This document shows, piece by piece, positions 1-52,527 of a DNA stretch of 52,527 nt (positions within the stretch are counted from its first letter, which is position 1; the number at the start of each line of letters is the position of its first letter). A program made the position numbers and the translations under genes. Source of the DNA: Candidatus Goldiibacteriota bacterium (GTDB taxonomy: Bacteria > Oederibacteriota > JAAXVQ01); contig JAGVPM010000005.1 in NCBI GenBank assembly GCA_020052235.1, positions 1-52,527 of the forward strand, given 5' to 3'. The notes under the pieces are model-generated. The model did no database searches. It worked only from the letters and a program-made list of their open reading frames with translations, and had not been told where the DNA came from.

Positions 1-99
1 AATACTTAATGCCCAGAAGCAATCACGAACCGCCGTATACGGAACCGTACGTACGGTGGTGTGAGAGGGCGGAGGGCGCGATCCCTCCCCCTACTCGAT
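1..99 (+). mobile_element. 3' end of a group II intron (domains V and VI)
   Basis: Residues 29-60 fold as a domain V hairpin. The outer stem 29-37/52-60 is nine pairs with one G-U. A two-base bulge (C50, G51) follows, then an inner stem 38-41/46-49 capped by GAAC. The triad position reads CGC rather than the commoner AGC. After GTGAGAGGGC comes a domain VI hairpin (GGAGGG 71-76, CCCTCC) and the tail CTACTCGAT, the usual bacterial group II 3' terminus with its branch-point A. The intron body and any reverse transcriptase lie off the left edge. The last intron base (99) is the first base of the neighbouring stop codon read on the other strand. Confidence 0.85.
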
Positions 100-1760
100 C
101 AAAACATTTCAGTGGCGGCTTTAAACGTGGTTAAGCCGCCGGATAACACGCGCACTTTCCAGCCGTGATGCTGCAAGATGCGGGCGGCAAGGTAGCTGCG
201 CAAACCCACCTGGCAATAAACCAACAATTCCTTGCCTACAGGCAATTCTTTCAACCGTTCCCGCAGGCTGTCCAAGGGAATATGGATGCTTCCGGGGATG
301 CTGCCCGCGGCTACTTCGGAAGCAGTGCGGACGTCAAGCACGCACTGGTTTTCCTGTGCCGCAATAATGTCCTCCGCGTGACAAAAAGTGACATCGCCGC
401 GCAAGGCGTTGGAAGCGACGAACCCCGCATAATTGACCGGATCTTTAGCCGAGCCGTAGGGCGGGGCATAAGCCAGTTCCAGATGTTCCAGGTCAAATGC
501 GGTCATGCCTCCGCGCATGGCTGTGGCCAGTACATCAATGCGTTTGTCCACACCCTCGGTACCGGTGATTTGCGCTCCCAAAATCAAACCGTTGTCCGGG
601 GCATACAATAGTTTGATGCTCATGTGAGATGCGCCGGGATAATAACCGGCGTGGTTGGCCGGATGGATATGGATTTTTTGATAAGGTTTTTGCATGCGTT
701 TAAGAGCTTTTTCATTCAGCCCCGTGCTCGCCGCTGTGAGATCGAAAATTTTGCAAATAGCGGTGCCTTGAGACCCGCGGTAGGCGTTTTGTGCGCGCCC
801 CAGGGCATGTTCGGCGGCCAGGCGTCCCTGGCGGTTGGCTGGTCCGGCCAAGGGCAGCAGCGTCTGAAAACCACCGGTAAAATCCCGGGTCTCCACGGCA
901 TCACCTACGGCGTAAATGGAGGGATCCGAGGTTTGGAGGTGTTCGTTCACTTGGATACCGCCGCGTTCGCCCAGAACTAATCCGGCGTCCTTGGCTAATT
1001 TCACTTCAGGTTTTACGCCAATAGCCAAAAGCGCCAAATCGGTTTCTACGGTTTCGCCGGAACTGAGTTGGACTTCCAATCCGCCCGGGGTTTGTTTGAA
1101 TCCGTTCACGGAAAGGCCGAGTTTAAGCGTGATCCCCTGATGCTTTAATTCCTGATGCACCGGGGCAACCATTTCCGGGTCCAAGGGGCTCATGACTTGG
1201 GGCGCCATTTCCACCAGCGTAACCGCCAGGTCACGGGCGCGGAAGGCTTCGGCCATTTCCAGGCCTATGAATCCGCCGCCTGCAATCAGGGCGCGTTTGG
1301 CCCGGCGCGAGGAAATATCCGCGATGATCCGGTCCATATCCTCCAGGGAACGGAGGGTGAAGATACCCGGCAGATCCGAGCCGGGCAAGAGCGGACGGAT
1401 AGGCTCGGCGCCGGGGCTCAAAATTAAAATGTCATAGGTCTCGTCCGTTTCTTCGTTGCTCAAAAGATTGAGAAGGCGGAGTGACTTTGGTTCGCGCTGA
1501 ATGGCGAGGACTTCGGTATGGGTGCGGACGTCAATGCGGAACCGGCGCTGCATGGCCCCGGGTGTTTGCACCAGCAGGCGTTTGCGGTCTTTGATCGCAC
1601 CGCCAATATGGTAGGGCAGGCCGCAATTGGCAAAGGATATGTCGGGGCCGCGCTCCAACAGGATGATGGTTGCATCTTCACTTAAACGCCGGGCGCGCGC
1701 GGCGGCGGACGCGCCTCCGGCCACGCCTCCGACAATCACTATTTTTGGTTTGGTAAGCAT
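99..1760 (-). CDS. CoA-disulfide reductase / NADH:polysulfide oxidoreductase with C-terminal rhodanese domain
   Basis: A 553-residue flavoprotein of the pyridine-nucleotide disulfide oxidoreductase family. It has an FAD dinucleotide motif at residues 8-18 (VGGVAGGAS), the single-cysteine active site SFANCGLPY (Cys46), a second Rossmann motif near residue 160 (AGGGFIGLEMAE) and the GDAVE flavin motif. A rhodanese domain closes the protein with the active loop CQVGLRS (Cys516). Members reduce CoA-disulfide, CoA-persulfide or polysulfide with NAD(P)H, and the rhodanese passes sulfane sulfur to the flavin domain. The start was moved to the ATG at 1760 because AAAGGA lies about 9 nt upstream and the protein then begins directly with the FAD fold. 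The stop codon abuts the group II intron end, so the last few codons may have been altered by insertion. Confidence 0.88.
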   Translation of the reverse strand: MLTKPKIVIVGGVAGGASAAARARRLSEDATIILLERGPDISFANCGLPYHIGGAIKDRKRLLVQTPGAMQRRFRIDVRTHTEVLAIQREPKSLRLLNLLSNEETDETYDILILSPGAEPIRPLLPGSDLPGIFTLRSLEDMDRIIADISSRRAKRALIAGGGFIGLEMAEAFRARDLAVTLVEMAPQVMSPLDPEMVAPVHQELKHQGITLKLGLSVNGFKQTPGGLEVQLSSGETVETDLALLAIGVKPEVKLAKDAGLVLGERGGIQVNEHLQTSDPSIYAVGDAVETRDFTGGFQTLLPLAGPANRQGRLAAEHALGRAQNAYRGSQGTAICKIFDLTAASTGLNEKALKRMQKPYQKIHIHPANHAGYYPGASHMSIKLLYAPDNGLILGAQITGTEGVDKRIDVLATAMRGGMTAFDLEHLELAYAPPYGSAKDPVNYAGFVASNALRGDVTFCHAEDIIAAQENQCVLDVRTASEVAAGSIPGSIHIPLDSLRERLKELPVGKELLVYCQVGLRSYLAARILQHHGWKVRVLSGGLTTFKAATEMF

Positions 1761-1792
1761 GGGGATGCATCCTTTCGTAAAAAGCGGCATTA

Positions 1793-1820
1793 AAGAATAT
1801 AAACAAATAACGATATTCTT
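1793..1820. promoter_or_regulatory. Perfect inverted repeat in the divergent intergenic region
   Basis: AAGAATAT (1793-1800) and ATATTCTT (1813-1820) form a perfect 8-bp dyad with a 12-bp spacer. It lies 33-60 bp upstream of the reductase start, in an A/T-rich stretch that would hold that gene's -10 region. AT-rich dyads of this kind are typical of ArsR-family repressor sites, which control many persulfide genes. No such regulator is in the window, so the function is inferred. Confidence 0.4.
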
Positions 1821-1884
1821 ATTTATAGTACAAATTAAATTGAAATTCGGCAATGGGAAAAACCAGTTTCGGCAACAAGCGGGG

Positions 1885-1913
1885 TTGAATCAGATTTTTT
1901 TGTGTGGTATAGT
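1885..1913 (+). promoter_or_regulatory. Sigma-70-type promoter for htpG
   Basis: TTGAAT (1885-1890), a 17-bp spacer and TATAGT (1908-1913), about 60 bp upstream of the htpG ATG. The -10 matches 5 of 6 and the -35 4 of 6. No CIRCE-like repeat is visible. Confidence 0.6.
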
Positions 1914-1975
1914 TTTTGCCGGTACGACCATAATATAAATAACCTGAAAAAATCAAACAAACGGAGAGAGTAAAT

Positions 1976-3904
1976 ATGACGCAAGCTGCTGCTGAACGCA
2001 TGGAATTTAAAACCGAAGTCAATCAACTGCTGGACTTGGTGGTGCACTCGTTGTACTCGCATCGGGATATCTTTTTGCGCGAGCTGATTTCCAATGCTTC
2101 GGATGCCATTGATAAAATACGCTACTTGTCATTGACCGATGCGGGCCTGCTGGAAGACGACTCTGCCTGGCGCATCAAACTCAGCGCGGACAAAGACAAG
2201 CATACGGTCACCATTTCGGACAATGGAATCGGCATGACGCACGATGATCTGATCAACAACCTGGGCACCATTGCCAAATCTGGCACTAAGGAATTTTTGG
2301 CCAACCTCCAGCAAAATAAGGATAATGTGAATTTGATCGGGCAATTCGGCGTGGGTTTTTATTCCTCGTTCATGGTGGCGGACAAGGTGGAAGTGGTCAC
2401 CCGGGCTGCGAAATCCGAAGCTTTTCGTTGGGTTTCCGACGGGAAACAGGGATTTGAAATCACTCCGGCGGAGAAATCCGCGCGCGGCACGGATGTGATT
2501 TTGCATTTGAAAGCCGATGCCTATGACTATACCAACGACTATGAACTGCGCAACCTGGTGAAAAAATATTCGGATTTCGTCGAGTTTCCCATTGTCATGG
2601 ACGTGGAACACACGCATACGCCCCAGGATGAAAACGGCCAGCCGCTCAAAGATGCCAAACCGGAAAAGCGCATGGAAACCGAGACACTTAATTCCCAGAA
2701 AGCCATTTGGAGCAAGAATAAAAGCGAAGTAACACCGGAAGAGTATAAGGAGTTTTATCAGCATCTGGCGCATGATTTTTCCGAACCTTTGGAAACCATG
2801 CACTATCGGGCCGAAGGCACCATTGAATTCAAGGCATTGATCTTTATTCCAACCTTGGCGCCTTTTGACCTGCTGGCCAAGGAAGGGCAAAAGGGCCTGC
2901 AATTATATATCAATCGCGTGTTTATCATGTCCGATGCCAAGACTTTGATTCCTCCGTATCTGCGTTTTCTGAAGGGCGTAGTGGATACCACGGATTTGCC
3001 TCTCAATGTTTCGCGCGAGATTCTGCAGCAGAACGCGCAGCTTGAGAAAATCCGCAAAAACATCGTCAACAAGGTGTTGGCCACCCTGAAGGAAATGAAA
3101 GAAAAGGATTATGAAAAATATTTGAAGTTTTACCGCACGTTCGGAGCCGTGCTGAAGGAAGGGCTGCATTACGACCACGATAAGCATGAAGCCATTGCCG
3201 AACTGCTCTTGTACGAAAGCACCACGCAGGAAGCCGGGGTGTTGCGTTCGTTTGACCAATACCTGGCCGACATGAAGCCGGAGCAGAAATCGATTTCTTT
3301 TTTGACTGCCGAAGATAGAAATCAGGCTTTGGCTGCTCCGCGGTTGGAAGCTTATAAAACCAAGGGGTGGGAAGTCCTGCTCATGCTGGAAACCATAGAT
3401 GAAATCGTAATTCCGGACCTGTTTGAGTTTAAACAAAAACCTTTGCGTTCGGTGAATCACGGGGACATGGAAATGTCTGACGATGAAAAGCGCCAAGTGG
3501 AGGAAGAAAAGAAAAAAGCCGGGGAAACGTATAAGGAGTTGTTGGAGTACGTGAGCAAGCAGCTTGAACCCGATGTCCAGGAAGTCCGTTTTTCGCCGCG
3601 CTTGACCGAGAGCCCGGCCTGCCTGATCACTGAGGATTTCGGCCTGAGCCGCGCCATGCGCGAAATGTGGAAAGCCATGGGCCGCGAACTTCCGCCCCAG
3701 AAGTTTATTTTGGAACTCAATCCCAACCACCGCCTGATTGCCGCCTTGGCCAATTTGCAACACAAAGCCCCTATGGATGGGAAGCTGCAGGATTTTGTGC
3801 GTTTGATTTATGACCAAGCCTTGCTGTCCGCTGGGTTGAAGATCAAAGACATGGCCGCGTTTACCCGGCGGCTTAATCAAGTGCTGGTGGATGCGGGGCA
3901 ATAG
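1976..3904 (+). CDS. htpG: Chaperone protein HtpG (bacterial Hsp90)
   Basis: A 642-residue cytosolic ATP-dependent chaperone, about the usual length of bacterial HtpG. The N-terminal GHKL ATPase shows ELISNASDAID (Asn40 and Asp43, Mg/ATP binding), DNGIGM (82-87) and the lid glycine motif IGQFGVGFYSSF (121-132). The middle domain carries the expected catalytic-loop region with LPLNVSREILQQ. The C-terminal dimerisation domain ends without an MEEVD motif, as in bacteria. GGAGAG lies 7-8 nt before the ATG. It is a single-gene unit: the next gene has its own promoter. Confidence 0.98.
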   Translation: MTQAAAERMEFKTEVNQLLDLVVHSLYSHRDIFLRELISNASDAIDKIRYLSLTDAGLLEDDSAWRIKLSADKDKHTVTISDNGIGMTHDDLINNLGTIAKSGTKEFLANLQQNKDNVNLIGQFGVGFYSSFMVADKVEVVTRAAKSEAFRWVSDGKQGFEITPAEKSARGTDVILHLKADAYDYTNDYELRNLVKKYSDFVEFPIVMDVEHTHTPQDENGQPLKDAKPEKRMETETLNSQKAIWSKNKSEVTPEEYKEFYQHLAHDFSEPLETMHYRAEGTIEFKALIFIPTLAPFDLLAKEGQKGLQLYINRVFIMSDAKTLIPPYLRFLKGVVDTTDLPLNVSREILQQNAQLEKIRKNIVNKVLATLKEMKEKDYEKYLKFYRTFGAVLKEGLHYDHDKHEAIAELLLYESTTQEAGVLRSFDQYLADMKPEQKSISFLTAEDRNQALAAPRLEAYKTKGWEVLLMLETIDEIVIPDLFEFKQKPLRSVNHGDMEMSDDEKRQVEEEKKKAGETYKELLEYVSKQLEPDVQEVRFSPRLTESPACLITEDFGLSRAMREMWKAMGRELPPQKFILELNPNHRLIAALANLQHKAPMDGKLQDFVRLIYDQALLSAGLKIKDMAAFTRRLNQVLVDAGQ

Positions 3905-3933
3905 ACCTCCCGCGCATTGGATAGATGCCCATA

Positions 3934-3962
3934 GTAGGGAACGGTTTCAAACCGTTCCCTAC
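3934..3962. repeat. REP-like palindrome downstream of htpG
   Basis: GTAGGGAACGGTTT and its exact complement flank a single central C, making a perfect 29-base palindrome. No T-run follows, so it is a poor intrinsic terminator. It shares the GGAACGG/CCGTTCC core idea with the hairpin at 24566, which suggests a dispersed intergenic family. Confidence 0.6.
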
Positions 3963-3994
3963 AAAATTACATCCCGCAAAATTTATCTGCTGAC

Positions 3995-4022
3995 TTGAAA
4001 TCTATTTAATTCATGATATAAT
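3995..4022 (+). promoter_or_regulatory. Strong sigma-70-type promoter for the giant gene
   Basis: TTGAAA (3995-4000, 5 of 6), 16-bp spacer, TATAAT (4017-4022, 6 of 6). The expected start is near 4029, giving a leader of about 37 nt with AGGTGG placed 6-8 nt before the ATG at 4066. Confidence 0.75.
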
Positions 4023-4065
4023 TGCGAAATAGGTTCATTTTAAAACAACCAAAAGGTGGAAATGA

Positions 4066-7000
4066 ATGGCTAAAGATAATCGCTTTTTTACCTTACCTAG
4101 CCGACGTGTTTTGTGGGCTAGAAGCATTGCGCTGCTTATTACATTTTCTTTTCTTTTACCTTATCTTACCTGGGCATTTGATAACGGAAATTATCAGTTG
4201 TCCCAATCCGGATTTTCCGGTATTCAATATGTTGGCCGGGAATTGACTATTCCGCAGAAATTCGGGACGATTCAACAAAAATTCCAAGGTTCCGGCAAAA
4301 CCGTAGTTTGCATCCAGGATCTGCATTGCAATTATGAAGTTCAGAAAAATATTGCCAACATAATCCGCTATATGTCTGAAAATCACGGCTTGAAATTAAT
4401 GGGCGAAGAAGGCGCTTTTGGGACCGTTAATCTGGAAGTGTTGCGCGGTTTTCCCTTGGCCCATGTCCGGGAAGAGATCAGCGATTATTTTGTTAAACAA
4501 GGCAAGCTCACAGGCGCTGAACTTTTCGCGGCCGTGAATCCCGCACCCATCCGGTTGGAAGGGGTGGAATCGCAGGATTTATATGAAGCCAGCTATACAA
4601 CCATCCGGTCTTTTTTAACTGCGGAGAGCCAGGGTTATGTATCGGATTTGCGGGATATGCTTGAGAGTTTGAAGCCGGGGCTTTATACCCCCGGGTTGAT
4701 CCGGTTCGACGACTCGGGCAAAGCGTTTCGCAAAGGCAGTCTGGATCTGTTCCATTATGTTTCGGTTTTGAAAACATATGCCGCCAAGTTGCGCGTGGAT
4801 ACCCGGGAGTTGGAGTCGTTTAACCGTTTTGTCCGCCAGGGCCAAGCTTCTGCCGGCGAAGCAGGCCAGGATGCACTTTACCGGGAGCTTGACCAATTGG
4901 ATGCTGAAATCCGCGAGCGGTTGTATACAGCGGAAAATCAAAAACAATTGGACCAGTTGGGGCGCGGCCTGGACCAAATCGAAAAGCTCATCAATATTTC
5001 GGCTACACCCGAAGAAGTCAAGCGCATCCAATCCCGCCGTTCGGAGTACGCGGTCAAAATATTCCGGGAATTCATCCGGCAGTATGACCCGCAATTCAGC
5101 GATTTGTGGGATGAAGAGATTTCTTCCTTGGACGGATTTGTGGATCAGGCCATGGCATTTTATACGCTGGCCGACCGCCGCAGCATCCGGTTCGTGGATA
5201 ATCTATTGAAAAAAATGGATAATGCTCAAGAAAATCTGGCGGTCATGATCAACGGGGGATTTCACGCCGAGGGCATTGCCGCGGAATTAAAACGCCGGAA
5301 TATTTCCTTCATCGCCGTGCAACCCCGCCTGACCCGGCAAGACTGGGTTAATCCGTATTATTCGCTGTTGCAGGGTAAAAAGCTTCCTTTGGAAAAGTTG
5401 CTGGAAAAAAAGCAGTCGATTTTTGCTGTGCACACTTGGACCGAGTCTGTGGATTTCAAGCGGGTGATGGAAGCGCTGCTGGGGTCTATTGCCCTGGCCA
5501 GGATGCCCGCCTTGGATCTGAAGGGACGGGAAGCCTTACAGGCGTTTCTGGCCAAGCTGCAAGTAGTTCATGCCGCCTCTTTGGCGCCGGAGGCCTTGGC
5601 GGAGCTCGGCTTGCCTGTTGCCAGTGTGTTCGCACGCCTGGAAGTTGCGGATGGAAATCCGGATTTATACGTACTGGCGGCGGCGAGTGAAAATTGGCCG
5701 GATGAGAAAATGCCGGTTTATGACCGTGTGAAATTAGAGAATTTCGACGGATTGGGAATGGCCTTCGGCTCCCGGCAGGATTTGCTCCAGGTGGCTGCCG
5801 GATTGCGAAGCGGGGAAACACTTTGGGCGGGATTGAAAAAACAAGCAGGGCGCGTATTTGAGTTGCTGGCGCGCCTATTCAGCCGTGACAGCCTGACCAA
5901 TGCGCTGAATTTATTTTTCTTTGATCATCAGGCCTGGATTGATTTCGCGCAATCTCCGAATTTTGTTTTATTTTTATTCGGGTTTTCCGCAGGACCCGCG
6001 CAACTGAGCGCAATTCCTTTCCTGGCCATGGGCGGGATCAAGGCAGTCGGGGATGAAAACCGGCATTTCGCGAGAACGCTCCTTATTAATTGCCTGTCAG
6101 ATGCTGAACTGAAAAAAACCATGCTGGAGGCTCCGCTAGTACAGGCGAAATTGCAAACACAAGAAATCCAGGCGGTTTTAACCCAGATAAGTTCGGACTC
6201 CGTTGCCCAGGGAGAGATCGTCCGGGAGGTTGTAACGATTAATGGGGAAAATCCGGCAAAACTGCGAACCCAACTGATGGAATTGCTGGGGAACATTGCT
6301 TGGTCGCAGAAGGGTGCTAAGTCCGTAGTAGAGAAACCAAAGCCCGTAGAGAAAAAAGTCGAAGTTGCGCCGGTTTCCAACCCGGCGTTGGCCAGCGCGG
6401 ACGCTCTGGTTAAAGCATTATATGATGATCCGACAAAAACCTGGGAATTGTGGAAAACCGCAGACCCAAAAACACCCGCAGGAAGAAAAACCCGGATTCT
6501 ATTCCTGGATGCATTGCATTTAATTGGTGTTGATAATCCCAATGCGCCTATGGGTTTCATTATGCCGGCTTTTCAGCAGGAAGAAGAAATGGCGGACCTG
6601 CTCCAAGCGCTGAGTACGCGGAGCGAGTTTGGGAATTTAGTGGCACAAATTCGCGGCATCAGGGAATCGGAATCCCAAGGCAAACCAGTCGCAGCAACGC
6701 TTCGAGTTGCGAAAGTGGAACCCAAGGCCAAGGGTAAACCTGGGAAAGAAGCCAAGCCCAAAGAAGAAATCAAAGCCGTTGATCAGTTTGCGAAACTCAA
6801 TGCGCTAAAGGAGAGGTTGGAGAACCCGGTAGAAGCAGCCAGGCAAAAAGCCGATGAAGAGGCGCTGGCTAAGGAGCGGGCTGCAGCCAAGGAAAAACTC
6901 GAGGCTGTGGCCAAAAAAGCACCCAAGCCTGCCAAACCCAACTTGGCGGAAATATTTAAAAAGCAACAGGTGGAAAGCAAGTTGCAGGTCTCCCGGCAAT

Positions 7001-10000
7001 CTTTTCAGGATGGTGATTTAAAGACAACCTGGAATTTAGTGCAGGAAGTATTGAAAATTGATCCATTGAATTCCGAGGCCAAGCAACGGGCGGATTTGGT
7101 TGATGGGATCGAGGCGGAGCTGGACCGTGCTGAAGCCCTAAAAGCTGAAGGCAAGCTGCCGGAAGCAGCCGAAGTTTACAGCGGGATTTCCGTGAAGTTC
7201 GCCGAAAAATTGCAGGGTATGGATGTTTGGCACATGCTCGACGCGCGTATGGATATCGCGCGCGTACTGTTGGGCCAGAACCGGTTGAGCCTTGCGCAAG
7301 GCATCGCTGAGGCCGTGTTATTACTGGACTCCGAGTCGCCGGAGGCTCAGGAATTGGTAAAAAGCATCAACACGGCAGTTATGAAAAAACGCATAGATAA
7401 TTTGCTGGAAAAAGCCAAGAACGCTTTGGCAACAAAGCGCGGCGGAGAATTGGCCAAGGCATTGCTTTGGATGGATCAAGCCCTGGAATATTCCAGCGAC
7501 GCAAACGGATTGCTGGGCGAAGAAATTTTAGCCTTGCGCGCCGGCATTGCGCAGGAGCAGCAGGCGCAACAAGTTGTAGAGCTGGAGCGCCGGGTCGAAA
7601 TTGTCATGGCCCAAGGACACTGGCTGGATGCATGGAATCAAATCCGGCAAGCACGGAGTGGGGCGGGAAATATCGAGTTGCTGACGCTGGAAACCAAGGT
7701 GTTGCAACGGATTTTGGAAACAGCCAAAACCAGGATTGCGGGAGAGACGGAAAAAGCAGCGGAATTACTTCTGGCCCTGGCTCCGGCTTTTAAGGATGAC
7801 GCGTCCTTGCAGTCTACGGAATTTTTTCAAACTTGGATTCAGGCCACGATAGACTTGGTGCGCCAAGGATTGCAAAAAAATAGCGAACTTGAGCTTGTGT
7901 TCGGCTGGGCCGAACCCTTGAGGGCTTTGGCGCCGGAACAGGCGCGCGAGGTTTTAAAGCTCCTGGCTGCGCGCCAGGACCCGGTGGGGCATGTGGCCGG
8001 ATTATTTACGGAGTTGCGCACGGCCCGGGAGAATTCGCGCCAAGCCAAAGGCTCGGAAAAAGCTGAGCTGGAAGCAACAGCCAAAAAGTTGCGGGCTCAA
8101 ATCGGGGAAGAAACCGGTAAGGTTGCGGTTTATTTCAGAGCGCTACACCGGGCGCAGGCCGCTTCGCCCAAGGGGTGGGAGTTTTTTATTCAGACCGCTT
8201 TGGCTGATCCATTTGCGCTTCCCAGGCTCTATGCTGCCGCGCCCGAGGATGCCATGGCCGGGTTGGAAGCTTTGGCCGAGACTTTTCCCAGCGCTATAAC
8301 AGGCATGTGGAAGGACCGCAAAGCCTTTGAAGCCCGCCCGGAGTTCCGCGCTGTCCTGCGGCAATTCATGCTGACCCGCTGGCACGGACCGCTGGCGGTT
8401 TTAAATGCCTACCTGGAGCAGGAACGCAAATATCTTATTGCCCAAGAGCTCGCAGGATATGGCGCGGATAAAGCAAACTATGTTTCGGATTTGTTGGTGA
8501 GCGTCAAATCGGTTTATGAACTCTCGGCTACCGGTACATTAAACATCAGTGATTTGAGGAATTATTACAACCTGGCATTGGGTATAGTGGATGATATTTT
8601 AAGAAATGATTTCGGTTTCTTCATGGACAACATGTTCACGCTGGAACCGGCTGGGGAATCCATGGTCCAGGGAAAGATTGGGATGCCGACGGAGGTCACC
8701 GGGTATTTATTTGCAAGATCCGCCAAACGTTTGATTCCGCGAATCCTGGAAGCTAGCCCTGAATCGGACGCGGAAAAATTGGCACTTTGGGTTTCCCGCA
8801 TGCATGCTTATTTTCTGAGCCATGAGGATACCAAAGGGTTAAGCCCGGCCATAGATGCGGATATGCATAAAATGTTGGAAGCTGTCACGGATCAAGTCTA
8901 TAAAGAAGGTTCTTTCAAAAATATAGACGCCAAAACGGCCCGCTTCTTCCAAGCGGCATCGGAATTGAGCGAAGTTTCCCTTTCGCCTTTCATGTTCCGC
9001 CCGGAATTGGAAGCGCTCATGTCCCGCGAGGATGCCCAGGAACTGATTCAGCTGCTGCATGCTTCGGATCTTTCCTTTAAAAACCGCATGGCGATTATTT
9101 TCCGGTTGGCTATGTTGTGGGACACTGCTTTGAAAAATAAGACACTGAACATTCAAAACCTAAAAAAAATGTGCGGCCAGCCGGACCCGCTGGTTAGGTC
9201 CAATGTGTATTTTGCCATGGCTTTGATTCGCGGCAAGCAGAGCCAGTTGGAGATACAAAAGCAAGTTAATGGTCCGGAATTCGTCCGCTTGATGAGTCAC
9301 GCGGTCACGCCCGAAGGGGAAGTGGATCCCAATCATGTGCTGACCATGCTGCACATGCTTTGGATGGGCGAAGATACGGAAAAAATACTGATGACGTATG
9401 CGGTGGTTGCTTCCTTGGCATTGAACGGCAGCGTGGTCATAAATTTGGACGGGAAGCGGCAGGAATTTCTTTTGAAGGAAGGCCTGGATGCGCGCCCGGC
9501 CATTGCGGCGATTTTGCAGACGGCTTTGGCGCATGAGTGGCTGCAGCACGAACCGCACGCATATCAAATCGTACGCGATACGCTGCACTTGTTGGAGACA
9601 CCAATGCCCGAAAATGAAAAACGTGAGATTTACGGCCGCATCATTCGCGTGATGAGTCTTGGACCGCAAGCCAAGGGACAAGTTTGGGCCGAGTATGAAA
9701 AAGCCGTTGCCCCGTTGCGTGCTGCTCAAACCAAGTCCGGCGCGGTTGCGTCTGAATCAACCGGCGGCCTTTGGCCTTTGACTCGCGGTCCCATTGTCCA
9801 ATGGCTGATGGAGAAAAAAGGCCTTTCGCCTGCTTGGGCGGCCCGAATTTATGATTTTGGTTTGGCGCTCTTGGTGGAAAATAAAATTTCCTATGCGGTT
9901 GGCGGCGCCGTGGTCGGATTAATCGGCCTGGCCGCGTTTGTTGTGACCGGAAATTTTTCGCTGCTCTTGACGCATGGGTTGCAAGCCGGTTGGGTGCTTT

Positions 10001-13000
10001 CCTGGGGAGCCGTGTTTTTCCCTCTGCATTTTGTGACCAGCCAGGGCCTGCGGGCCCCGCCGAAACGGACTTGGGTTCCAGCGCTGGCCATTACCCTAAT
10101 CAACCTTGCCCTGGCATTCACGCCGCTATCCTGGTGGGGTCTCATGCTGGCAGCCATGGCCGTGCATGGCACGGTGAATGTGATAGCCCCGGGCGCGGCA
10201 CGTTTTGTAGCAGCGATTTTCAAACCCGGAAGACTAAGCGGGGGACAGTTTGCAAGGACGTTGAATTACATAACCGTGGCCTTTGTGGCTGCGGATGCGC
10301 TCTCGGTTTTGCTTTTTGGGCATCCATTTTTATCGCCTAAATTAACGGCTTCCTTAGGCATGACCGGATTCTTTTTAACCACCGAAGCGGTTTTGGATGT
10401 AAAAGATGTGCCTGGCACCACAGCCTTGCCTGCACAACGGGTCACCTATTTGGCAAGCCTCGAGCCCAGGGTCGTGCATCAGGGCCCGGAAGCGCCTGCC
10501 TTTGTGGAAATCCAAAACACCAGCCGGCCTGAAGAAGTTATTACCTTGGTCCGCAAGGCGAAATTAAGCCGGAGCAACCAAGCGGAGGAATATATAGGCG
10601 CTATTCCGGGCGATGGCCCGGGCCGGGAGATTAAAATATTAATCTATTTCTATCCCGGCTTTTTGGAGCTTATCAAAATTCAAGTGGGCGAGGCCGGTGT
10701 TGGCCGCGGCATTGCCTCCAGCATAGCCCAGTGGCTTTTGCAATTGGCCAAGACCACGTTTCCGGCAACGCAATATCCGCTTCATTTCCGGGCCGTTGAA
10801 AATCCCGCTTCTTTGGGGATCGCCGAAAATATTTTTCAGCCCGGTACGTTGCAGATTCAAGACGCAAGCCGGGAAATACCGGACGGAATCTTGGGACCAT
10901 GGCAGGATCTATGGGATCCCAAAGTCGATCTTTACCGGATTACAGGCCCGGTTTATGTTCCGTGGTCGTCTGAAACCATTCGTCTGGAAAGGCGCGGGAA
11001 TGAATATATTATCCGTTCCGCACCCAAAGGATATAAGGTTAATATTCACGGAGCCCGTATTGAAGTATTCGACCCCTCCGGCCGCCGCGTAAACGGGTTG
11101 CGCACGGATACGGACGGCTATGGTTATTACAATTTGAAAGGCATTCCGCGCCAGTTGGCTTCATCTCCGGCTGGAAGCGAAATTCAAGCGCAGGAAGCTT
11201 TTGCCGCCACGGCCCGGCCAAGGCAATATGAGCATCTTTATGTTTCAGCACCCCCGGCTGTTCAAACCTTGGAAAAAGCAAATACCGGCTCCCAGTCAAA
11301 ATCGGAAAATGTTTTTGCCCGCGCATTTAAGCAGTTGGCGCGCCTATTCAACCCGGTTGGCTTGAAGCAAGCGCTGGCTTTATTTTTATACGATCACCAG
11401 GCCTGGATCGCATTCGCGCAATCTCCGTATTTTGTTTTATTTTTGTTCTGGTTTTCAGCCGGGCCCGCGCAGCTCAGCGCGATTCCTTTCCTGGCCATGG
11501 GCGGGATCAAGGCAGTCGGGGATGAGAACCGGCATTTCGCCAGAACTATTCTTATCAATTGCCTGACAAGTGCCGAGCTGAAACAAACCATGCTGGATGC
11601 TCCGCTGGTACAGGCGAAATTGCAAACACCGGAAATCCAGGCGGTTTTGACTCAAATAAGTTCTGATTCCATTGCGCAAGGACAGCTTGTGCAGGAAGTT
11701 GCGAAGATTAATGATGAAAATCCGGAAACATTAAAAACCCAACTGAGGGAATTGCTGGGGACCATCGCTTGGTCGCAGAAGAATGCCAAGCCGGTTGAGA
11801 AACCAAAATCCGTGGAAAAAACAGTTAAGGTTGAGACGGGTCCCAGCCAACCGGCGCTGGCCGGCGTGGATGCCGTGGTTGCAGCTTTGTTTAATGATCC
11901 GGCGGAAATCTGGTCAGCTTGGAAGACCGCGGACCTGAAAACGCCCGCAGGAAGAAAAACCCGGAATCTGGTCCTGGATGCGTTGCATAAAATTATGGAT
12001 GAAAACGGACCTAATGTGGCTATGGGTTTCATTATGCCGGCGTTTCCCGGCAATGAAATGACGGACCTGCTCCAAGCGCTGAGTGCGCGGAGCGAGTTTG
12101 GAAACTTGGCGGCGCAAATTCGAGGCATCAGGGAATCAGAAGCTCAAGTAAAGCCAAGCAAACCAGTGGCATCGGTGCAGGTTGCGAAAGTGGTGCCCAG
12201 GACCAAGGATAAACCCGGGATTAAGCCCAAAGAAGAAATCAAAGCCGTTGATCCTTTTGCGCAACTCAAGGCGCTACAGGAGAGATTGCTGGACCCGGAA
12301 GCGGCAGCCGAGCAAAAGATTGCTCTGGAGGCTCAGGCCAAGGAAAAGGAAGCGGCCAGGGAAAAAGCCGCCGCAGCGGCATTGATTAAGCAGGCGGCAG
12401 ACAAGAAAAAAGCTGATGAAGATGAATTGGCCAGGCAGGCAGCAGCCAATAAAAGGACTGAAGAAGCGCTGGCTTGGAAGCAGCTTGAGGCCGCAAGACG
12501 GGAAACAGCCAAGGCCAAACCCAAGACCGTAACCAAGGAAGAACCCAAGGCTCAACAACAATCGACGGATCCTTTTACTCAAAAGCTGAACGAGTTAAAC
12601 CAACTTTTAGAAACCGGAAAATATTTGGATGCCCGGAAAGCGTATAAGAATATTTTGGATTATTACGCCGAACGGTCATCTGAAGCTGAAACTGTTGCCT
12701 CGGAATTTATCCAAGTAAAAATCACAAAAGCGCAAGGCCATTTGGAAGCGCGCGAATTCCGGGATGCCCGGATAACCCTGCAAAATATTTATGAGTTTGA
12801 GCCGGGAAATTCAGCTGCCGGCAACCTGAGTAACCAATTTGTCCGGGGCAAGATTGATGAAGCGAACCGGTTGTTGGAAGCGGGAATTATTGACGAAGCG
12901 AAAACAGCCTTGCAGGATGTAACTGATTTTGCCCCGGAGAATGCCGAAGCCAAGGAGTTGCCCCGCCTATTTGTACAAAAGAAGATCGCGTTAGTTAAAA

Positions 13001-16000
13001 AAGCCTTGGACAAACGCGAAGTGGATGCGGCCAAAGTTGCTTTGCAGTTAGTGTTGGCTGTTTCTCCGGGAAATGTTGAAGCCAGGGGAATTCTCGGCGT
13101 CTTCTGCGAGGGCCAAATGACTTTGGCGCGGAATGCACTGCAAGAGAGCCAAGCAGCGCAGGCTGGAGCGGCAATAAAAGCAGTGCTGGCCATGGATCCC
13201 AGTCATGCCCAGGCGCTGGCCTTATCCAAACAATTTATTGATAAAAAAACCGCGGAAGCGGCGTTGGCCTTGAAACAAGGCCGCTTTATCCAAGCGCAGA
13301 AAGCCGCGCAGGATATTTTGGTCCTGGATCCGCAAAATGCCCAAGCCGTGGCTTTGGCCGGCGTGTTGCATAAAACCGCGGATGAATTGACCCAAGCAGC
13401 GCAATTAAGAACACAGAATAAATTATCCGAAGCAGCGGAAATGTATGGAAAAGTGGCTGCGAATTCTATTGAGGATCTTAAAACCGCAGGCCTGTGGTTG
13501 CAAGTGCGCGGCGAGTTATTCTTGATCGCGCAAACTCTGATGGAGCAAGACAGCCTGGAAAGAGCGCGCAAAACTGCCGAGACCTTGGGCACGTTGGCGC
13601 CGGAGGATCAAGCTATTGCAACCTTGAAGGCGAAAATTGAAGTTGCCGCCAATAACAAACGAATCCGGACTTTATTGCTGTCGGCCAAACCAGCGCTGCA
13701 ATCCGGGCAGCCCAGTGAATTGAATAAGGCTTTGCAAAATACGGAAAAGGCTTTGACCTATGCCGTTGCTCCCGGCACGGACGCGGCTCTTCAATCGGAA
13801 GCTGAAGGGCTTAAGACAGAGCTGGAAAAGCAATTGGAGCCATTTAAACAAAAAGAGCAAGCTCGGCAAGTTGAACAAGCCCTGGGAAAAAATCAATTGC
13901 CCGAGGCTTGGCAGGGAGTCCGCCAACTGCGCAACCTGGATCCTGCAAGCGGGGTTTTTCAGCAGCTGGAAGAAAAAGTTTTCAACGCGATCATGCTGGA
14001 GACACAAGGAATTCAGGCGCCCAAATTGGGAAATGCCGCCAACCTGATTTTGGAAATTGCCAAAATTTTTCAGGAAGATGCCCGGCTAAAATCTTCGGGA
14101 TTTTTAAGCCCGCTGGTGGACCGGCTAGTGCAATTGGCGCAGGCGCATTTGCAAAGCGAACCGGCGGATTTGGGCCGCGCGGGTGAATTGACGGATCATG
14201 CTCTGGTCCTGGATCCGGGCAATGTTTTGGCCCGTCAAATGAAACGGACTTTAACCGAACACGTGAACCCGGAACTTTTTTTAACCAACGCATTTACCGA
14301 ATTATTTAACCTTAGGAAAAAAATCAAAGAAGCCAAAGGCGATCAGAAGAAAGATTTGGAGGAAGAGGCCAAACAGGTAAGACGGAATATCATGAAATAC
14401 CAGGAACAGCCGCTGATTTATTTTCAGGCGTTGTACAATGCTCAAAAGGCCTCACCCAAAGTCTGGGAAAATTTTACCCGCGAATTTTTACCCGATACCT
14501 TAATTATGCAGATCCCAACCGTACCGGATGCGAATACCCGGATGAAAGCCCTGGCCCGGACTTTCCCCAGCGCGTTGGTGAAACTTATCGGCGACCGCAA
14601 ACTGTTGGAGAGAAATCCTGATTTCCGCAAGACGCTTTGGGAGGTTATGCTCACTGGATGGACCGGGCCAACTTCGCTTTTAAGTTATTATCTGGGCCAG
14701 GAAAAAAAGTATGTGCTTGAACAGGAAGCCGCAGGGTTTAAAAATCGGGCCGAAGGATACGCATCCCCTTTATTAAGCACCATGCAATCGCAGTATGAGA
14801 CTATGGCGAAAATACCAGAGGCTGAAAGGGACAAAAGAGAAGTCCAGGATATGGGCGCTTTATTAAATGACGCCACCATTATGCTGTTGGCCATCATAGA
14901 AGCCAATCCTGGTTTCTTCCTGGAACTGGTAGTGGCACTCAAGCCAAACGAGGAATTTAAGCAAAAGGGCATACTTGATTTTCCGGCGGCTGTTATCGGC
15001 GGGTTGTTCGTAAAAAACGAGAAGTTCGCCCGGGTTCTATTGAATCAATGGCCCGAAGCGGATATTGATCTTTTGGCGGGCTGGTTCGTGCAATTCCATC
15101 AATATCTTTTGGATCTCAACCGCGCCGATTTTCTGAATGCCTTGGATGTGAGTTTTTCCAAACAAATTGATTATGCTACGGATAAACTTTTTGAAACCAA
15201 TTCATTTACATTTGAACCCAAATTAATTGGACTGATTGAGGGCGTGCATAAAAGGGATAAGCTGGTCATAACTCCCGTGCGGGTGAGAAAAGAGCTGGAA
15301 GCGCTTCTGCCCATCAGCAATCCTGAAGAGTTAGTTGCAAGGCTGGAAAAACCGGGCCTCACGCACAATGAGCAAATGGCCATTGCACTGCGCCTGGCAA
15401 TCATTTGGACGCAGGCATTAAACGCGGCCAATCCCAAAACCGCCAAAGAAATTGCCGGAAATATTCAAACCCTGATTGAACACAAAGATCCGCTGGTTTC
15501 AGCCATCCTCAGTTATGGAGCAGTCTGCATACGCAACCTGAATTATAAACTGGAAGCGCTCAAGGCGGTGGACCGCAAATATATCCTGGCGTACGAGACC
15601 TTGCTCCAGGGCGGAGAAATAGGCGCTGACAAAATTACTTTGATTGGCGGGAAAGTGGACGAAAATACGCTTTTGCGCATGTTGTATTTGCTCCGGACGC
15701 AAGACGCAAAAATGAAGCTTTCCGTGGTTTACAGCATTTTCGGTTCTTTAGTTTTCAATCATAAAGTTGCGCTGAGAATGGACGGCAAACAATGGCGGGT
15801 GGGAAATGTCCTTCCGGAAGAAGTTCCGAAAATCAAGGCTGCTTTTGAGACAGCACTTGCCAAGGAATGGGTTCGGGAAGATTTTGAGACCGACACGGTA
15901 ATCAAGGATTTTTTACTCTTGCAGAATGAGGAAATCATGCCGTTGGCCGAAAGGCGCGGAATTTACATGGAAATTCTCGATTTAATAACCGCCGCCCCCA

Positions 16001-18969
16001 AATTCGGCAAGCCACTCTCCGAAGAAGAACGTTGGAAAAAATATGAAACCATTGTCGCACCGGTGCGCGCGGCCCTTGAAGTTAAGATCAGCGCGGCTGC
16101 GGCTGAACCAACCGGCGGCCTGTGGCCCCTGACCCGGGAACCGCTGGTGAAATGGCTGGTGGAGAAAAAGGGCGTTTCATCCAAGTGGGCGGCCCGGATC
16201 TATGATTTTGGTTTGGCGCTCTTGGTGGAGAATAAAATTTCCTATGCAGTCGGCGGCGCCGTGGTTGGTTTGATCGGCTTGGCCGCGTTTATTGCGACTG
16301 GCAATTTTTCCCTATTGTTGACACACGGGTTCAACGCCGGTTGGGTGCTTTCCTGGGGAGCTGTGTTTTTTCCCCTGCATTTTGTAACCAGCCAGGGCTT
16401 GCGGGCGCCGCCGAAACGGATTTGGATTCCCGCGCTGGCCATCACCTTAATCAACCTGGCCCTGGCATTTACGCCGCTCTCCTGGTGGGGGCTCATGCTG
16501 GCGGCCATGGCGGTGCATGGCACGGTGAATGGGATTGCCGCTGTCTTTGCCGGAATTTTTTCTGGGCAGATGCGGCAGGCCGCCTATGGCGAGGAGTTTA
16601 TCCAATGGCAAGCATTTGTTAATGCACATGACAAACGCGCGTTTCTCTCTACTTTCCAAAAAACCCAAGAAAAAAATCGTGCTTTGTCCCCTGATTCGAA
16701 CTTGTTTCCGCTGGTGGCCGGAAAATTATATTTTAACGATACTTTGGGCAATGCCCTTCAGAGTATGGATGCTTTGTTGTCTCAGCAACTTGGCCACGAG
16801 CAAACACAAACAATCCGTGATTTTACCAGACATATTGCCGACATTATGCGCATTGCCCAAGATTCCATCTATCCAAGCGGAATTGAACTCGAGGCGCTGG
16901 ACCAAGGGAAAACACAGGAAATTCCCGGTCAAATTCTAAGGCTTCGCAATCAACATTTGGAATACTGGGATCAAATGGTTGAGAAAATCCGGGGAGTTGC
17001 GCCGGGGAATCAGTTTTTGTCGGACGCAGCGCGTTTTTACCGCAACCGCCTGGAATTGTTTTTTAATGACTTGGAAATAGCGATGAAAAAAACACTCGAG
17101 CTTCCGGGCGGAAATTTTCCCACGAACAACCCGGGGAAGCCGTTGGCTGAAGTGTTGGGCGAAGGGCGAAACGGCGAACCGCTGTTTAAAAATCATTTCC
17201 TGGGCGAGCTGCTTTATGGTTTCCGCAACCGGATTTTCGGTGACAATCTGAACTATCTGCTCAGGCACATTTACCTCCGCACAGGTGCATGGTTTGGGGC
17301 GGGATACGAAGTGAATGCGGATTATGCCGGCCTGCACGGGAAAGACTATGACGCTTCGCAAGCTTTGGAAGCGCGCGATACTGTATTTGCCTTGACCATC
17401 CCCGCGGTTTTCAAGGGCGTATTGGAGCGCGCCCCGGAGAAGGGTTGGTGGGCCAAAGCAAGTTATGCCCTCCAGGCGGCGCTGGTTCGTTCGGTGGTGT
17501 ACCCGCAGTTGCTGTTTTTCGTTTTTCAAACCAAACTGTTGCAGGCGCGCCAGGACCTGCAGGCCCTTTCCAATATTTGGGAGTATGTGCAGTCCCGGGC
17601 TGAGACTTTGCTCCAGCGCTGGTTCCCGGGCTTGGGCCGCATACGCTTGGCTGATTTTTATAAAAACACCATGCATAACCGGGATGTGGGCATTACCCGC
17701 ACGGAAGTGATTAAATTACTCGATCTATACCGCCAAATTTTGAACCGCCAGGCGCACGGCTTGAACCAGGAATTGCAAACGCAGGTGCAAAGTTTGCTGG
17801 ACACAGGTCAGGATCCCACCACCGAGGCTTTGGTGGAAACCTTGCGGCTGGTCAAAGTGGAGAACCTTACGGACCCGCTGATGCGGAATTTAGTCGGGCA
17901 ATTGCAAGCTGCGATTTTTTCAGCGCAGGAAACCGTGCGCCGGGGCGGGGATCCAAAATATCTTCGCCTGGAAATTAATCACATTGCCGATCTGATCATT
18001 CACAGCCGCCGGGCTGCGCCGGCTTTGACAGGGTCTTTAAAAATCGAAATGCCTCAATCCGTTGAACTTTACACGGACCAGGCTCATTGGCTGTTTGATG
18101 CTCAAGCGCGGTCCGGGGCCATCGGCATGGCGGATGCATTGCTGCAGGCGGCGGCCGGGTCGCCGTTTTTAGCAGACCTGCAATTCCTGCAAAAAGTGCT
18201 CGCGCAGGGGGAAGTGAGCAAGGCGGACAGTTATCAGCTTTTGGCCATGTTGGAGACCATGACATCGTTGCAATCGGATACGTCAGCCGTGCTTGTGGGG
18301 GAGGATGTAACCCGCTATGTGGGCAGCCTTACCTGGGGAGGGCGCGCTCAGCGTTTTGCCTTAGGCAAGAAAACGCTCAGCGTAGTCGAACCCGCTGTGT
18401 CCACGGTTTTGGCCCCGGATGCCGAGGCCATTGAGCAACTCAACTCCGGCAATCTTAGCCACCAGGTTAGTTTAGTACCCTTTCAGGGGCGCTTGCCCGA
18501 ACGTTTGGCCGAAACCGGTAATTTTCAACGCGATCTGGGACGGTTTTTACAAACCACGCCCGGGTTCCAGGGGAGGCTCTCTCCAACCCAAGCTTTGGCC
18601 CAGGCGTATTACCGTTGGCACGGGAATCCCGGCGAAAAGAATTTGAGGCTGTTAAGCCGGGTGCTTTTGCGGATCATGCGGAACGAAGCCAAGCGGGCGG
18701 AAGCGCAACCTGAAGCCACAGCCGGGTATGTAGCTGCGTTGGAAGCCATGAATCATTTGTTTGCGGACTCATCCGTGTTCCGGGGCAATGAAAAATTGGG
18801 AACCTATCGCGAGGCAACCGTGCATCTGCCTGCGTGCTTCCGGCAGGGTGAGAAATTGCGGTATTTGGCCCTGTGGCGCAAAGCACCGGACTTTATTGCG
18901 GCCCGGAATGTAGAAATGGAAATGCAGCGTCAACAACTGCTCAACTTCCGCACCAGCGGCGCGGCCTAA
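4066..18969 (+). CDS. Giant multi-domain, membrane-anchored protein (4,967 residues) with duplicated repeat module
   Basis: One uninterrupted frame; function unknown. Seen in order: signal anchor (about 15-38). A domain at about 50-470 with IQDLHCNYEVQ (His87), LMGEEGA and INGGFHAEGI (His400), whose spacing resembles the ChaN/TIKI/erythromycin-esterase-like fold. Copy A of a large module (about 602-2038): hydrophobic DHQAWIDFAQS block, Lys/Pro/Ala-rich linker, TPR-like helices, long alpha-helical region, and four membrane segments from about 1940. A unique module (about 2045-2420) with a GEAGVGRGIASSIAQWLL stretch that faintly recalls a GNAT acetyltransferase. Copy B (about 2425-4155), with six 44-residue TPR-like units. 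A unique C-terminal region (about 4160-4967) with a hydrophobic helix near 4480. RBS AGGTGG supports the start. It most likely acts at the envelope or periplasm. Comparable giants are known in Omnitrophota. The family assignment of the N-terminal domain is inferred. Confidence 0.9.
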   Translation: MAKDNRFFTLPSRRVLWARSIALLITFSFLLPYLTWAFDNGNYQLSQSGFSGIQYVGRELTIPQKFGTIQQKFQGSGKTVVCIQDLHCNYEVQKNIANIIRYMSENHGLKLMGEEGAFGTVNLEVLRGFPLAHVREEISDYFVKQGKLTGAELFAAVNPAPIRLEGVESQDLYEASYTTIRSFLTAESQGYVSDLRDMLESLKPGLYTPGLIRFDDSGKAFRKGSLDLFHYVSVLKTYAAKLRVDTRELESFNRFVRQGQASAGEAGQDALYRELDQLDAEIRERLYTAENQKQLDQLGRGLDQIEKLINISATPEEVKRIQSRRSEYAVKIFREFIRQYDPQFSDLWDEEISSLDGFVDQAMAFYTLADRRSIRFVDNLLKKMDNAQENLAVMINGGFHAEGIAAELKRRNISFIAVQPRLTRQDWVNPYYSLLQGKKLPLEKLLEKKQSIFAVHTWTESVDFKRVMEALLGSIALARMPALDLKGREALQAFLAKLQVVHAASLAPEALAELGLPVASVFARLEVADGNPDLYVLAAASENWPDEKMPVYDRVKLENFDGLGMAFGSRQDLLQVAAGLRSGETLWAGLKKQAGRVFELLARLFSRDSLTNALNLFFFDHQAWIDFAQSPNFVLFLFGFSAGPAQLSAIPFLAMGGIKAVGDENRHFARTLLINCLSDAELKKTMLEAPLVQAKLQTQEIQAVLTQISSDSVAQGEIVREVVTINGENPAKLRTQLMELLGNIAWSQKGAKSVVEKPKPVEKKVEVAPVSNPALASADALVKALYDDPTKTWELWKTADPKTPAGRKTRILFLDALHLIGVDNPNAPMGFIMPAFQQEEEMADLLQALSTRSEFGNLVAQIRGIRESESQGKPVAATLRVAKVEPKAKGKPGKEAKPKEEIKAVDQFAKLNALKERLENPVEAARQKADEEALAKERAAAKEKLEAVAKKAPKPAKPNLAEIFKKQQVESKLQVSRQSFQDGDLKTTWNLVQEVLKIDPLNSEAKQRADLVDGIEAELDRAEALKAEGKLPEAAEVYSGISVKFAEKLQGMDVWHMLDARMDIARVLLGQNRLSLAQGIAEAVLLLDSESPEAQELVKSINTAVMKKRIDNLLEKAKNALATKRGGELAKALLWMDQALEYSSDANGLLGEEILALRAGIAQEQQAQQVVELERRVEIVMAQGHWLDAWNQIRQARSGAGNIELLTLETKVLQRILETAKTRIAGETEKAAELLLALAPAFKDDASLQSTEFFQTWIQATIDLVRQGLQKNSELELVFGWAEPLRALAPEQAREVLKLLAARQDPVGHVAGLFTELRTARENSRQAKGSEKAELEATAKKLRAQIGEETGKVAVYFRALHRAQAASPKGWEFFIQTALADPFALPRLYAAAPEDAMAGLEALAETFPSAITGMWKDRKAFEARPEFRAVLRQFMLTRWHGPLAVLNAYLEQERKYLIAQELAGYGADKANYVSDLLVSVKSVYELSATGTLNISDLRNYYNLALGIVDDILRNDFGFFMDNMFTLEPAGESMVQGKIGMPTEVTGYLFARSAKRLIPRILEASPESDAEKLALWVSRMHAYFLSHEDTKGLSPAIDADMHKMLEAVTDQVYKEGSFKNIDAKTARFFQAASELSEVSLSPFMFRPELEALMSREDAQELIQLLHASDLSFKNRMAIIFRLAMLWDTALKNKTLNIQNLKKMCGQPDPLVRSNVYFAMALIRGKQSQLEIQKQVNGPEFVRLMSHAVTPEGEVDPNHVLTMLHMLWMGEDTEKILMTYAVVASLALNGSVVINLDGKRQEFLLKEGLDARPAIAAILQTALAHEWLQHEPHAYQIVRDTLHLLETPMPENEKREIYGRIIRVMSLGPQAKGQVWAEYEKAVAPLRAAQTKSGAVASESTGGLWPLTRGPIVQWLMEKKGLSPAWAARIYDFGLALLVENKISYAVGGAVVGLIGLAAFVVTGNFSLLLTHGLQAGWVLSWGAVFFPLHFVTSQGLRAPPKRTWVPALAITLINLALAFTPLSWWGLMLAAMAVHGTVNVIAPGAARFVAAIFKPGRLSGGQFARTLNYITVAFVAADALSVLLFGHPFLSPKLTASLGMTGFFLTTEAVLDVKDVPGTTALPAQRVTYLASLEPRVVHQGPEAPAFVEIQNTSRPEEVITLVRKAKLSRSNQAEEYIGAIPGDGPGREIKILIYFYPGFLELIKIQVGEAGVGRGIASSIAQWLLQLAKTTFPATQYPLHFRAVENPASLGIAENIFQPGTLQIQDASREIPDGILGPWQDLWDPKVDLYRITGPVYVPWSSETIRLERRGNEYIIRSAPKGYKVNIHGARIEVFDPSGRRVNGLRTDTDGYGYYNLKGIPRQLASSPAGSEIQAQEAFAATARPRQYEHLYVSAPPAVQTLEKANTGSQSKSENVFARAFKQLARLFNPVGLKQALALFLYDHQAWIAFAQSPYFVLFLFWFSAGPAQLSAIPFLAMGGIKAVGDENRHFARTILINCLTSAELKQTMLDAPLVQAKLQTPEIQAVLTQISSDSIAQGQLVQEVAKINDENPETLKTQLRELLGTIAWSQKNAKPVEKPKSVEKTVKVETGPSQPALAGVDAVVAALFNDPAEIWSAWKTADLKTPAGRKTRNLVLDALHKIMDENGPNVAMGFIMPAFPGNEMTDLLQALSARSEFGNLAAQIRGIRESEAQVKPSKPVASVQVAKVVPRTKDKPGIKPKEEIKAVDPFAQLKALQERLLDPEAAAEQKIALEAQAKEKEAAREKAAAAALIKQAADKKKADEDELARQAAANKRTEEALAWKQLEAARRETAKAKPKTVTKEEPKAQQQSTDPFTQKLNELNQLLETGKYLDARKAYKNILDYYAERSSEAETVASEFIQVKITKAQGHLEAREFRDARITLQNIYEFEPGNSAAGNLSNQFVRGKIDEANRLLEAGIIDEAKTALQDVTDFAPENAEAKELPRLFVQKKIALVKKALDKREVDAAKVALQLVLAVSPGNVEARGILGVFCEGQMTLARNALQESQAAQAGAAIKAVLAMDPSHAQALALSKQFIDKKTAEAALALKQGRFIQAQKAAQDILVLDPQNAQAVALAGVLHKTADELTQAAQLRTQNKLSEAAEMYGKVAANSIEDLKTAGLWLQVRGELFLIAQTLMEQDSLERARKTAETLGTLAPEDQAIATLKAKIEVAANNKRIRTLLLSAKPALQSGQPSELNKALQNTEKALTYAVAPGTDAALQSEAEGLKTELEKQLEPFKQKEQARQVEQALGKNQLPEAWQGVRQLRNLDPASGVFQQLEEKVFNAIMLETQGIQAPKLGNAANLILEIAKIFQEDARLKSSGFLSPLVDRLVQLAQAHLQSEPADLGRAGELTDHALVLDPGNVLARQMKRTLTEHVNPELFLTNAFTELFNLRKKIKEAKGDQKKDLEEEAKQVRRNIMKYQEQPLIYFQALYNAQKASPKVWENFTREFLPDTLIMQIPTVPDANTRMKALARTFPSALVKLIGDRKLLERNPDFRKTLWEVMLTGWTGPTSLLSYYLGQEKKYVLEQEAAGFKNRAEGYASPLLSTMQSQYETMAKIPEAERDKREVQDMGALLNDATIMLLAIIEANPGFFLELVVALKPNEEFKQKGILDFPAAVIGGLFVKNEKFARVLLNQWPEADIDLLAGWFVQFHQYLLDLNRADFLNALDVSFSKQIDYATDKLFETNSFTFEPKLIGLIEGVHKRDKLVITPVRVRKELEALLPISNPEELVARLEKPGLTHNEQMAIALRLAIIWTQALNAANPKTAKEIAGNIQTLIEHKDPLVSAILSYGAVCIRNLNYKLEALKAVDRKYILAYETLLQGGEIGADKITLIGGKVDENTLLRMLYLLRTQDAKMKLSVVYSIFGSLVFNHKVALRMDGKQWRVGNVLPEEVPKIKAAFETALAKEWVREDFETDTVIKDFLLLQNEEIMPLAERRGIYMEILDLITAAPKFGKPLSEEERWKKYETIVAPVRAALEVKISAAAAEPTGGLWPLTREPLVKWLVEKKGVSSKWAARIYDFGLALLVENKISYAVGGAVVGLIGLAAFIATGNFSLLLTHGFNAGWVLSWGAVFFPLHFVTSQGLRAPPKRIWIPALAITLINLALAFTPLSWWGLMLAAMAVHGTVNGIAAVFAGIFSGQMRQAAYGEEFIQWQAFVNAHDKRAFLSTFQKTQEKNRALSPDSNLFPLVAGKLYFNDTLGNALQSMDALLSQQLGHEQTQTIRDFTRHIADIMRIAQDSIYPSGIELEALDQGKTQEIPGQILRLRNQHLEYWDQMVEKIRGVAPGNQFLSDAARFYRNRLELFFNDLEIAMKKTLELPGGNFPTNNPGKPLAEVLGEGRNGEPLFKNHFLGELLYGFRNRIFGDNLNYLLRHIYLRTGAWFGAGYEVNADYAGLHGKDYDASQALEARDTVFALTIPAVFKGVLERAPEKGWWAKASYALQAALVRSVVYPQLLFFVFQTKLLQARQDLQALSNIWEYVQSRAETLLQRWFPGLGRIRLADFYKNTMHNRDVGITRTEVIKLLDLYRQILNRQAHGLNQELQTQVQSLLDTGQDPTTEALVETLRLVKVENLTDPLMRNLVGQLQAAIFSAQETVRRGGDPKYLRLEINHIADLIIHSRRAAPALTGSLKIEMPQSVELYTDQAHWLFDAQARSGAIGMADALLQAAAGSPFLADLQFLQKVLAQGEVSKADSYQLLAMLETMTSLQSDTSAVLVGEDVTRYVGSLTWGGRAQRFALGKKTLSVVEPAVSTVLAPDAEAIEQLNSGNLSHQVSLVPFQGRLPERLAETGNFQRDLGRFLQTTPGFQGRLSPTQALAQAYYRWHGNPGEKNLRLLSRVLLRIMRNEAKRAEAQPEATAGYVAALEAMNHLFADSSVFRGNEKLGTYREATVHLPACFRQGEKLRYLALWRKAPDFIAARNVEMEMQRQQLLNFRTSGAA
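5869..10180 (+). repeat. Module copy A inside the giant gene
   Basis: First copy of the internal duplication. It begins at GCGCGCCTATTC and ends at CACGGTGAATG. It shares a 44-nt identical block with copy B (6013-6056 versus 11482-11525) and a 29-nt identical block (9850-9878 versus 16201-16229). It holds a single TPR-like unit at the place where copy B holds six. Confidence 0.9.
11338..16531 (+). repeat. Module copy B inside the giant gene
   Basis: Second copy of the internal duplication with the same boundaries as copy A. It is 882 nt longer (offset 5469 at the start, 6351 at the end). Most of the excess is the TPR expansion at 12589-13380 and a longer Lys/Ala/Glu-rich predicted coiled coil before it. 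In the final membrane block, differences from copy A are mostly at third codon positions. Confidence 0.9.
12589..13380 (+). repeat. Six tandem 132-bp units encoding 44-residue TPR-like helical repeats
   Basis: Units start at 12589, 12721, 12853, 12985, 13117 and 13249, each exactly 132 nt. The protein pattern in each is a helix with a small-residue turn (LLEAGIIDEAKTALQDV, ALKQGRFIQAQKAAQDI), then a Pro/Asn/Asp turn (FAPENAEA, LDPQNAQA), a pattern close to TPR. DNA identity between units is low, so they are old. The array is in frame within the giant gene. Confidence 0.85.
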
Positions 18970-19008
18970 CCAGGCGCCGGGCGGCGGAGTCTGGAAGGGT
19001 AAAGAACC

Positions 19009-19986
19009 ATGCGGGCGGCTTTTGAACCAGCTTGGATTTTGCGGAACGCGCATATACAATCCATTTTAGCGGCCATGCGTCCCGGGGTAAGATGGGGTAA
19101 TCCGGCGTGTTCGGCCCGGACAGCTGTTTTGAGGGATTTGGACGGGGTTTCCCTGCAAGTACGGATCAATGAGCGGCCGGGAGCCAAGGGATTGGCCATT
19201 TTTCTTCCCGGATGGTTCGATTCTTCGGAAACGGATTATATGTTGTCCGCAGCGCGCCGGTTTTTGCAGGCGGGCTGGGATGTTATCCGGCTCAATCCCC
19301 GCGATCATGGAGATACCGCACACCTGAATGAACGCATGTTCCACGCGGCGCGTTTTGAGGAAATCCAAAAAGCCGTGGAACAATTGTGCTGCAATGCCTT
19401 TCCGCAGCCGGTGTATCTGGCGGGGTTTTCTTTGGGCGGGAATTTTGCCCTGCGCCTGGCTGTCCGCCGGCCGCCTGAGCAAATCCCGAATTTACTGGGC
19501 GTGGCGGTTATTTCCCCGGTGCTTGATCCCAGGAAAGTAAGCGCCCATTTGGATGCCGGGCCGTTTTGGTACCGGGATTATTTAATGAAAAAGTGGAAAC
19601 GCTCGTTATGCGCCAAGGCCCGGGCTTTTGCCGGGCGCTATAACCTCGCCCCGTTGCTGCGTCACACCCGGATTATTCCCATGACCGAAGCTTTGTTGCC
19701 GTATTACTTTGATTTCCGCACCGAACGCGAGTATTTCGACGCGTTTACCTTAACCCGCGATTCCTTCGCGTCATTGGCTTGGCCGGTTACGCCGCTTATG
19801 GCTGAAGATGATCCGGTTGTTCCAATCGCTGAATTTCATAACCTAGAGGGAATTCCCAACTTGAAAACGGTATTCACAAAACGGGGAGGGCATTGCGGTT
19901 TTTTTTCCAACCTGCGTTTGGACAGCTGGGCTGAAAGCGTATCCTTGGAAACCGCTGAACGGCTGTTGAGTCAGCGGCAGATATGA
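19009..19986 (+). CDS. Alpha/beta hydrolase of the YheT/ABHD (AB-hydrolase 4) family
   Basis: A 325-residue serine hydrolase. The nucleophile elbow is GFSLGGN (Ser141), the acid is probably Asp268 in AEDDPVVP, and the catalytic His295 is in GGHCGFF. The oxyanion-hole region reads FLPGWFDSSE, and LNPRDHGDT is typical of the YheT group. Members hydrolyse esters, but the bacterial substrate is not established. No signal peptide is seen, so it is probably cytosolic. It starts 39 nt after the giant gene stop with GGGTAAAG upstream of the ATG, and no promoter is evident between them, so the two may be co-transcribed. Confidence 0.85.
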   Translation: MRAAFEPAWILRNAHIQSILAAMRPGVRWGNPACSARTAVLRDLDGVSLQVRINERPGAKGLAIFLPGWFDSSETDYMLSAARRFLQAGWDVIRLNPRDHGDTAHLNERMFHAARFEEIQKAVEQLCCNAFPQPVYLAGFSLGGNFALRLAVRRPPEQIPNLLGVAVISPVLDPRKVSAHLDAGPFWYRDYLMKKWKRSLCAKARAFAGRYNLAPLLRHTRIIPMTEALLPYYFDFRTEREYFDAFTLTRDSFASLAWPVTPLMAEDDPVVPIAEFHNLEGIPNLKTVFTKRGGHCGFFSNLRLDSWAESVSLETAERLLSQRQI

Positions 19987-20008
19987 AAATAACATAGCCC
20001 CCAACAAA

Positions 20009-20040
20009 GCGGAGCGCTCCCTATTTTTGGGGCACTCCGC
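20009..20040 (-). terminator. Terminator hairpin between convergent genes
   Basis: GCGGAG-C-GCTCCC (20009-20021) pairs with GGGGC-A-CTCCGC, with one C/A mismatch. Read on the minus strand the hairpin is followed by TTTGTT, so it best serves the cupredoxin gene ending at 20049. It may also stop plus-strand transcription. Confidence 0.55.
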
Positions 20041-20048
20041 CCGAGGGG

Positions 20049-20480
20049 TCACTTATCGGCGGGCAAAACAATCAAGTCCCCGCCCATGCTCATGTGTCCC
20101 ATGCCGCAGAAAACCGAACAATGTATGGAAAATGTGCCGGGTTTATTGGCCTTGAACGTAATGGTTTCGGTTTTACCCGGCGCGAGATCGCGGTTCACGT
20201 CAAACGCGGAAATGGCAATGCCGTGTTTAACGTCCGTGCTGGTGACTTCCAAACGGATCTGTTCGCCCAAACGAACCACCACCGGATCAGGTATAAATTC
20301 ATATTTTTTTGCTTCCATCTTAATCACCCGGATTCCGTTTTCCAATTGACCTGAAGGTTGCAAGGCACTTTTTTCAGTCTCAGTCATTTTTTTAGCGCTG
20401 CCGACGCACCCTGTCAAAGATGCGGTTAGCCACAAACCAAGTGCAAGCAGCATTACCATTGAATTTTTGTTATATGCCAT
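20049..20480 (-). CDS. Periplasmic lipoprotein with CuA-type cupredoxin domain (COX2-like)
   Basis: A 143-residue protein. The start at 20480 is set by GGAGG six nt upstream and gives a lipoprotein signal ending in the lipobox LTGC. The rest is a cupredoxin fold with the full CuA ligand set: a His in VKHGIAI and CSVFCGMGHMSM (C-x3-C-x3-H-x2-M). This is the pattern of cytochrome c oxidase subunit II and nitrous-oxide reductase. The transmembrane hairpin of true COX2 is absent and no oxidase subunit is nearby. It is therefore probably a free-standing electron-transfer or copper-handling lipoprotein at the outer face of the inner membrane or in the periplasm. Confidence 0.88.
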   Translation of the reverse strand: MAYNKNSMVMLLALGLWLTASLTGCVGSAKKMTETEKSALQPSGQLENGIRVIKMEAKKYEFIPDPVVVRLGEQIRLEVTSTDVKHGIAISAFDVNRDLAPGKTETITFKANKPGTFSIHCSVFCGMGHMSMGGDLIVLPADK

Positions 20481-20676
20481 GATCGTCCTCCTTGCGGTTA
20501 ATGGATGTAAATGCATTTCCGCTTGCATGCCATCATACTCCCCAAGGGATGTTTTTGAAATAGATTCCTATAGCGTTCGTAACCGTCTTTTTTTAAAACC
20601 TCCGCATTTTTTAATTTACGGAGAAATTAATCATGTTAGAATTCAGAAACTCTCAGGCGGATCCCGTGCCTGGGGC

Positions 20677-21033
20677 GTGAACATTACCTTGAAGGCGAGG
20701 CCTATGAATCCCAAAGCGATTATGGATAAAGCAGAAGGATTGGTGATGGTTGAGAGCCGGCAAATTCAGGATGACTATGTCGAAGTGGTGTTTTTGAACG
20801 CGGAATTGCAAGCATGGCAAAAACATCTTGAGATGTTTTTGGGGCCTGCCTTGAAGCCGGCCGGGCATGCGCCGGAGGCCAGACATGAATTAATGGCCAA
20901 ACCATACGGCGGCATCCGGACCGGGCAGACGCTTTACGGCAAGGAATTTGGCCCCCATAGAATTGTTGCCTTGCTTTGGCCTTGGCAGGACAACATGAAT
21001 ACGACATTGAAAATGTACTACGAAAAAGGTTGA
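20677..21033 (+). CDS. Hypothetical protein of unknown family
   Basis: An open frame of about 118 codons with protein-like composition (ITLKARPMNPKAIMDKAEG, then EVVFLNAELQAWQKHLEMF) and no recognised domain, signal or membrane helix. The frame stays open upstream to 20467, but that part runs antisense through the leader and RBS of the divergent cupredoxin gene and is unlikely to be coding. Possible starts are GTG 20677 or ATG 20704. A better RBS (ACGGAGAA) precedes an ATG at 20632, but that frame stops after 15 codons, so a start-proximal frameshift is also possible. No homology was recognised. Confidence 0.5.
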   Translation: MNITLKARPMNPKAIMDKAEGLVMVESRQIQDDYVEVVFLNAELQAWQKHLEMFLGPALKPAGHAPEARHELMAKPYGGIRTGQTLYGKEFGPHRIVALLWPWQDNMNTTLKMYYEKG

Positions 21034-21082
21034 AGGCGTTTTTACCCGGCCTGGTTTTTGGATTGCCGGCTTTGTGTTTTGG

Positions 21083-22210
21083 TTAACTGGTTTTAGTTTT
21101 ATACCAGTCCTGTTTTTTATGGAAATAATCAGCTGCGGATCGATATTCCACGATCAAAGAATCCATTAGTTCCGGCACGGAGGTCATTTTTTCAATGCGG
21201 TAGGCATTGGCGCCGGAAAAAACAAATCCTTTATCCAATTCGCCCGTGTGGGCGCTCAACAAGGCCTTGGCAATGCAATAGGGCGCTTTGGTAAAATCGC
21301 ACGTTTGCAAACATTTCCACGGGCATTTGGTGGGCTGGCCCAAGCCTTTGGAAACAGTTTGCAGAAAAGCATTGTTCATGGCCCGGCCGGGCAGTCCGAC
21401 CGGACTATCGATAATGATCAGATCTTCTTTTTTGCAATCCACAATGGACTGCTTGAAGGCTTCGGCTGCGTCGCATTCGTGCGTGGCGATGAACCGGGTG
21501 GCCATTTGCACGCCTTGCGCGCCTAATTGCAGAAATTTAAAAATATCCGCGCCGGAATAAACGCCGCCGGCCGCAATGACTGAGATGGGTTTTTGGTATT
21601 TTTCCTCGAACGGTTTGATGGCCTCAATCACTTCGGGCAGCAAGCGTTCCAATTGGTATTCGGGAAGTTCCAAGTGTGCTTTATGAAATCCCAAATGCCC
21701 TCCGGCCAAAGGGCCTTCCAGGACGAATGCATCGGGAACCATATTATAATGTTTCTGCCAATTCCGGCAAATAATGCGGGCGGCCCGGTCCGAGGACACA
21801 ATGGGCACCACTTTGGTTAGAATGGCCTTCCAGGTTTCTTCGGGGATAGCTTCCGGCTTTTGGATCGGAAGCCCGGCGCCCATGAAGATGAAGTCAATGC
21901 CTTCTTCCCACGCGGTTTGGGCCAATTCGCCGTAATCGGTCAGGGCGATCAGGATATTCACGCCGATCAGCCCTTTGGTTTGCGCACGCGCCGTTTGGAT
22001 CTCTTTGCGCAGGGAAAGGACATTGCCAACTTTAAAATGGACGTTGTTAACTGGCGGGTGAACAAAACCAAGGCCGGTAACGGAAATAACGCCGATGCCA
22101 CCTTGGTTGGCAACGGCGGAAGCCAAGCCGGCCAGGGAAATACCGACTCCCATGCCGCCTTGGATGATTGGAACGCGGGCTTCCAAAGCGCCAATTTTTA
22201 ATGAAGGCAA
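21083..22210 (-). CDS. Nitronate monooxygenase / FabK-like FMN oxidoreductase
   Basis: A 375-residue TIM-barrel flavoprotein of the 2-nitropropane dioxygenase family. It begins with the typical PIIQGGMGVGIS strand-loop and contains GPLAGGHLGFHK, which includes the family's catalytic-site His, and the FMN-phosphate motif AAGGVYSGADIFKFLQLGAQGVQMATRF. Members oxidise nitronates such as propionate-3-nitronate, or act as enoyl-ACP reductases (FabK). A four-Cys set near residues 300-315 (CPWKCLQTCDFTKAPYC) is found in one subgroup and might bind metal. The start given is TTG (22210) and has no good RBS. A CTG-initiated form five codons longer would better match family N-termini. Single-gene unit. 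Confidence 0.88.
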   Translation of the reverse strand: MPSLKIGALEARVPIIQGGMGVGISLAGLASAVANQGGIGVISVTGLGFVHPPVNNVHFKVGNVLSLRKEIQTARAQTKGLIGVNILIALTDYGELAQTAWEEGIDFIFMGAGLPIQKPEAIPEETWKAILTKVVPIVSSDRAARIICRNWQKHYNMVPDAFVLEGPLAGGHLGFHKAHLELPEYQLERLLPEVIEAIKPFEEKYQKPISVIAAGGVYSGADIFKFLQLGAQGVQMATRFIATHECDAAEAFKQSIVDCKKEDLIIIDSPVGLPGRAMNNAFLQTVSKGLGQPTKCPWKCLQTCDFTKAPYCIAKALLSAHTGELDKGFVFSGANAYRIEKMTSVPELMDSLIVEYRSAADYFHKKQDWYKTKTS

Positions 22211-22380
22211 AGTTTGTGAGTTCAGGGTGAGCTTCTTTCTTGTATTTTATTTGAAAATACGTGTAATAGAAATCTTTGCGGCGCCAATCGTGAGTCGAAC
22301 AGGAGATTAACGCGATAAAATTTGGATAATCCTAACATAAAATCCGGTTGTTGAGGATAAAATTTGTTGGAATTGTATTG

Positions 22381-22440
22381 GCGGAAAAGATGCGGGGGAG
22401 TTTTCCCTGAAAAGGGCTGAAAAATAAAGGGAAATTCCGC
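22381..22440 (-). terminator. Possible terminator or structured 3' end of the DUF134 operon
   Basis: Nested dyads GCGGAA/TTCCGC (22381-22386, 22435-22440) and TTTCCCT/AGGGAAA (22402-22408, 22428-22434) lie just beyond the DUF134 stop on the minus strand. No T-run follows, so intrinsic termination is uncertain. Confidence 0.35.
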
Positions 22441-22448
22441 TCGGGTTT

Positions 22449-22724
22449 TCAGCAACACTTTTCTATTTCTATGGCTTTTATGTGCACTAGGGCTTCGGCG
22501 ATTTTTTTGTGCGCCGAAGCAATAATTCGAGAAAAGGTCGGCCTTGAAATTCCCATTTCTTTGGCAGCCTCGATTTGTTCCAATTGTTCCAGATCAGCCA
22601 TGAGGGCTTCAAATTCATTCAGTTCGAGGTACACAACCTCAAGCTCGCCTAATGATTTGCAACGGGGCTTAAAAAATCTATTTCCAGGGAAACATTTGAT
22701 TTTTCGGCCTTTTTTTGGGCGCAA
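22449..22724 (-). CDS. DUF134 / UPF0251 predicted DNA-binding protein
   Basis: A 91-residue protein with an N-terminal basic segment (RPKKGRKIKCFPG) and a sigma-like helix-turn-helix (QIEAAKEMGISRPTFSRIIASAHKKIAEAL). This is the layout of the UPF0251 family, which is a bit longer in most members. The start codon is TTG, supported by AGGAGG six nt upstream. That RBS directly follows the chemoreceptor stop (10 nt between genes), so the two are co-translated. DUF134 proteins are presumed regulators, so this one may feed back on the porin-PhnD-chemoreceptor operon. It ends in a Cys pair (EKCC). Confidence 0.85.
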   Translation of the reverse strand: MRPKKGRKIKCFPGNRFFKPRCKSLGELEVVYLELNEFEALMADLEQLEQIEAAKEMGISRPTFSRIIASAHKKIAEALVHIKAIEIEKCC

Positions 22725-22734
22725 AATTGCCTCC

Positions 22735-24537
22735 TCAGTTCACTTTGAATTCCACGATCATCTCTTTAACTTTTTGGGCATCACTATTTAAATGTTGAAT
22801 AGCGGTAGTAATCTGGGATAAAGCGGCGGTTTGTTCTTCCATGGTTGCAGCCATAGTTTGGGAAGTGACAGAGTTGTCTTTTCCTAATTTTTGGACATTG
22901 TTAATCTGCGTCATCATGAGCGTGAGAGTTTCCGATTGTTTATGCATGTTTTCCGCCATGTTCACGGAAATAATACTGGCCTGATCGGCTTTGGACACGA
23001 TTTGTTCTAAAGCTTGTCCAGCTTGGTAGACTGTATCACATCCCTGTTTAACCGAGGAAGCGCCCAGGCGCGTGGCCTCGCTGGTTGACTGGGTATCATT
23101 CTGAATTTGGATAATTATAGCACGAGTTTCTTTTGATGCCAAGGCGGCAATTTCAGCCAATTTCCTGACTTCTTCGGCCACCACTGAAAACCCCCGGCCT
23201 GCCTCTCTAGCCCGGGCCGCTTCAATGGCGGCATTGAGGGAGAGTAAGTTTGTTTGAGAAGCAATGTCTTGAATGGTCTCCACAAAGCCGGTTATTTTTT
23301 CCAGCGAAACCATAAGTTCTTGCATGCGGTTCGCGATTTTCTGCCATACTTCGGCAATACCATTGATTTTGGTAATGGAGTTTTGCACCGTCTCGCGCCC
23401 GTGTTGAGAAACTGTTTTAGTTTCTGCGAAAATATGGGTTGTGGTTTCTGATTCACGGGTGATTTTCAGCAGGTTGGTTGCTACGGTTTGAATGGAGGCG
23501 GAAGCCAGTGAAGTTTCTTGCTCTTGCTGCTGGAAAGCGCCGGCAAAAGATTGGATATTATTATTTATATTCTCTCCCGAAGCGGTTAATTCTTGCGCCG
23601 TGGCCGCGATTTGCTCCAGGGCGTTGTTCATTTGGGTTATCAGAGAAATAGTATGAAAGACGACTTGACGGATACTTTCAATAAAAATGTTGAAGCTCGC
23701 GGCGAGTTCGCCGAGTTCGTCATCCCGGTGAAGTTCGATTTTTTGAGTCAAATCACCTTTGCGGGATGCGATATTTTTCATGATCCCCACCAATTGATTA
23801 ATCGGGGCTAGAAAAGTATTTAAAAAATAATGATTCAAGACCAGCAGGAGAATCACAATGGTTAGAATGGTTGAAACTATAATGAAAAACAAACTAATTT
23901 GGATGGTGCGGGTGATATATTTATCAACCTTCCCCGAAATTTCATTCAAACTCATTGCGGTCATTTCTAACGTGGTGTTAATAATGCCTTCCGTGTATTT
24001 GAAGCGGCTATTTAAGCTTTTTTTAGATATGCCCATTTTAAAGGCACCCCGGAATTCGCCGGCGGCTTTGATGGGCAGGCTTATCTCCATCAAACTGGTT
24101 TTATCAAAGGGTTCCGGAGACGCATGGGTTAAAGGCCGATTGTTTTTATCCAGATATACGGCATAGCTCACATCCTTGTTTTCAGCTAAAGCCCGAACGA
24201 AATTTTCCAAAGTGTTGACATCATTCGCCATACAAGGCCTGGTTCCGATTGCCACCATCAGGGTACTGAGACTGGCGATTTTTCCGCTAAGCGTTGCCTG
24301 CAAGTCATCCTTGCTGTCGGCGCCAATCGTAATTAAAGAATTTTTAAAGAGTTCGCTCTCGGCTAAGATCGCATCGGCGGAAATTTTTTTAACCGTCAAT
24401 AGCGACTTACTTTCGCGGATGATTAGAAAAACACCGGAAAAGGTTAAGACGACAAAAACAATAATCGACAGCAGCATAAAAAATTTTTTGGCCAAGGGGG
24501 ATTGCATGGTCGCGAATATATTTTCAAATATATTCAT
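22735..24537 (-). CDS. Methyl-accepting chemotaxis protein
   Basis: A 600-residue chemoreceptor: membrane helix (about 18-42), periplasmic Cache-like sensor (about 45-210, with [12 protein letters not shown] and a membrane-proximal GAFKMGIS), second membrane helix ([19 protein letters not shown]), HAMP, and the cytoplasmic signalling hairpin with the conserved tip around [16 protein letters not shown] and [18 protein letters not shown]. It has no obvious C-terminal CheR tether. The start at ATG 24537 is chosen for AAGGTG upstream; a GTG three codons earlier lies after that RBS. It sits downstream of a PhnD-like binding protein, so it may sense that protein's ligand. The core che genes (cheA, cheW, cheR) are not in this window. 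Confidence 0.93.
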
Positions 24538-24565
24538 GGGGAACACCTTTTTCCAAGTAGTTGGG

Positions 24566-24597
24566 GAGCTGGTAACGGCCGCAGCCGTTCCCAGCTC
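24566..24597. repeat. REP-like hairpin between PhnD-like and chemoreceptor genes
   Basis: GAGCTGG-T-AACGGC (24566-24579) and GCCGTT-C-CCAGCTC (24584-24597) pair with one T/C mismatch and a CGCA loop. It lies between two genes of one operon and could act as an mRNA-stabilising or attenuating hairpin. Its core is similar to the palindrome at 3934. Confidence 0.55.
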
Positions 24598-24628
24598 TCA
24601 AAGCCGGATTAGGGCAAAATCCCAAATT

Positions 24629-25521
24629 TTAATATTCGGTTTTCACTTTGTCCAGAACTTGACGAATGGGATCGAAATCACTATCCGCAGCTGCAATGAA
24701 ATTTTCAACTTTACCCGGCAGTTCGGAAGCCGCGACTAATTCCTTGGGCATTTTTAAAAAAGCGTTTTTAATCTTTTCGATTTGTTTGGAATTGATCTTA
24801 TTATAAATCGAAAGCACCCAAGCCGGATGGCGTGGTGTTTCGGCCAAGATTTTGATTTGGTTTAAATCGATCCTGTCTTTTACGGTTTCCAGCATGCCAT
24901 TGCGAATACAGCCGAAATCCGTTTCCAGATTATATACGGCCATAATGACTTTTTCCTGCTTGTTGTCGGGTGATTCGGTTATTGTGCAGTCTTTCGGCAA
25001 ATCGATGCCATTATCCAAAGCGTAGGCTTGTTGGAAGATATAGCCCCCGGCCGATTGCCAGCCCACGATCCAGCCTTTTTTGCCTTTAATATCCGCAAAA
25101 CGTTTAATGACCGAGTTGTCATGGCGGATAATAAATTGGCCGTAGAAATCCCGGGCTCCCTTAGCGGTGTTCGCCACTCCAAAAGCAATATGGCCTTGTT
25201 TTCTTTCTTTGCCTTTGGGCGCCATTTGGGCGTAGGTAACCGGATTGGAATAGGCAATGGAGATTTTTCCTTCGCGGCAAAGTTTTATATGTTCATCAAA
25301 ATCTTTGGCGAAAACTTGCTTGAATTTCACCTTGGTTTCCGCTTCCAGATACTTCAAAAGCGGTTCCCATTTTGGAAAGCAGTTGCATTGGCTATCTGGG
25401 GCAGCATGGCAAAGGTCAATTCATCCTCGGCTTGGGCGGCCGAGGCAAGCCCCAGGACACCTGCGGCTATAAAAACAGCACTAAGCTTTGGCCACTGAGC
25501 CAGGAAAGATTTTTTTGGCAT
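24629..25521 (-). pseudogene. PhnD-like phosphate/phosphonate-family periplasmic binding protein, single-base frameshift
   Basis: The reading frame starts at ATG 25521 (GGGAGG six nt upstream) with a signal peptide ending in AAQA and the mature start EDELTFAMLPQ, then hits TGA at 25354-25356. The following frame resumes in the middle of the family's KWEPLLKYLEAET segment and continues to 24629. Its features fit the PhnD class (SNPVTYAQM, DIKGKKGWIVGWQSAGGYIFQQ, GCIRNGMLE). Restoring one T in the T-run at about 25376 would rejoin both parts into a normal protein of about 297 residues. It is therefore either a recent pseudogene or a sequence error. No PhnC/PhnE transporter genes adjoin it; it lies between a porin and a chemoreceptor, so a sensing role fits. 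Confidence 0.85.
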
Positions 25522-25554
25522 TTTAAACCTCCCTTGAAGGTACGAATGATTTTG

Positions 25555-26586
25555 CTAAAATTTAACCTGGGCTTGCAATAAAAATTCTTTGGTATCCGTG
25601 GTTGAGGTATTCTCATTGTCTTTTAAACGGTAATTGGCTTGCAGTTTGGTATAGTCGTTCAAGTAAAAATCACAGCCAATGGTCGCCACCGCTTTTCGAT
25701 CCTGTCCTACCGACCGGTTGGGTTCATATTGCTCGTATTTCAGGACTCCCTGGAGTACGGAAAAAATCTTATACGTCATCAAGGCATACCAACCTTCAGA
25801 GTCTTTGGTGCTTTCATCGGTCTGCTCTGATCTTTGGAAAAGATATTCAGCCAGTAATTTAAAATTCTTATACTTGTATTTAAGCATCCCATCCAACCGG
25901 TGGCGATTTCCCACATTAGTCCCGCTCAACGCTTGTTTTCCCGCTTGGCCGGCGGCGCCTAAAGCCAAACCCTCGAGCGGATTTTTGCTGCCTTTGAAAG
26001 GCGTGATTACCAGCCTGCCCACCAAATCTTTATTGTCATTCGTATCCGCAGTATTTTTGTCTGTTCCATTTATTCCCCCGGCTGCGGCGTAAAGCATATC
26101 CCCAAGGAATTTACCGTCGGCCACAGCGCCGATATCATAGCTTTGGGCAAGGTTTTTTGCCGCTTCCGAGGTTTCAATCGTGTCCAAATCCGCGGAAGAG
26201 GTCAGAAGCTCTTCGCAAAAAGGGATCTTGAACTGCCCGGTAGTTATAGTCACGTTATAGGGGAGAGCATATTTCAAATAGGCATCCAGCAAAATGCTGC
26301 TGGCTACGGCCGGGTCGATTTGGATCCGCGCGCTGACTTCATCGGTTATGCGGCTCATAAGGTCAAGCCGCGCGCGATTAATTTTAAAGGTGGCGTTTTT
26401 TGTGGTTTCTTCAAAATAGCAAGCATAATAACTCTGGACATAACCGCATAGTTTTAAATCCCCTTGCCCGATCTTAACAAATTTTTCCGCGTCCGCGGCC
26501 TGTTCCGCTTGGACGATTCCGCTTGCGCCAAAGCACAAAATCCCCACCACCCCAAATATGATTTTTCTAAAATCGGATTTACGCAT
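25555..26586 (-). CDS. Phosphate-selective porin (OprO/OprP-like)
   Basis: A 343-residue outer-membrane protein. The start at 26586 is set by GGAG seven nt upstream, followed by a signal peptide ending at QAEQA. The mature part has amphipathic strands (GYVQSYYACYFE, TFKINRARLDLMSRI, YNVTITTGQFKIPF) and ends in KF, the C-terminal Phe used by the BAM machinery. The GQFKIPF and RARLD segments are typical of the OprO/OprP family, which passes phosphate, polyphosphate and related oxyanions. It is first in a minus-strand operon with the PhnD-like protein, chemoreceptor and DUF134. Confidence 0.85.
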   Translation of the reverse strand: MRKSDFRKIIFGVVGILCFGASGIVQAEQAADAEKFVKIGQGDLKLCGYVQSYYACYFEETTKNATFKINRARLDLMSRITDEVSARIQIDPAVASSILLDAYLKYALPYNVTITTGQFKIPFCEELLTSSADLDTIETSEAAKNLAQSYDIGAVADGKFLGDMLYAAAGGINGTDKNTADTNDNKDLVGRLVITPFKGSKNPLEGLALGAAGQAGKQALSGTNVGNRHRLDGMLKYKYKNFKLLAEYLFQRSEQTDESTKDSEGWYALMTYKIFSVLQGVLKYEQYEPNRSVGQDRKAVATIGCDFYLNDYTKLQANYRLKDNENTSTTDTKEFLLQAQVKF

Positions 26587-26980
26587 GGTTCGTCTCCTGA
26601 GATTTTTTAATGGAAATAGATTTTCGGCATTCAAGAATTTCCGGCCGGGCGTACATTCCTATTCTTGAGTTTTATCACCTCCAGACCGTTTGGAATGAAT
26701 TAACCCCGCGGTAACTGGGGTGATTCCATGCGCGTGGGAGCGCTTATTATATTTTCGTCCTGACTGGATAAACCTTTAGGTTATGAACATAGTTTCATTA
26801 TCTTTTAATGGGTGTCAAAAATCAATTTTTTTCTGGAGGGGGAATTTTTGCGGTGCCGATCGCGGGCTTGGAGAGAGTTCGTTCCGGCTTTTTTTCTATA
26901 GCTGAATAGAATATCCCGGAAGTCTGTGGTAATATTTGCAGATTGAAAAGAAATACGAGTACAGGAAAGGGAACAGTAGG
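26587..26980. other. Divergent intergenic region with structured porin leader
   Basis: A 394-bp region with no gene seen. On the porin side there are two dyads: CAAGAAT/ATTCTTG (26632-26667) and a two-tier stem GGAAT + ACCCC / GGGGT + ATTCC (26692-26727). A TATAAT-like hexamer on the minus strand (26746-26751) has no good -35 at standard distance. A perfect minus-strand TTGACA (26813-26818) does not pair with it at normal spacing. AACC-TTTA-GGTT (26771-26782) could be an operator. I recognise no known riboswitch class. Confidence 0.45.
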
Positions 26981-27958
26981 ATGGGTACCAACTCCGCAAT
27001 CCAAAGCGCTTCAGTTATTCAGGATGAATCCGCGCAACCGGCGATCAGGGTTGAAAACGTCCGCAAGCAATTTAAAGATGTAGTCGCGGTTAATGGGGTT
27101 TCCCTGGATGTTCAGGCCGGGGAATATTTGGCTCTGTTGGGGCCCAATGGAGCCGGAAAAACCACGCTGGTGGAAATGATTGAGGGAATTCAGTTCCCGG
27201 ACCAGGGGCATATTTCCATTTTAGGGAAAAATTGGCACGGCCACGCGGCTTGGCTGCGCAAGCGCATTGGTCTGGCATTGCAGGAAACGCGCTTTGTGGA
27301 TAAATTGACTGCCGGTGAAATTTTGGATTTATTCGGGAGTTTTTACGGCCGGGACCATGCGGCCACTCTGGCGGTTTTGGAACAAATCCGTCTTGAGGAA
27401 AAGAAAAAAAGTTTTGTAGTGAATCTCTCCGGGGGGCAGCGGCAACGTTTGGCTTTGGGCGTAGCTATTATCAGCCAGCCTGAAGTTTTGCTGTTGGACG
27501 AGCCCACCATGGGTTTGGATCCGAATTCACGCCAGGAAGTATGGGACATTTTAAGGGATTTGAAATCCAAGGGAACCACCCTTGTGCTCACGACACATTA
27601 TATGGAAGAAGCTGAAAGCTTGTGCGGCCGGATCGTGATCATGCACCAAGGCCGTTTCCTGGCCCAGGGCACTTTGGCGGAATTGCTGGCACAACATGGT
27701 GGCGGAGAAATTTTGGAATTCAAAACTCCAACCCGCCCGCCTGCCGGAGCGTTTACCCGGTTGCCGGGCTATTTGGATGAAGCATGGGTGGAAGCGGAAA
27801 CTTTAGTCCGCTTGCATGTTCGCGATGCGGCTCAGGCCCTGCCGCTACTTTTTGAACAAACCAAATCGCAGGGGTATCGGGTGGATCAGATGCATTACCG
27901 GCGGAAAAATTTAAGCGATGTATTTATTGCCCTGACCGGGAGGCATTTGCATGAATAA
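26981..27958 (+). CDS. ABC transporter ATP-binding protein (drug/lipid-exporter type)
   Basis: A 325-residue nucleotide-binding subunit. Walker A is GPNGAGKTT, Q-loop LQETRF, signature LSGGQRQR, Walker B LLLDEPTMGLD, and the H-loop His is in LTTHYMEE. The C-terminal extension of about 90 residues is typical of the CcmA/DrrA-type exporters. The start at ATG 26981 is used; an upstream TTG frame extension has no RBS. The gene overlaps the permease start by 8 nt, indicating translational coupling. It acts at the inner face of the membrane as a homodimer driving the permease encoded next. Confidence 0.93.
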   Translation: MGTNSAIQSASVIQDESAQPAIRVENVRKQFKDVVAVNGVSLDVQAGEYLALLGPNGAGKTTLVEMIEGIQFPDQGHISILGKNWHGHAAWLRKRIGLALQETRFVDKLTAGEILDLFGSFYGRDHAATLAVLEQIRLEEKKKSFVVNLSGGQRQRLALGVAIISQPEVLLLDEPTMGLDPNSRQEVWDILRDLKSKGTTLVLTTHYMEEAESLCGRIVIMHQGRFLAQGTLAELLAQHGGGEILEFKTPTRPPAGAFTRLPGYLDEAWVEAETLVRLHVRDAAQALPLLFEQTKSQGYRVDQMHYRRKNLSDVFIALTGRHLHE

Positions 27959-29018
27959 CGCGTTTCTGAATTTAATCAATATGCAGATCAAAGAGTTTTT
28001 CCGTGAACCGGAAACGCTTTTTTGGGCGGTGTTGTTTCCCGTGGCTTTGGCGGGCATTTTAGGGCTGGCGTTTATGCAGCAGGATCAAACAAAACGCAGC
28101 GTGGGTGTGTTGGCGGCTTCACCCGCTGCCAGTGCGGCTTTGCTCAAACCCTGGACCGCGCCCGTGGCTAAAGCTCAAGGCAGCCGGGAAGCGGCGTTTA
28201 ACTTCAAGCTTTATCCGGCCCGGGCGCTGGCGATTCAGGCCATTCAGCGCGGGGAAATCACTTTGTTTTTGGAACCGGCCGCGAAAATAGGCGGCCCTTG
28301 TTATCATTTCGATACCAAAAATCCCGAGGCGCAATTAACTTACCTGCTGCTGGAACGCGAGCGTTTGCGGCAATCCGGATATTTGAATGCCGAGTGCGTT
28401 CAGCCGCTGGTGGCGCCGGGTACACGTTATATTGATTTTCTTATTCCGGGCTTAATTGCCATGGGGATTTTAAATTCCAGCATCTGGGGCATTGGCTGGG
28501 CGCTGATTGAACGGCGCATGAAAAAATTGCTGCGCCGCATGGTGGCCACCCCCATGAAGCGGTATCAGTTTTTCCTATCGTTTTTCATCACCCGGCTGGG
28601 ATTGAGTTTGTTCGAATTTTTGGTTTTGTTTACATTTGCCGCCTTGGTGTTCCATGTCAAAATGCAGGGCAGCCTGGCGGCGTTTGCCTTGGTTTTTTTA
28701 TGCGGCAATCTGGCGTTTGGCGGGGTTGCCTTGCTCATGGCTTCCCGGGCGGATAATACCCAGGTCGGCAACGGCTTGCTAAATGCCATCACCATACCCA
28801 TGATGATCATGTCGGGCATATTTTTCAGTTACCAAAATTTTCCCGCGTGGCTTATTCCCGTGGTCAAATATCTGCCCTTGACTGTGCTGGCCGATGCTTT
28901 TAGGAAAATTTTTATCGAAGGTGCCGGACTGTTTGACGTGGCGGCTCCATGCGTTATTTTGGTGGCCATTGGGGCGGGGTGTTTCGCCTTGGGGCAAAAA
29001 ATTTTCAAGTGGTATTAA
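27951..29018 (+). CDS. ABC-2 type transporter permease
   Basis: A 355-residue membrane subunit of the ABC-2 family (YhhJ/DrrB-like). It has one N-terminal membrane helix (TLFWAVLFPVALAGILGLAF), an extracytoplasmic domain of about 125 residues, then five helices starting at YIDFLIPGLIAMGILNSS, with an ERRMKKLLRRMVATPM coupling segment. This six-helix layout with a large first loop is common in exporters of lipids or toxic compounds. The substrate cannot be told from sequence. Together with the ATPase and the acetyltransferase it forms a tight three-gene operon. Confidence 0.9.
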   Translation: MNNAFLNLINMQIKEFFREPETLFWAVLFPVALAGILGLAFMQQDQTKRSVGVLAASPAASAALLKPWTAPVAKAQGSREAAFNFKLYPARALAIQAIQRGEITLFLEPAAKIGGPCYHFDTKNPEAQLTYLLLERERLRQSGYLNAECVQPLVAPGTRYIDFLIPGLIAMGILNSSIWGIGWALIERRMKKLLRRMVATPMKRYQFFLSFFITRLGLSLFEFLVLFTFAALVFHVKMQGSLAAFALVFLCGNLAFGGVALLMASRADNTQVGNGLLNAITIPMMIMSGIFFSYQNFPAWLIPVVKYLPLTVLADAFRKIFIEGAGLFDVAAPCVILVAIGAGCFALGQKIFKWY

Positions 29019-29019
29019 T

Positions 29020-29457
29020 ATGGAAATAACCTTGATGGATCAATTTGAGCAAATCGACTGGCTCCGGGTGACGGAGTTGCTCAAAGGCACGTATTGGTGC
29101 AAGGGCATCACGCGCGGGGAAGTGGAAATTGGCGCGCGTAATTCGGCTTTGGTGGTGGGGGCTTACCGCGACGGCCAATTGGCCGGGCATTGCCGGGTGG
29201 TTTCCGATACCGTGCGGTATGCGTATCTCATGGACGTGGTGGTGGACCCAGCTTTACGCCGCCAGGGGATTGGGCGCAGCATGGTGAAGTTTGCCTTGGG
29301 CCACCCCCGCTTGAAGCATGTGTATCAATGGATGTTGCGCACCACCGATGCGCAAGGGGTGTATGCGCCCCTGGGATTTCGCACCATTGTAAATCCTGAC
29401 CAATGGATGGTTATTCAAAACAACCGCCCGCAGCGTGATCCGTTTCCGCAGGATTGA
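29020..29457 (+). CDS. GNAT-family N-acetyltransferase
   Basis: A 145-residue acetyltransferase. It has strand pair ALVVGAYRDGQLAGHCRVV, then YLMDVVVDPALRRQGIGRSMV containing the acetyl-CoA pyrophosphate-binding R/Q-x-x-G-x-G/A motif (RRQGIGRS), and a final YAPLGFRTI beta strand. The acceptor is unknown. The ATG is 1 nt after the permease stop, so it is translationally coupled to the ABC exporter. This pairing suggests modification of, or resistance to, the exported compound. Confidence 0.9.
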   Translation: MEITLMDQFEQIDWLRVTELLKGTYWCKGITRGEVEIGARNSALVVGAYRDGQLAGHCRVVSDTVRYAYLMDVVVDPALRRQGIGRSMVKFALGHPRLKHVYQWMLRTTDAQGVYAPLGFRTIVNPDQWMVIQNNRPQRDPFPQD

Positions 29458-29510
29458 CCGCGCAGGGGAACGATGATGTTAAAAGGTATAATTCCCCTAC
29501 CATTGAGATT

Positions 29511-29639
29511 GTGTCGTAACGCGAAAAACGAGATTGCCGCGCTCCCTACGGTCGCTCGCAATGACAGCATTTAATGGGTTTTATGTCATTGCGAGAAGCG
29601 TAAGCGACGAAGCAATCTCTATTTGACGCGTTGTGGCAC
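29511..29639. repeat. Dispersed inverted-repeat element (CATTGCGAG family)
   Basis: Two arms in opposite orientation: 29530-29566 (read on the minus strand) and 29584-29619 (plus) both begin TGTCATTGCGAG and end GCAATCTC. Outer flanks (GTGTCGTAACGCG versus the complement of CGCGTTGTGGCAC) also match. The whole element can fold into one long imperfect hairpin. The same unit recurs at 52457. It has no coding capacity and lies in a 224-bp gap. Confidence 0.8.
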
Positions 29640-29681
29640 AGTCTCCCAGGGAGGGGAATAAGATAAGATCCGGAGGGAACC

Positions 29682-30296
29682 ATGAATTTCGTCTGGCTTT
29701 TATTGATCGGTTTGGCTGTGGTGGCCGCCGCTTTTAAGGGAACCATGGGCGCGGTTTCGGATGCAGCCTTTAATTCCGCTACTGTGGCCGTGCAATTGGC
29801 CCTGGGATTGATCGGGGGTATGGCCCTGTTTTTGGGGCTCATGCGCGTGGCCCAGGACGCCGGATTGGTGCAGGCCCTGGCGCGCGCCATGCGTCCGATT
29901 TTAAAATGGCTTTTTCCCGAAGTTCCTAAAGATCATCCGGCCTTGGGCGCCATTGCCATGAACATGGGGGCCAATATGCTGGGCCTGGGGGACGCAGCCA
30001 CGCCCATGGGGCTAAAGGCCATGGAATACCTGCAAGAGCTTAATCCTAACAAAGACACGGCCACGGACGCCATGTGCATGTTTATCGCGCTCCACTCCAG
30101 CTCCATCCAGCTTATCCCGGTCATGGTCATCAGCCTGCGGGCCGCATCCGGATCGAAAAATCCCTCGGAAATTATTATTCCTACTTTGGTGGGCACCTTG
30201 TGCGCGGCGACGGTCGCGATTGCAGCGTCCAAACTTTTTTCCCGCCTGCCTTTTTATCGCCGGGCCGTAGCTGCGGGGGTGAAGAAAAATGATTAA
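29682..30296 (+). CDS. spmA: Spore maturation protein A-like membrane protein
   Basis: A 204-residue polytopic membrane protein of the nucleoside-recognition (Gate) family. N-terminal helices (FVWLLLIGLAVVAAAFKG), a conserved MRVAQDAGLVQALARAMRPIL segment and the AMNMGANMLGLGDAATPMGLKAM motif identify SpmA. In Bacillus, SpmA and SpmB contribute to spore core dehydration, but homologues occur widely in non-sporulating bacteria with unknown function. GGAGGGAACC precedes the ATG. It overlaps spmB by 8 nt. Confidence 0.92.
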   Translation: MNFVWLLLIGLAVVAAAFKGTMGAVSDAAFNSATVAVQLALGLIGGMALFLGLMRVAQDAGLVQALARAMRPILKWLFPEVPKDHPALGAIAMNMGANMLGLGDAATPMGLKAMEYLQELNPNKDTATDAMCMFIALHSSSIQLIPVMVISLRAASGSKNPSEIIIPTLVGTLCAATVAIAASKLFSRLPFYRRAVAAGVKKND

Positions 30297-30825
30297 GGAA
30301 TTTGCCGCCTCGCTTTCCAACTGGATTGTTCCGTTTATCATTTTGGCCATACCGCTCTATGCTTATGCGGCCAAGCGCATTAAGGTTTATGAAAGTTTTA
30401 TTGAAGGTGCCAAAGAAGGTTTTACCATTGGAGTGCGTATTGTGCCGTACCTCGTCGGTATTTTGGTGGCCATCGGCATGTTCCGCGCCAGCGGCGCCAT
30501 GGATTGGCTGGTGGCCTTAATCCGGCCGATCACGAACCTGGCGGGATTCCCACCCGAGGTTTTGCCCACCGCGCTTATGAAACCTTTTTCCGGATCAGGT
30601 GCTTTGGGATTGATGTCCGATTTGTTCAAGGTGCACGGTCCGGACTCGTGGATCGGACGGTTGTCGAGTGTTATCCAAGGCAGCACGGAAACCACTTTTT
30701 ATATTTTAGCGGTTTATTCGGGCGCGGTTGCGATTCGAAAAACCAAATACACCCTGGCGGCCAGTTTATTGGGGGATCTGGCAGGCTTGATCGGCGCGTT
30801 TGTGGCCTGCAGGTTGCTTTTTTAA
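30289..30825 (+). CDS. spmB: Spore maturation protein B-like membrane protein
   Basis: A 178-residue partner of SpmA with the Gate domain: IPLYAYAAKRIKVYESFIEGAKEGF, a central hydrophobic pair of helices and the signature PFSGSGALGLMSDLFKVHGPDS followed by IQGSTETTFYILAVYSGAV. It is translationally coupled to spmA upstream and is followed after 1 nt by an LD-carboxypeptidase. That order suggests a role in peptidoglycan precursor or recycling traffic in this organism rather than sporulation. Confidence 0.92.
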   Translation: MIKEFAASLSNWIVPFIILAIPLYAYAAKRIKVYESFIEGAKEGFTIGVRIVPYLVGILVAIGMFRASGAMDWLVALIRPITNLAGFPPEVLPTALMKPFSGSGALGLMSDLFKVHGPDSWIGRLSSVIQGSTETTFYILAVYSGAVAIRKTKYTLAASLLGDLAGLIGAFVACRLLF

Positions 30826-30826
30826 T

Positions 30827-31762
30827 ATGCGTAAATTAATTCTTCCGCCGCGCTTAAGAATTGGAGATACAGTGGCCTTGGTGTCTCCGGCTTCGACGCC
30901 CAAATCCAGGATTTTTTTGGATGCGGGCAAGCGCAGTTTGGAAGCCTTGGGATTCCGCGTTCACGTGGGTGAGCACGCCTTGAGCAGTCATGGATATTTG
31001 GCAGGCACGGATGAGGAACGGGCGCGGGATTTTTCCCGGGCTTGGCTGGACCCTGAGATTAAAGCGATTTTTTGCACCCGGGGGGGATACGGGACCGCAC
31101 GTTTGCTTGAACAATTCGACTTGGACCAGGCAGTTCAACATCCGAAGATCATGGTGGGGTTTTCCGATCTTACCACCTTGCATTTGGCTTTGCAGTCACG
31201 CGGGCTGGTTTCATTTTGGGGTCCCATGGCCGGCGTTTATCCGGGACTGAATGCATTTTCAGCCAAATGCCTCAAGCAAGCATTAATGACCCTGAAACCA
31301 ATAGGCCTGCTTCCCGTGCAAAAAAACGCGGGGAAAACCTTGCACCCCGGCAAGGCCGAAGGGCGATTGACCGGCGGGACCTTAACCTTAATGGCCGCGA
31401 GCTTGGGCACGCCGTATTCCATTAATACGTGCGGCAGGATCGTATTTATGGAAGACACGGGGGAAGAAGCGTATAAGGTGGACCGGTTGTTGACGCAGTT
31501 GTTGGCTGCGGGGAAATTGGTTGATGCCGCCGGCATTGCAATCGGCCGGTTCACTGAGACAGAATCGGGGAATTATCCGCGCGCGCACAATTTTTCGCTT
31601 CAGGAAGTATTGGCCGACAGGTTGCGGCCTTTGCATATCCCGGTATTTTCGGGGTTGGATATCGGACATATCCGCAACCAGCCGGCGCTGCCTTATGGCA
31701 TCAGGACGCGGCTGGATGCCGGGCTGCGGACTTTGGAAATACTGGATACGGCTGTCCGGTGA
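30827..31762 (+). CDS. Muramoyltetrapeptide LD-carboxypeptidase (peptidase S66, LdcA/MccF-like)
   Basis: A 311-residue serine peptidase of family S66. The nucleophile is Ser113 in GFSDLTTLH; the Glu and His of the Ser-Glu-His triad are expected in the segments MEDTGEEAYKVDRLL and GLDIGHIRNQPALPYG. CTRGGYGTARLL is the conserved strand before the nucleophile. LdcA removes the terminal D-Ala from murein tetrapeptides during cytoplasmic recycling; MccF relatives cleave microcin C. It starts 1 nt after the spmB stop, so it is co-translated with the SpmAB pair. Confidence 0.92.
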   Translation: MRKLILPPRLRIGDTVALVSPASTPKSRIFLDAGKRSLEALGFRVHVGEHALSSHGYLAGTDEERARDFSRAWLDPEIKAIFCTRGGYGTARLLEQFDLDQAVQHPKIMVGFSDLTTLHLALQSRGLVSFWGPMAGVYPGLNAFSAKCLKQALMTLKPIGLLPVQKNAGKTLHPGKAEGRLTGGTLTLMAASLGTPYSINTCGRIVFMEDTGEEAYKVDRLLTQLLAAGKLVDAAGIAIGRFTETESGNYPRAHNFSLQEVLADRLRPLHIPVFSGLDIGHIRNQPALPYGIRTRLDAGLRTLEILDTAVR

Positions 31763-31795
31763 AAAAATGTTTCAACGGTCAGAGGGGAAATTGAT

Positions 31796-32503
31796 ATGAC
31801 ATTTGATGAAATGGTAAATGCCGTAATTCCCAATCCCGGCAATTATCTCGTAGGCTATGCCGACATGGCTGATTTGTTGGCTCCGGCGTATCGGCCTTTC
31901 CGTTATGCGGTGGTTTTTGGGAGGAAGCTGGACGATGAAATTGCCGCCTCCATCCAATCAGGTCCGACGCCTCAGTATTTCGCGAATTATCATTGCCTTA
32001 ACCGGGAATTGACCGGAGTGCTTGATTCGCTTTCCGAAATATTTCACCGTGAAGGCATGGATAATTTACCGATCCATCCGACCGAGCCAAATGGCAAATT
32101 AGCCCAGGATTATCTTCAGACCCTGCGGTATGATTTTTCACATAAAATGGCGGCCACGCGCGCCGGAATCGGCTGGATAGGAAAAACGGATTTACTGGTT
32201 TCACGCCAATTTGGTCCCCGGCTGCGTCTGGCCAGCATTTTGGTGGATTATCCCATCCCCAATCCCGGTACGCCTATCACCCGGAATTTTTGCGGACAAT
32301 GCGATGCCTGCGTGAAAGCCTGTCCGGCCCAGGCCGCTGTGGGGCTGGGCTGGCAAGTGGGTATGGACCGTGATGAGTTTTATAATCCCTTTAAATGCCG
32401 GGAAAAATGCCGCGAATTGTCTTTGAAAAATATCGGCGAACAAATCAGCTTATGCGGCATCTGTGTGGCCGCCTGTCCGGTGGGAAAATCCAATTGCGCA
32501 TAA
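31796..32503 (+). CDS. QueG-like 4Fe-4S protein (epoxyqueuosine reductase family)
   Basis: A 235-residue protein with the QueG core signature RAGIGWIGKTDLLVSRQFGPRLRLASIL followed by two ferredoxin-type [4Fe-4S] sites: CGQCDACVKACP and CGICVAACPVGK, plus an outlying Cys pair (KCREKC). It lacks the C-terminal HEAT region of true QueG and is shorter (about 380 residues in QueG). It is therefore a short cobalamin-dependent-reductase-like paralogue of unknown substrate. It follows the LD-carboxypeptidase by 33 nt on the same strand. Confidence 0.8.
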   Translation: MTFDEMVNAVIPNPGNYLVGYADMADLLAPAYRPFRYAVVFGRKLDDEIAASIQSGPTPQYFANYHCLNRELTGVLDSLSEIFHREGMDNLPIHPTEPNGKLAQDYLQTLRYDFSHKMAATRAGIGWIGKTDLLVSRQFGPRLRLASILVDYPIPNPGTPITRNFCGQCDACVKACPAQAAVGLGWQVGMDRDEFYNPFKCREKCRELSLKNIGEQISLCGICVAACPVGKSNCA

Positions 32504-32521
32504 TTTTGGGGAAGTTGGATC

Positions 32522-32550
32522 TTGACAAAAAGTACGTTTTTATTTAATAT
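32522..32550 (+). promoter_or_regulatory. Promoter of the GbsR-type regulator
   Basis: TTGACA (32522-32527, perfect), 17-bp spacer, TAATAT (32545-32550, 4 of 6). The -10 lies inside the operator-like sequence at 32543-32565, as expected for autorepression. Confidence 0.75.
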
Positions 32551-32565
32551 TCAATAAATTCTGAA
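32543..32565. promoter_or_regulatory. Operator-like site 1 (shared with 33132)
   Basis: A 23-bp sequence matching 20 of 23 positions with the site at 33132-33154. The core is ATATTCA-N8-TGAA, an imperfect dyad. It overlaps the -10 of the regulator's own promoter. Confidence 0.65.
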
Positions 32566-32576
32566 AGGAATGAACG

Positions 32577-33080
32577 ATGAATCCAAACGAGCTGGAACAT
32601 TTCATTGAATCCTGGGGGGCCATGGGCGTGCTGTGGGGCATCAACCGTTCCAGGGCACGGGTGCATGCCCTGGTATTATTGTCCGGTGATCCCATTGACC
32701 TGGACGAAGTGGCTAAACGTCTGAATATCAGCCGTGGCAACGCCAGCATGTGCCTGAAGGAACTGCGGAACTGGGGTGTCATACGGCGCGTGCACCGTTC
32801 GGGCGACCGGCGGGATTTCTACGTGATTGAGCCCGATGTCTGGAAAATGTTTTTCCGCATTGCCGTGGAACGAAAAAAACGGGAGTTTGACCCGGCACTG
32901 CATTCCTTAAGGCATTTACTCTCTGAAAACAACTTGGAAAAAGACAAAAAAGTCAGGGACCGGCTGACCCAGATGGAAACTTTGTTATCCACCGTGAATT
33001 TGATTTTAAACCGCTGCCTGGCCGATGAAGCGCAAAGCAAGAAAGTACTCGGGTTGTTGAGCACCTTTACACCTAAATAA
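32577..33080 (+). CDS. GbsR/MarR-family transcriptional regulator
   Basis: A 167-residue winged-helix regulator. The N-terminus (ELEHFIESWGAMGVLWGINRSRARVHALLLL-like) and helix-turn-helix (LDEVAKRLNISRGNASMCLKELRNWGVIRRVHRSGDRRDFY) match the GbsR group. That group includes regulators of glycine-betaine uptake and, more widely, membrane and transport genes. The C-terminal half is helical, probably for dimerisation. RBS AAAGGA precedes the ATG. The gene has its own promoter, and the next gene carries a second copy of the same operator-like site. This makes autoregulation and control of the neighbour likely. Confidence 0.88.
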   Translation: MNPNELEHFIESWGAMGVLWGINRSRARVHALVLLSGDPIDLDEVAKRLNISRGNASMCLKELRNWGVIRRVHRSGDRRDFYVIEPDVWKMFFRIAVERKKREFDPALHSLRHLLSENNLEKDKKVRDRLTQMETLLSTVNLILNRCLADEAQSKKVLGLLSTFTPK

Positions 33081-33097
33081 TTTAACCTCACAATTCA

Positions 33098-33125
33098 TTG
33101 ACTGGAAAGGAGGAAAAGGGATAAG
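33098..33125 (+). promoter_or_regulatory. Possible promoter of the small membrane protein
   Basis: TTGACT (33098-33103), 16-bp spacer, GATAAG (33120-33125). It lies immediately upstream of the operator-like dyad, so a bound repressor would cover the start site. Confidence 0.5.
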
Positions 33126-33131
33126 CGGCAT

Positions 33132-33157
33132 TTTAATGTTCAAAAATTTCTGAACAT
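33132..33157. promoter_or_regulatory. Operator-like site 2 with perfect dyad
   Basis: ATGTTCA (33136-33142), 8-bp spacer, TGAACAT (33151-33157): a perfect 7-bp dyad. The 23 bp from 33132 match the sequence before the regulator gene at 20 of 23 positions. Confidence 0.7.
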
Positions 33158-33184
33158 ACTGAAAATTAAATATTGGAGGCGTGT

Positions 33185-33574
33185 ATGAAACGAATTACTT
33201 TGTTGGTGTGCGGAATTTTAAATTTGTTTTTGGCGGGGTTTCATTTGGCGTTTTGGAAATTATTTGACTGGAAGAATGAGCTTCCCAAATTACAACCGAT
33301 CAATCAGGGAATTATGCAGGTATTTAACAGTTTGTCTTTGTATATTTTTGTATTTATGGCGCTGACTTCGTTTGATTTATTCAGGCAAAAGCAGATAGAC
33401 CGCGGCAGCCGCATGCTGTTGTTTTTTTATGGGGGTTTTTATTTGCTGCGGGCAGTCTTGGAATATCCGTTTTTTGGATGGGCTTGGGAAGGATTGGTCA
33501 TTTTACTTTTGTGTCTCATCTTAGCCGGCGGTTATTTTTGGAATGCCATGGGCGTGGTCAAGGAAAGCGCTTGA
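33185..33574 (+). CDS. Small four-helix membrane protein, unknown family
   Basis: A 129-residue hydrophobic protein with about four membrane helices (ITLLVCGILNLFLAGFHLAFW, IMQVFNSLSLYIFVFMAL, MLLFFYGGFYLLRAVLEYPF, GLVILLLCLILAGGYFW). ATG 33185 is chosen because GGAGG lies 6 nt upstream. No catalytic motif is seen and I do not recognise the family. Its leader carries the perfect dyad shared with the GbsR-type regulator's promoter, so it is the most likely regulated target. Confidence 0.85.
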   Translation: MKRITLLVCGILNLFLAGFHLAFWKLFDWKNELPKLQPINQGIMQVFNSLSLYIFVFMALTSFDLFRQKQIDRGSRMLLFFYGGFYLLRAVLEYPFFGWAWEGLVILLLCLILAGGYFWNAMGVVKESA

Positions 33575-33596
33575 AGCTCGCCGTTTGGGAAGGTAC

Positions 33597-33631
33597 AATC
33601 CTTTCATCTTCCAGTAAAAGATGAAAGGATT
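33597..33631 (+). terminator. Perfect 14-bp hairpin after the membrane-protein gene
   Basis: AATCCTTTCATCTT (33597-33610) and its exact complement (33618-33631) flank a 7-nt loop. It lies 23 nt past the stop. No T-run follows, so it may be a Rho-type or processing hairpin. It also sits immediately before the cupin remnant. Confidence 0.5.
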
Positions 33632-33635
33632 CGAT

Positions 33636-33734
33636 ATGCCGACTTATTTTACCAAACCTACGGTGATTCAAGCCGCGGGCAATGTTCCGAAAATGATTGA
33701 GGAAAATATATCGTTGGTGCACCGTGAAGAATAG
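33636..33734 (+). pseudogene. N-terminal remnant of a cupin-domain gene
   Basis: A 32-codon frame (MPTYFTKPTVIQAAGNVPKM, then IEENISLVHREE and TAG). The first 25 residues resemble the start of a small-cupin family whose members begin with a K-P-T-x-I-x-A-A-G-N-x-P-K motif and run to well over 100 residues. Here the frame stops just where the beta-barrel should begin and the MFS gene starts inside it. It looks like a deletion junction. Family assignment is from memory of the motif and not verified. Confidence 0.55.
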
Positions 33735-35142
33735 CGGATTAACCGGTGTTCAATCTGAGGCACCTCAAGCCGCAACCAGCAAGCGGGTGGCTTTATGGGT
33801 TGCGGTTTTGGGAGGCTTTTTTACTCCGTTCATGGGCTCGGCCATCAATATTGCCTTGTCGGCCATTGGCCGGGAGTTTTCCCTGGATGCTTTGGGCATG
33901 AATTGGGTGGCCACCGCGTATTTGCTGGCCGCGGCCATGTTTTTGCTGCCCTTTGGCAAACTGGCTGATATTTACGGCAGGAAAAAAATCTATACTTGGG
34001 GCATAGGCCTGTACACAGTGACCTCTTTTTTATGCGGAACCGCAACCTCGGGATTTATGCTGATTGTTTTTCGGGTTTTCCAGGGAATTGCCGGAGCCAT
34101 GATTTTCGGAACCGGGATGGCGATTCTTACCTCAGTGTTTCCGCCGCAGGAACGCGGGCAGGCATTTGGGATCAGCGTGGCGTCCGTGTATTTGGGGCTT
34201 TCACTCGGCCCGGTCGCAGGTGGATTTTTGACTCAGCATTTGGGTTGGCGGTCGATTTTTTTTATAATCGTCCCCATGTGTTTGGCCGTGTTTATCTTGG
34301 TCCTCTGGAAGCTTAAAGGGGAATGGGCGGAAGCCAAGGGGGAACGGCTTGATTTGGCCGGGTCGGTGGTATATAGTTTGGCTTTGGTGACTTTGATTTT
34401 CGGATTTTCGCGGCTGCCGTCCATGCTGGGAGCCTGTTGCATTGGCGCAGCCTTGCTGGGATTTATACTGTTTGTGAAAATGGAAAATCAATGTGCGGCG
34501 CCGGTTTTGGACCTGACATTGTTTAAAAACAACCGGGTATTTGCGTTCTCATCCCTGGCTGCGTTGATCAATTACAGCGCAACTTTTGCAGTGGGTTTTT
34601 TACTAAGTTTGTACCTGCAATACGTGCAGGGTTTGTCGCCGCAGAAAGCCGGAATGGTCTTAATCTCCCAGCCTTTGTTCATGGCCATGTTCTCTCCCCT
34701 GGCAGGCAGGCTTTCGGACCGGATTGAAGCACGCATAGTAGCCTCGATCGGCATGGGCTTAACCGTGTTGGGAATGTTGCTGCTGTTGCTGCTCGATGCC
34801 GAAACGCCGCTCCCGTTGGTCGTGGTCAGTTTGATTTTTATCGGCCTTGGCTTTGCGCTGTTTTCTTCTCCCAACACCAACGCGGTAATGGGGTCGGTGG
34901 AGCGGCGTTACTATGGCGTGGCTTCGGCTGCGTTGGGAACCATGCGGCTGACCGGGCAAATGCTTTCCATGGCAATCACCATGCTGGTCATGGCCTTGTA
35001 TTTCGGTAAAAGCCCAATTACCCCGGAATCCCACGGCCGTTTTATTTTAAGCATGCACACAATCTTCGTGATTTTTTCGCTGCTGTGCGCGGCCGGGGTG
35101 TTCGCCTCACTGGCACGGGGAGTTAGGAGCTTGAGCAAGTAA
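33724..35142 (+). CDS. MFS multidrug exporter, DHA2 (EmrB/QacA) type
   Basis: About 472 residues with roughly 14 predicted membrane helices. Motif A reads GKLADIYGRKKIY between helices 2 and 3, and motif C-like LGLSLGPVAGGFLTQHLGWRSIFF lies in helix 5. These mark a proton-coupled drug:H+ antiporter of the DHA2 group. The start is uncertain: GTG 33724 gives a normal N-terminus but has no RBS; a TTG at 33697 extends it by nine codons. Both lie inside the upstream cupin remnant, so translation may depend on coupling to that frame. The helix-rich frame is intact to the stop. Confidence 0.88.
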   Translation: MKNSGLTGVQSEAPQAATSKRVALWVAVLGGFFTPFMGSAINIALSAIGREFSLDALGMNWVATAYLLAAAMFLLPFGKLADIYGRKKIYTWGIGLYTVTSFLCGTATSGFMLIVFRVFQGIAGAMIFGTGMAILTSVFPPQERGQAFGISVASVYLGLSLGPVAGGFLTQHLGWRSIFFIIVPMCLAVFILVLWKLKGEWAEAKGERLDLAGSVVYSLALVTLIFGFSRLPSMLGACCIGAALLGFILFVKMENQCAAPVLDLTLFKNNRVFAFSSLAALINYSATFAVGFLLSLYLQYVQGLSPQKAGMVLISQPLFMAMFSPLAGRLSDRIEARIVASIGMGLTVLGMLLLLLLDAETPLPLVVVSLIFIGLGFALFSSPNTNAVMGSVERRYYGVASAALGTMRLTGQMLSMAITMLVMALYFGKSPITPESHGRFILSMHTIFVIFSLLCAAGVFASLARGVRSLSK

Positions 35143-35155
35143 TTGCTCAAGCTCC
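35126..35155. terminator. GNRA-capped hairpin at the MFS gene end
   Basis: GGAGCTTGAGCAA (35126-35138) pairs perfectly with TTGCTCAAGCTCC (35143-35155) around a GTAA tetraloop. It overlaps the MFS stop codon and separates it from the convergent BtrH-like gene. Termination is likely, but without a T-run. Confidence 0.55.
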
Positions 35156-35233
35156 CGAGCATTTGAGAGTCGAGAGGTGAAAGTGGATAAAAACTCAAAT
35201 GCGGTCGATTTTCAACTTTCGATTTTCTGAAGT

Positions 35234-36214
35234 TTAGATTTTAGCCAGTTGTTCCATGACGCTTTTTTCCAGGTGGGCGATTTTTTCCAAAACCTTGGCC
35301 AAGGCTTCCAGGTGTTCCGCTTTTTCGGTTTGACCTGCCTGCTTGATTAATTGTGCGGCCGTGCTCCATAATTCGGCAATGTGTTGATATTCTAAGGCTG
35401 CTTGCGCATAGGCGTCCAGGCCGGGGTATTGGGACGCTTCTGACAAAAAAGCGGCGTAGAGTTTGCGGAAAAGCGAGCCGCCGGTTCCGCCGCGTTCCAT
35501 GAGGGCGGCACATAGCGAGAAATCCTTCTGCTTATTTCGGCTGCGTTCAAACCAGGTCTTGACCAGCCTGCTCATTTTTAAAATGCCTTTGTAACCAATA
35601 TTTTGAATGGGCGGCGTTAGAAACGTCTTTGCGTTTTGACGGATGGCGTGTTGAATGCAGGTTTTGAGGTCAGGGAGTTTTCCGGGGTTTTGCAGGGTAA
35701 ACGAAAGGCTGGGGGAAGACATGGGACCACGGGCTTTCCGGGCATCCGCCAAGCTGGTTAAACGGGTTTTGGCCAAGGTTCCTTGTTGCTCGGTGTCGCA
35801 TACATAAGCGTACGTGTCATCAAAACCGTAAAGTGCAAGATAATGGGCCGCGAAATGAACCTTGCTGGAAAAGTAATCAAGATAATAACAATCAACTTTC
35901 AACCCAATGGGTTGTTGTGCTTCCAGCGCACTGGTTACCTGTTGCCAGGCGGTACGTGCGGAAGTGGTTTGAGAAAATTGCACGGGGATATTTAACGCGC
36001 CGCAGAAAATCCGGGTGATGGCATCCGGTTTGGAGCGTCCGCCGATGAAGGGGAAATCCATGCTTTTGGAGTCCCAATAGATAAACCCCAGTCCTTGACC
36101 TAAACCGAAAAGCATGGGTTCGGAAAAATTCAAACCAACATTTTTCAGCAAGGCGCCTAAAGCAGTGGTCTCGCAGTGCTGCCCGATGAATGATTTGAAG
36201 TTGGTTAAAAGCAT
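35234..36214 (-). CDS. BtrH N-terminal-domain protein with DUF4872
   Basis: A 326-residue protein. Residues 1-160 match the butirosin BtrH N-terminal fold: GQHCETTALGALL (probable catalytic Cys14), LKVDCYYLDYF and VHFAAHYLALYGFDD (probable His). The second half (about 165-326) is the helical DUF4872 partner. BtrH transfers an acyl group from an acyl carrier protein to an aminoglycoside; genomic homologues are widespread and mostly uncharacterised. No ACP or sugar-biosynthesis gene is near, so the substrate is unknown. GGTGA precedes the ATG by 5 nt. Confidence 0.8.
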   Translation of the reverse strand: MLLTNFKSFIGQHCETTALGALLKNVGLNFSEPMLFGLGQGLGFIYWDSKSMDFPFIGGRSKPDAITRIFCGALNIPVQFSQTTSARTAWQQVTSALEAQQPIGLKVDCYYLDYFSSKVHFAAHYLALYGFDDTYAYVCDTEQQGTLAKTRLTSLADARKARGPMSSPSLSFTLQNPGKLPDLKTCIQHAIRQNAKTFLTPPIQNIGYKGILKMSRLVKTWFERSRNKQKDFSLCAALMERGGTGGSLFRKLYAAFLSEASQYPGLDAYAQAALEYQHIAELWSTAAQLIKQAGQTEKAEHLEALAKVLEKIAHLEKSVMEQLAKI

Positions 36215-36268
36215 GGTTTCACCTCATGGTTTATATGCAGTTAAAAACAAATCAAGGATATACTATCC

Positions 36269-36329
36269 GTGTGACAACAGTATGTCAGGGTTGAGGGATA
36301 AAATTAATCCTGACATATTGTTGTCACAC
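36269..36329. repeat. Long inverted repeat (21-bp arms)
   Basis: Arms 36269-36289 and 36309-36329 are complementary at 20 of 21 positions (the exception is a G-T pair) with a 19-bp centre. Outer ends read GTGTGACAACA / TGTTGTCACAC. It lies upstream of a truncated gene and of the divergent BtrH-like gene. It could be a miniature mobile element, an operator or a transcript hairpin. Confidence 0.7.
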
Positions 36330-36349
36330 CTGGGAAGTATAATTTTAAC

Positions 36350-36541
36350 ATGAAATCAATATGTACACCGTACTGGCGCACGCTTAAAACCGGCGGCGAG
36401 GTCAATCCGAAGTATCCGGGAGGCGTTCCAGTGCAGAAAATGTTCCTGGAAGCCGAGGGGCACCGGGTGACCACCCGTGGCAAGAAGACGCGGGTTGAGT
36501 ATTATGAAACAAAATTGGTGCGGAGGAAAAAAAGTATTTAA
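36350..36541 (+). CDS. MGMT/alkyltransferase-like C-terminal segment (short or truncated)
   Basis: A 63-residue frame. TPYWRTLKTGGEVNPKYPGGVP and the following QKMFLEAEGH align with the active-site half of O6-alkylguanine transferases (P-C-H-R, then G-G, then L-x-x-E-G). The acceptor Cys of PCHR is Tyr here (PYWR), as expected of a non-transferring alkyltransferase-like protein. The helical DNA-binding half before the active site is missing and the RBS is weak (GGGAAG about 14 nt away). It is either a very short stand-alone protein or a 5'-truncated remnant behind the inverted repeat. Its stop overlaps the convergent MBL gene's stop. Confidence 0.5.
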   Translation: MKSICTPYWRTLKTGGEVNPKYPGGVPVQKMFLEAEGHRVTTRGKKTRVEYYETKLVRRKKSI

Positions 36542-37614
36542 TCCAGAAACAACGGTTCCCCAACATCCGGGATGTTCACGGCAGGTTCGAGGTGTTGCCG
36601 ACCAACCAGGTCTTTGAACCAGCGGATGGGTTCCCCAAGCGGTTCGTCAGACAAATCAAATGTGCCATAGTGCATGGGGATCAGATGTTTGGCTCCCAAG
36701 TCTTGGAACGCCCGCAGCGCTTCTTCGGGATTAAGGTGGCTGGGCTGCATGATGAACGGCGGGTCGTAGGCGCCGATGGGCAGGATGGCGTAATCAATGG
36801 GTCCCACCAAGGCTGCAATTTCGCGGAAATGTCCGGCATATCCGGTGTCACCGGCAAAGTAGAGTGTTTTGTGTTTCCATTGGATTAAAAAACTTCCCCA
36901 CAAGGATTGATTAAAATCAAACGGCGTGCGCCGATTCCAGTGTTTGGCCGGGAGGAGGGTGATTTTTATATCCTCAGGCGTAAGGTATTGCTGATACCAA
37001 CCGGCTTCTTGGACTGTAATTTTAGCATTGGCACAAGTGACCAGGGCGCCGATTTTCAAGGGCACCAGAGCTGTCAGGGAATCACCTTGCAGCTGCGCCA
37101 GTGTGGTTTGGTCCAGATGATCGTAATGCCCGTGTGAAACTAAAATATAATCCAAGGGCACGGTTTGGATGGCTAAGGGCACCTGGGCGCGGCGTTTCAC
37201 CATGGGCGGCGCGGTCAGGTTCGGGTCGGTGAGCAGCGTCCGTCCGTTGAGGTGCAATAGGAAAGTGGCATGTCCCAGCCAGATTAAATAATCACGTTTG
37301 GGATCAGGCAACGCGGTGACCGGACGAACCGGCAGGGAGTAGAGTTCCTGTTGCTTAATTTGTTTTTTGGGATTTGGGGTGAAACCCCAGCGGATAAGCG
37401 GCCAGGGGGTGTTGGCAATGTCCGACATGTAAGGCTCGGCAAAACGCCCCGCACGGAAAGTATTCCCCGGGTAATCCGGCCGGATGGTTTTCAGATTTGG
37501 GTTTTTCAAGTGAACCTCCGGAGTTGCACAGCCTAATAGTCCCGAACCCAGGGCGAGCAGTGTCAGCCCACTTGCATATATGCGCATACCGATACGAAGC
37601 CGAGGTCGATTCAT
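36538..37614 (-). CDS. Metallo-beta-lactamase-fold lipoprotein (NAPE-PLD/UlaG-like)
   Basis: A 358-residue protein with a lipoprotein signal (lipobox LLGC near residue 28) and a metallo-hydrolase core: LIWLGHATFLLHLNGRTLLTDP, the metal site SHGHYDHLD, LLPAKHWNRRTPFD, FAGDTGYAGHF and a final IPMHYGTFD. These are features of the NAPE-phospholipase D/RomA branch. It is probably an envelope-anchored phosphodiesterase of unknown substrate. No RBS precedes the ATG at 37614, but a near-consensus promoter lies so close that the mRNA may begin at or just before it. A second ATG (37587) also lacks an RBS. Confidence 0.88.
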   Translation of the reverse strand: MNRPRLRIGMRIYASGLTLLALGSGLLGCATPEVHLKNPNLKTIRPDYPGNTFRAGRFAEPYMSDIANTPWPLIRWGFTPNPKKQIKQQELYSLPVRPVTALPDPKRDYLIWLGHATFLLHLNGRTLLTDPNLTAPPMVKRRAQVPLAIQTVPLDYILVSHGHYDHLDQTTLAQLQGDSLTALVPLKIGALVTCANAKITVQEAGWYQQYLTPEDIKITLLPAKHWNRRTPFDFNQSLWGSFLIQWKHKTLYFAGDTGYAGHFREIAALVGPIDYAILPIGAYDPPFIMQPSHLNPEEALRAFQDLGAKHLIPMHYGTFDLSDEPLGEPIRWFKDLVGRQHLEPAVNIPDVGEPLFLD

Positions 37615-37622
37615 AGGCGGGT

Positions 37623-37651
37623 ATTATACGGAAGGATATTCATTTCGTCAA
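37623..37651 (-). promoter_or_regulatory. Promoter of the MBL-fold lipoprotein, possibly leaderless
   Basis: On the minus strand: TTGACG (37651-37646), 17-bp spacer, TATAAT (37628-37623). Transcription should start about 6-8 nt further on, within 3 nt of the ATG at 37614. Confidence 0.75.
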
Positions 37652-37692
37652 ACCCGGCTGTAGAGCAACTGGTATGCTCGGGGAGGGGATTC

Positions 37693-37721
37693 TTGACTTG
37701 ACAGGTATACTATGCTATAGA
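37693..37721 (+). promoter_or_regulatory. Promoter of the beta-barrel protein gene
   Basis: TTGACT (37693-37698), 17-bp spacer, TATAGA (37716-37721), about 72 bp before the gene start. It is divergent from the MBL promoter 41 bp away. Confidence 0.6.
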
Positions 37722-37792
37722 TATGGCATCAGCCGGTTGGTTGGCTGTAGTAACGGGAGCATTAAATGTTTCCGAAAACGAGGAGGAAGTTT

Positions 37793-38596
37793 ATGCGTGG
37801 AAAAGTAAGTGTTGTGGCAGGGATGGTTTTTGCGGGGGTGATGTGTGCACAAATGGCAGGCTCGGAGGGAATGAATTCCATTGGCGGCAAGTTTGGTTTG
37901 TTCGGTAACTTGGGCTTCAGCACGTATGCTATGGGAGATGTTAATTCGGATATTAAAGCCATGAATGATGTCTTGGACGCCCGTGCCAGCACTGGGTACA
38001 CGGTGGAAAAAGGTGTGCTGTTAAATGGCGGGATGACATTGAATGGCGGGTTGCATTACGGAATCACGAATAATTTATTAGTGGGAATCGAAGCCGGGTA
38101 TCTTATGGCCGGTCCTGTGAAGTATTCATACAAAGGCAGCATTACCACAACCACTGCGGAACCCATTCCTTACCCGCCCTATGTTCAAACTACAACCCTC
38201 ACGGTTAACGATAACGGAGCTTATGAATATACGCTGCCAGCCACGGAAATCGGTTTGGTGTTTAAAGGGTTTGCGCCAGTGGGTGAAAATTTGCTTTTGG
38301 GCGGCGGTTTAGGGTTGGATTATATTTCGCTCAGCGGTAAAAGCAAGTATACCTACAATGATACAACGACCGAAGACACGTTTACAGGCACGACTGTGGG
38401 TGTGAAAATCATGGGCAGCGGTGAGCTGTTTTTGACCAGCAATGTCTCTTTGGGTTTGGATCTGGGGTACCGCATGGCGAAAATCAGTGAAGTAAAGGAT
38501 AAAGACGGAAATGTGGCCAAATACTCCAATGGCAGCAACTGGACCGTGGATTATAGCGGTTTAATTGCCCAAGGCGGCATTCGGTTGTATTTTTAA
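37793..38596 (+). CDS. Outer-membrane beta-barrel protein (OmpA/OmpW-like barrel)
   Basis: A 267-residue exported protein. ATG 37793 is set by GAGGAGG six nt upstream and opens a signal peptide (RGKVSVVAGMVFAGVMCAQMAGS). The mature chain is rich in Gly, Thr and Tyr with alternating strands (GMTLNGGLHYGITNNLLVGIEAGYLM, LLLGGGLGLDYISLSG, VSLGLDLGYRMAKISEV) and ends in GGIRLYF, the C-terminal aromatic signal for barrel assembly. It is probably an eight-stranded barrel; ligand unknown. Single-gene unit with promoter and strong terminator, so likely well expressed. Confidence 0.85.
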   Translation: MRGKVSVVAGMVFAGVMCAQMAGSEGMNSIGGKFGLFGNLGFSTYAMGDVNSDIKAMNDVLDARASTGYTVEKGVLLNGGMTLNGGLHYGITNNLLVGIEAGYLMAGPVKYSYKGSITTTTAEPIPYPPYVQTTTLTVNDNGAYEYTLPATEIGLVFKGFAPVGENLLLGGGLGLDYISLSGKSKYTYNDTTTEDTFTGTTVGVKIMGSGELFLTSNVSLGLDLGYRMAKISEVKDKDGNVAKYSNGSNWTVDYSGLIAQGGIRLYF

Positions 38597-38632
38597 TAAA
38601 AGTTTAATTGACAGGTAAATGAATGAGCGACG

Positions 38633-38673
38633 TCAGGGCAGACGTGTTAAACACCGTCTGCCCTGATTTTTTT
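38633..38673 (+). terminator. Strong intrinsic terminator
   Basis: TCAGGGCAGACG (38633-38644) and its exact complement (38655-38666) form a 12-bp stem with a 10-nt loop, followed by seven T (38667-38673). Confidence 0.95.
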
Positions 38674-38760
38674 ATTCCCACTTCCGGTTGGGTGCAGCGG
38701 GTTTTGGAACTCTCCGGAGCGAAAAATGTGAAAGTTGAAAATCAGTAAATTTGACCTCAG

Positions 38761-38804
38761 CTTAGTCAACTTGGAAGTGATGTGGAGTTGATGACTAAGT
38801 TTTT
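38761..38804 (+). terminator. Second terminator-like hairpin
   Basis: CTTAGTCAAC (38761-38770) pairs with GTTGA/CTAAG (to 38799) with a 3-nt bulge. A run of five T follows at 38800-38804. No gene upstream needs it, since the beta-barrel gene already has its own terminator. Confidence 0.5.
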
Positions 38805-38912
38805 ATTTCTGCTTTTTCCGCAGTATTTTCTTTTAGTTGTGGTCATTCCAACCGATACTTAAATTGGATCAAACTTGAAAATCAATAAAAAGGTTCGGGG
38901 AGGAAAAACGCT

Positions 38913-39314
38913 ATGCCGTCGACGACTGTGCTGGAGAATAAATTTGTAACCATGTGGTTTCATGAGGAAACTAAAATTGTACATCATAAATTTCATCGGC
39001 CTATCGGAGGAAAGCAATTTCAAGATGCACTATTGAAGGGTGTGGAAATTTTTAAAGTGCATGGTGCCAAAAAATGGCTGTCGGATGATCGGGAAAATTC
39101 CGCGCTGGGAACAGAGGACCGGGATTGGGCGATCAATGTTTGGTTTCCGCAGGTAGCAGCCGCGGGATGGAAATATTGGGCCATTATCTTACCCAAACAA
39201 TTAATCGGGCAAATAAATATGCAGCGATTTATCGATGAATATTCGACCAAAGGAATTACCACGCGGGTTTTCTCGGATGCCGACGAGGCTCGAAAATGGC
39301 TTGAAATTCAATGA
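38913..39314 (+). CDS. SpoIIAA/STAS-like protein
   Basis: A 133-residue soluble protein. The layout (FVTMWFHEETKIVHHKFHRPI strands, a helix, GAKKWLSDDRENSALGTEDRDW, then GWKYWAIILPK and a helix-strand end FSDADEARKWLEIQ) is that of small SpoIIAA-like domain proteins, which occur near signalling genes. The phosphorylatable Ser of anti-sigma antagonists cannot be placed with confidence. GGAGG lies 8 nt before the ATG. It is flanked by terminator-like hairpins, so it is monocistronic. Confidence 0.7.
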   Translation: MPSTTVLENKFVTMWFHEETKIVHHKFHRPIGGKQFQDALLKGVEIFKVHGAKKWLSDDRENSALGTEDRDWAINVWFPQVAAAGWKYWAIILPKQLIGQINMQRFIDEYSTKGITTRVFSDADEARKWLEIQ

Positions 39315-39341
39315 AAAATCGCCGGATATAAGGTGTGTTAA

Positions 39342-39372
39342 GGCAAACCGGCTGAACTTTGGCCGGTTTGCC
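39342..39372 (+). terminator. Terminator hairpin after the SpoIIAA-like gene
   Basis: GGCAAACCGGC (39342-39352) pairs perfectly with GCCGGTTTGCC (39362-39372) around 9 nt, 27 nt past the stop. The downstream T content is modest (TGCTGTTTG). Confidence 0.7.
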
Positions 39373-39548
39373 TGCTGTTTGACGGAAAAGCACTGTCTAA
39401 ATACTTGTTTTCCCTGCCATACTCATGTCAAAATAGAAACAATTTTTAAAATCGGACATTTGCGTTTTACAATAGCGCGGCATAATGACTGGGCAAAAGG
39501 GTTGGCCGGGTGGTTAATCCCGAACCATTGGGGCTGAAAGCGGTGGTC

Positions 39549-41414
39549 ATGGTGAAATGTTTTCCGAAGAGCATGCTTTGGCTTTTGATCGTGATGGGGT
39601 TTGCCGGAAATTTATGGGCAGGCGCTCAGGCCATGAAGATGAAATGGGCGGAAAAATCAGAAAATGTTTATTTCCTCGGCATGTATCGGGATTACCGTGG
39701 AAATGCCGCTTCGCTTTATGCCCGCCAAGCAGGAACCGGGAGCCATGCTTGGTTGGCGGTTCATCACCTGGCATTGAAAAAAGATTGGAATCAACCGGCG
39801 CCGCATGTTGGTGAAGCCGGGCTTTTGACTTCGGTTATTCCCGGAACTCCCGGAATTTTTAAATTTTTTACCATGGAGCAAGAGGGAAACAATGCGCCTG
39901 AGTCCAACTCACTCACCGCTGCCGGGCATACTGGAAATGAACCGGATTTGGTTACCTTCATTTCTTTCATCCCGTCAGGCAATGCGGTTGCCTTGGATTC
40001 CGCCGTGGCTTGGCTTACGCAACCCTATGCTTTGGGTTTGTTGACAGCGCAAACCGGCGCGCGCGAAGCTGCTTACGGCAAGCTTGGATTAAACAGCGAT
40101 CCGGTTCAGCGTCTGCATGGTGCCGGCGGCATGGTTACGGGCGGCATGTTTGATTTGGCGGGAAAATTCCTCAAGGAATTTCCGGTCCCACGAACCGCGA
40201 ACTTGGCCGATGAACCCGATTTCAACTTAATCATCCCTTGGTTGCGTACCGGATTAGGCGCTGTGGCCGGAAAGAGCCCGGCACCCGGGGATGAAGCAGC
40301 ATCCCCGGAAATATTTTTGTTGCCCAGCATTCAAGTTTGGTTGCAGGAAAAATCCCGGGAGAAAACCACTCAGGCGTATTATGACACTTTGTTTGAAAAA
40401 CATACCGCGAAACCAATTTTAACGGCTGAGGTTCCGGCCACACCTTTCAGGGAAGAGTATCCGCCCCTGGAGCAAGGGGCGTTTGAAACCGGAAATTATG
40501 CCTACGAGAGTGTATTAAATCATGTTGATCCTGATTATTTTCAAATTGTCAAGGAAGCGAATCAACACTTGCGCGTTGTATCTGCCGGTCCGATAACCGT
40601 TTCAATCTTAGAACAAAGGCAAGAGGGGAAAAAAAAGCTCCTGGTATTTGTCAATCCGGATGGGAATATTGAAGAAGCTTTGTATTCGCCGAAACTTCAA
40701 ACCGTTTTTGGCACGCAAGCCGCGGTGCTGATTTGGGTGGAAAATCAGTTTGACCTGGAAACACCGGGCGAGGTGATTCGGTACCGTGAATTGCCCGCGA
40801 ATCCGGCTAAAACAATAGAAGCATTGAAAAAAAGTGTTCATCCGAAAGCCTTGGGATATTTGGCGCGCGCCGCACATGAGCGCCGGGGTGACATGACTTG
40901 GGATGCTTGGACTAGTTTCATACGGCAACAATCCGCGGTCAATCCGGGGTTTATAAGCGGGTTGAGTTGCCGTGGGATTTTTCGAGTGCAAGCCACTACG
41001 GATACAGCGGACGCACTTCAAACACTGTTGCCGGAAATACTAAAGTCGCGTCCGTATCCCGAAGCTGGCCGGGAAGCGTTCAACCTGGCGGCGGTTTATA
41101 TTTATCGCCACGAGTTGGCCAAGGCTCGGGCCGTATTAAAGGCGCTGCCGGAGCAATTACGGACCAATGGCGGCTCGTATGACGGCAAAGATGATTTAGG
41201 TTGGGAGAACCGCTGCGGGTTGGAAATGTTCGCCATCTTGCTCGATTTTTTCGACAACCAACGCGTTCACCCGGCATCGCCGGAATTACGGAAATATGCG
41301 GCCGCTGCATTGGAAAATTTTGACCGTATAACCGCGGATATTCCCAAAGCCGATCGCTGGAAAACGCTTTTGGTGAAAGCGGGTGTGCAGGCACGGGCAA
41401 AGAAAAGAAAATAG
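39549..41414 (+). CDS. Exported protein of unknown function
   Basis: 621 residues from ATG 39549, which opens directly into a signal peptide (VKCFPKSMLWLLIVMGFAG, cleavage near AGAQA). A GTG 13 codons upstream extends the frame but has no RBS. The mature protein is not recognised. It has a Gly/Asn-rich first part, a central beta-like part (KKKLLVFVNPDGNIEEALYSP) and a helical C-terminus with a tetratrico-like AFNLAAVYIYRHELAKARAVLKALPEQL. It is probably periplasmic. It begins a plus-strand run with the papain-like peptidase 38 nt downstream, so it may be the peptidase's partner or substrate. Confidence 0.75.
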   Translation: MVKCFPKSMLWLLIVMGFAGNLWAGAQAMKMKWAEKSENVYFLGMYRDYRGNAASLYARQAGTGSHAWLAVHHLALKKDWNQPAPHVGEAGLLTSVIPGTPGIFKFFTMEQEGNNAPESNSLTAAGHTGNEPDLVTFISFIPSGNAVALDSAVAWLTQPYALGLLTAQTGAREAAYGKLGLNSDPVQRLHGAGGMVTGGMFDLAGKFLKEFPVPRTANLADEPDFNLIIPWLRTGLGAVAGKSPAPGDEAASPEIFLLPSIQVWLQEKSREKTTQAYYDTLFEKHTAKPILTAEVPATPFREEYPPLEQGAFETGNYAYESVLNHVDPDYFQIVKEANQHLRVVSAGPITVSILEQRQEGKKKLLVFVNPDGNIEEALYSPKLQTVFGTQAAVLIWVENQFDLETPGEVIRYRELPANPAKTIEALKKSVHPKALGYLARAAHERRGDMTWDAWTSFIRQQSAVNPGFISGLSCRGIFRVQATTDTADALQTLLPEILKSRPYPEAGREAFNLAAVYIYRHELAKARAVLKALPEQLRTNGGSYDGKDDLGWENRCGLEMFAILLDFFDNQRVHPASPELRKYAAAALENFDRITADIPKADRWKTLLVKAGVQARAKKRK

Positions 41415-41452
41415 TATAACGTTGGCTATCCTATCAATCGGGGGAGAGGTCC

Positions 41453-42301
41453 ATGGCAAAAACAAAAAAGAAAATTGTATTGGGTGCGAAAAAGAGCACG
41501 AAAAAAAATCCGCCTAAAATAAAACCTGTTCCGGAAGTGGCGGCAAAACTTCGTTATGGTTGGGTTCCGGATTTGCCCGATCAGCGAGATATTATGTACA
41601 GCAGTGTGACGCCGGTCCGGGAGGCACTTCCTTCTAAGGCGGATTTGCGTCCTTTATGTTCACCAGTGGAAGATCAAGGGCAGCTGGGAAGCTGCACGGG
41701 CAATGCCCTGGTTGGAGCTTTGGAATTTTTAGAGAAGAAAAATAAAATTAAAAAATTTGAAGATCTTAGCCGTTTGTTTGTGTACTACAATGAACGTGTG
41801 ATCGAGAACACCATATTTTCCGATGCCGGAGCCATGATTCGGGATGGCATAAAAAGTTTGAAAAAATTGGGCGTTTGTTCGGAAAAAAAGTGGCCGTATG
41901 CCGTGAAGAAATTTGCAGTCAAACCGTCCCCGGCGTGTTACCGGGATGCCCTGAACCACCAAATTACCGCGTATCAACGTATTTCGACACTGGATCAAAT
42001 GAGGGCTTGCTTAGCCGATGGGTATCCGGTGGTGTTTGGGTTCACGGTATATGAGGGGTTTGAATCCGAAATTGTGGCTCAGACCGGTGTACTGCAAATG
42101 CCAACCTTCGAGGAACGGGTGATTGGGGGACATGCGGTGTTGGCCGTGGGTTATGACGATACCGCCCAGCGCCTGATCGTCCGCAACTCGTGGGGAACAA
42201 ACTGGGGCATGCAGGGGTATTTTACCATGCCGTACGGCTATATTAAAAACCGGAATCTTTCGGATGATTTTTGGACCATCCGGCAAGCGGAGAACTTGTA
42301 G
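41453..42301 (+). CDS. Papain-family (C1) cysteine peptidase
   Basis: A 282-residue peptidase without signal peptide. It has a Lys-rich N-terminus (about 30 residues), then the catalytic set of the C1 family: oxyanion Gln and nucleophile Cys in DQGQLGSCTGNA, His in GGHAVLAVGYD and Asn in RNSWGTNWG. It has no long inhibitory propeptide, only about 60 residues before the core (KADLRPLCSPVEDQG). RBS GGGGAGAG precedes the ATG. It is followed after 11 nt by the iron-transporter gene. Bacterial C1 peptidases of this short type are often cytoplasmic or secreted by unusual routes. Confidence 0.92.
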   Translation: MAKTKKKIVLGAKKSTKKNPPKIKPVPEVAAKLRYGWVPDLPDQRDIMYSSVTPVREALPSKADLRPLCSPVEDQGQLGSCTGNALVGALEFLEKKNKIKKFEDLSRLFVYYNERVIENTIFSDAGAMIRDGIKSLKKLGVCSEKKWPYAVKKFAVKPSPACYRDALNHQITAYQRISTLDQMRACLADGYPVVFGFTVYEGFESEIVAQTGVLQMPTFEERVIGGHAVLAVGYDDTAQRLIVRNSWGTNWGMQGYFTMPYGYIKNRNLSDDFWTIRQAENL

Positions 42302-42312
42302 TCGGAGGCGTA

Positions 42313-43436
42313 ATGCCGGACGCGGCAAACCGAAGGCGTTTTTACGGCAATTGGCAGGATGAAGCCAACGCTGTTTATTTATATGAAAAATTGGCGCGGG
42401 CTGAAACCAATGCCGAACGCGCGGGCATTTTTCTGCGCCTGGCCGAGGTGGAAAAAAAACACGCCCGGGTTTGGGAAACGCAGCTGCAGGCACTGGGGGC
42501 CGACACGCCCCGGTTCCACATCCATGGGCGCACACGGATTTTAAGCTGGTTGGCCGGGCGATTCGGAGTTCGCACGGTGTTGCCCTCGCTGGCGGCCATG
42601 GAGCAAAGAGCGGTTACGCATTATGATGACCAGCCCGAAGCTGTCAAACAGGGCAGCCTCGCGAGGAACGGACGCATGCCAAGGTGTTTGAGGCCTTGAG
42701 TGAAACGAAGCCTGGTCTCAGCGGCGGAGCCATTGCGGAACGTGAAGGGCGGCACGGGAGTTTCGGCGGTAATGCCTTGCGCGCGGGTGTGTTGGGCGCC
42801 AACGATGGACTGGTTTCCAATTTAAGCTTGGTCATGGGCGTGGCTGGTGCCCGGATAGGGGGCCAAGGAATTTTAATCACGGGTTTGGCCGGTATGCTGG
42901 CAGGAGCCATTTCCATGGCTTTGGGTGAATGGTTATCCGTGCAAAGCTCGCGCGAGTTATACCAGCGTCAGATTCAATTGGAAAAAACGGAGCTGGAAAA
43001 CGATCCTGAGGAAGAAAAAGAAGAACTAATGCTGATTTATCAAGCCAAAGGCTTGTCGGCGGAGGAAGCACGGCATCTGGCCGAACGGTTGTTTTCGGAC
43101 CCGGCCCAGGCTTTGGATACATTGGTGCGGGAAGAATTAAGCATCGATCCCAAAGAACTCGGCGGTTCGGCCTGGGAAGCGGCGGGCACATCTTTTTTAT
43201 TATTTGCAATCGGCGCGGTGTTGCCGGTGCTGCCGTTTTTTTTCGTGCACGGCCTGACCGGTGTTTTTTGGAGCGTCGGAATCAGCACCCTGGGGTTGTT
43301 CGTTATTGGCGGCGGGATTACCTTGGTGACGGGGAAACCGTTCGTAATTTCCGGTTTCAGGCAAATTTTATTTGGTTTGGCTGCGGCCGCGATTACGTTT
43401 GGAATTGGAAGCTTGGTGGGCGCGGGTTTAGGCTGA
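42313..43436 (+). pseudogene. Rubrerythrin-VIT1/CCC1 fusion (iron/manganese transporter), single-base frameshift
   Basis: The gene starts at ATG 42313 (GGAGG upstream) with a ferritin-like domain (QDEANAVYLYEKLARAE, LAEVEKKHARVWE), then a VIT1/CCC1 membrane domain (LRAGVLGANDGLVSNLSLVMGVAGA through AAAITFGIGSLVGAGLG) with about five helices. The frame is lost near 42662: the first frame continues only to 42699. The second frame carries the expected junction EERTHAKVFEALSE, reached one base out of register. Adding one base between GC and GAG at 42662 restores LAEERTHAKVFEAL. It is either a pseudogene or a sequence error. An intact protein would be about 374 residues and move iron or manganese out of the cytosol. 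Confidence 0.88.
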
Positions 43437-43472
43437 AAGTATGTTGTGTGTTTAACCTAAGGAGTGTTTATT

Positions 43473-44042
43473 ATGGGGAAGATCAAAGGCGTGGAATTTA
43501 ACGATGCGTATGAATATTTTTTAAAAAATGCGGGCAACACCGGAATGGAAAAGGTAAAGGCGGCCCTAGCCCCCGCAGTCAGGGAGTCACTTTTTTCCAA
43601 AGGATCGATTCTTGCGGTGGAATGGTACGATTATGCCGCTTACGTAAATTTTGTGTTCACGGCAGTAAAAATACTCGGGAATAATCAGCCGGATTTTCTC
43701 TACAATATGGCGGTGTATCAAGCGCAGAAGCTTTATAATGGTCCTTGGAAATTATTTTTTAAAATTCTTTCTCCCTCGTTTGTGATTAAAAAAGCCGCCC
43801 AATTTTGGCGTTTGAGTTATGACTCGGGCGACGTTACCATTTTAATTTGCACCAAAGACCATGTTTCATTTAAAGTCACCAACTTTCCGGATATTCCAAA
43901 AGATCATGAATTGGAGCAGATACCATTTTTTGAGGAACTTATGCGGGTCAGCAATTGCCGCGAACCTCACGCAACCCATCCCAAGTGCATTGCCCGCGGT
44001 GATGACTGCTGCCTGTTCCACCTGGATTGGAAAAACGGCTAG
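43473..44042 (+). CDS. V4R / DUF2378-like sensor protein
   Basis: A 189-residue soluble protein (ATG 43473, RBS GGAG). The N-terminal KGVEFNDAYEYFLKNAG and central VEWYDYAAYVNFVFTAV, then GPWKLFFKILSPSFVIKKAAQFW, match the layout of the roughly 200-residue myxobacterial DUF2378/TIGR02265 type. The C-terminal cysteine cluster CREPHATHPKCIARGDDCC resembles a V4R (4-vinyl reductase) domain, which binds small hydrophobic or metal-linked ligands. Function unknown, probably a sensor. It lies between the VIT1 gene and a small membrane protein. Confidence 0.65.
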   Translation: MGKIKGVEFNDAYEYFLKNAGNTGMEKVKAALAPAVRESLFSKGSILAVEWYDYAAYVNFVFTAVKILGNNQPDFLYNMAVYQAQKLYNGPWKLFFKILSPSFVIKKAAQFWRLSYDSGDVTILICTKDHVSFKVTNFPDIPKDHELEQIPFFEELMRVSNCREPHATHPKCIARGDDCCLFHLDWKNG

Positions 44043-44087
44043 CACGGTTGGGGTGCATGAATTTCAATATACTTTCAGGAGGCTTAG

Positions 44088-44432
44088 ATGAACAAAATAG
44101 CGTTGGGCATTCTGGGCGGGTTGGCAGCGGGCGTGGTGGACATTATACCCATGATATGGCAGCATTTACCGTGGGACGCAACTTTATCCGCGTTTGCCTT
44201 TTGGGTGGTTTGCGGTTTTTTAATTTCCGTGGTGGAATTGGAAGTCTATCCGGCGCTTAAGGGAATTTTTATTGCGGCCTTGGTATTAATTCCAGTTGGA
44301 ATCCTGGTCGCTGCCAAGGAACCCGCAAGCTTGATTCCCATGTCCTGCATGACGATTCTCTTGGGTGGATCGCTGGGTTTTGTAATTTTTAAATTTTCCA
44401 AGAGGGAAGATTTGAAGACAATGGCGGATTAA
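44088..44432 (+). CDS. Small four-helix membrane protein, unknown function
   Basis: A 114-residue hydrophobic protein with about four helices (ALGILGGLAAGVVDIIPMIW, LSAFAFWVVCGFLISVVEL, GIFIAALVLIPVGILVAA, MTILLGGSLGFVIFKF). RBS AGGAGG is 6 nt before the ATG. It ends in a charged tail. The family is not recognised. It is the last gene of the run from 39549, followed by an AT-rich gap. Confidence 0.85.
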   Translation: MNKIALGILGGLAAGVVDIIPMIWQHLPWDATLSAFAFWVVCGFLISVVELEVYPALKGIFIAALVLIPVGILVAAKEPASLIPMSCMTILLGGSLGFVIFKFSKREDLKTMAD

Positions 44433-44568
44433 TGTGATTGAAAAATTACAAATATTTTATATCTAAATAATTATTTACTTGCAGAAACAGTGCGGTTTTG
44501 AAAAAAAACTATTTGCCGATTTGAATAAGCTTCGCGGATTTACAATAAACTTAGGAAAGACATGGCGA

Positions 44569-45348
44569 ATGACCCTACATGACAAGACGCATGCTCCGGT
44601 GGGCATGTTGGATTCAGGTTTAGGCGGGTTGACGGTACTTAAAAGTACGGCACGGCTTTTACCTCAGGAAAATTTTATTTATTATGCGGATTTTAAGCAT
44701 TCCCCATTTGGCGGTCGTACCAAAGCTGAATTAATCGGTATTTTGGAAGAGGTGGTTTCGGAGTTGCTGCGGCGCGGGGTTAAAGCCTTGGTTTTTGCCA
44801 GCAATACGGCCACCAGCGCGGCCATAGAATTTTTTCGGGATAAGCTGGATATGCCGGTTATTGGTTTGGAACCGGCGCTTAAACCTGCGGTACAAGGTAC
44901 GCCCCGGGGCAAGATTTTGGTTTTGGCCACAGAGCTGACCCTGCGGGAAGAAAAATTTAGAAAACTTTATGAAAGTTATCAAACGCAAGACGGCATTATT
45001 TTAAAAAGTTGTCCGGGATTGGTGGAAATTATTGACGCAGGGTTGGATGATCCGCAAGTTATGGATACCTATTTAACCCGTTTATTTGAAGAAGTGGATC
45101 GTGCTGCAATACAAACAGTGGTTTTGGGCTGTACGCATTATGTGATCATTAAAAAGGCGATTTTGAAGCATTTTGACCCGGGGGTGCAAGGCATTGACGG
45201 GAATGAAGGCGCGGCCCGCCGTTTGGCTGCGGTATTGGCGCAGTGTCAATTGTTGAATACGTCGGGTTACAACGGACAAGTTGAACTTTTTTCATCGAAT
45301 CCGGAAAAAACAGGGTTGTTGCAAAAACAATACCGGCTGTTGGAATAA
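44569..45348 (+). CDS. Glutamate racemase-family protein lacking the first catalytic cysteine
   Basis: 259 residues. The N-terminal signature GMLDSGLGGLTVLK, substrate loop ADFKHSPFGGRTKAE and C-terminal VLGCTHY (Cys188, His190) identify the MurI family, which makes D-Glu for peptidoglycan. The first catalytic Cys, normally in A-C-N-T, is Ser78 here (FASNTATSAA; AGC codon, one base from TGC). Two-base racemisation normally needs both Cys. The protein may be inactive, have altered specificity, or contain an error. ATG 44569 fits family length; an upstream extension to 44479 lacks similarity. A 6-codon mini-frame (44562) overlaps the start after an AGGA. Confidence 0.85.
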   Translation: MTLHDKTHAPVGMLDSGLGGLTVLKSTARLLPQENFIYYADFKHSPFGGRTKAELIGILEEVVSELLRRGVKALVFASNTATSAAIEFFRDKLDMPVIGLEPALKPAVQGTPRGKILVLATELTLREEKFRKLYESYQTQDGIILKSCPGLVEIIDAGLDDPQVMDTYLTRLFEEVDRAAIQTVVLGCTHYVIIKKAILKHFDPGVQGIDGNEGAARRLAAVLAQCQLLNTSGYNGQVELFSSNPEKTGLLQKQYRLLE

Positions 45349-45351
45349 ATA

Positions 45352-45370
45352 ACCCCAGGGAAACTGGGGT
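45352..45370. terminator. Hairpin after the racemase gene
   Basis: ACCCCAG and CTGGGGT pair around GGAAA, directly after the stop. No T-run is present, so its strength is doubtful. Confidence 0.45.
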
Positions 45371-45401
45371 GCAAAGTGCCTTAAAAAAACGTATTGATGG
45401 A

Positions 45402-45478
45402 TTGACGAACCCGGCCGAAAAAGTGTATTAATACATAGTGCGTTTGATTCTCACGGGGATAAAGTATAATCATCCCCG
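45402..45478 (+). promoter_or_regulatory. Promoter region and leader hairpin of the small acidic protein
   Basis: TTGACG (45402-45407), 18-bp spacer, TATTAA (45426-45431). Further on, a CGGGGAT/ATCCCCG dyad (45454-45478) holds a TATAAT in its loop at 45465, which could be a second -10 with a poor -35. The RBS (CAGGAG) follows. Confidence 0.45.
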
Positions 45479-45493
45479 CTTCAGGAGTTGTTT

Positions 45494-45682
45494 ATGGAAT
45501 TTGTAACCTTTGATCCTGAAAATGGTGATTTGAATTTAAAGCTGCCGGCGGATTTGGAATCATTTCACGATGAGATTTGCCTGGCATTGTCGGAAAAATT
45601 TATGGGCGATTTGGATGACGACATTCTTTCCCAAATGAATGATTATGTGGATGATTGGGTGAATCGGAAAAGGAAAAGTTAA
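45494..45682 (+). CDS. Small acidic protein, unknown function
   Basis: A 62-residue protein from ATG 45494 (CAGGAG 7 nt upstream). It is strongly acidic in the middle (GDLDDDILSQMNDYVDDW) with a basic end (NRKRKS) and has no Cys pair or membrane helix. No family recognised. The good RBS and composition argue for a real gene. The ketopantoate reductase begins 44 nt later, so the two may be co-transcribed. Confidence 0.7.
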   Translation: MEFVTFDPENGDLNLKLPADLESFHDEICLALSEKFMGDLDDDILSQMNDYVDDWVNRKRKS

Positions 45683-45726
45683 AAGTTTTTAATTGGAGTG
45701 GAAAAATTCCGGAACAATCGACATCC

Positions 45727-46671
45727 ATGACTATTGGAATCATGGGCCTGGGCGGTGTGGGCGGCTATTTAGGCGGACACTTGGCGTGGGGCTTGGAACA
45801 TGCCGCAGGCTCCGAAGCACGCATTTGTTTTTTGGCGCGGGGCGTGCATTTGAACGCCATTCAGCGCCACGGTTTGGTTTTAAACACCCCGCAAGCCAAA
45901 CGAATATGCCGGCCGGCTTTGGCGACCGATACCCCTGAAGATTTACCGCTTTTAGACTTGGTGTTGGTATGTGTGAAATCTTATGATTTGCTTCCATTGC
46001 TGGAATCCATTAAACCTAAAATTCATGAACAGACAGTGATTATTCCTTTGTTGAACGGGGTGGATATTTACGAGCGTATCCGTTCGGTAATTTCTGTGGG
46101 AGTGGTTTTACCTGCCTGCATTTATATCGGCTCTCATATCGAGAAACCGGGCGTGGTTACACAAAGTGGCGGCGAAGGGAAAATTTTATTTGGACCAGAT
46201 CCGCGCTATCCGGGGTATGTGCCTATAAAGTGGCAGTGTCTTTTTGACCGGGCCGGTGTCGCCTATCAATGGTTTGCTGACCCTTATCCGGCTATTTGGG
46301 GCAAGTATTTATTTATTGCGGCATTTGGTTTAATCACGGCTTTTTCAGGCGAACCTTTGGGGGTGGTGTTGGAGGATTTGGAATTAAAGGCTTTGACCCT
46401 GGGTATCATGCGGGAAATTGCAGCTTTAGCGGCACGCAAAAGCATCCGGCTTGAACCTGCGGCCATTGAGACGGCGATGGAAAAAGCGCGGGCGTTTCCC
46501 TTTGAGACCAAAATTTCCTATCAGCGGGATATTGAAGCCCAAAAGGTTAAAAACGAAGGTGATTTATTCGGGGACACAATTCTGCGGCTGGGTAGAGAAC
46601 TGGGGGTGGATACATCCATTACCCGGAGTATTTATCAAGGGCTTCAGAGGCGAGTGATCCGGCCGGCCTAA
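45727..46671 (+). CDS. panE: Ketopantoate reductase family protein (2-dehydropantoate 2-reductase)
   Basis: A 314-residue dehydrogenase. It begins with the Rossmann motif GIMGLGGVGGYLGG for NADPH, followed by LVCVKSYD and IIPLLNGVD (conserved Lys and Asn of the family). The helical ApbA C-domain has KYLFIAAFGLITAFSGEPLG (catalytic Lys, substrate Asn replaced by Ala-rich context) and the end region FETKISYQRDIEAQKVKNEGD. PanE reduces ketopantoate to pantoate for CoA synthesis; many paralogues act on other 2-oxoacids. ATG 45727 is chosen since the FAD/NAD fold starts at once; RBS is weak. Confidence 0.82.
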   Translation: MTIGIMGLGGVGGYLGGHLAWGLEHAAGSEARICFLARGVHLNAIQRHGLVLNTPQAKRICRPALATDTPEDLPLLDLVLVCVKSYDLLPLLESIKPKIHEQTVIIPLLNGVDIYERIRSVISVGVVLPACIYIGSHIEKPGVVTQSGGEGKILFGPDPRYPGYVPIKWQCLFDRAGVAYQWFADPYPAIWGKYLFIAAFGLITAFSGEPLGVVLEDLELKALTLGIMREIAALAARKSIRLEPAAIETAMEKARAFPFETKISYQRDIEAQKVKNEGDLFGDTILRLGRELGVDTSITRSIYQGLQRRVIRPA

Positions 46672-46691
46672 GAGAATCCGTGACAAAAAAC

Positions 46692-46720
46692 TTGACCGTG
46701 CCGGCCTAATTTGAGATAGT
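46692..46720 (+). promoter_or_regulatory. Promoter of the lytic transglycosylase
   Basis: TTGACC (46692-46697), 17-bp spacer, GATAGT (46715-46720), giving a leader of about 140 nt that carries a short upstream frame. Confidence 0.6.
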
Positions 46721-46830
46721 GTACGCTCTTTGGAATTGAATGGGAGTTTGACGAGCTATTTTCCCTCGCCTTTTAATTTTTTCCTTATGTTGTGCTCGAA
46801 TTCCTCCTCGGAGTGACTCCGGACAAGCAA

Positions 46831-46869
46831 ATGCATGAATCTGTTTTTTGGGGAAAGGAACGTACGTGA
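46831..46869 (+). CDS. Short upstream frame overlapping the transglycosylase start
   Basis: A 12-codon frame MHESVFWGKERT ends in TGA that overlaps the GTG start of the next gene (GTGA). It has no clear RBS of its own. It may couple translation or be chance. Confidence 0.25.
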   Translation: MHESVFWGKERT

Positions 46870-47699
46870 AGTATTCGACGTGGTTAAAATGGATTTGGGT
46901 TAAATTCATCCTAGTGTCGGCGGCCGGAGTGATTTTGCTCTTTGACACGGCTGCGGTTCAATCCCAAATCACGGTATTTTTGGGCAAGTTGGATTCCATG
47001 CTTTCATTGGAAAAAGACGCGGCAGTGGACCACTTGCGGATTTGGAAGAATAAGGACTATGCCGCCATCAACCAGAGGATTGAAGCCTTGGAAACTGATT
47101 TTCCCAAGGATCTGATCAAAGCGATTGCCTGGTGTGAGAGCGAGTGGAATCATATAGACACGGATGGCCATTTATTTGTAACCGTGAACCGTAAAAAGAG
47201 CGGAAGTGAAATCCGCCATCATCAGATTTCCCTGGATTACGGCATCATGCAAATCAATGAACGCATGGAAAGCTTGAGCCGGAAAGCATGGGATTGGGAA
47301 CGCATTAAAAATGATCCTGAATACAATTTAAGGGCCGGAGTTGCGGTTTTAAAGAGCAAAATTGCTTATATCCATCGGTTAAAACGCCAATCCAATTGGC
47401 GGCAACTTGAATCCCGTTACTGTTTGCAAGGGCATGACGAGTTGGATTTGATGTTAAAAGCCTACAACGGATTTCAGCCTTCCTGGAATTATCCCAAGCG
47501 CATCAAATCTGTGATGCAGGAAAAACCATGGGAAAAGGCCGTTCTGCGGCAATTGTTTTTTGAAGCCAATTGGCCGGACACGATTTTTGTGAAAATTAAT
47601 CCCGCGCGGGAAACGATTATCCCTCGAGTGACTTCAGCGAATTTGGCTCCAGAAATTTCTTTTTACACCTTGGAAATTGCGCAAGCAGGTCAACCCTAA
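46866..47699 (+). CDS. Lytic transglycosylase (SLT family), membrane-anchored
   Basis: A 277-residue protein. Start GTG 46866 is chosen for GAAAGGAA 6 nt upstream; it opens a signal anchor (WLKWIWVKFILVSAAGVILLF). The catalytic Glu is in AIAWCESEWNH, followed after an insert by SLDYGIMQINE, the usual G-[LI]-M-Q-[IL] segment of SLT domains, then an AYNGFQPSWNYPKRI end motif. It cleaves glycan strands to 1,6-anhydro-muropeptides in the periplasm. The insert between Glu and GIMQI (about 30 residues with basic RKKSG) is longer than usual. Confidence 0.88.
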   Translation: MKYSTWLKWIWVKFILVSAAGVILLFDTAAVQSQITVFLGKLDSMLSLEKDAAVDHLRIWKNKDYAAINQRIEALETDFPKDLIKAIAWCESEWNHIDTDGHLFVTVNRKKSGSEIRHHQISLDYGIMQINERMESLSRKAWDWERIKNDPEYNLRAGVAVLKSKIAYIHRLKRQSNWRQLESRYCLQGHDELDLMLKAYNGFQPSWNYPKRIKSVMQEKPWEKAVLRQLFFEANWPDTIFVKINPARETIIPRVTSANLAPEISFYTLEIAQAGQP

Positions 47700-47763
47700 T
47701 TTAAAATTCGGTTTTGGCAAAATTGCCTTTTGAGCATGTGGAGTCGGCGCGCTGAATCACATG

Positions 47764-48771
47764 TCAGGCGGGAATAATATTTTCGTTTTTTTTCTTGATG
47801 ACCACCAAGTAAGTTAATGTGGTCCCCATGTCTATCACAGCAGCCACCGCCTCTTGATTTTCAGTGACTTCAATATAACCATCCACAAAGAAAGGCAGGC
47901 TGATTTTAAAGGTGGTGTTTTGCTTAAATAGTTGCTGTTTAACCATACCGCTTAAAACATTTAGGATTTCCTTCACGGAATCGACCACCATGGCCCACTC
48001 CACGGGTTCTGCGGGTGTCATCTGGAGGAAGGTGCGTGCCAGGCTTTCCAGGCCTGCGGGATTGGACAACAAGCCAATAAGGACGGCATCGTCATCGCCG
48101 ATTAAGGGCATATACGCACCGGCAATGTCATTTTCCGGGAAAGATTTTACAATTTTTTTAACCTGATATTTTTCCATGCCCAAATGGTTGATGGTGAGCA
48201 TAAATGCCGCGGTTAATGATTCGCTTAGCCATTCTTCGGGTGTGCGTTGCGGAACAGCCGGTCCGGTTTCGATAAGTTCCAGAACGTGCGGCGAAGTGCG
48301 AATGACGATTAAAAAGATTTCAGCTCCTGCCAAGATCATTTGGCTGCATGCTGATTCCTGGGATTCAGTTAATTTGATATGGCCTTCCAGGAAAAAAGGC
48401 AGCCCAAGTTTAATTGAGATTTTTGAAGAGGTTAATTGACTTTTAAGCAGCCCGGCGGTTACGTTGACGATTTCCTTGACCGCGTCGGCCATATCCTCGT
48501 TTGGCAGCACTTCGGTATCATCGGCTTGAATGAATTTTTTTGCCAACATTTGACAGGTTTGGGGATCGGAAATCAAACCGACGATGATTTCCTCCTCGGC
48601 GCAGAGCAAGGGCATGTAGGCGCCCATGACATTGGAAACTGGGTAATCCCTTTCCATATTTACCTGCTCCGGGGCAGGCAGGTTTAAGGAAGCCTCAATC
48701 GTTTCAATGAATACTTGCGCGTAATGTTTAAGCCACTCTTTAACACCGAGCATGGTTTGTGGGGTTGTCAT
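47764..48771 (-). CDS. Tandem CheX/CheC-type chemotaxis phosphatase-like protein
   Basis: A 335-residue protein of two related halves. Each half has a GAYMPL segment, a helix with the E-x-x-N motif of CheX (DAVKEIVNVTAG in the first; DSVKEILNVLSG in the second), and a SLPFF/GLPFF-x-x-G-x-I strand. In CheX the Glu and Asn position water for dephosphorylating CheY-P. CheX normally works as a dimer of single-domain chains, so this is a built-in pseudo-dimer. AGGAG precedes the ATG by 6 nt. It follows the GGDEF gene by 85 nt on the same strand. Confidence 0.85.
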   Translation of the reverse strand: MTTPQTMLGVKEWLKHYAQVFIETIEASLNLPAPEQVNMERDYPVSNVMGAYMPLLCAEEEIIVGLISDPQTCQMLAKKFIQADDTEVLPNEDMADAVKEIVNVTAGLLKSQLTSSKISIKLGLPFFLEGHIKLTESQESACSQMILAGAEIFLIVIRTSPHVLELIETGPAVPQRTPEEWLSESLTAAFMLTINHLGMEKYQVKKIVKSFPENDIAGAYMPLIGDDDAVLIGLLSNPAGLESLARTFLQMTPAEPVEWAMVVDSVKEILNVLSGMVKQQLFKQNTTFKISLPFFVDGYIEVTENQEAVAAVIDMGTTLTYLVVIKKKNENIIPA

Positions 48772-48856
48772 GGCAAACTCCTGCTGTGGTCTTTTATCCA
48801 GTAATTTAAGTATCGGGAATCTTTTTGGGAAATTAACCTCAAAATCCGCAGGATAT

Positions 48857-49825
48857 TTATTTCGCGCCGGGGAAGCAGGAAGTTCCCTGGGCTATGCAAT
48901 GGCGCCCGTTCTGTTTGGCACGGTATAAGGCCCGGTCTGCGGCGTCGATCAAACGTTCCTGCGTATTACTTTCATTGGGGAAAGAACCGATTCCCAAGGA
49001 AAGCCCCAACTTGAATTTGAGTTTGGGGAAAGAATACACTTGCCGGATTTTTTTGAATTTTTCGTGCAGGCGTTTCGCGAGATTCAGGGCTTGGAGTGCA
49101 TTGGTCTCCGGCAGAATAACGGCGAATTCATCCCCGCCGTAACGCGCGACCATATCGGTTTGCCGGCAATTAGCTTTTAAAAAAAGCGCCACATCCTTTA
49201 ACAACGTGTCACCCCGGGTGTGGCCGAAGGCATCGTTGTAGGTTTTAAAAAAATCCAAATCCAATAAAAACAGGCTCAGGGGATGGCGGTAACGGACGGC
49301 GCGCTGAATTTCATAGGTTAGGCGTTCGCGAAAATAGCGCCGGTTGTACAAGGAGGTCAATGCATCTTCGTTGGCAAACACCACCAAACGGTCCAAATGA
49401 TCGCTGGGAAGCAATTGCAGGTCTTCGCGGGTCTGCGGATTGGAATCGAGAAAATCCAAGACCGCAACTTTCATGCTTACATCGCGGTTGAGTTTTTTGC
49501 TGATGCTTTTTTTATGCCGTACGATCGTGTTCCAAAGCTTCAAGGCCTGATCAGCCTCGAAATGCTGATGAGTCAGGGCGTATAATAATTCAGTGAAGAA
49601 TTTTCGGCCTTTGCGCAAACGCAGGATTTCCGGTGATTCCCAAAGTTCACGCGGGACTTTTTCGGGGGTTCCGGCATAATAATCCAGCACTGCAATATCC
49701 CGGGAAAGCCAATGGGCAAAATCTTTTTCCTCGGGTTGCATGGTAAGGTCGGAACCGGCTACGGGCAAACCGGTTGCAGTTTTGCGGGCCGGCTTGGCGG
49801 GTTTTGATTTCGTGAGTTTGGCCAT
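48857..49825 (-). CDS. Diguanylate cyclase (GGDEF domain)
   Basis: A 322-residue soluble protein. It has a Lys/Pro/Ala-rich start (about 25 residues), a helical N-terminal domain of unknown type (about 30-150), then a GGDEF domain: DALTSLYNRRYF, LLDLDFFKTYNDAFGHTRGD and the intact ARYGGDEFAVILP active site. An RxxD inhibitory (I-) site is present five residues before it (RQTD). It should make cyclic di-GMP and be feedback-inhibited by it. GGAGG precedes the ATG by 5 nt. It is upstream of the tandem CheX gene, which suggests a link between c-di-GMP and motility. Confidence 0.93.
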   Translation of the reverse strand: MAKLTKSKPAKPARKTATGLPVAGSDLTMQPEEKDFAHWLSRDIAVLDYYAGTPEKVPRELWESPEILRLRKGRKFFTELLYALTHQHFEADQALKLWNTIVRHKKSISKKLNRDVSMKVAVLDFLDSNPQTREDLQLLPSDHLDRLVVFANEDALTSLYNRRYFRERLTYEIQRAVRYRHPLSLFLLDLDFFKTYNDAFGHTRGDTLLKDVALFLKANCRQTDMVARYGGDEFAVILPETNALQALNLAKRLHEKFKKIRQVYSFPKLKFKLGLSLGIGSFPNESNTQERLIDAADRALYRAKQNGRHCIAQGTSCFPGAK

Positions 49826-49996
49826 GAGTACCTCCGGTAAACGCTCGCCTTTGTATTTTTTGAAAAAGACGAAGCGGCATTGCTCAAATGGATATATTAT
49901 CGTAAACTATCAGCAGTTAAGCATCAAGTAGTAATCCTGGCAATTTATGGAAAATAAATTCCGGAATTAACCCCGGCGTTTTTTTGGGAAGTGGGC

Positions 49997-51499
49997 ATGC
50001 ATTTTTCCATTGAATATCTGATTTTAACAGTTGCGATTCTTTTATTGGTTAGCGTATTAACCAGCAAAGCTTCCGGGAAATTCGGTATTCCTGCGCTGCT
50101 ATTATTTCTGGCAGTCGGCATGGCTGCGGGATGGGAAGGCCTGGGCGGGATCCGTTTTCACGACCCGCTGGCCGCCAAATCCATAGGCATACTTGCTTTA
50201 ATTTTCATTATTTTTTCCGGCGGTCTGGATACCCGTTGGGAAAATGTCAAACCCATTGTGTTGCGCGGAATATCCTTGGCTACGGTGGGTGTTTTGGTTA
50301 CTGCCATATTAATCGGTTGGTTTGCCACGGTCACTTTGCATTGGAGTTGGCTGGAGGGCTTGCTGCTCGGCGCGATTGTTTCTTCCACGGATGCGGCCGC
50401 GGTTTTTTCGGTTCTGCGTTCGCGCCGAATCGGTTTGAAGGGGCATCTGCGGCCCTTGTTGGAATTTGAGTCCGGAAGCAATGACCCCATGGCGGTTTTT
50501 TTAACCGTGGGTTTAATCAGCATCATGGGGGCTGACGATAAAAATTTACTGCACCTGATTCCCAGCTTTATTTTAGACATGGGTTTGGGCGCTTTGTTGG
50601 GATATCTCATGCCCAAATTGATGCTGTATGTGATTAATCGCATCAAGCTGGAATACGAAGGCTTGTATCCGGTATTGACCATTGCCTTGGTGTTATTAAC
50701 CTATGCCGTGACTGTTACGGTGCATGGCAATGGTTTTTTGGCTGTCTATATGGCCGGAATGGTATTGGGCAATAGTCGTTTTTTACATAAAAAAACCTTA
50801 AAACGTTTTCATGAAGGCTTGGCTTGGCTCATGCAGATTGCCATGTTTTTATCCCTGGGACTTATGGTGGAACCCAAACAACTGATCCCCTATCTCGGAG
50901 TGGGGTTGCTGATCTCGTTGTTTTTAATTTTAATCGCCCGGCCGGCGAGTGTTTGGCTCTCGCTGCCGACGCGTTTTTTTTCCAATCGGGAAAAAGGCAT
51001 GATTGCCTGGATGGGTCTGCGCGGCGCGGCGCCGATTATCTTGGCCACCTTTCCCATGTTGGCTGGAATTAACCAGGCCAATGTCATGTTTCAACTGGTG
51101 TTTTTCATCGTGGTCACTTCTGTGCTGATCCAGGGCACCACGTTTCCTTTAGTGGCCCGCTGGCTGGGCGTGGATGCTCCCATGAAAGCAAACAATGCTT
51201 ACCCGCTGGAACTCGACGAGGTGGAAGGCATTGATGCGGATATTGTGGATGTGCTGGTGCCGTACAATGCCGAGGTGGTCGGCAAACGGATTTTTGAAAT
51301 CGGCATACCGAAAGATTGCCTGGTGGTGCTGATTTCCAAAGGTGAAGGCTTTGTGATTCCCAATGGAACCACGGTGCTGGATGGCGGGGAAGTGCTTTTA
51401 GTTTTGGCCAACAAAACCGACCTGGCCCAATTACAGCGCATCATCGCCCGTCAGAAAAAGTCTGAACCTCAAGAGGAAGAAGCCCGTCAACGAGAATAG
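49997..51499 (+). CDS. NhaP2-type K+(Na+)/H+ antiporter with RCK_C domain
   Basis: A 500-residue CPA1 antiporter with about 12 membrane helices. The ion-binding region shows SSTDAAAVFSVL and FESGSNDPMAVFL (Asn-Asp pair), with LRGAAPIILATFP in helix 11. The C-terminal TrkA-C/RCK_C domain (about 405-490, VGKRIFEIGIPKDCLVVLISK, LANKTDLAQLQRI) is typical of NhaP2 and of potassium/proton exchange. It maintains cytoplasmic potassium and pH. ATG 49997 follows GGGAAG at good distance; a GTG two codons earlier is the alternative. It is convergent with the next gene (12 nt). Confidence 0.93.
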   Translation: MHFSIEYLILTVAILLLVSVLTSKASGKFGIPALLLFLAVGMAAGWEGLGGIRFHDPLAAKSIGILALIFIIFSGGLDTRWENVKPIVLRGISLATVGVLVTAILIGWFATVTLHWSWLEGLLLGAIVSSTDAAAVFSVLRSRRIGLKGHLRPLLEFESGSNDPMAVFLTVGLISIMGADDKNLLHLIPSFILDMGLGALLGYLMPKLMLYVINRIKLEYEGLYPVLTIALVLLTYAVTVTVHGNGFLAVYMAGMVLGNSRFLHKKTLKRFHEGLAWLMQIAMFLSLGLMVEPKQLIPYLGVGLLISLFLILIARPASVWLSLPTRFFSNREKGMIAWMGLRGAAPIILATFPMLAGINQANVMFQLVFFIVVTSVLIQGTTFPLVARWLGVDAPMKANNAYPLELDEVEGIDADIVDVLVPYNAEVVGKRIFEIGIPKDCLVVLISKGEGFVIPNGTTVLDGGEVLLVLANKTDLAQLQRIIARQKKSEPQEEEARQRE

Positions 51500-51511
51500 A
51501 AAACGTGTTTG

Positions 51512-52390
51512 TCACTTTTCCGCCATGAAGATAAGCTGGCCGCCGTCGCCCAAATAGCCGTGTTTGACGTCGTGATAAAAAAGCACATAGGCGTCTTTAA
51601 AACCGGCCGCGAGGCAATGGTCTAAAATATCCCAGCCGAAATTATGGAAGACCAAAGAGCCTTTTTTTGAAACGGGGTTGCCGTGATATTGCTCTGGCAG
51701 CAGGTGTGTGAGCACGCCGTTCTCCAACCGGGCGCGCGGACGGGTTTGGATTTCCTGGCAGTAAAACGGGATGGAGAAAATCAATTTGCCGTGCGCAGTT
51801 AGGACGCGGGCTGATTCCTGCAGGGCTTTTTCAAAATCAGGAACATGTTCCAAAACATCGTTGGAAACTACTAAGTCAATGGAAGCGTTAGCAAAGCTTA
51901 AGGCCATGGCATCTTCATGCCGTATGCCTTTGATGATTTCGCCGGATTTCTTATCAAACCCCAGATATTCGCTGCCGGTAATGCGGCTGGTTCCAAGGTG
52001 TTGCCGGACTGCTTGAAAAAACGGAGTGACTTGCTCGTAAAGATAAATGTGCGGAGCTTGCGGCCGGTGTTTTTCCACCTCTTGCATCAACCGGCTCATG
52101 ACAAACCGTTGCCGATTGTTCAAGCCGCAGGTTTGGCAAATCAGGCGTTCACGGTAGTTGGGTGTTTTTTGATCCGAGTACAGCCAGTCGATATTAAAAA
52201 CCGAATTACGCCCGCACACTTCGCAAAATCCCGGGAGATACCATTCGCTGCACAAGGAACCGGCCTGGGTCAGCGCATCTTCAATGAAAGTTTTTTGCGT
52301 GCGCAGATCCTGAAGGCCTGTAAGCAGGTTTTCACGGTTTTTGAGTTTGATCACTACGGGTTCCAGCGCCGTCTCGTTCGAAAACAACAT
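51512..52390 (-). CDS. SAM-dependent methyltransferase with N-terminal zinc ribbon
   Basis: A 292-residue protein. A zinc-ribbon-like pair CEVCGRN and CQTCGLNNRQR (about residues 56-97) precedes a class I methyltransferase core. Motif I is degenerate (YLYEQVTPFF). Motif IV/post-II is clear (IDLVVSNDVLEHVPDFEKALQESARVL), followed by GKLIFSIPFY. A C-terminal HNFGWDILDHCLAAGFKDAYVLFY completes the fold. Similar proteins occur in polysaccharide clusters and methylate sugars or glycan ends. No glycosyltransferase is in the window. GGAGGAGG precedes the ATG by 5 nt. Confidence 0.87.
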   Translation of the reverse strand: MLFSNETALEPVVIKLKNRENLLTGLQDLRTQKTFIEDALTQAGSLCSEWYLPGFCEVCGRNSVFNIDWLYSDQKTPNYRERLICQTCGLNNRQRFVMSRLMQEVEKHRPQAPHIYLYEQVTPFFQAVRQHLGTSRITGSEYLGFDKKSGEIIKGIRHEDAMALSFANASIDLVVSNDVLEHVPDFEKALQESARVLTAHGKLIFSIPFYCQEIQTRPRARLENGVLTHLLPEQYHGNPVSKKGSLVFHNFGWDILDHCLAAGFKDAYVLFYHDVKHGYLGDGGQLIFMAEK

Positions 52391-52456
52391 GACCCCTCCT
52401 CCGGGATGTAACCTGCCTGCTTACTAGATGTAGTGTTTCTTAAATGGCTTTACATT

Positions 52457-52527
52457 TGTCATTGCGAGCAAAGCGAAGCAATCTCGCTTTTTCGGAGCGT
52501 TTAGAGCTTAAAAACAGATTGCTTCGT
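52457..52527. repeat. Second copy of the CATTGCGAG inverted-repeat element (cut by the window end)
   Basis: TGTCATTGCGAG at 52457 continues to GCAATCTC (52478-52485); an opposite arm AGATTGCTTCGT ends the window (52516-52527). The structure is the same two-arm inverted layout as at 29511-29639, with the arms in reversed order. Confidence 0.75.

Follow-up and report, generated by a model that had tools for sequence, protein, structure and literature searches.

What does a bacterium make with one gene of almost 15 kb, and does such a gene stand alone? In most reports, giant bacterial genes are isolated cases, poorly conserved and of unknown function. The best-known comparison for the present case would be the giant ORFs of Omnitrophota, which are defined at >20 kb and for which adhesion or coat roles are proposed, at least in those parts of Seymour et al. 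2023 (PMC10066038) that we draw on. Giant genes of Elusimicrobia / PVC relatives are mentioned in the portion of PMC12057145 used here, which cites West-Roberts et al. 2023. The gene that we analyzed lies in a stretch of 52,527 nucleotides (the window), which is contig C72 of a Candidatus Goldiibacteriota genome of 3.17 Mb in 200 contigs. In the following we ask how this gene is built, whether it has relatives, and how its parts may work together.

Results and Discussion

The frame from 4066 to 18969 is one ORF for 4967 amino acids, just as an earlier note on this DNA had read it. Ahead of it we found a plausible to good putative ribosome site, AGGTGG at 4054-4059. The same note had given the gene its own consensus promoter. 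The motif itself is present, although chance alone would already give one such site in the stretch. The features of the locus are the following:

3995..4022, plus strand: promoter-like site TTGAAA-16-TATAAT, 11/12 positions matching, 1 found against 1.0 expected by chance
4066..18969, plus strand: giant ORF, a single open frame of 14.9 kb and 4,967 codons
4108..4179, plus strand: predicted signal peptide or signal anchor, aa 15-38 (..ALLITFSFLLPYLTWAF), same segment in aligned head homologues
4171..5436, plus strand: head domain, aa 36-457, predicted TIKI/Ere-like hydrolase with invariant D85, H87, E115 and H400
5848..10221, plus strand: module copy A, aa 595-2052, pairs with copy B
5848..6936, plus strand: 5' flank of copy A, apparently homogenised, aa 595-957, with a hydrophobic segment at aa 635-653
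9763..10188, plus strand: membrane module copy A, aa 1900-2041 (E-N ... F-x-x-x-H ... H-x-x-x-N), recurs in other giants
10426..11169, plus strand: inter-copy module, aa 2121-2368, with an acetyltransferase-like motif (lead only)
11317..16575, plus strand: module copy B, aa 2418-4170, pairs with copy A
12583..13395, plus strand: TPR-like array of about six 44-aa units, aa 2840-3110, copy B only, from autocorrelation
16114..16539, plus strand: membrane module copy B, aa 4017-4158, recurs in other giants
17152..18966, plus strand: C-terminal domain, aa 4363-4967, common to the C-termini of other giants
18928..18966, plus strand: C-terminal tail ..QQLLNFRTSGAA, ending ..RTSGAA, of the [AS]A type

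The segment aa 20-38 is strongly hydrophobic and fits a signal peptide or anchor, in line with the signal anchor proposed before. Cysteine accounts for only 0.16% of the giant vs 1.10% in the neighbouring genes, and this seven-fold depletion favours an extracytoplasmic location. The membrane modules belong to a family of ~140 residues that is present in many giants of the order, some of which have two copies. Added to the hydrophobic segments of the N-terminus (aa 20-38) and of both 5' flanks, they imply a membrane protein. The envelope location predicted by the earlier note is hence backed by the signal segment, the Cys depletion and the recurrent membrane module. Judged from the sequence, and given the hydrophobic segments in each copy's 5' flank, the cores could face either side of the membrane. 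The motifs F-x-x-x-H and H-x-x-x-N, kept in most aligned homologues of the membrane module, are also those of the CPBP/ABI intramembrane proteases and stand in the right order. However, the module shows E-N-x-x-S instead of the first motif E-E-x-x-x-R and gave no Pfam match; with that motif missing, we rejected its assignment as a CPBP protease.

Between the two copies lies a module (aa 2121-2368) that was thought to be unique. In fact, another genome of the order has two long frames with related sequence. When the three sequences are compared with the R-x-x-G-x-A coenzyme A loop, G-I-A-x-S is invariant, while the preceding R-x-x is variable. A search for a GNAT match gave nothing in Pfam at E up to 10, and the label GNAT acetyltransferase is for us a lead only. 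The whole giant, searched against Pfam and NCBIfam, gave sub-threshold TPR-like matches only.

The head at the N-terminus, also taken for unique before, turned out to be the opposite. It has (aa 15-457) ten further copies in its own genome at 28-42% identity, 11 in all. A profile of 14 heads gave 120 matches in the 8 genomes of the order, with 8-34 in each of them; from the phylum's other 37 genomes it drew one weak match to a 45-residue fragment. The head occupies the N-terminus, at residues ~5-475 of frames that reach up to 9482 aa or about 28 kb, and in the 8 genomes the head-bearing frames that are complete at both ends are all >1,000 aa long. The closest head relative (L057:2971-5760) is 58% identical over aa 1-586. 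The sequence behind its head is without match in the window protein, which suggests that the cargo, as we call the sequence behind the head, may turn over within the genus.

By sequence the head is not readily placed: it gave no Pfam, NCBIfam or PDB sequence match, and its profile found nothing relevant among Pfam members and PDB sequences. An AlphaFold model (pLDDT 79) covers most of the head confidently. With this model, the top four Foldseek hits in the PDB are EreC and Bcr135, at E 8e-3 to 9e-2 with low TM-scores and none <1e-3; against viral structures the matches are weak, one being a TraB family protein at E 1.1. The catalytic-type residues are conserved. D85-x-H87, E115 and H400 are invariant in the 14 aligned heads and are also present in the Elusimicrobia members of a second alignment. 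E115 follows H87 by 28 residues, exactly the spacing of His85/Glu113 in Bcr135 and of His3902/Glu3930 in RRSP (PMC6254334). In VvRRSP, from the TIKI superfamily, the 2His/2Glu set is essential (PMC6254334). The predicted beta-alpha-beta core and the pattern D-x-H ... E (28 residues) ... H are like those of the TIKI / erythromycin esterase / ChaN / TraB superfamily (Bcr135 3B55, EreC 6XCS). Unlike this superfamily, the head has Asp (D85) in place of the first Glu of the set, carries a long helical insert, lacks a sequence-profile match, and fronts giant proteins. In fold and residues the head thus resembles the TIKI proteins, and we regard it as a candidate member of the superfamily.

The other end of the protein is shared as well. 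Aa 4363-4967, which the earlier note had counted among the unique parts, closes about ten other giants as well, two of which, in frames of 1540 and 2043 aa, have both the head and the C-terminal domain. PDB profile and structure searches with this domain gave no known fold. At the very end stands the feature that we expected least, a short tail. The [AS]A C-terminus is found in 43 of 56 distinct closed giants vs 1 of 165 other frames (Fisher p 6e-33, a value that homology inflates), the controls being ORFs from the same loci. A basic cluster is located upstream of the tail at -7 to -13. The tail appears in three C-terminal groups that are unrelated by BLAST (24/29, 9/10 and 6/7) and in 4/10 singletons. 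The tmRNA tag of the organism is AEPLALAA, to which the tails of the giants are similar without matching it. On the level of gene order, htpG neighbours a giant in both species; in the window (1976-18969) it lies upstream, whereas in the same-genus genome (L054:2287-6809) it is on the other side, downstream of the giant's C-terminus.

Between head and tail the sister giants carry very different domains: SecA-like, glycogen-debranching, cytidylate-kinase-like, HD, methyltransferase, NUDIX, LOG, GH26 and HTH. Giants with PPDK and phosphoglucomutase domains are found in Elusimicrobia. An FCPU426 giant contains a tandem-duplicated triosephosphate isomerase (TIM), in which GNWKTY, GHSEAR and AYEPRWAI are preserved; its identity to the separate TIM of the same genome is 35-39%. 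The cytidylate-kinase-like domain of a sister giant has, on the other hand, lost its P-loop. These enzyme domains indicate that the family captures genes, with active sites kept in some cases and lost in others.

Several of these loci deserve a separate description. The tandem TIM at L068:18137-20086 (FCPU426 record JAUVAV010000004.1; G002:C78) looks circularly permuted in the giant frame; its Lys, His and Glu motifs are retained, and a separate normal TIM is present in the same genome. A giant of 5668 aa (L040:1309-18312) has the same head followed by cytidylate-kinase-like, glycogen-debranching, glucanotransferase and HD domains. Another one (L052:377-10297, same frame in L064) contains SecA DEAD, preprotein-binding and P-loop domains. 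In genome G006 no strong stand-alone SecA was seen, possibly through incompleteness. Genome G004 has ten head giants, six of them >8,000 aa, with a total of about 70,000 aa, which is near 6% of its 3.6 Mb; two of them adjoin each other on contig C36.

Could the giants then be self-processing polyproteins, cut after export into pieces that function separately, by the head or by a protease that reads the AA tail, for example S41 outside or an AEPLALAA-reading Clp inside the cell? The TIKI-like head would suit this idea, since known endopeptidases are among the members of the superfamily (PMC6254334). So would the likeness of the tails to the end of the tmRNA tag, the one S41 peptidase that the genome carries, and a cargo made of separable enzymes. 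However, the residue set of the head differs by one Glu to Asp, and the tails are mostly without the Leu at -3. We consider such processing unlikely.

The earlier note had linked the gene to the giants of Omnitrophota, a link that our results do not support. The nearest head homologue (66%) is in a same-genus genome recorded as Candidatus Firestonebacteria bacterium W9_Combined_metabat1_077, and the next relatives include candidate division FCPU426 records. From Omnitrophota, the contig scan gave a single distant head match, in a genome whose heads are in frames of 517-1813 aa. The gene is also shorter, at 14.9 kb, than the 20 kb criterion requires (PMC10066038). What the gene has in common with the Omnitrophota giants, as far as the consulted parts of that paper describe them, is a very large single frame, membrane segments, a predicted envelope location and few recognisable domains. 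It differs by its phylum, by its length, and by the adhesion domains, which we did not find here; a common head is not described for the Omnitrophota giants in the same parts of Seymour et al. 2023 (PMC10066038). As to the giants of Elusimicrobia, genome G045 has five of them, 4652-9302 aa long, with a distant version of the head. This version is only 22-32% identical, and the AA tail is absent from most of the few closed Elusimicrobia frames.

This comparison bears on the possibility that the protein is an adhesin or surface coat, as proposed for the Omnitrophota giants in the cited sections of Seymour et al. (PMC10066038), in which the modules would serve passively, to space and to offer surfaces for binding. 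Size, predicted envelope location and repeat architecture would all agree with it. Pfam and NCBIfam searches of the giant, however, gave no adhesion, lectin or sugar-binding domain, and the sisters contain metabolic enzyme domains instead. We therefore judge such a role to be rather improbable.

The internal duplication reported for this gene was confirmed: aa 595-2052 matches aa 2418-4170, visible both in DNA and in protein. At the DNA level there are ungapped stretches of 75-89% identity at the ends of the duplication. As proteins, the copies agree at 78% of their first 155 residues and at 86-93% of their last 160, while the core between these ends is 26-44% identical. In the first flank dS comes to about 0.6 and in the membrane module to 0.5, whereas the core is saturated. 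Relatedness between the copies thus varies along their length, and the duplication has two layers of divergence. dN/dS between the copies is 0.31 and 0.16 in the two flanks, and for the head it is 0.18 against the same-genus homologue, so that flanks and head are under purifying selection. The simplest reading of the sequences would be an old duplication in which both flanks were homogenised later, presumably by gene conversion; cassette exchange of the core between conserved flanks would look alike.

The difference in size between copy A (4.3 kb) and copy B (5.2 kb) is largely due to the TPR-like array in copy B, which gives an autocorrelation of 0.78 at lag 44, the best shuffled value being -0.12. 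As TPR, a 34-residue repeat, aa 2840-3110 do not qualify: the period is 44, and Pfam Fis1_TPR_C scores 18.6 bits, below the cut-off of 25.3. For the core of the duplicated module, the homology searches that we ran gave no homologue beyond the giant itself. Internal duplications were present in 27 of the 65 long frames examined, making this one typical for the family and not exceptional.

Could all this be neutral accretion, with an unimportant long frame gathering duplicated and captured genes, and with only the head and the membrane parts functional? A core cargo that resembles nothing else found, copies that are saturated in the core, and captured enzymes without motifs, such as the P-loop of the cytidylate kinase, would be expected from it. 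But the frame has stayed open across 14.9 kb, dN/dS is well below 1 at the measurable flanks, the captured TIM retains its catalytic residues, and C-terminal domain and tail are conserved. Such an origin seems quite improbable to us. An assembly artefact, with the duplicate or the entire frame chimeric, is extremely improbable even for a 200-contig assembly, because the copies diverge over their whole length (about 30% identity in the core), the frame runs without a break, the same-genus genome contains the head as well as the C-terminal domain, and many sister giants from other assemblies have internal repeats.

Conclusion

In summary, we found that the giant follows a common plan: a predicted export signal comes first, then a TIKI/erythromycin-esterase-like head, cargo that can be exchanged, membrane modules, the C-terminal domain and, at the end, a short ...(S/G)-A-A tail. 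Its sequence makes it a member of one paralogous head-tail family, and we think that it is probably an exported, membrane-anchored modular protein with a hydrolase head and a TPR-like scaffold. The giant would be exported through Sec via its N-terminus; the signal segment, together with the repeated membrane modules that end each copy, would keep it in the envelope. The head probably acts as a hydrolase on an ester or peptide bond, either of the envelope or of the giant, while the helical TPR-like modules would form a long protein-binding scaffold. The tail may mark the protein for recognition, most likely by a C-terminus-reading protease or chaperone. The family grows by internal duplication together with gene capture.

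One may speculate further that head and tail are the two address labels of a dedicated, so far undescribed machinery for the export, anchoring and perhaps cutting of giants, in the order and, with the head only, in Elusimicrobia. Any gene recombined between the labels, even a glycolytic enzyme, would then become an envelope giant, and flanks of the type seen in the duplication would be recombination handles for cargo swapping. This broader idea is tentative and, in our eyes, still doubtful. The common head and C-terminal tail, in turn, unite >100 giants of one order into a family with a testable plan. This family offers handles on how giants are exported, anchored and processed, and on the part that duplication and gene capture play in their growth.
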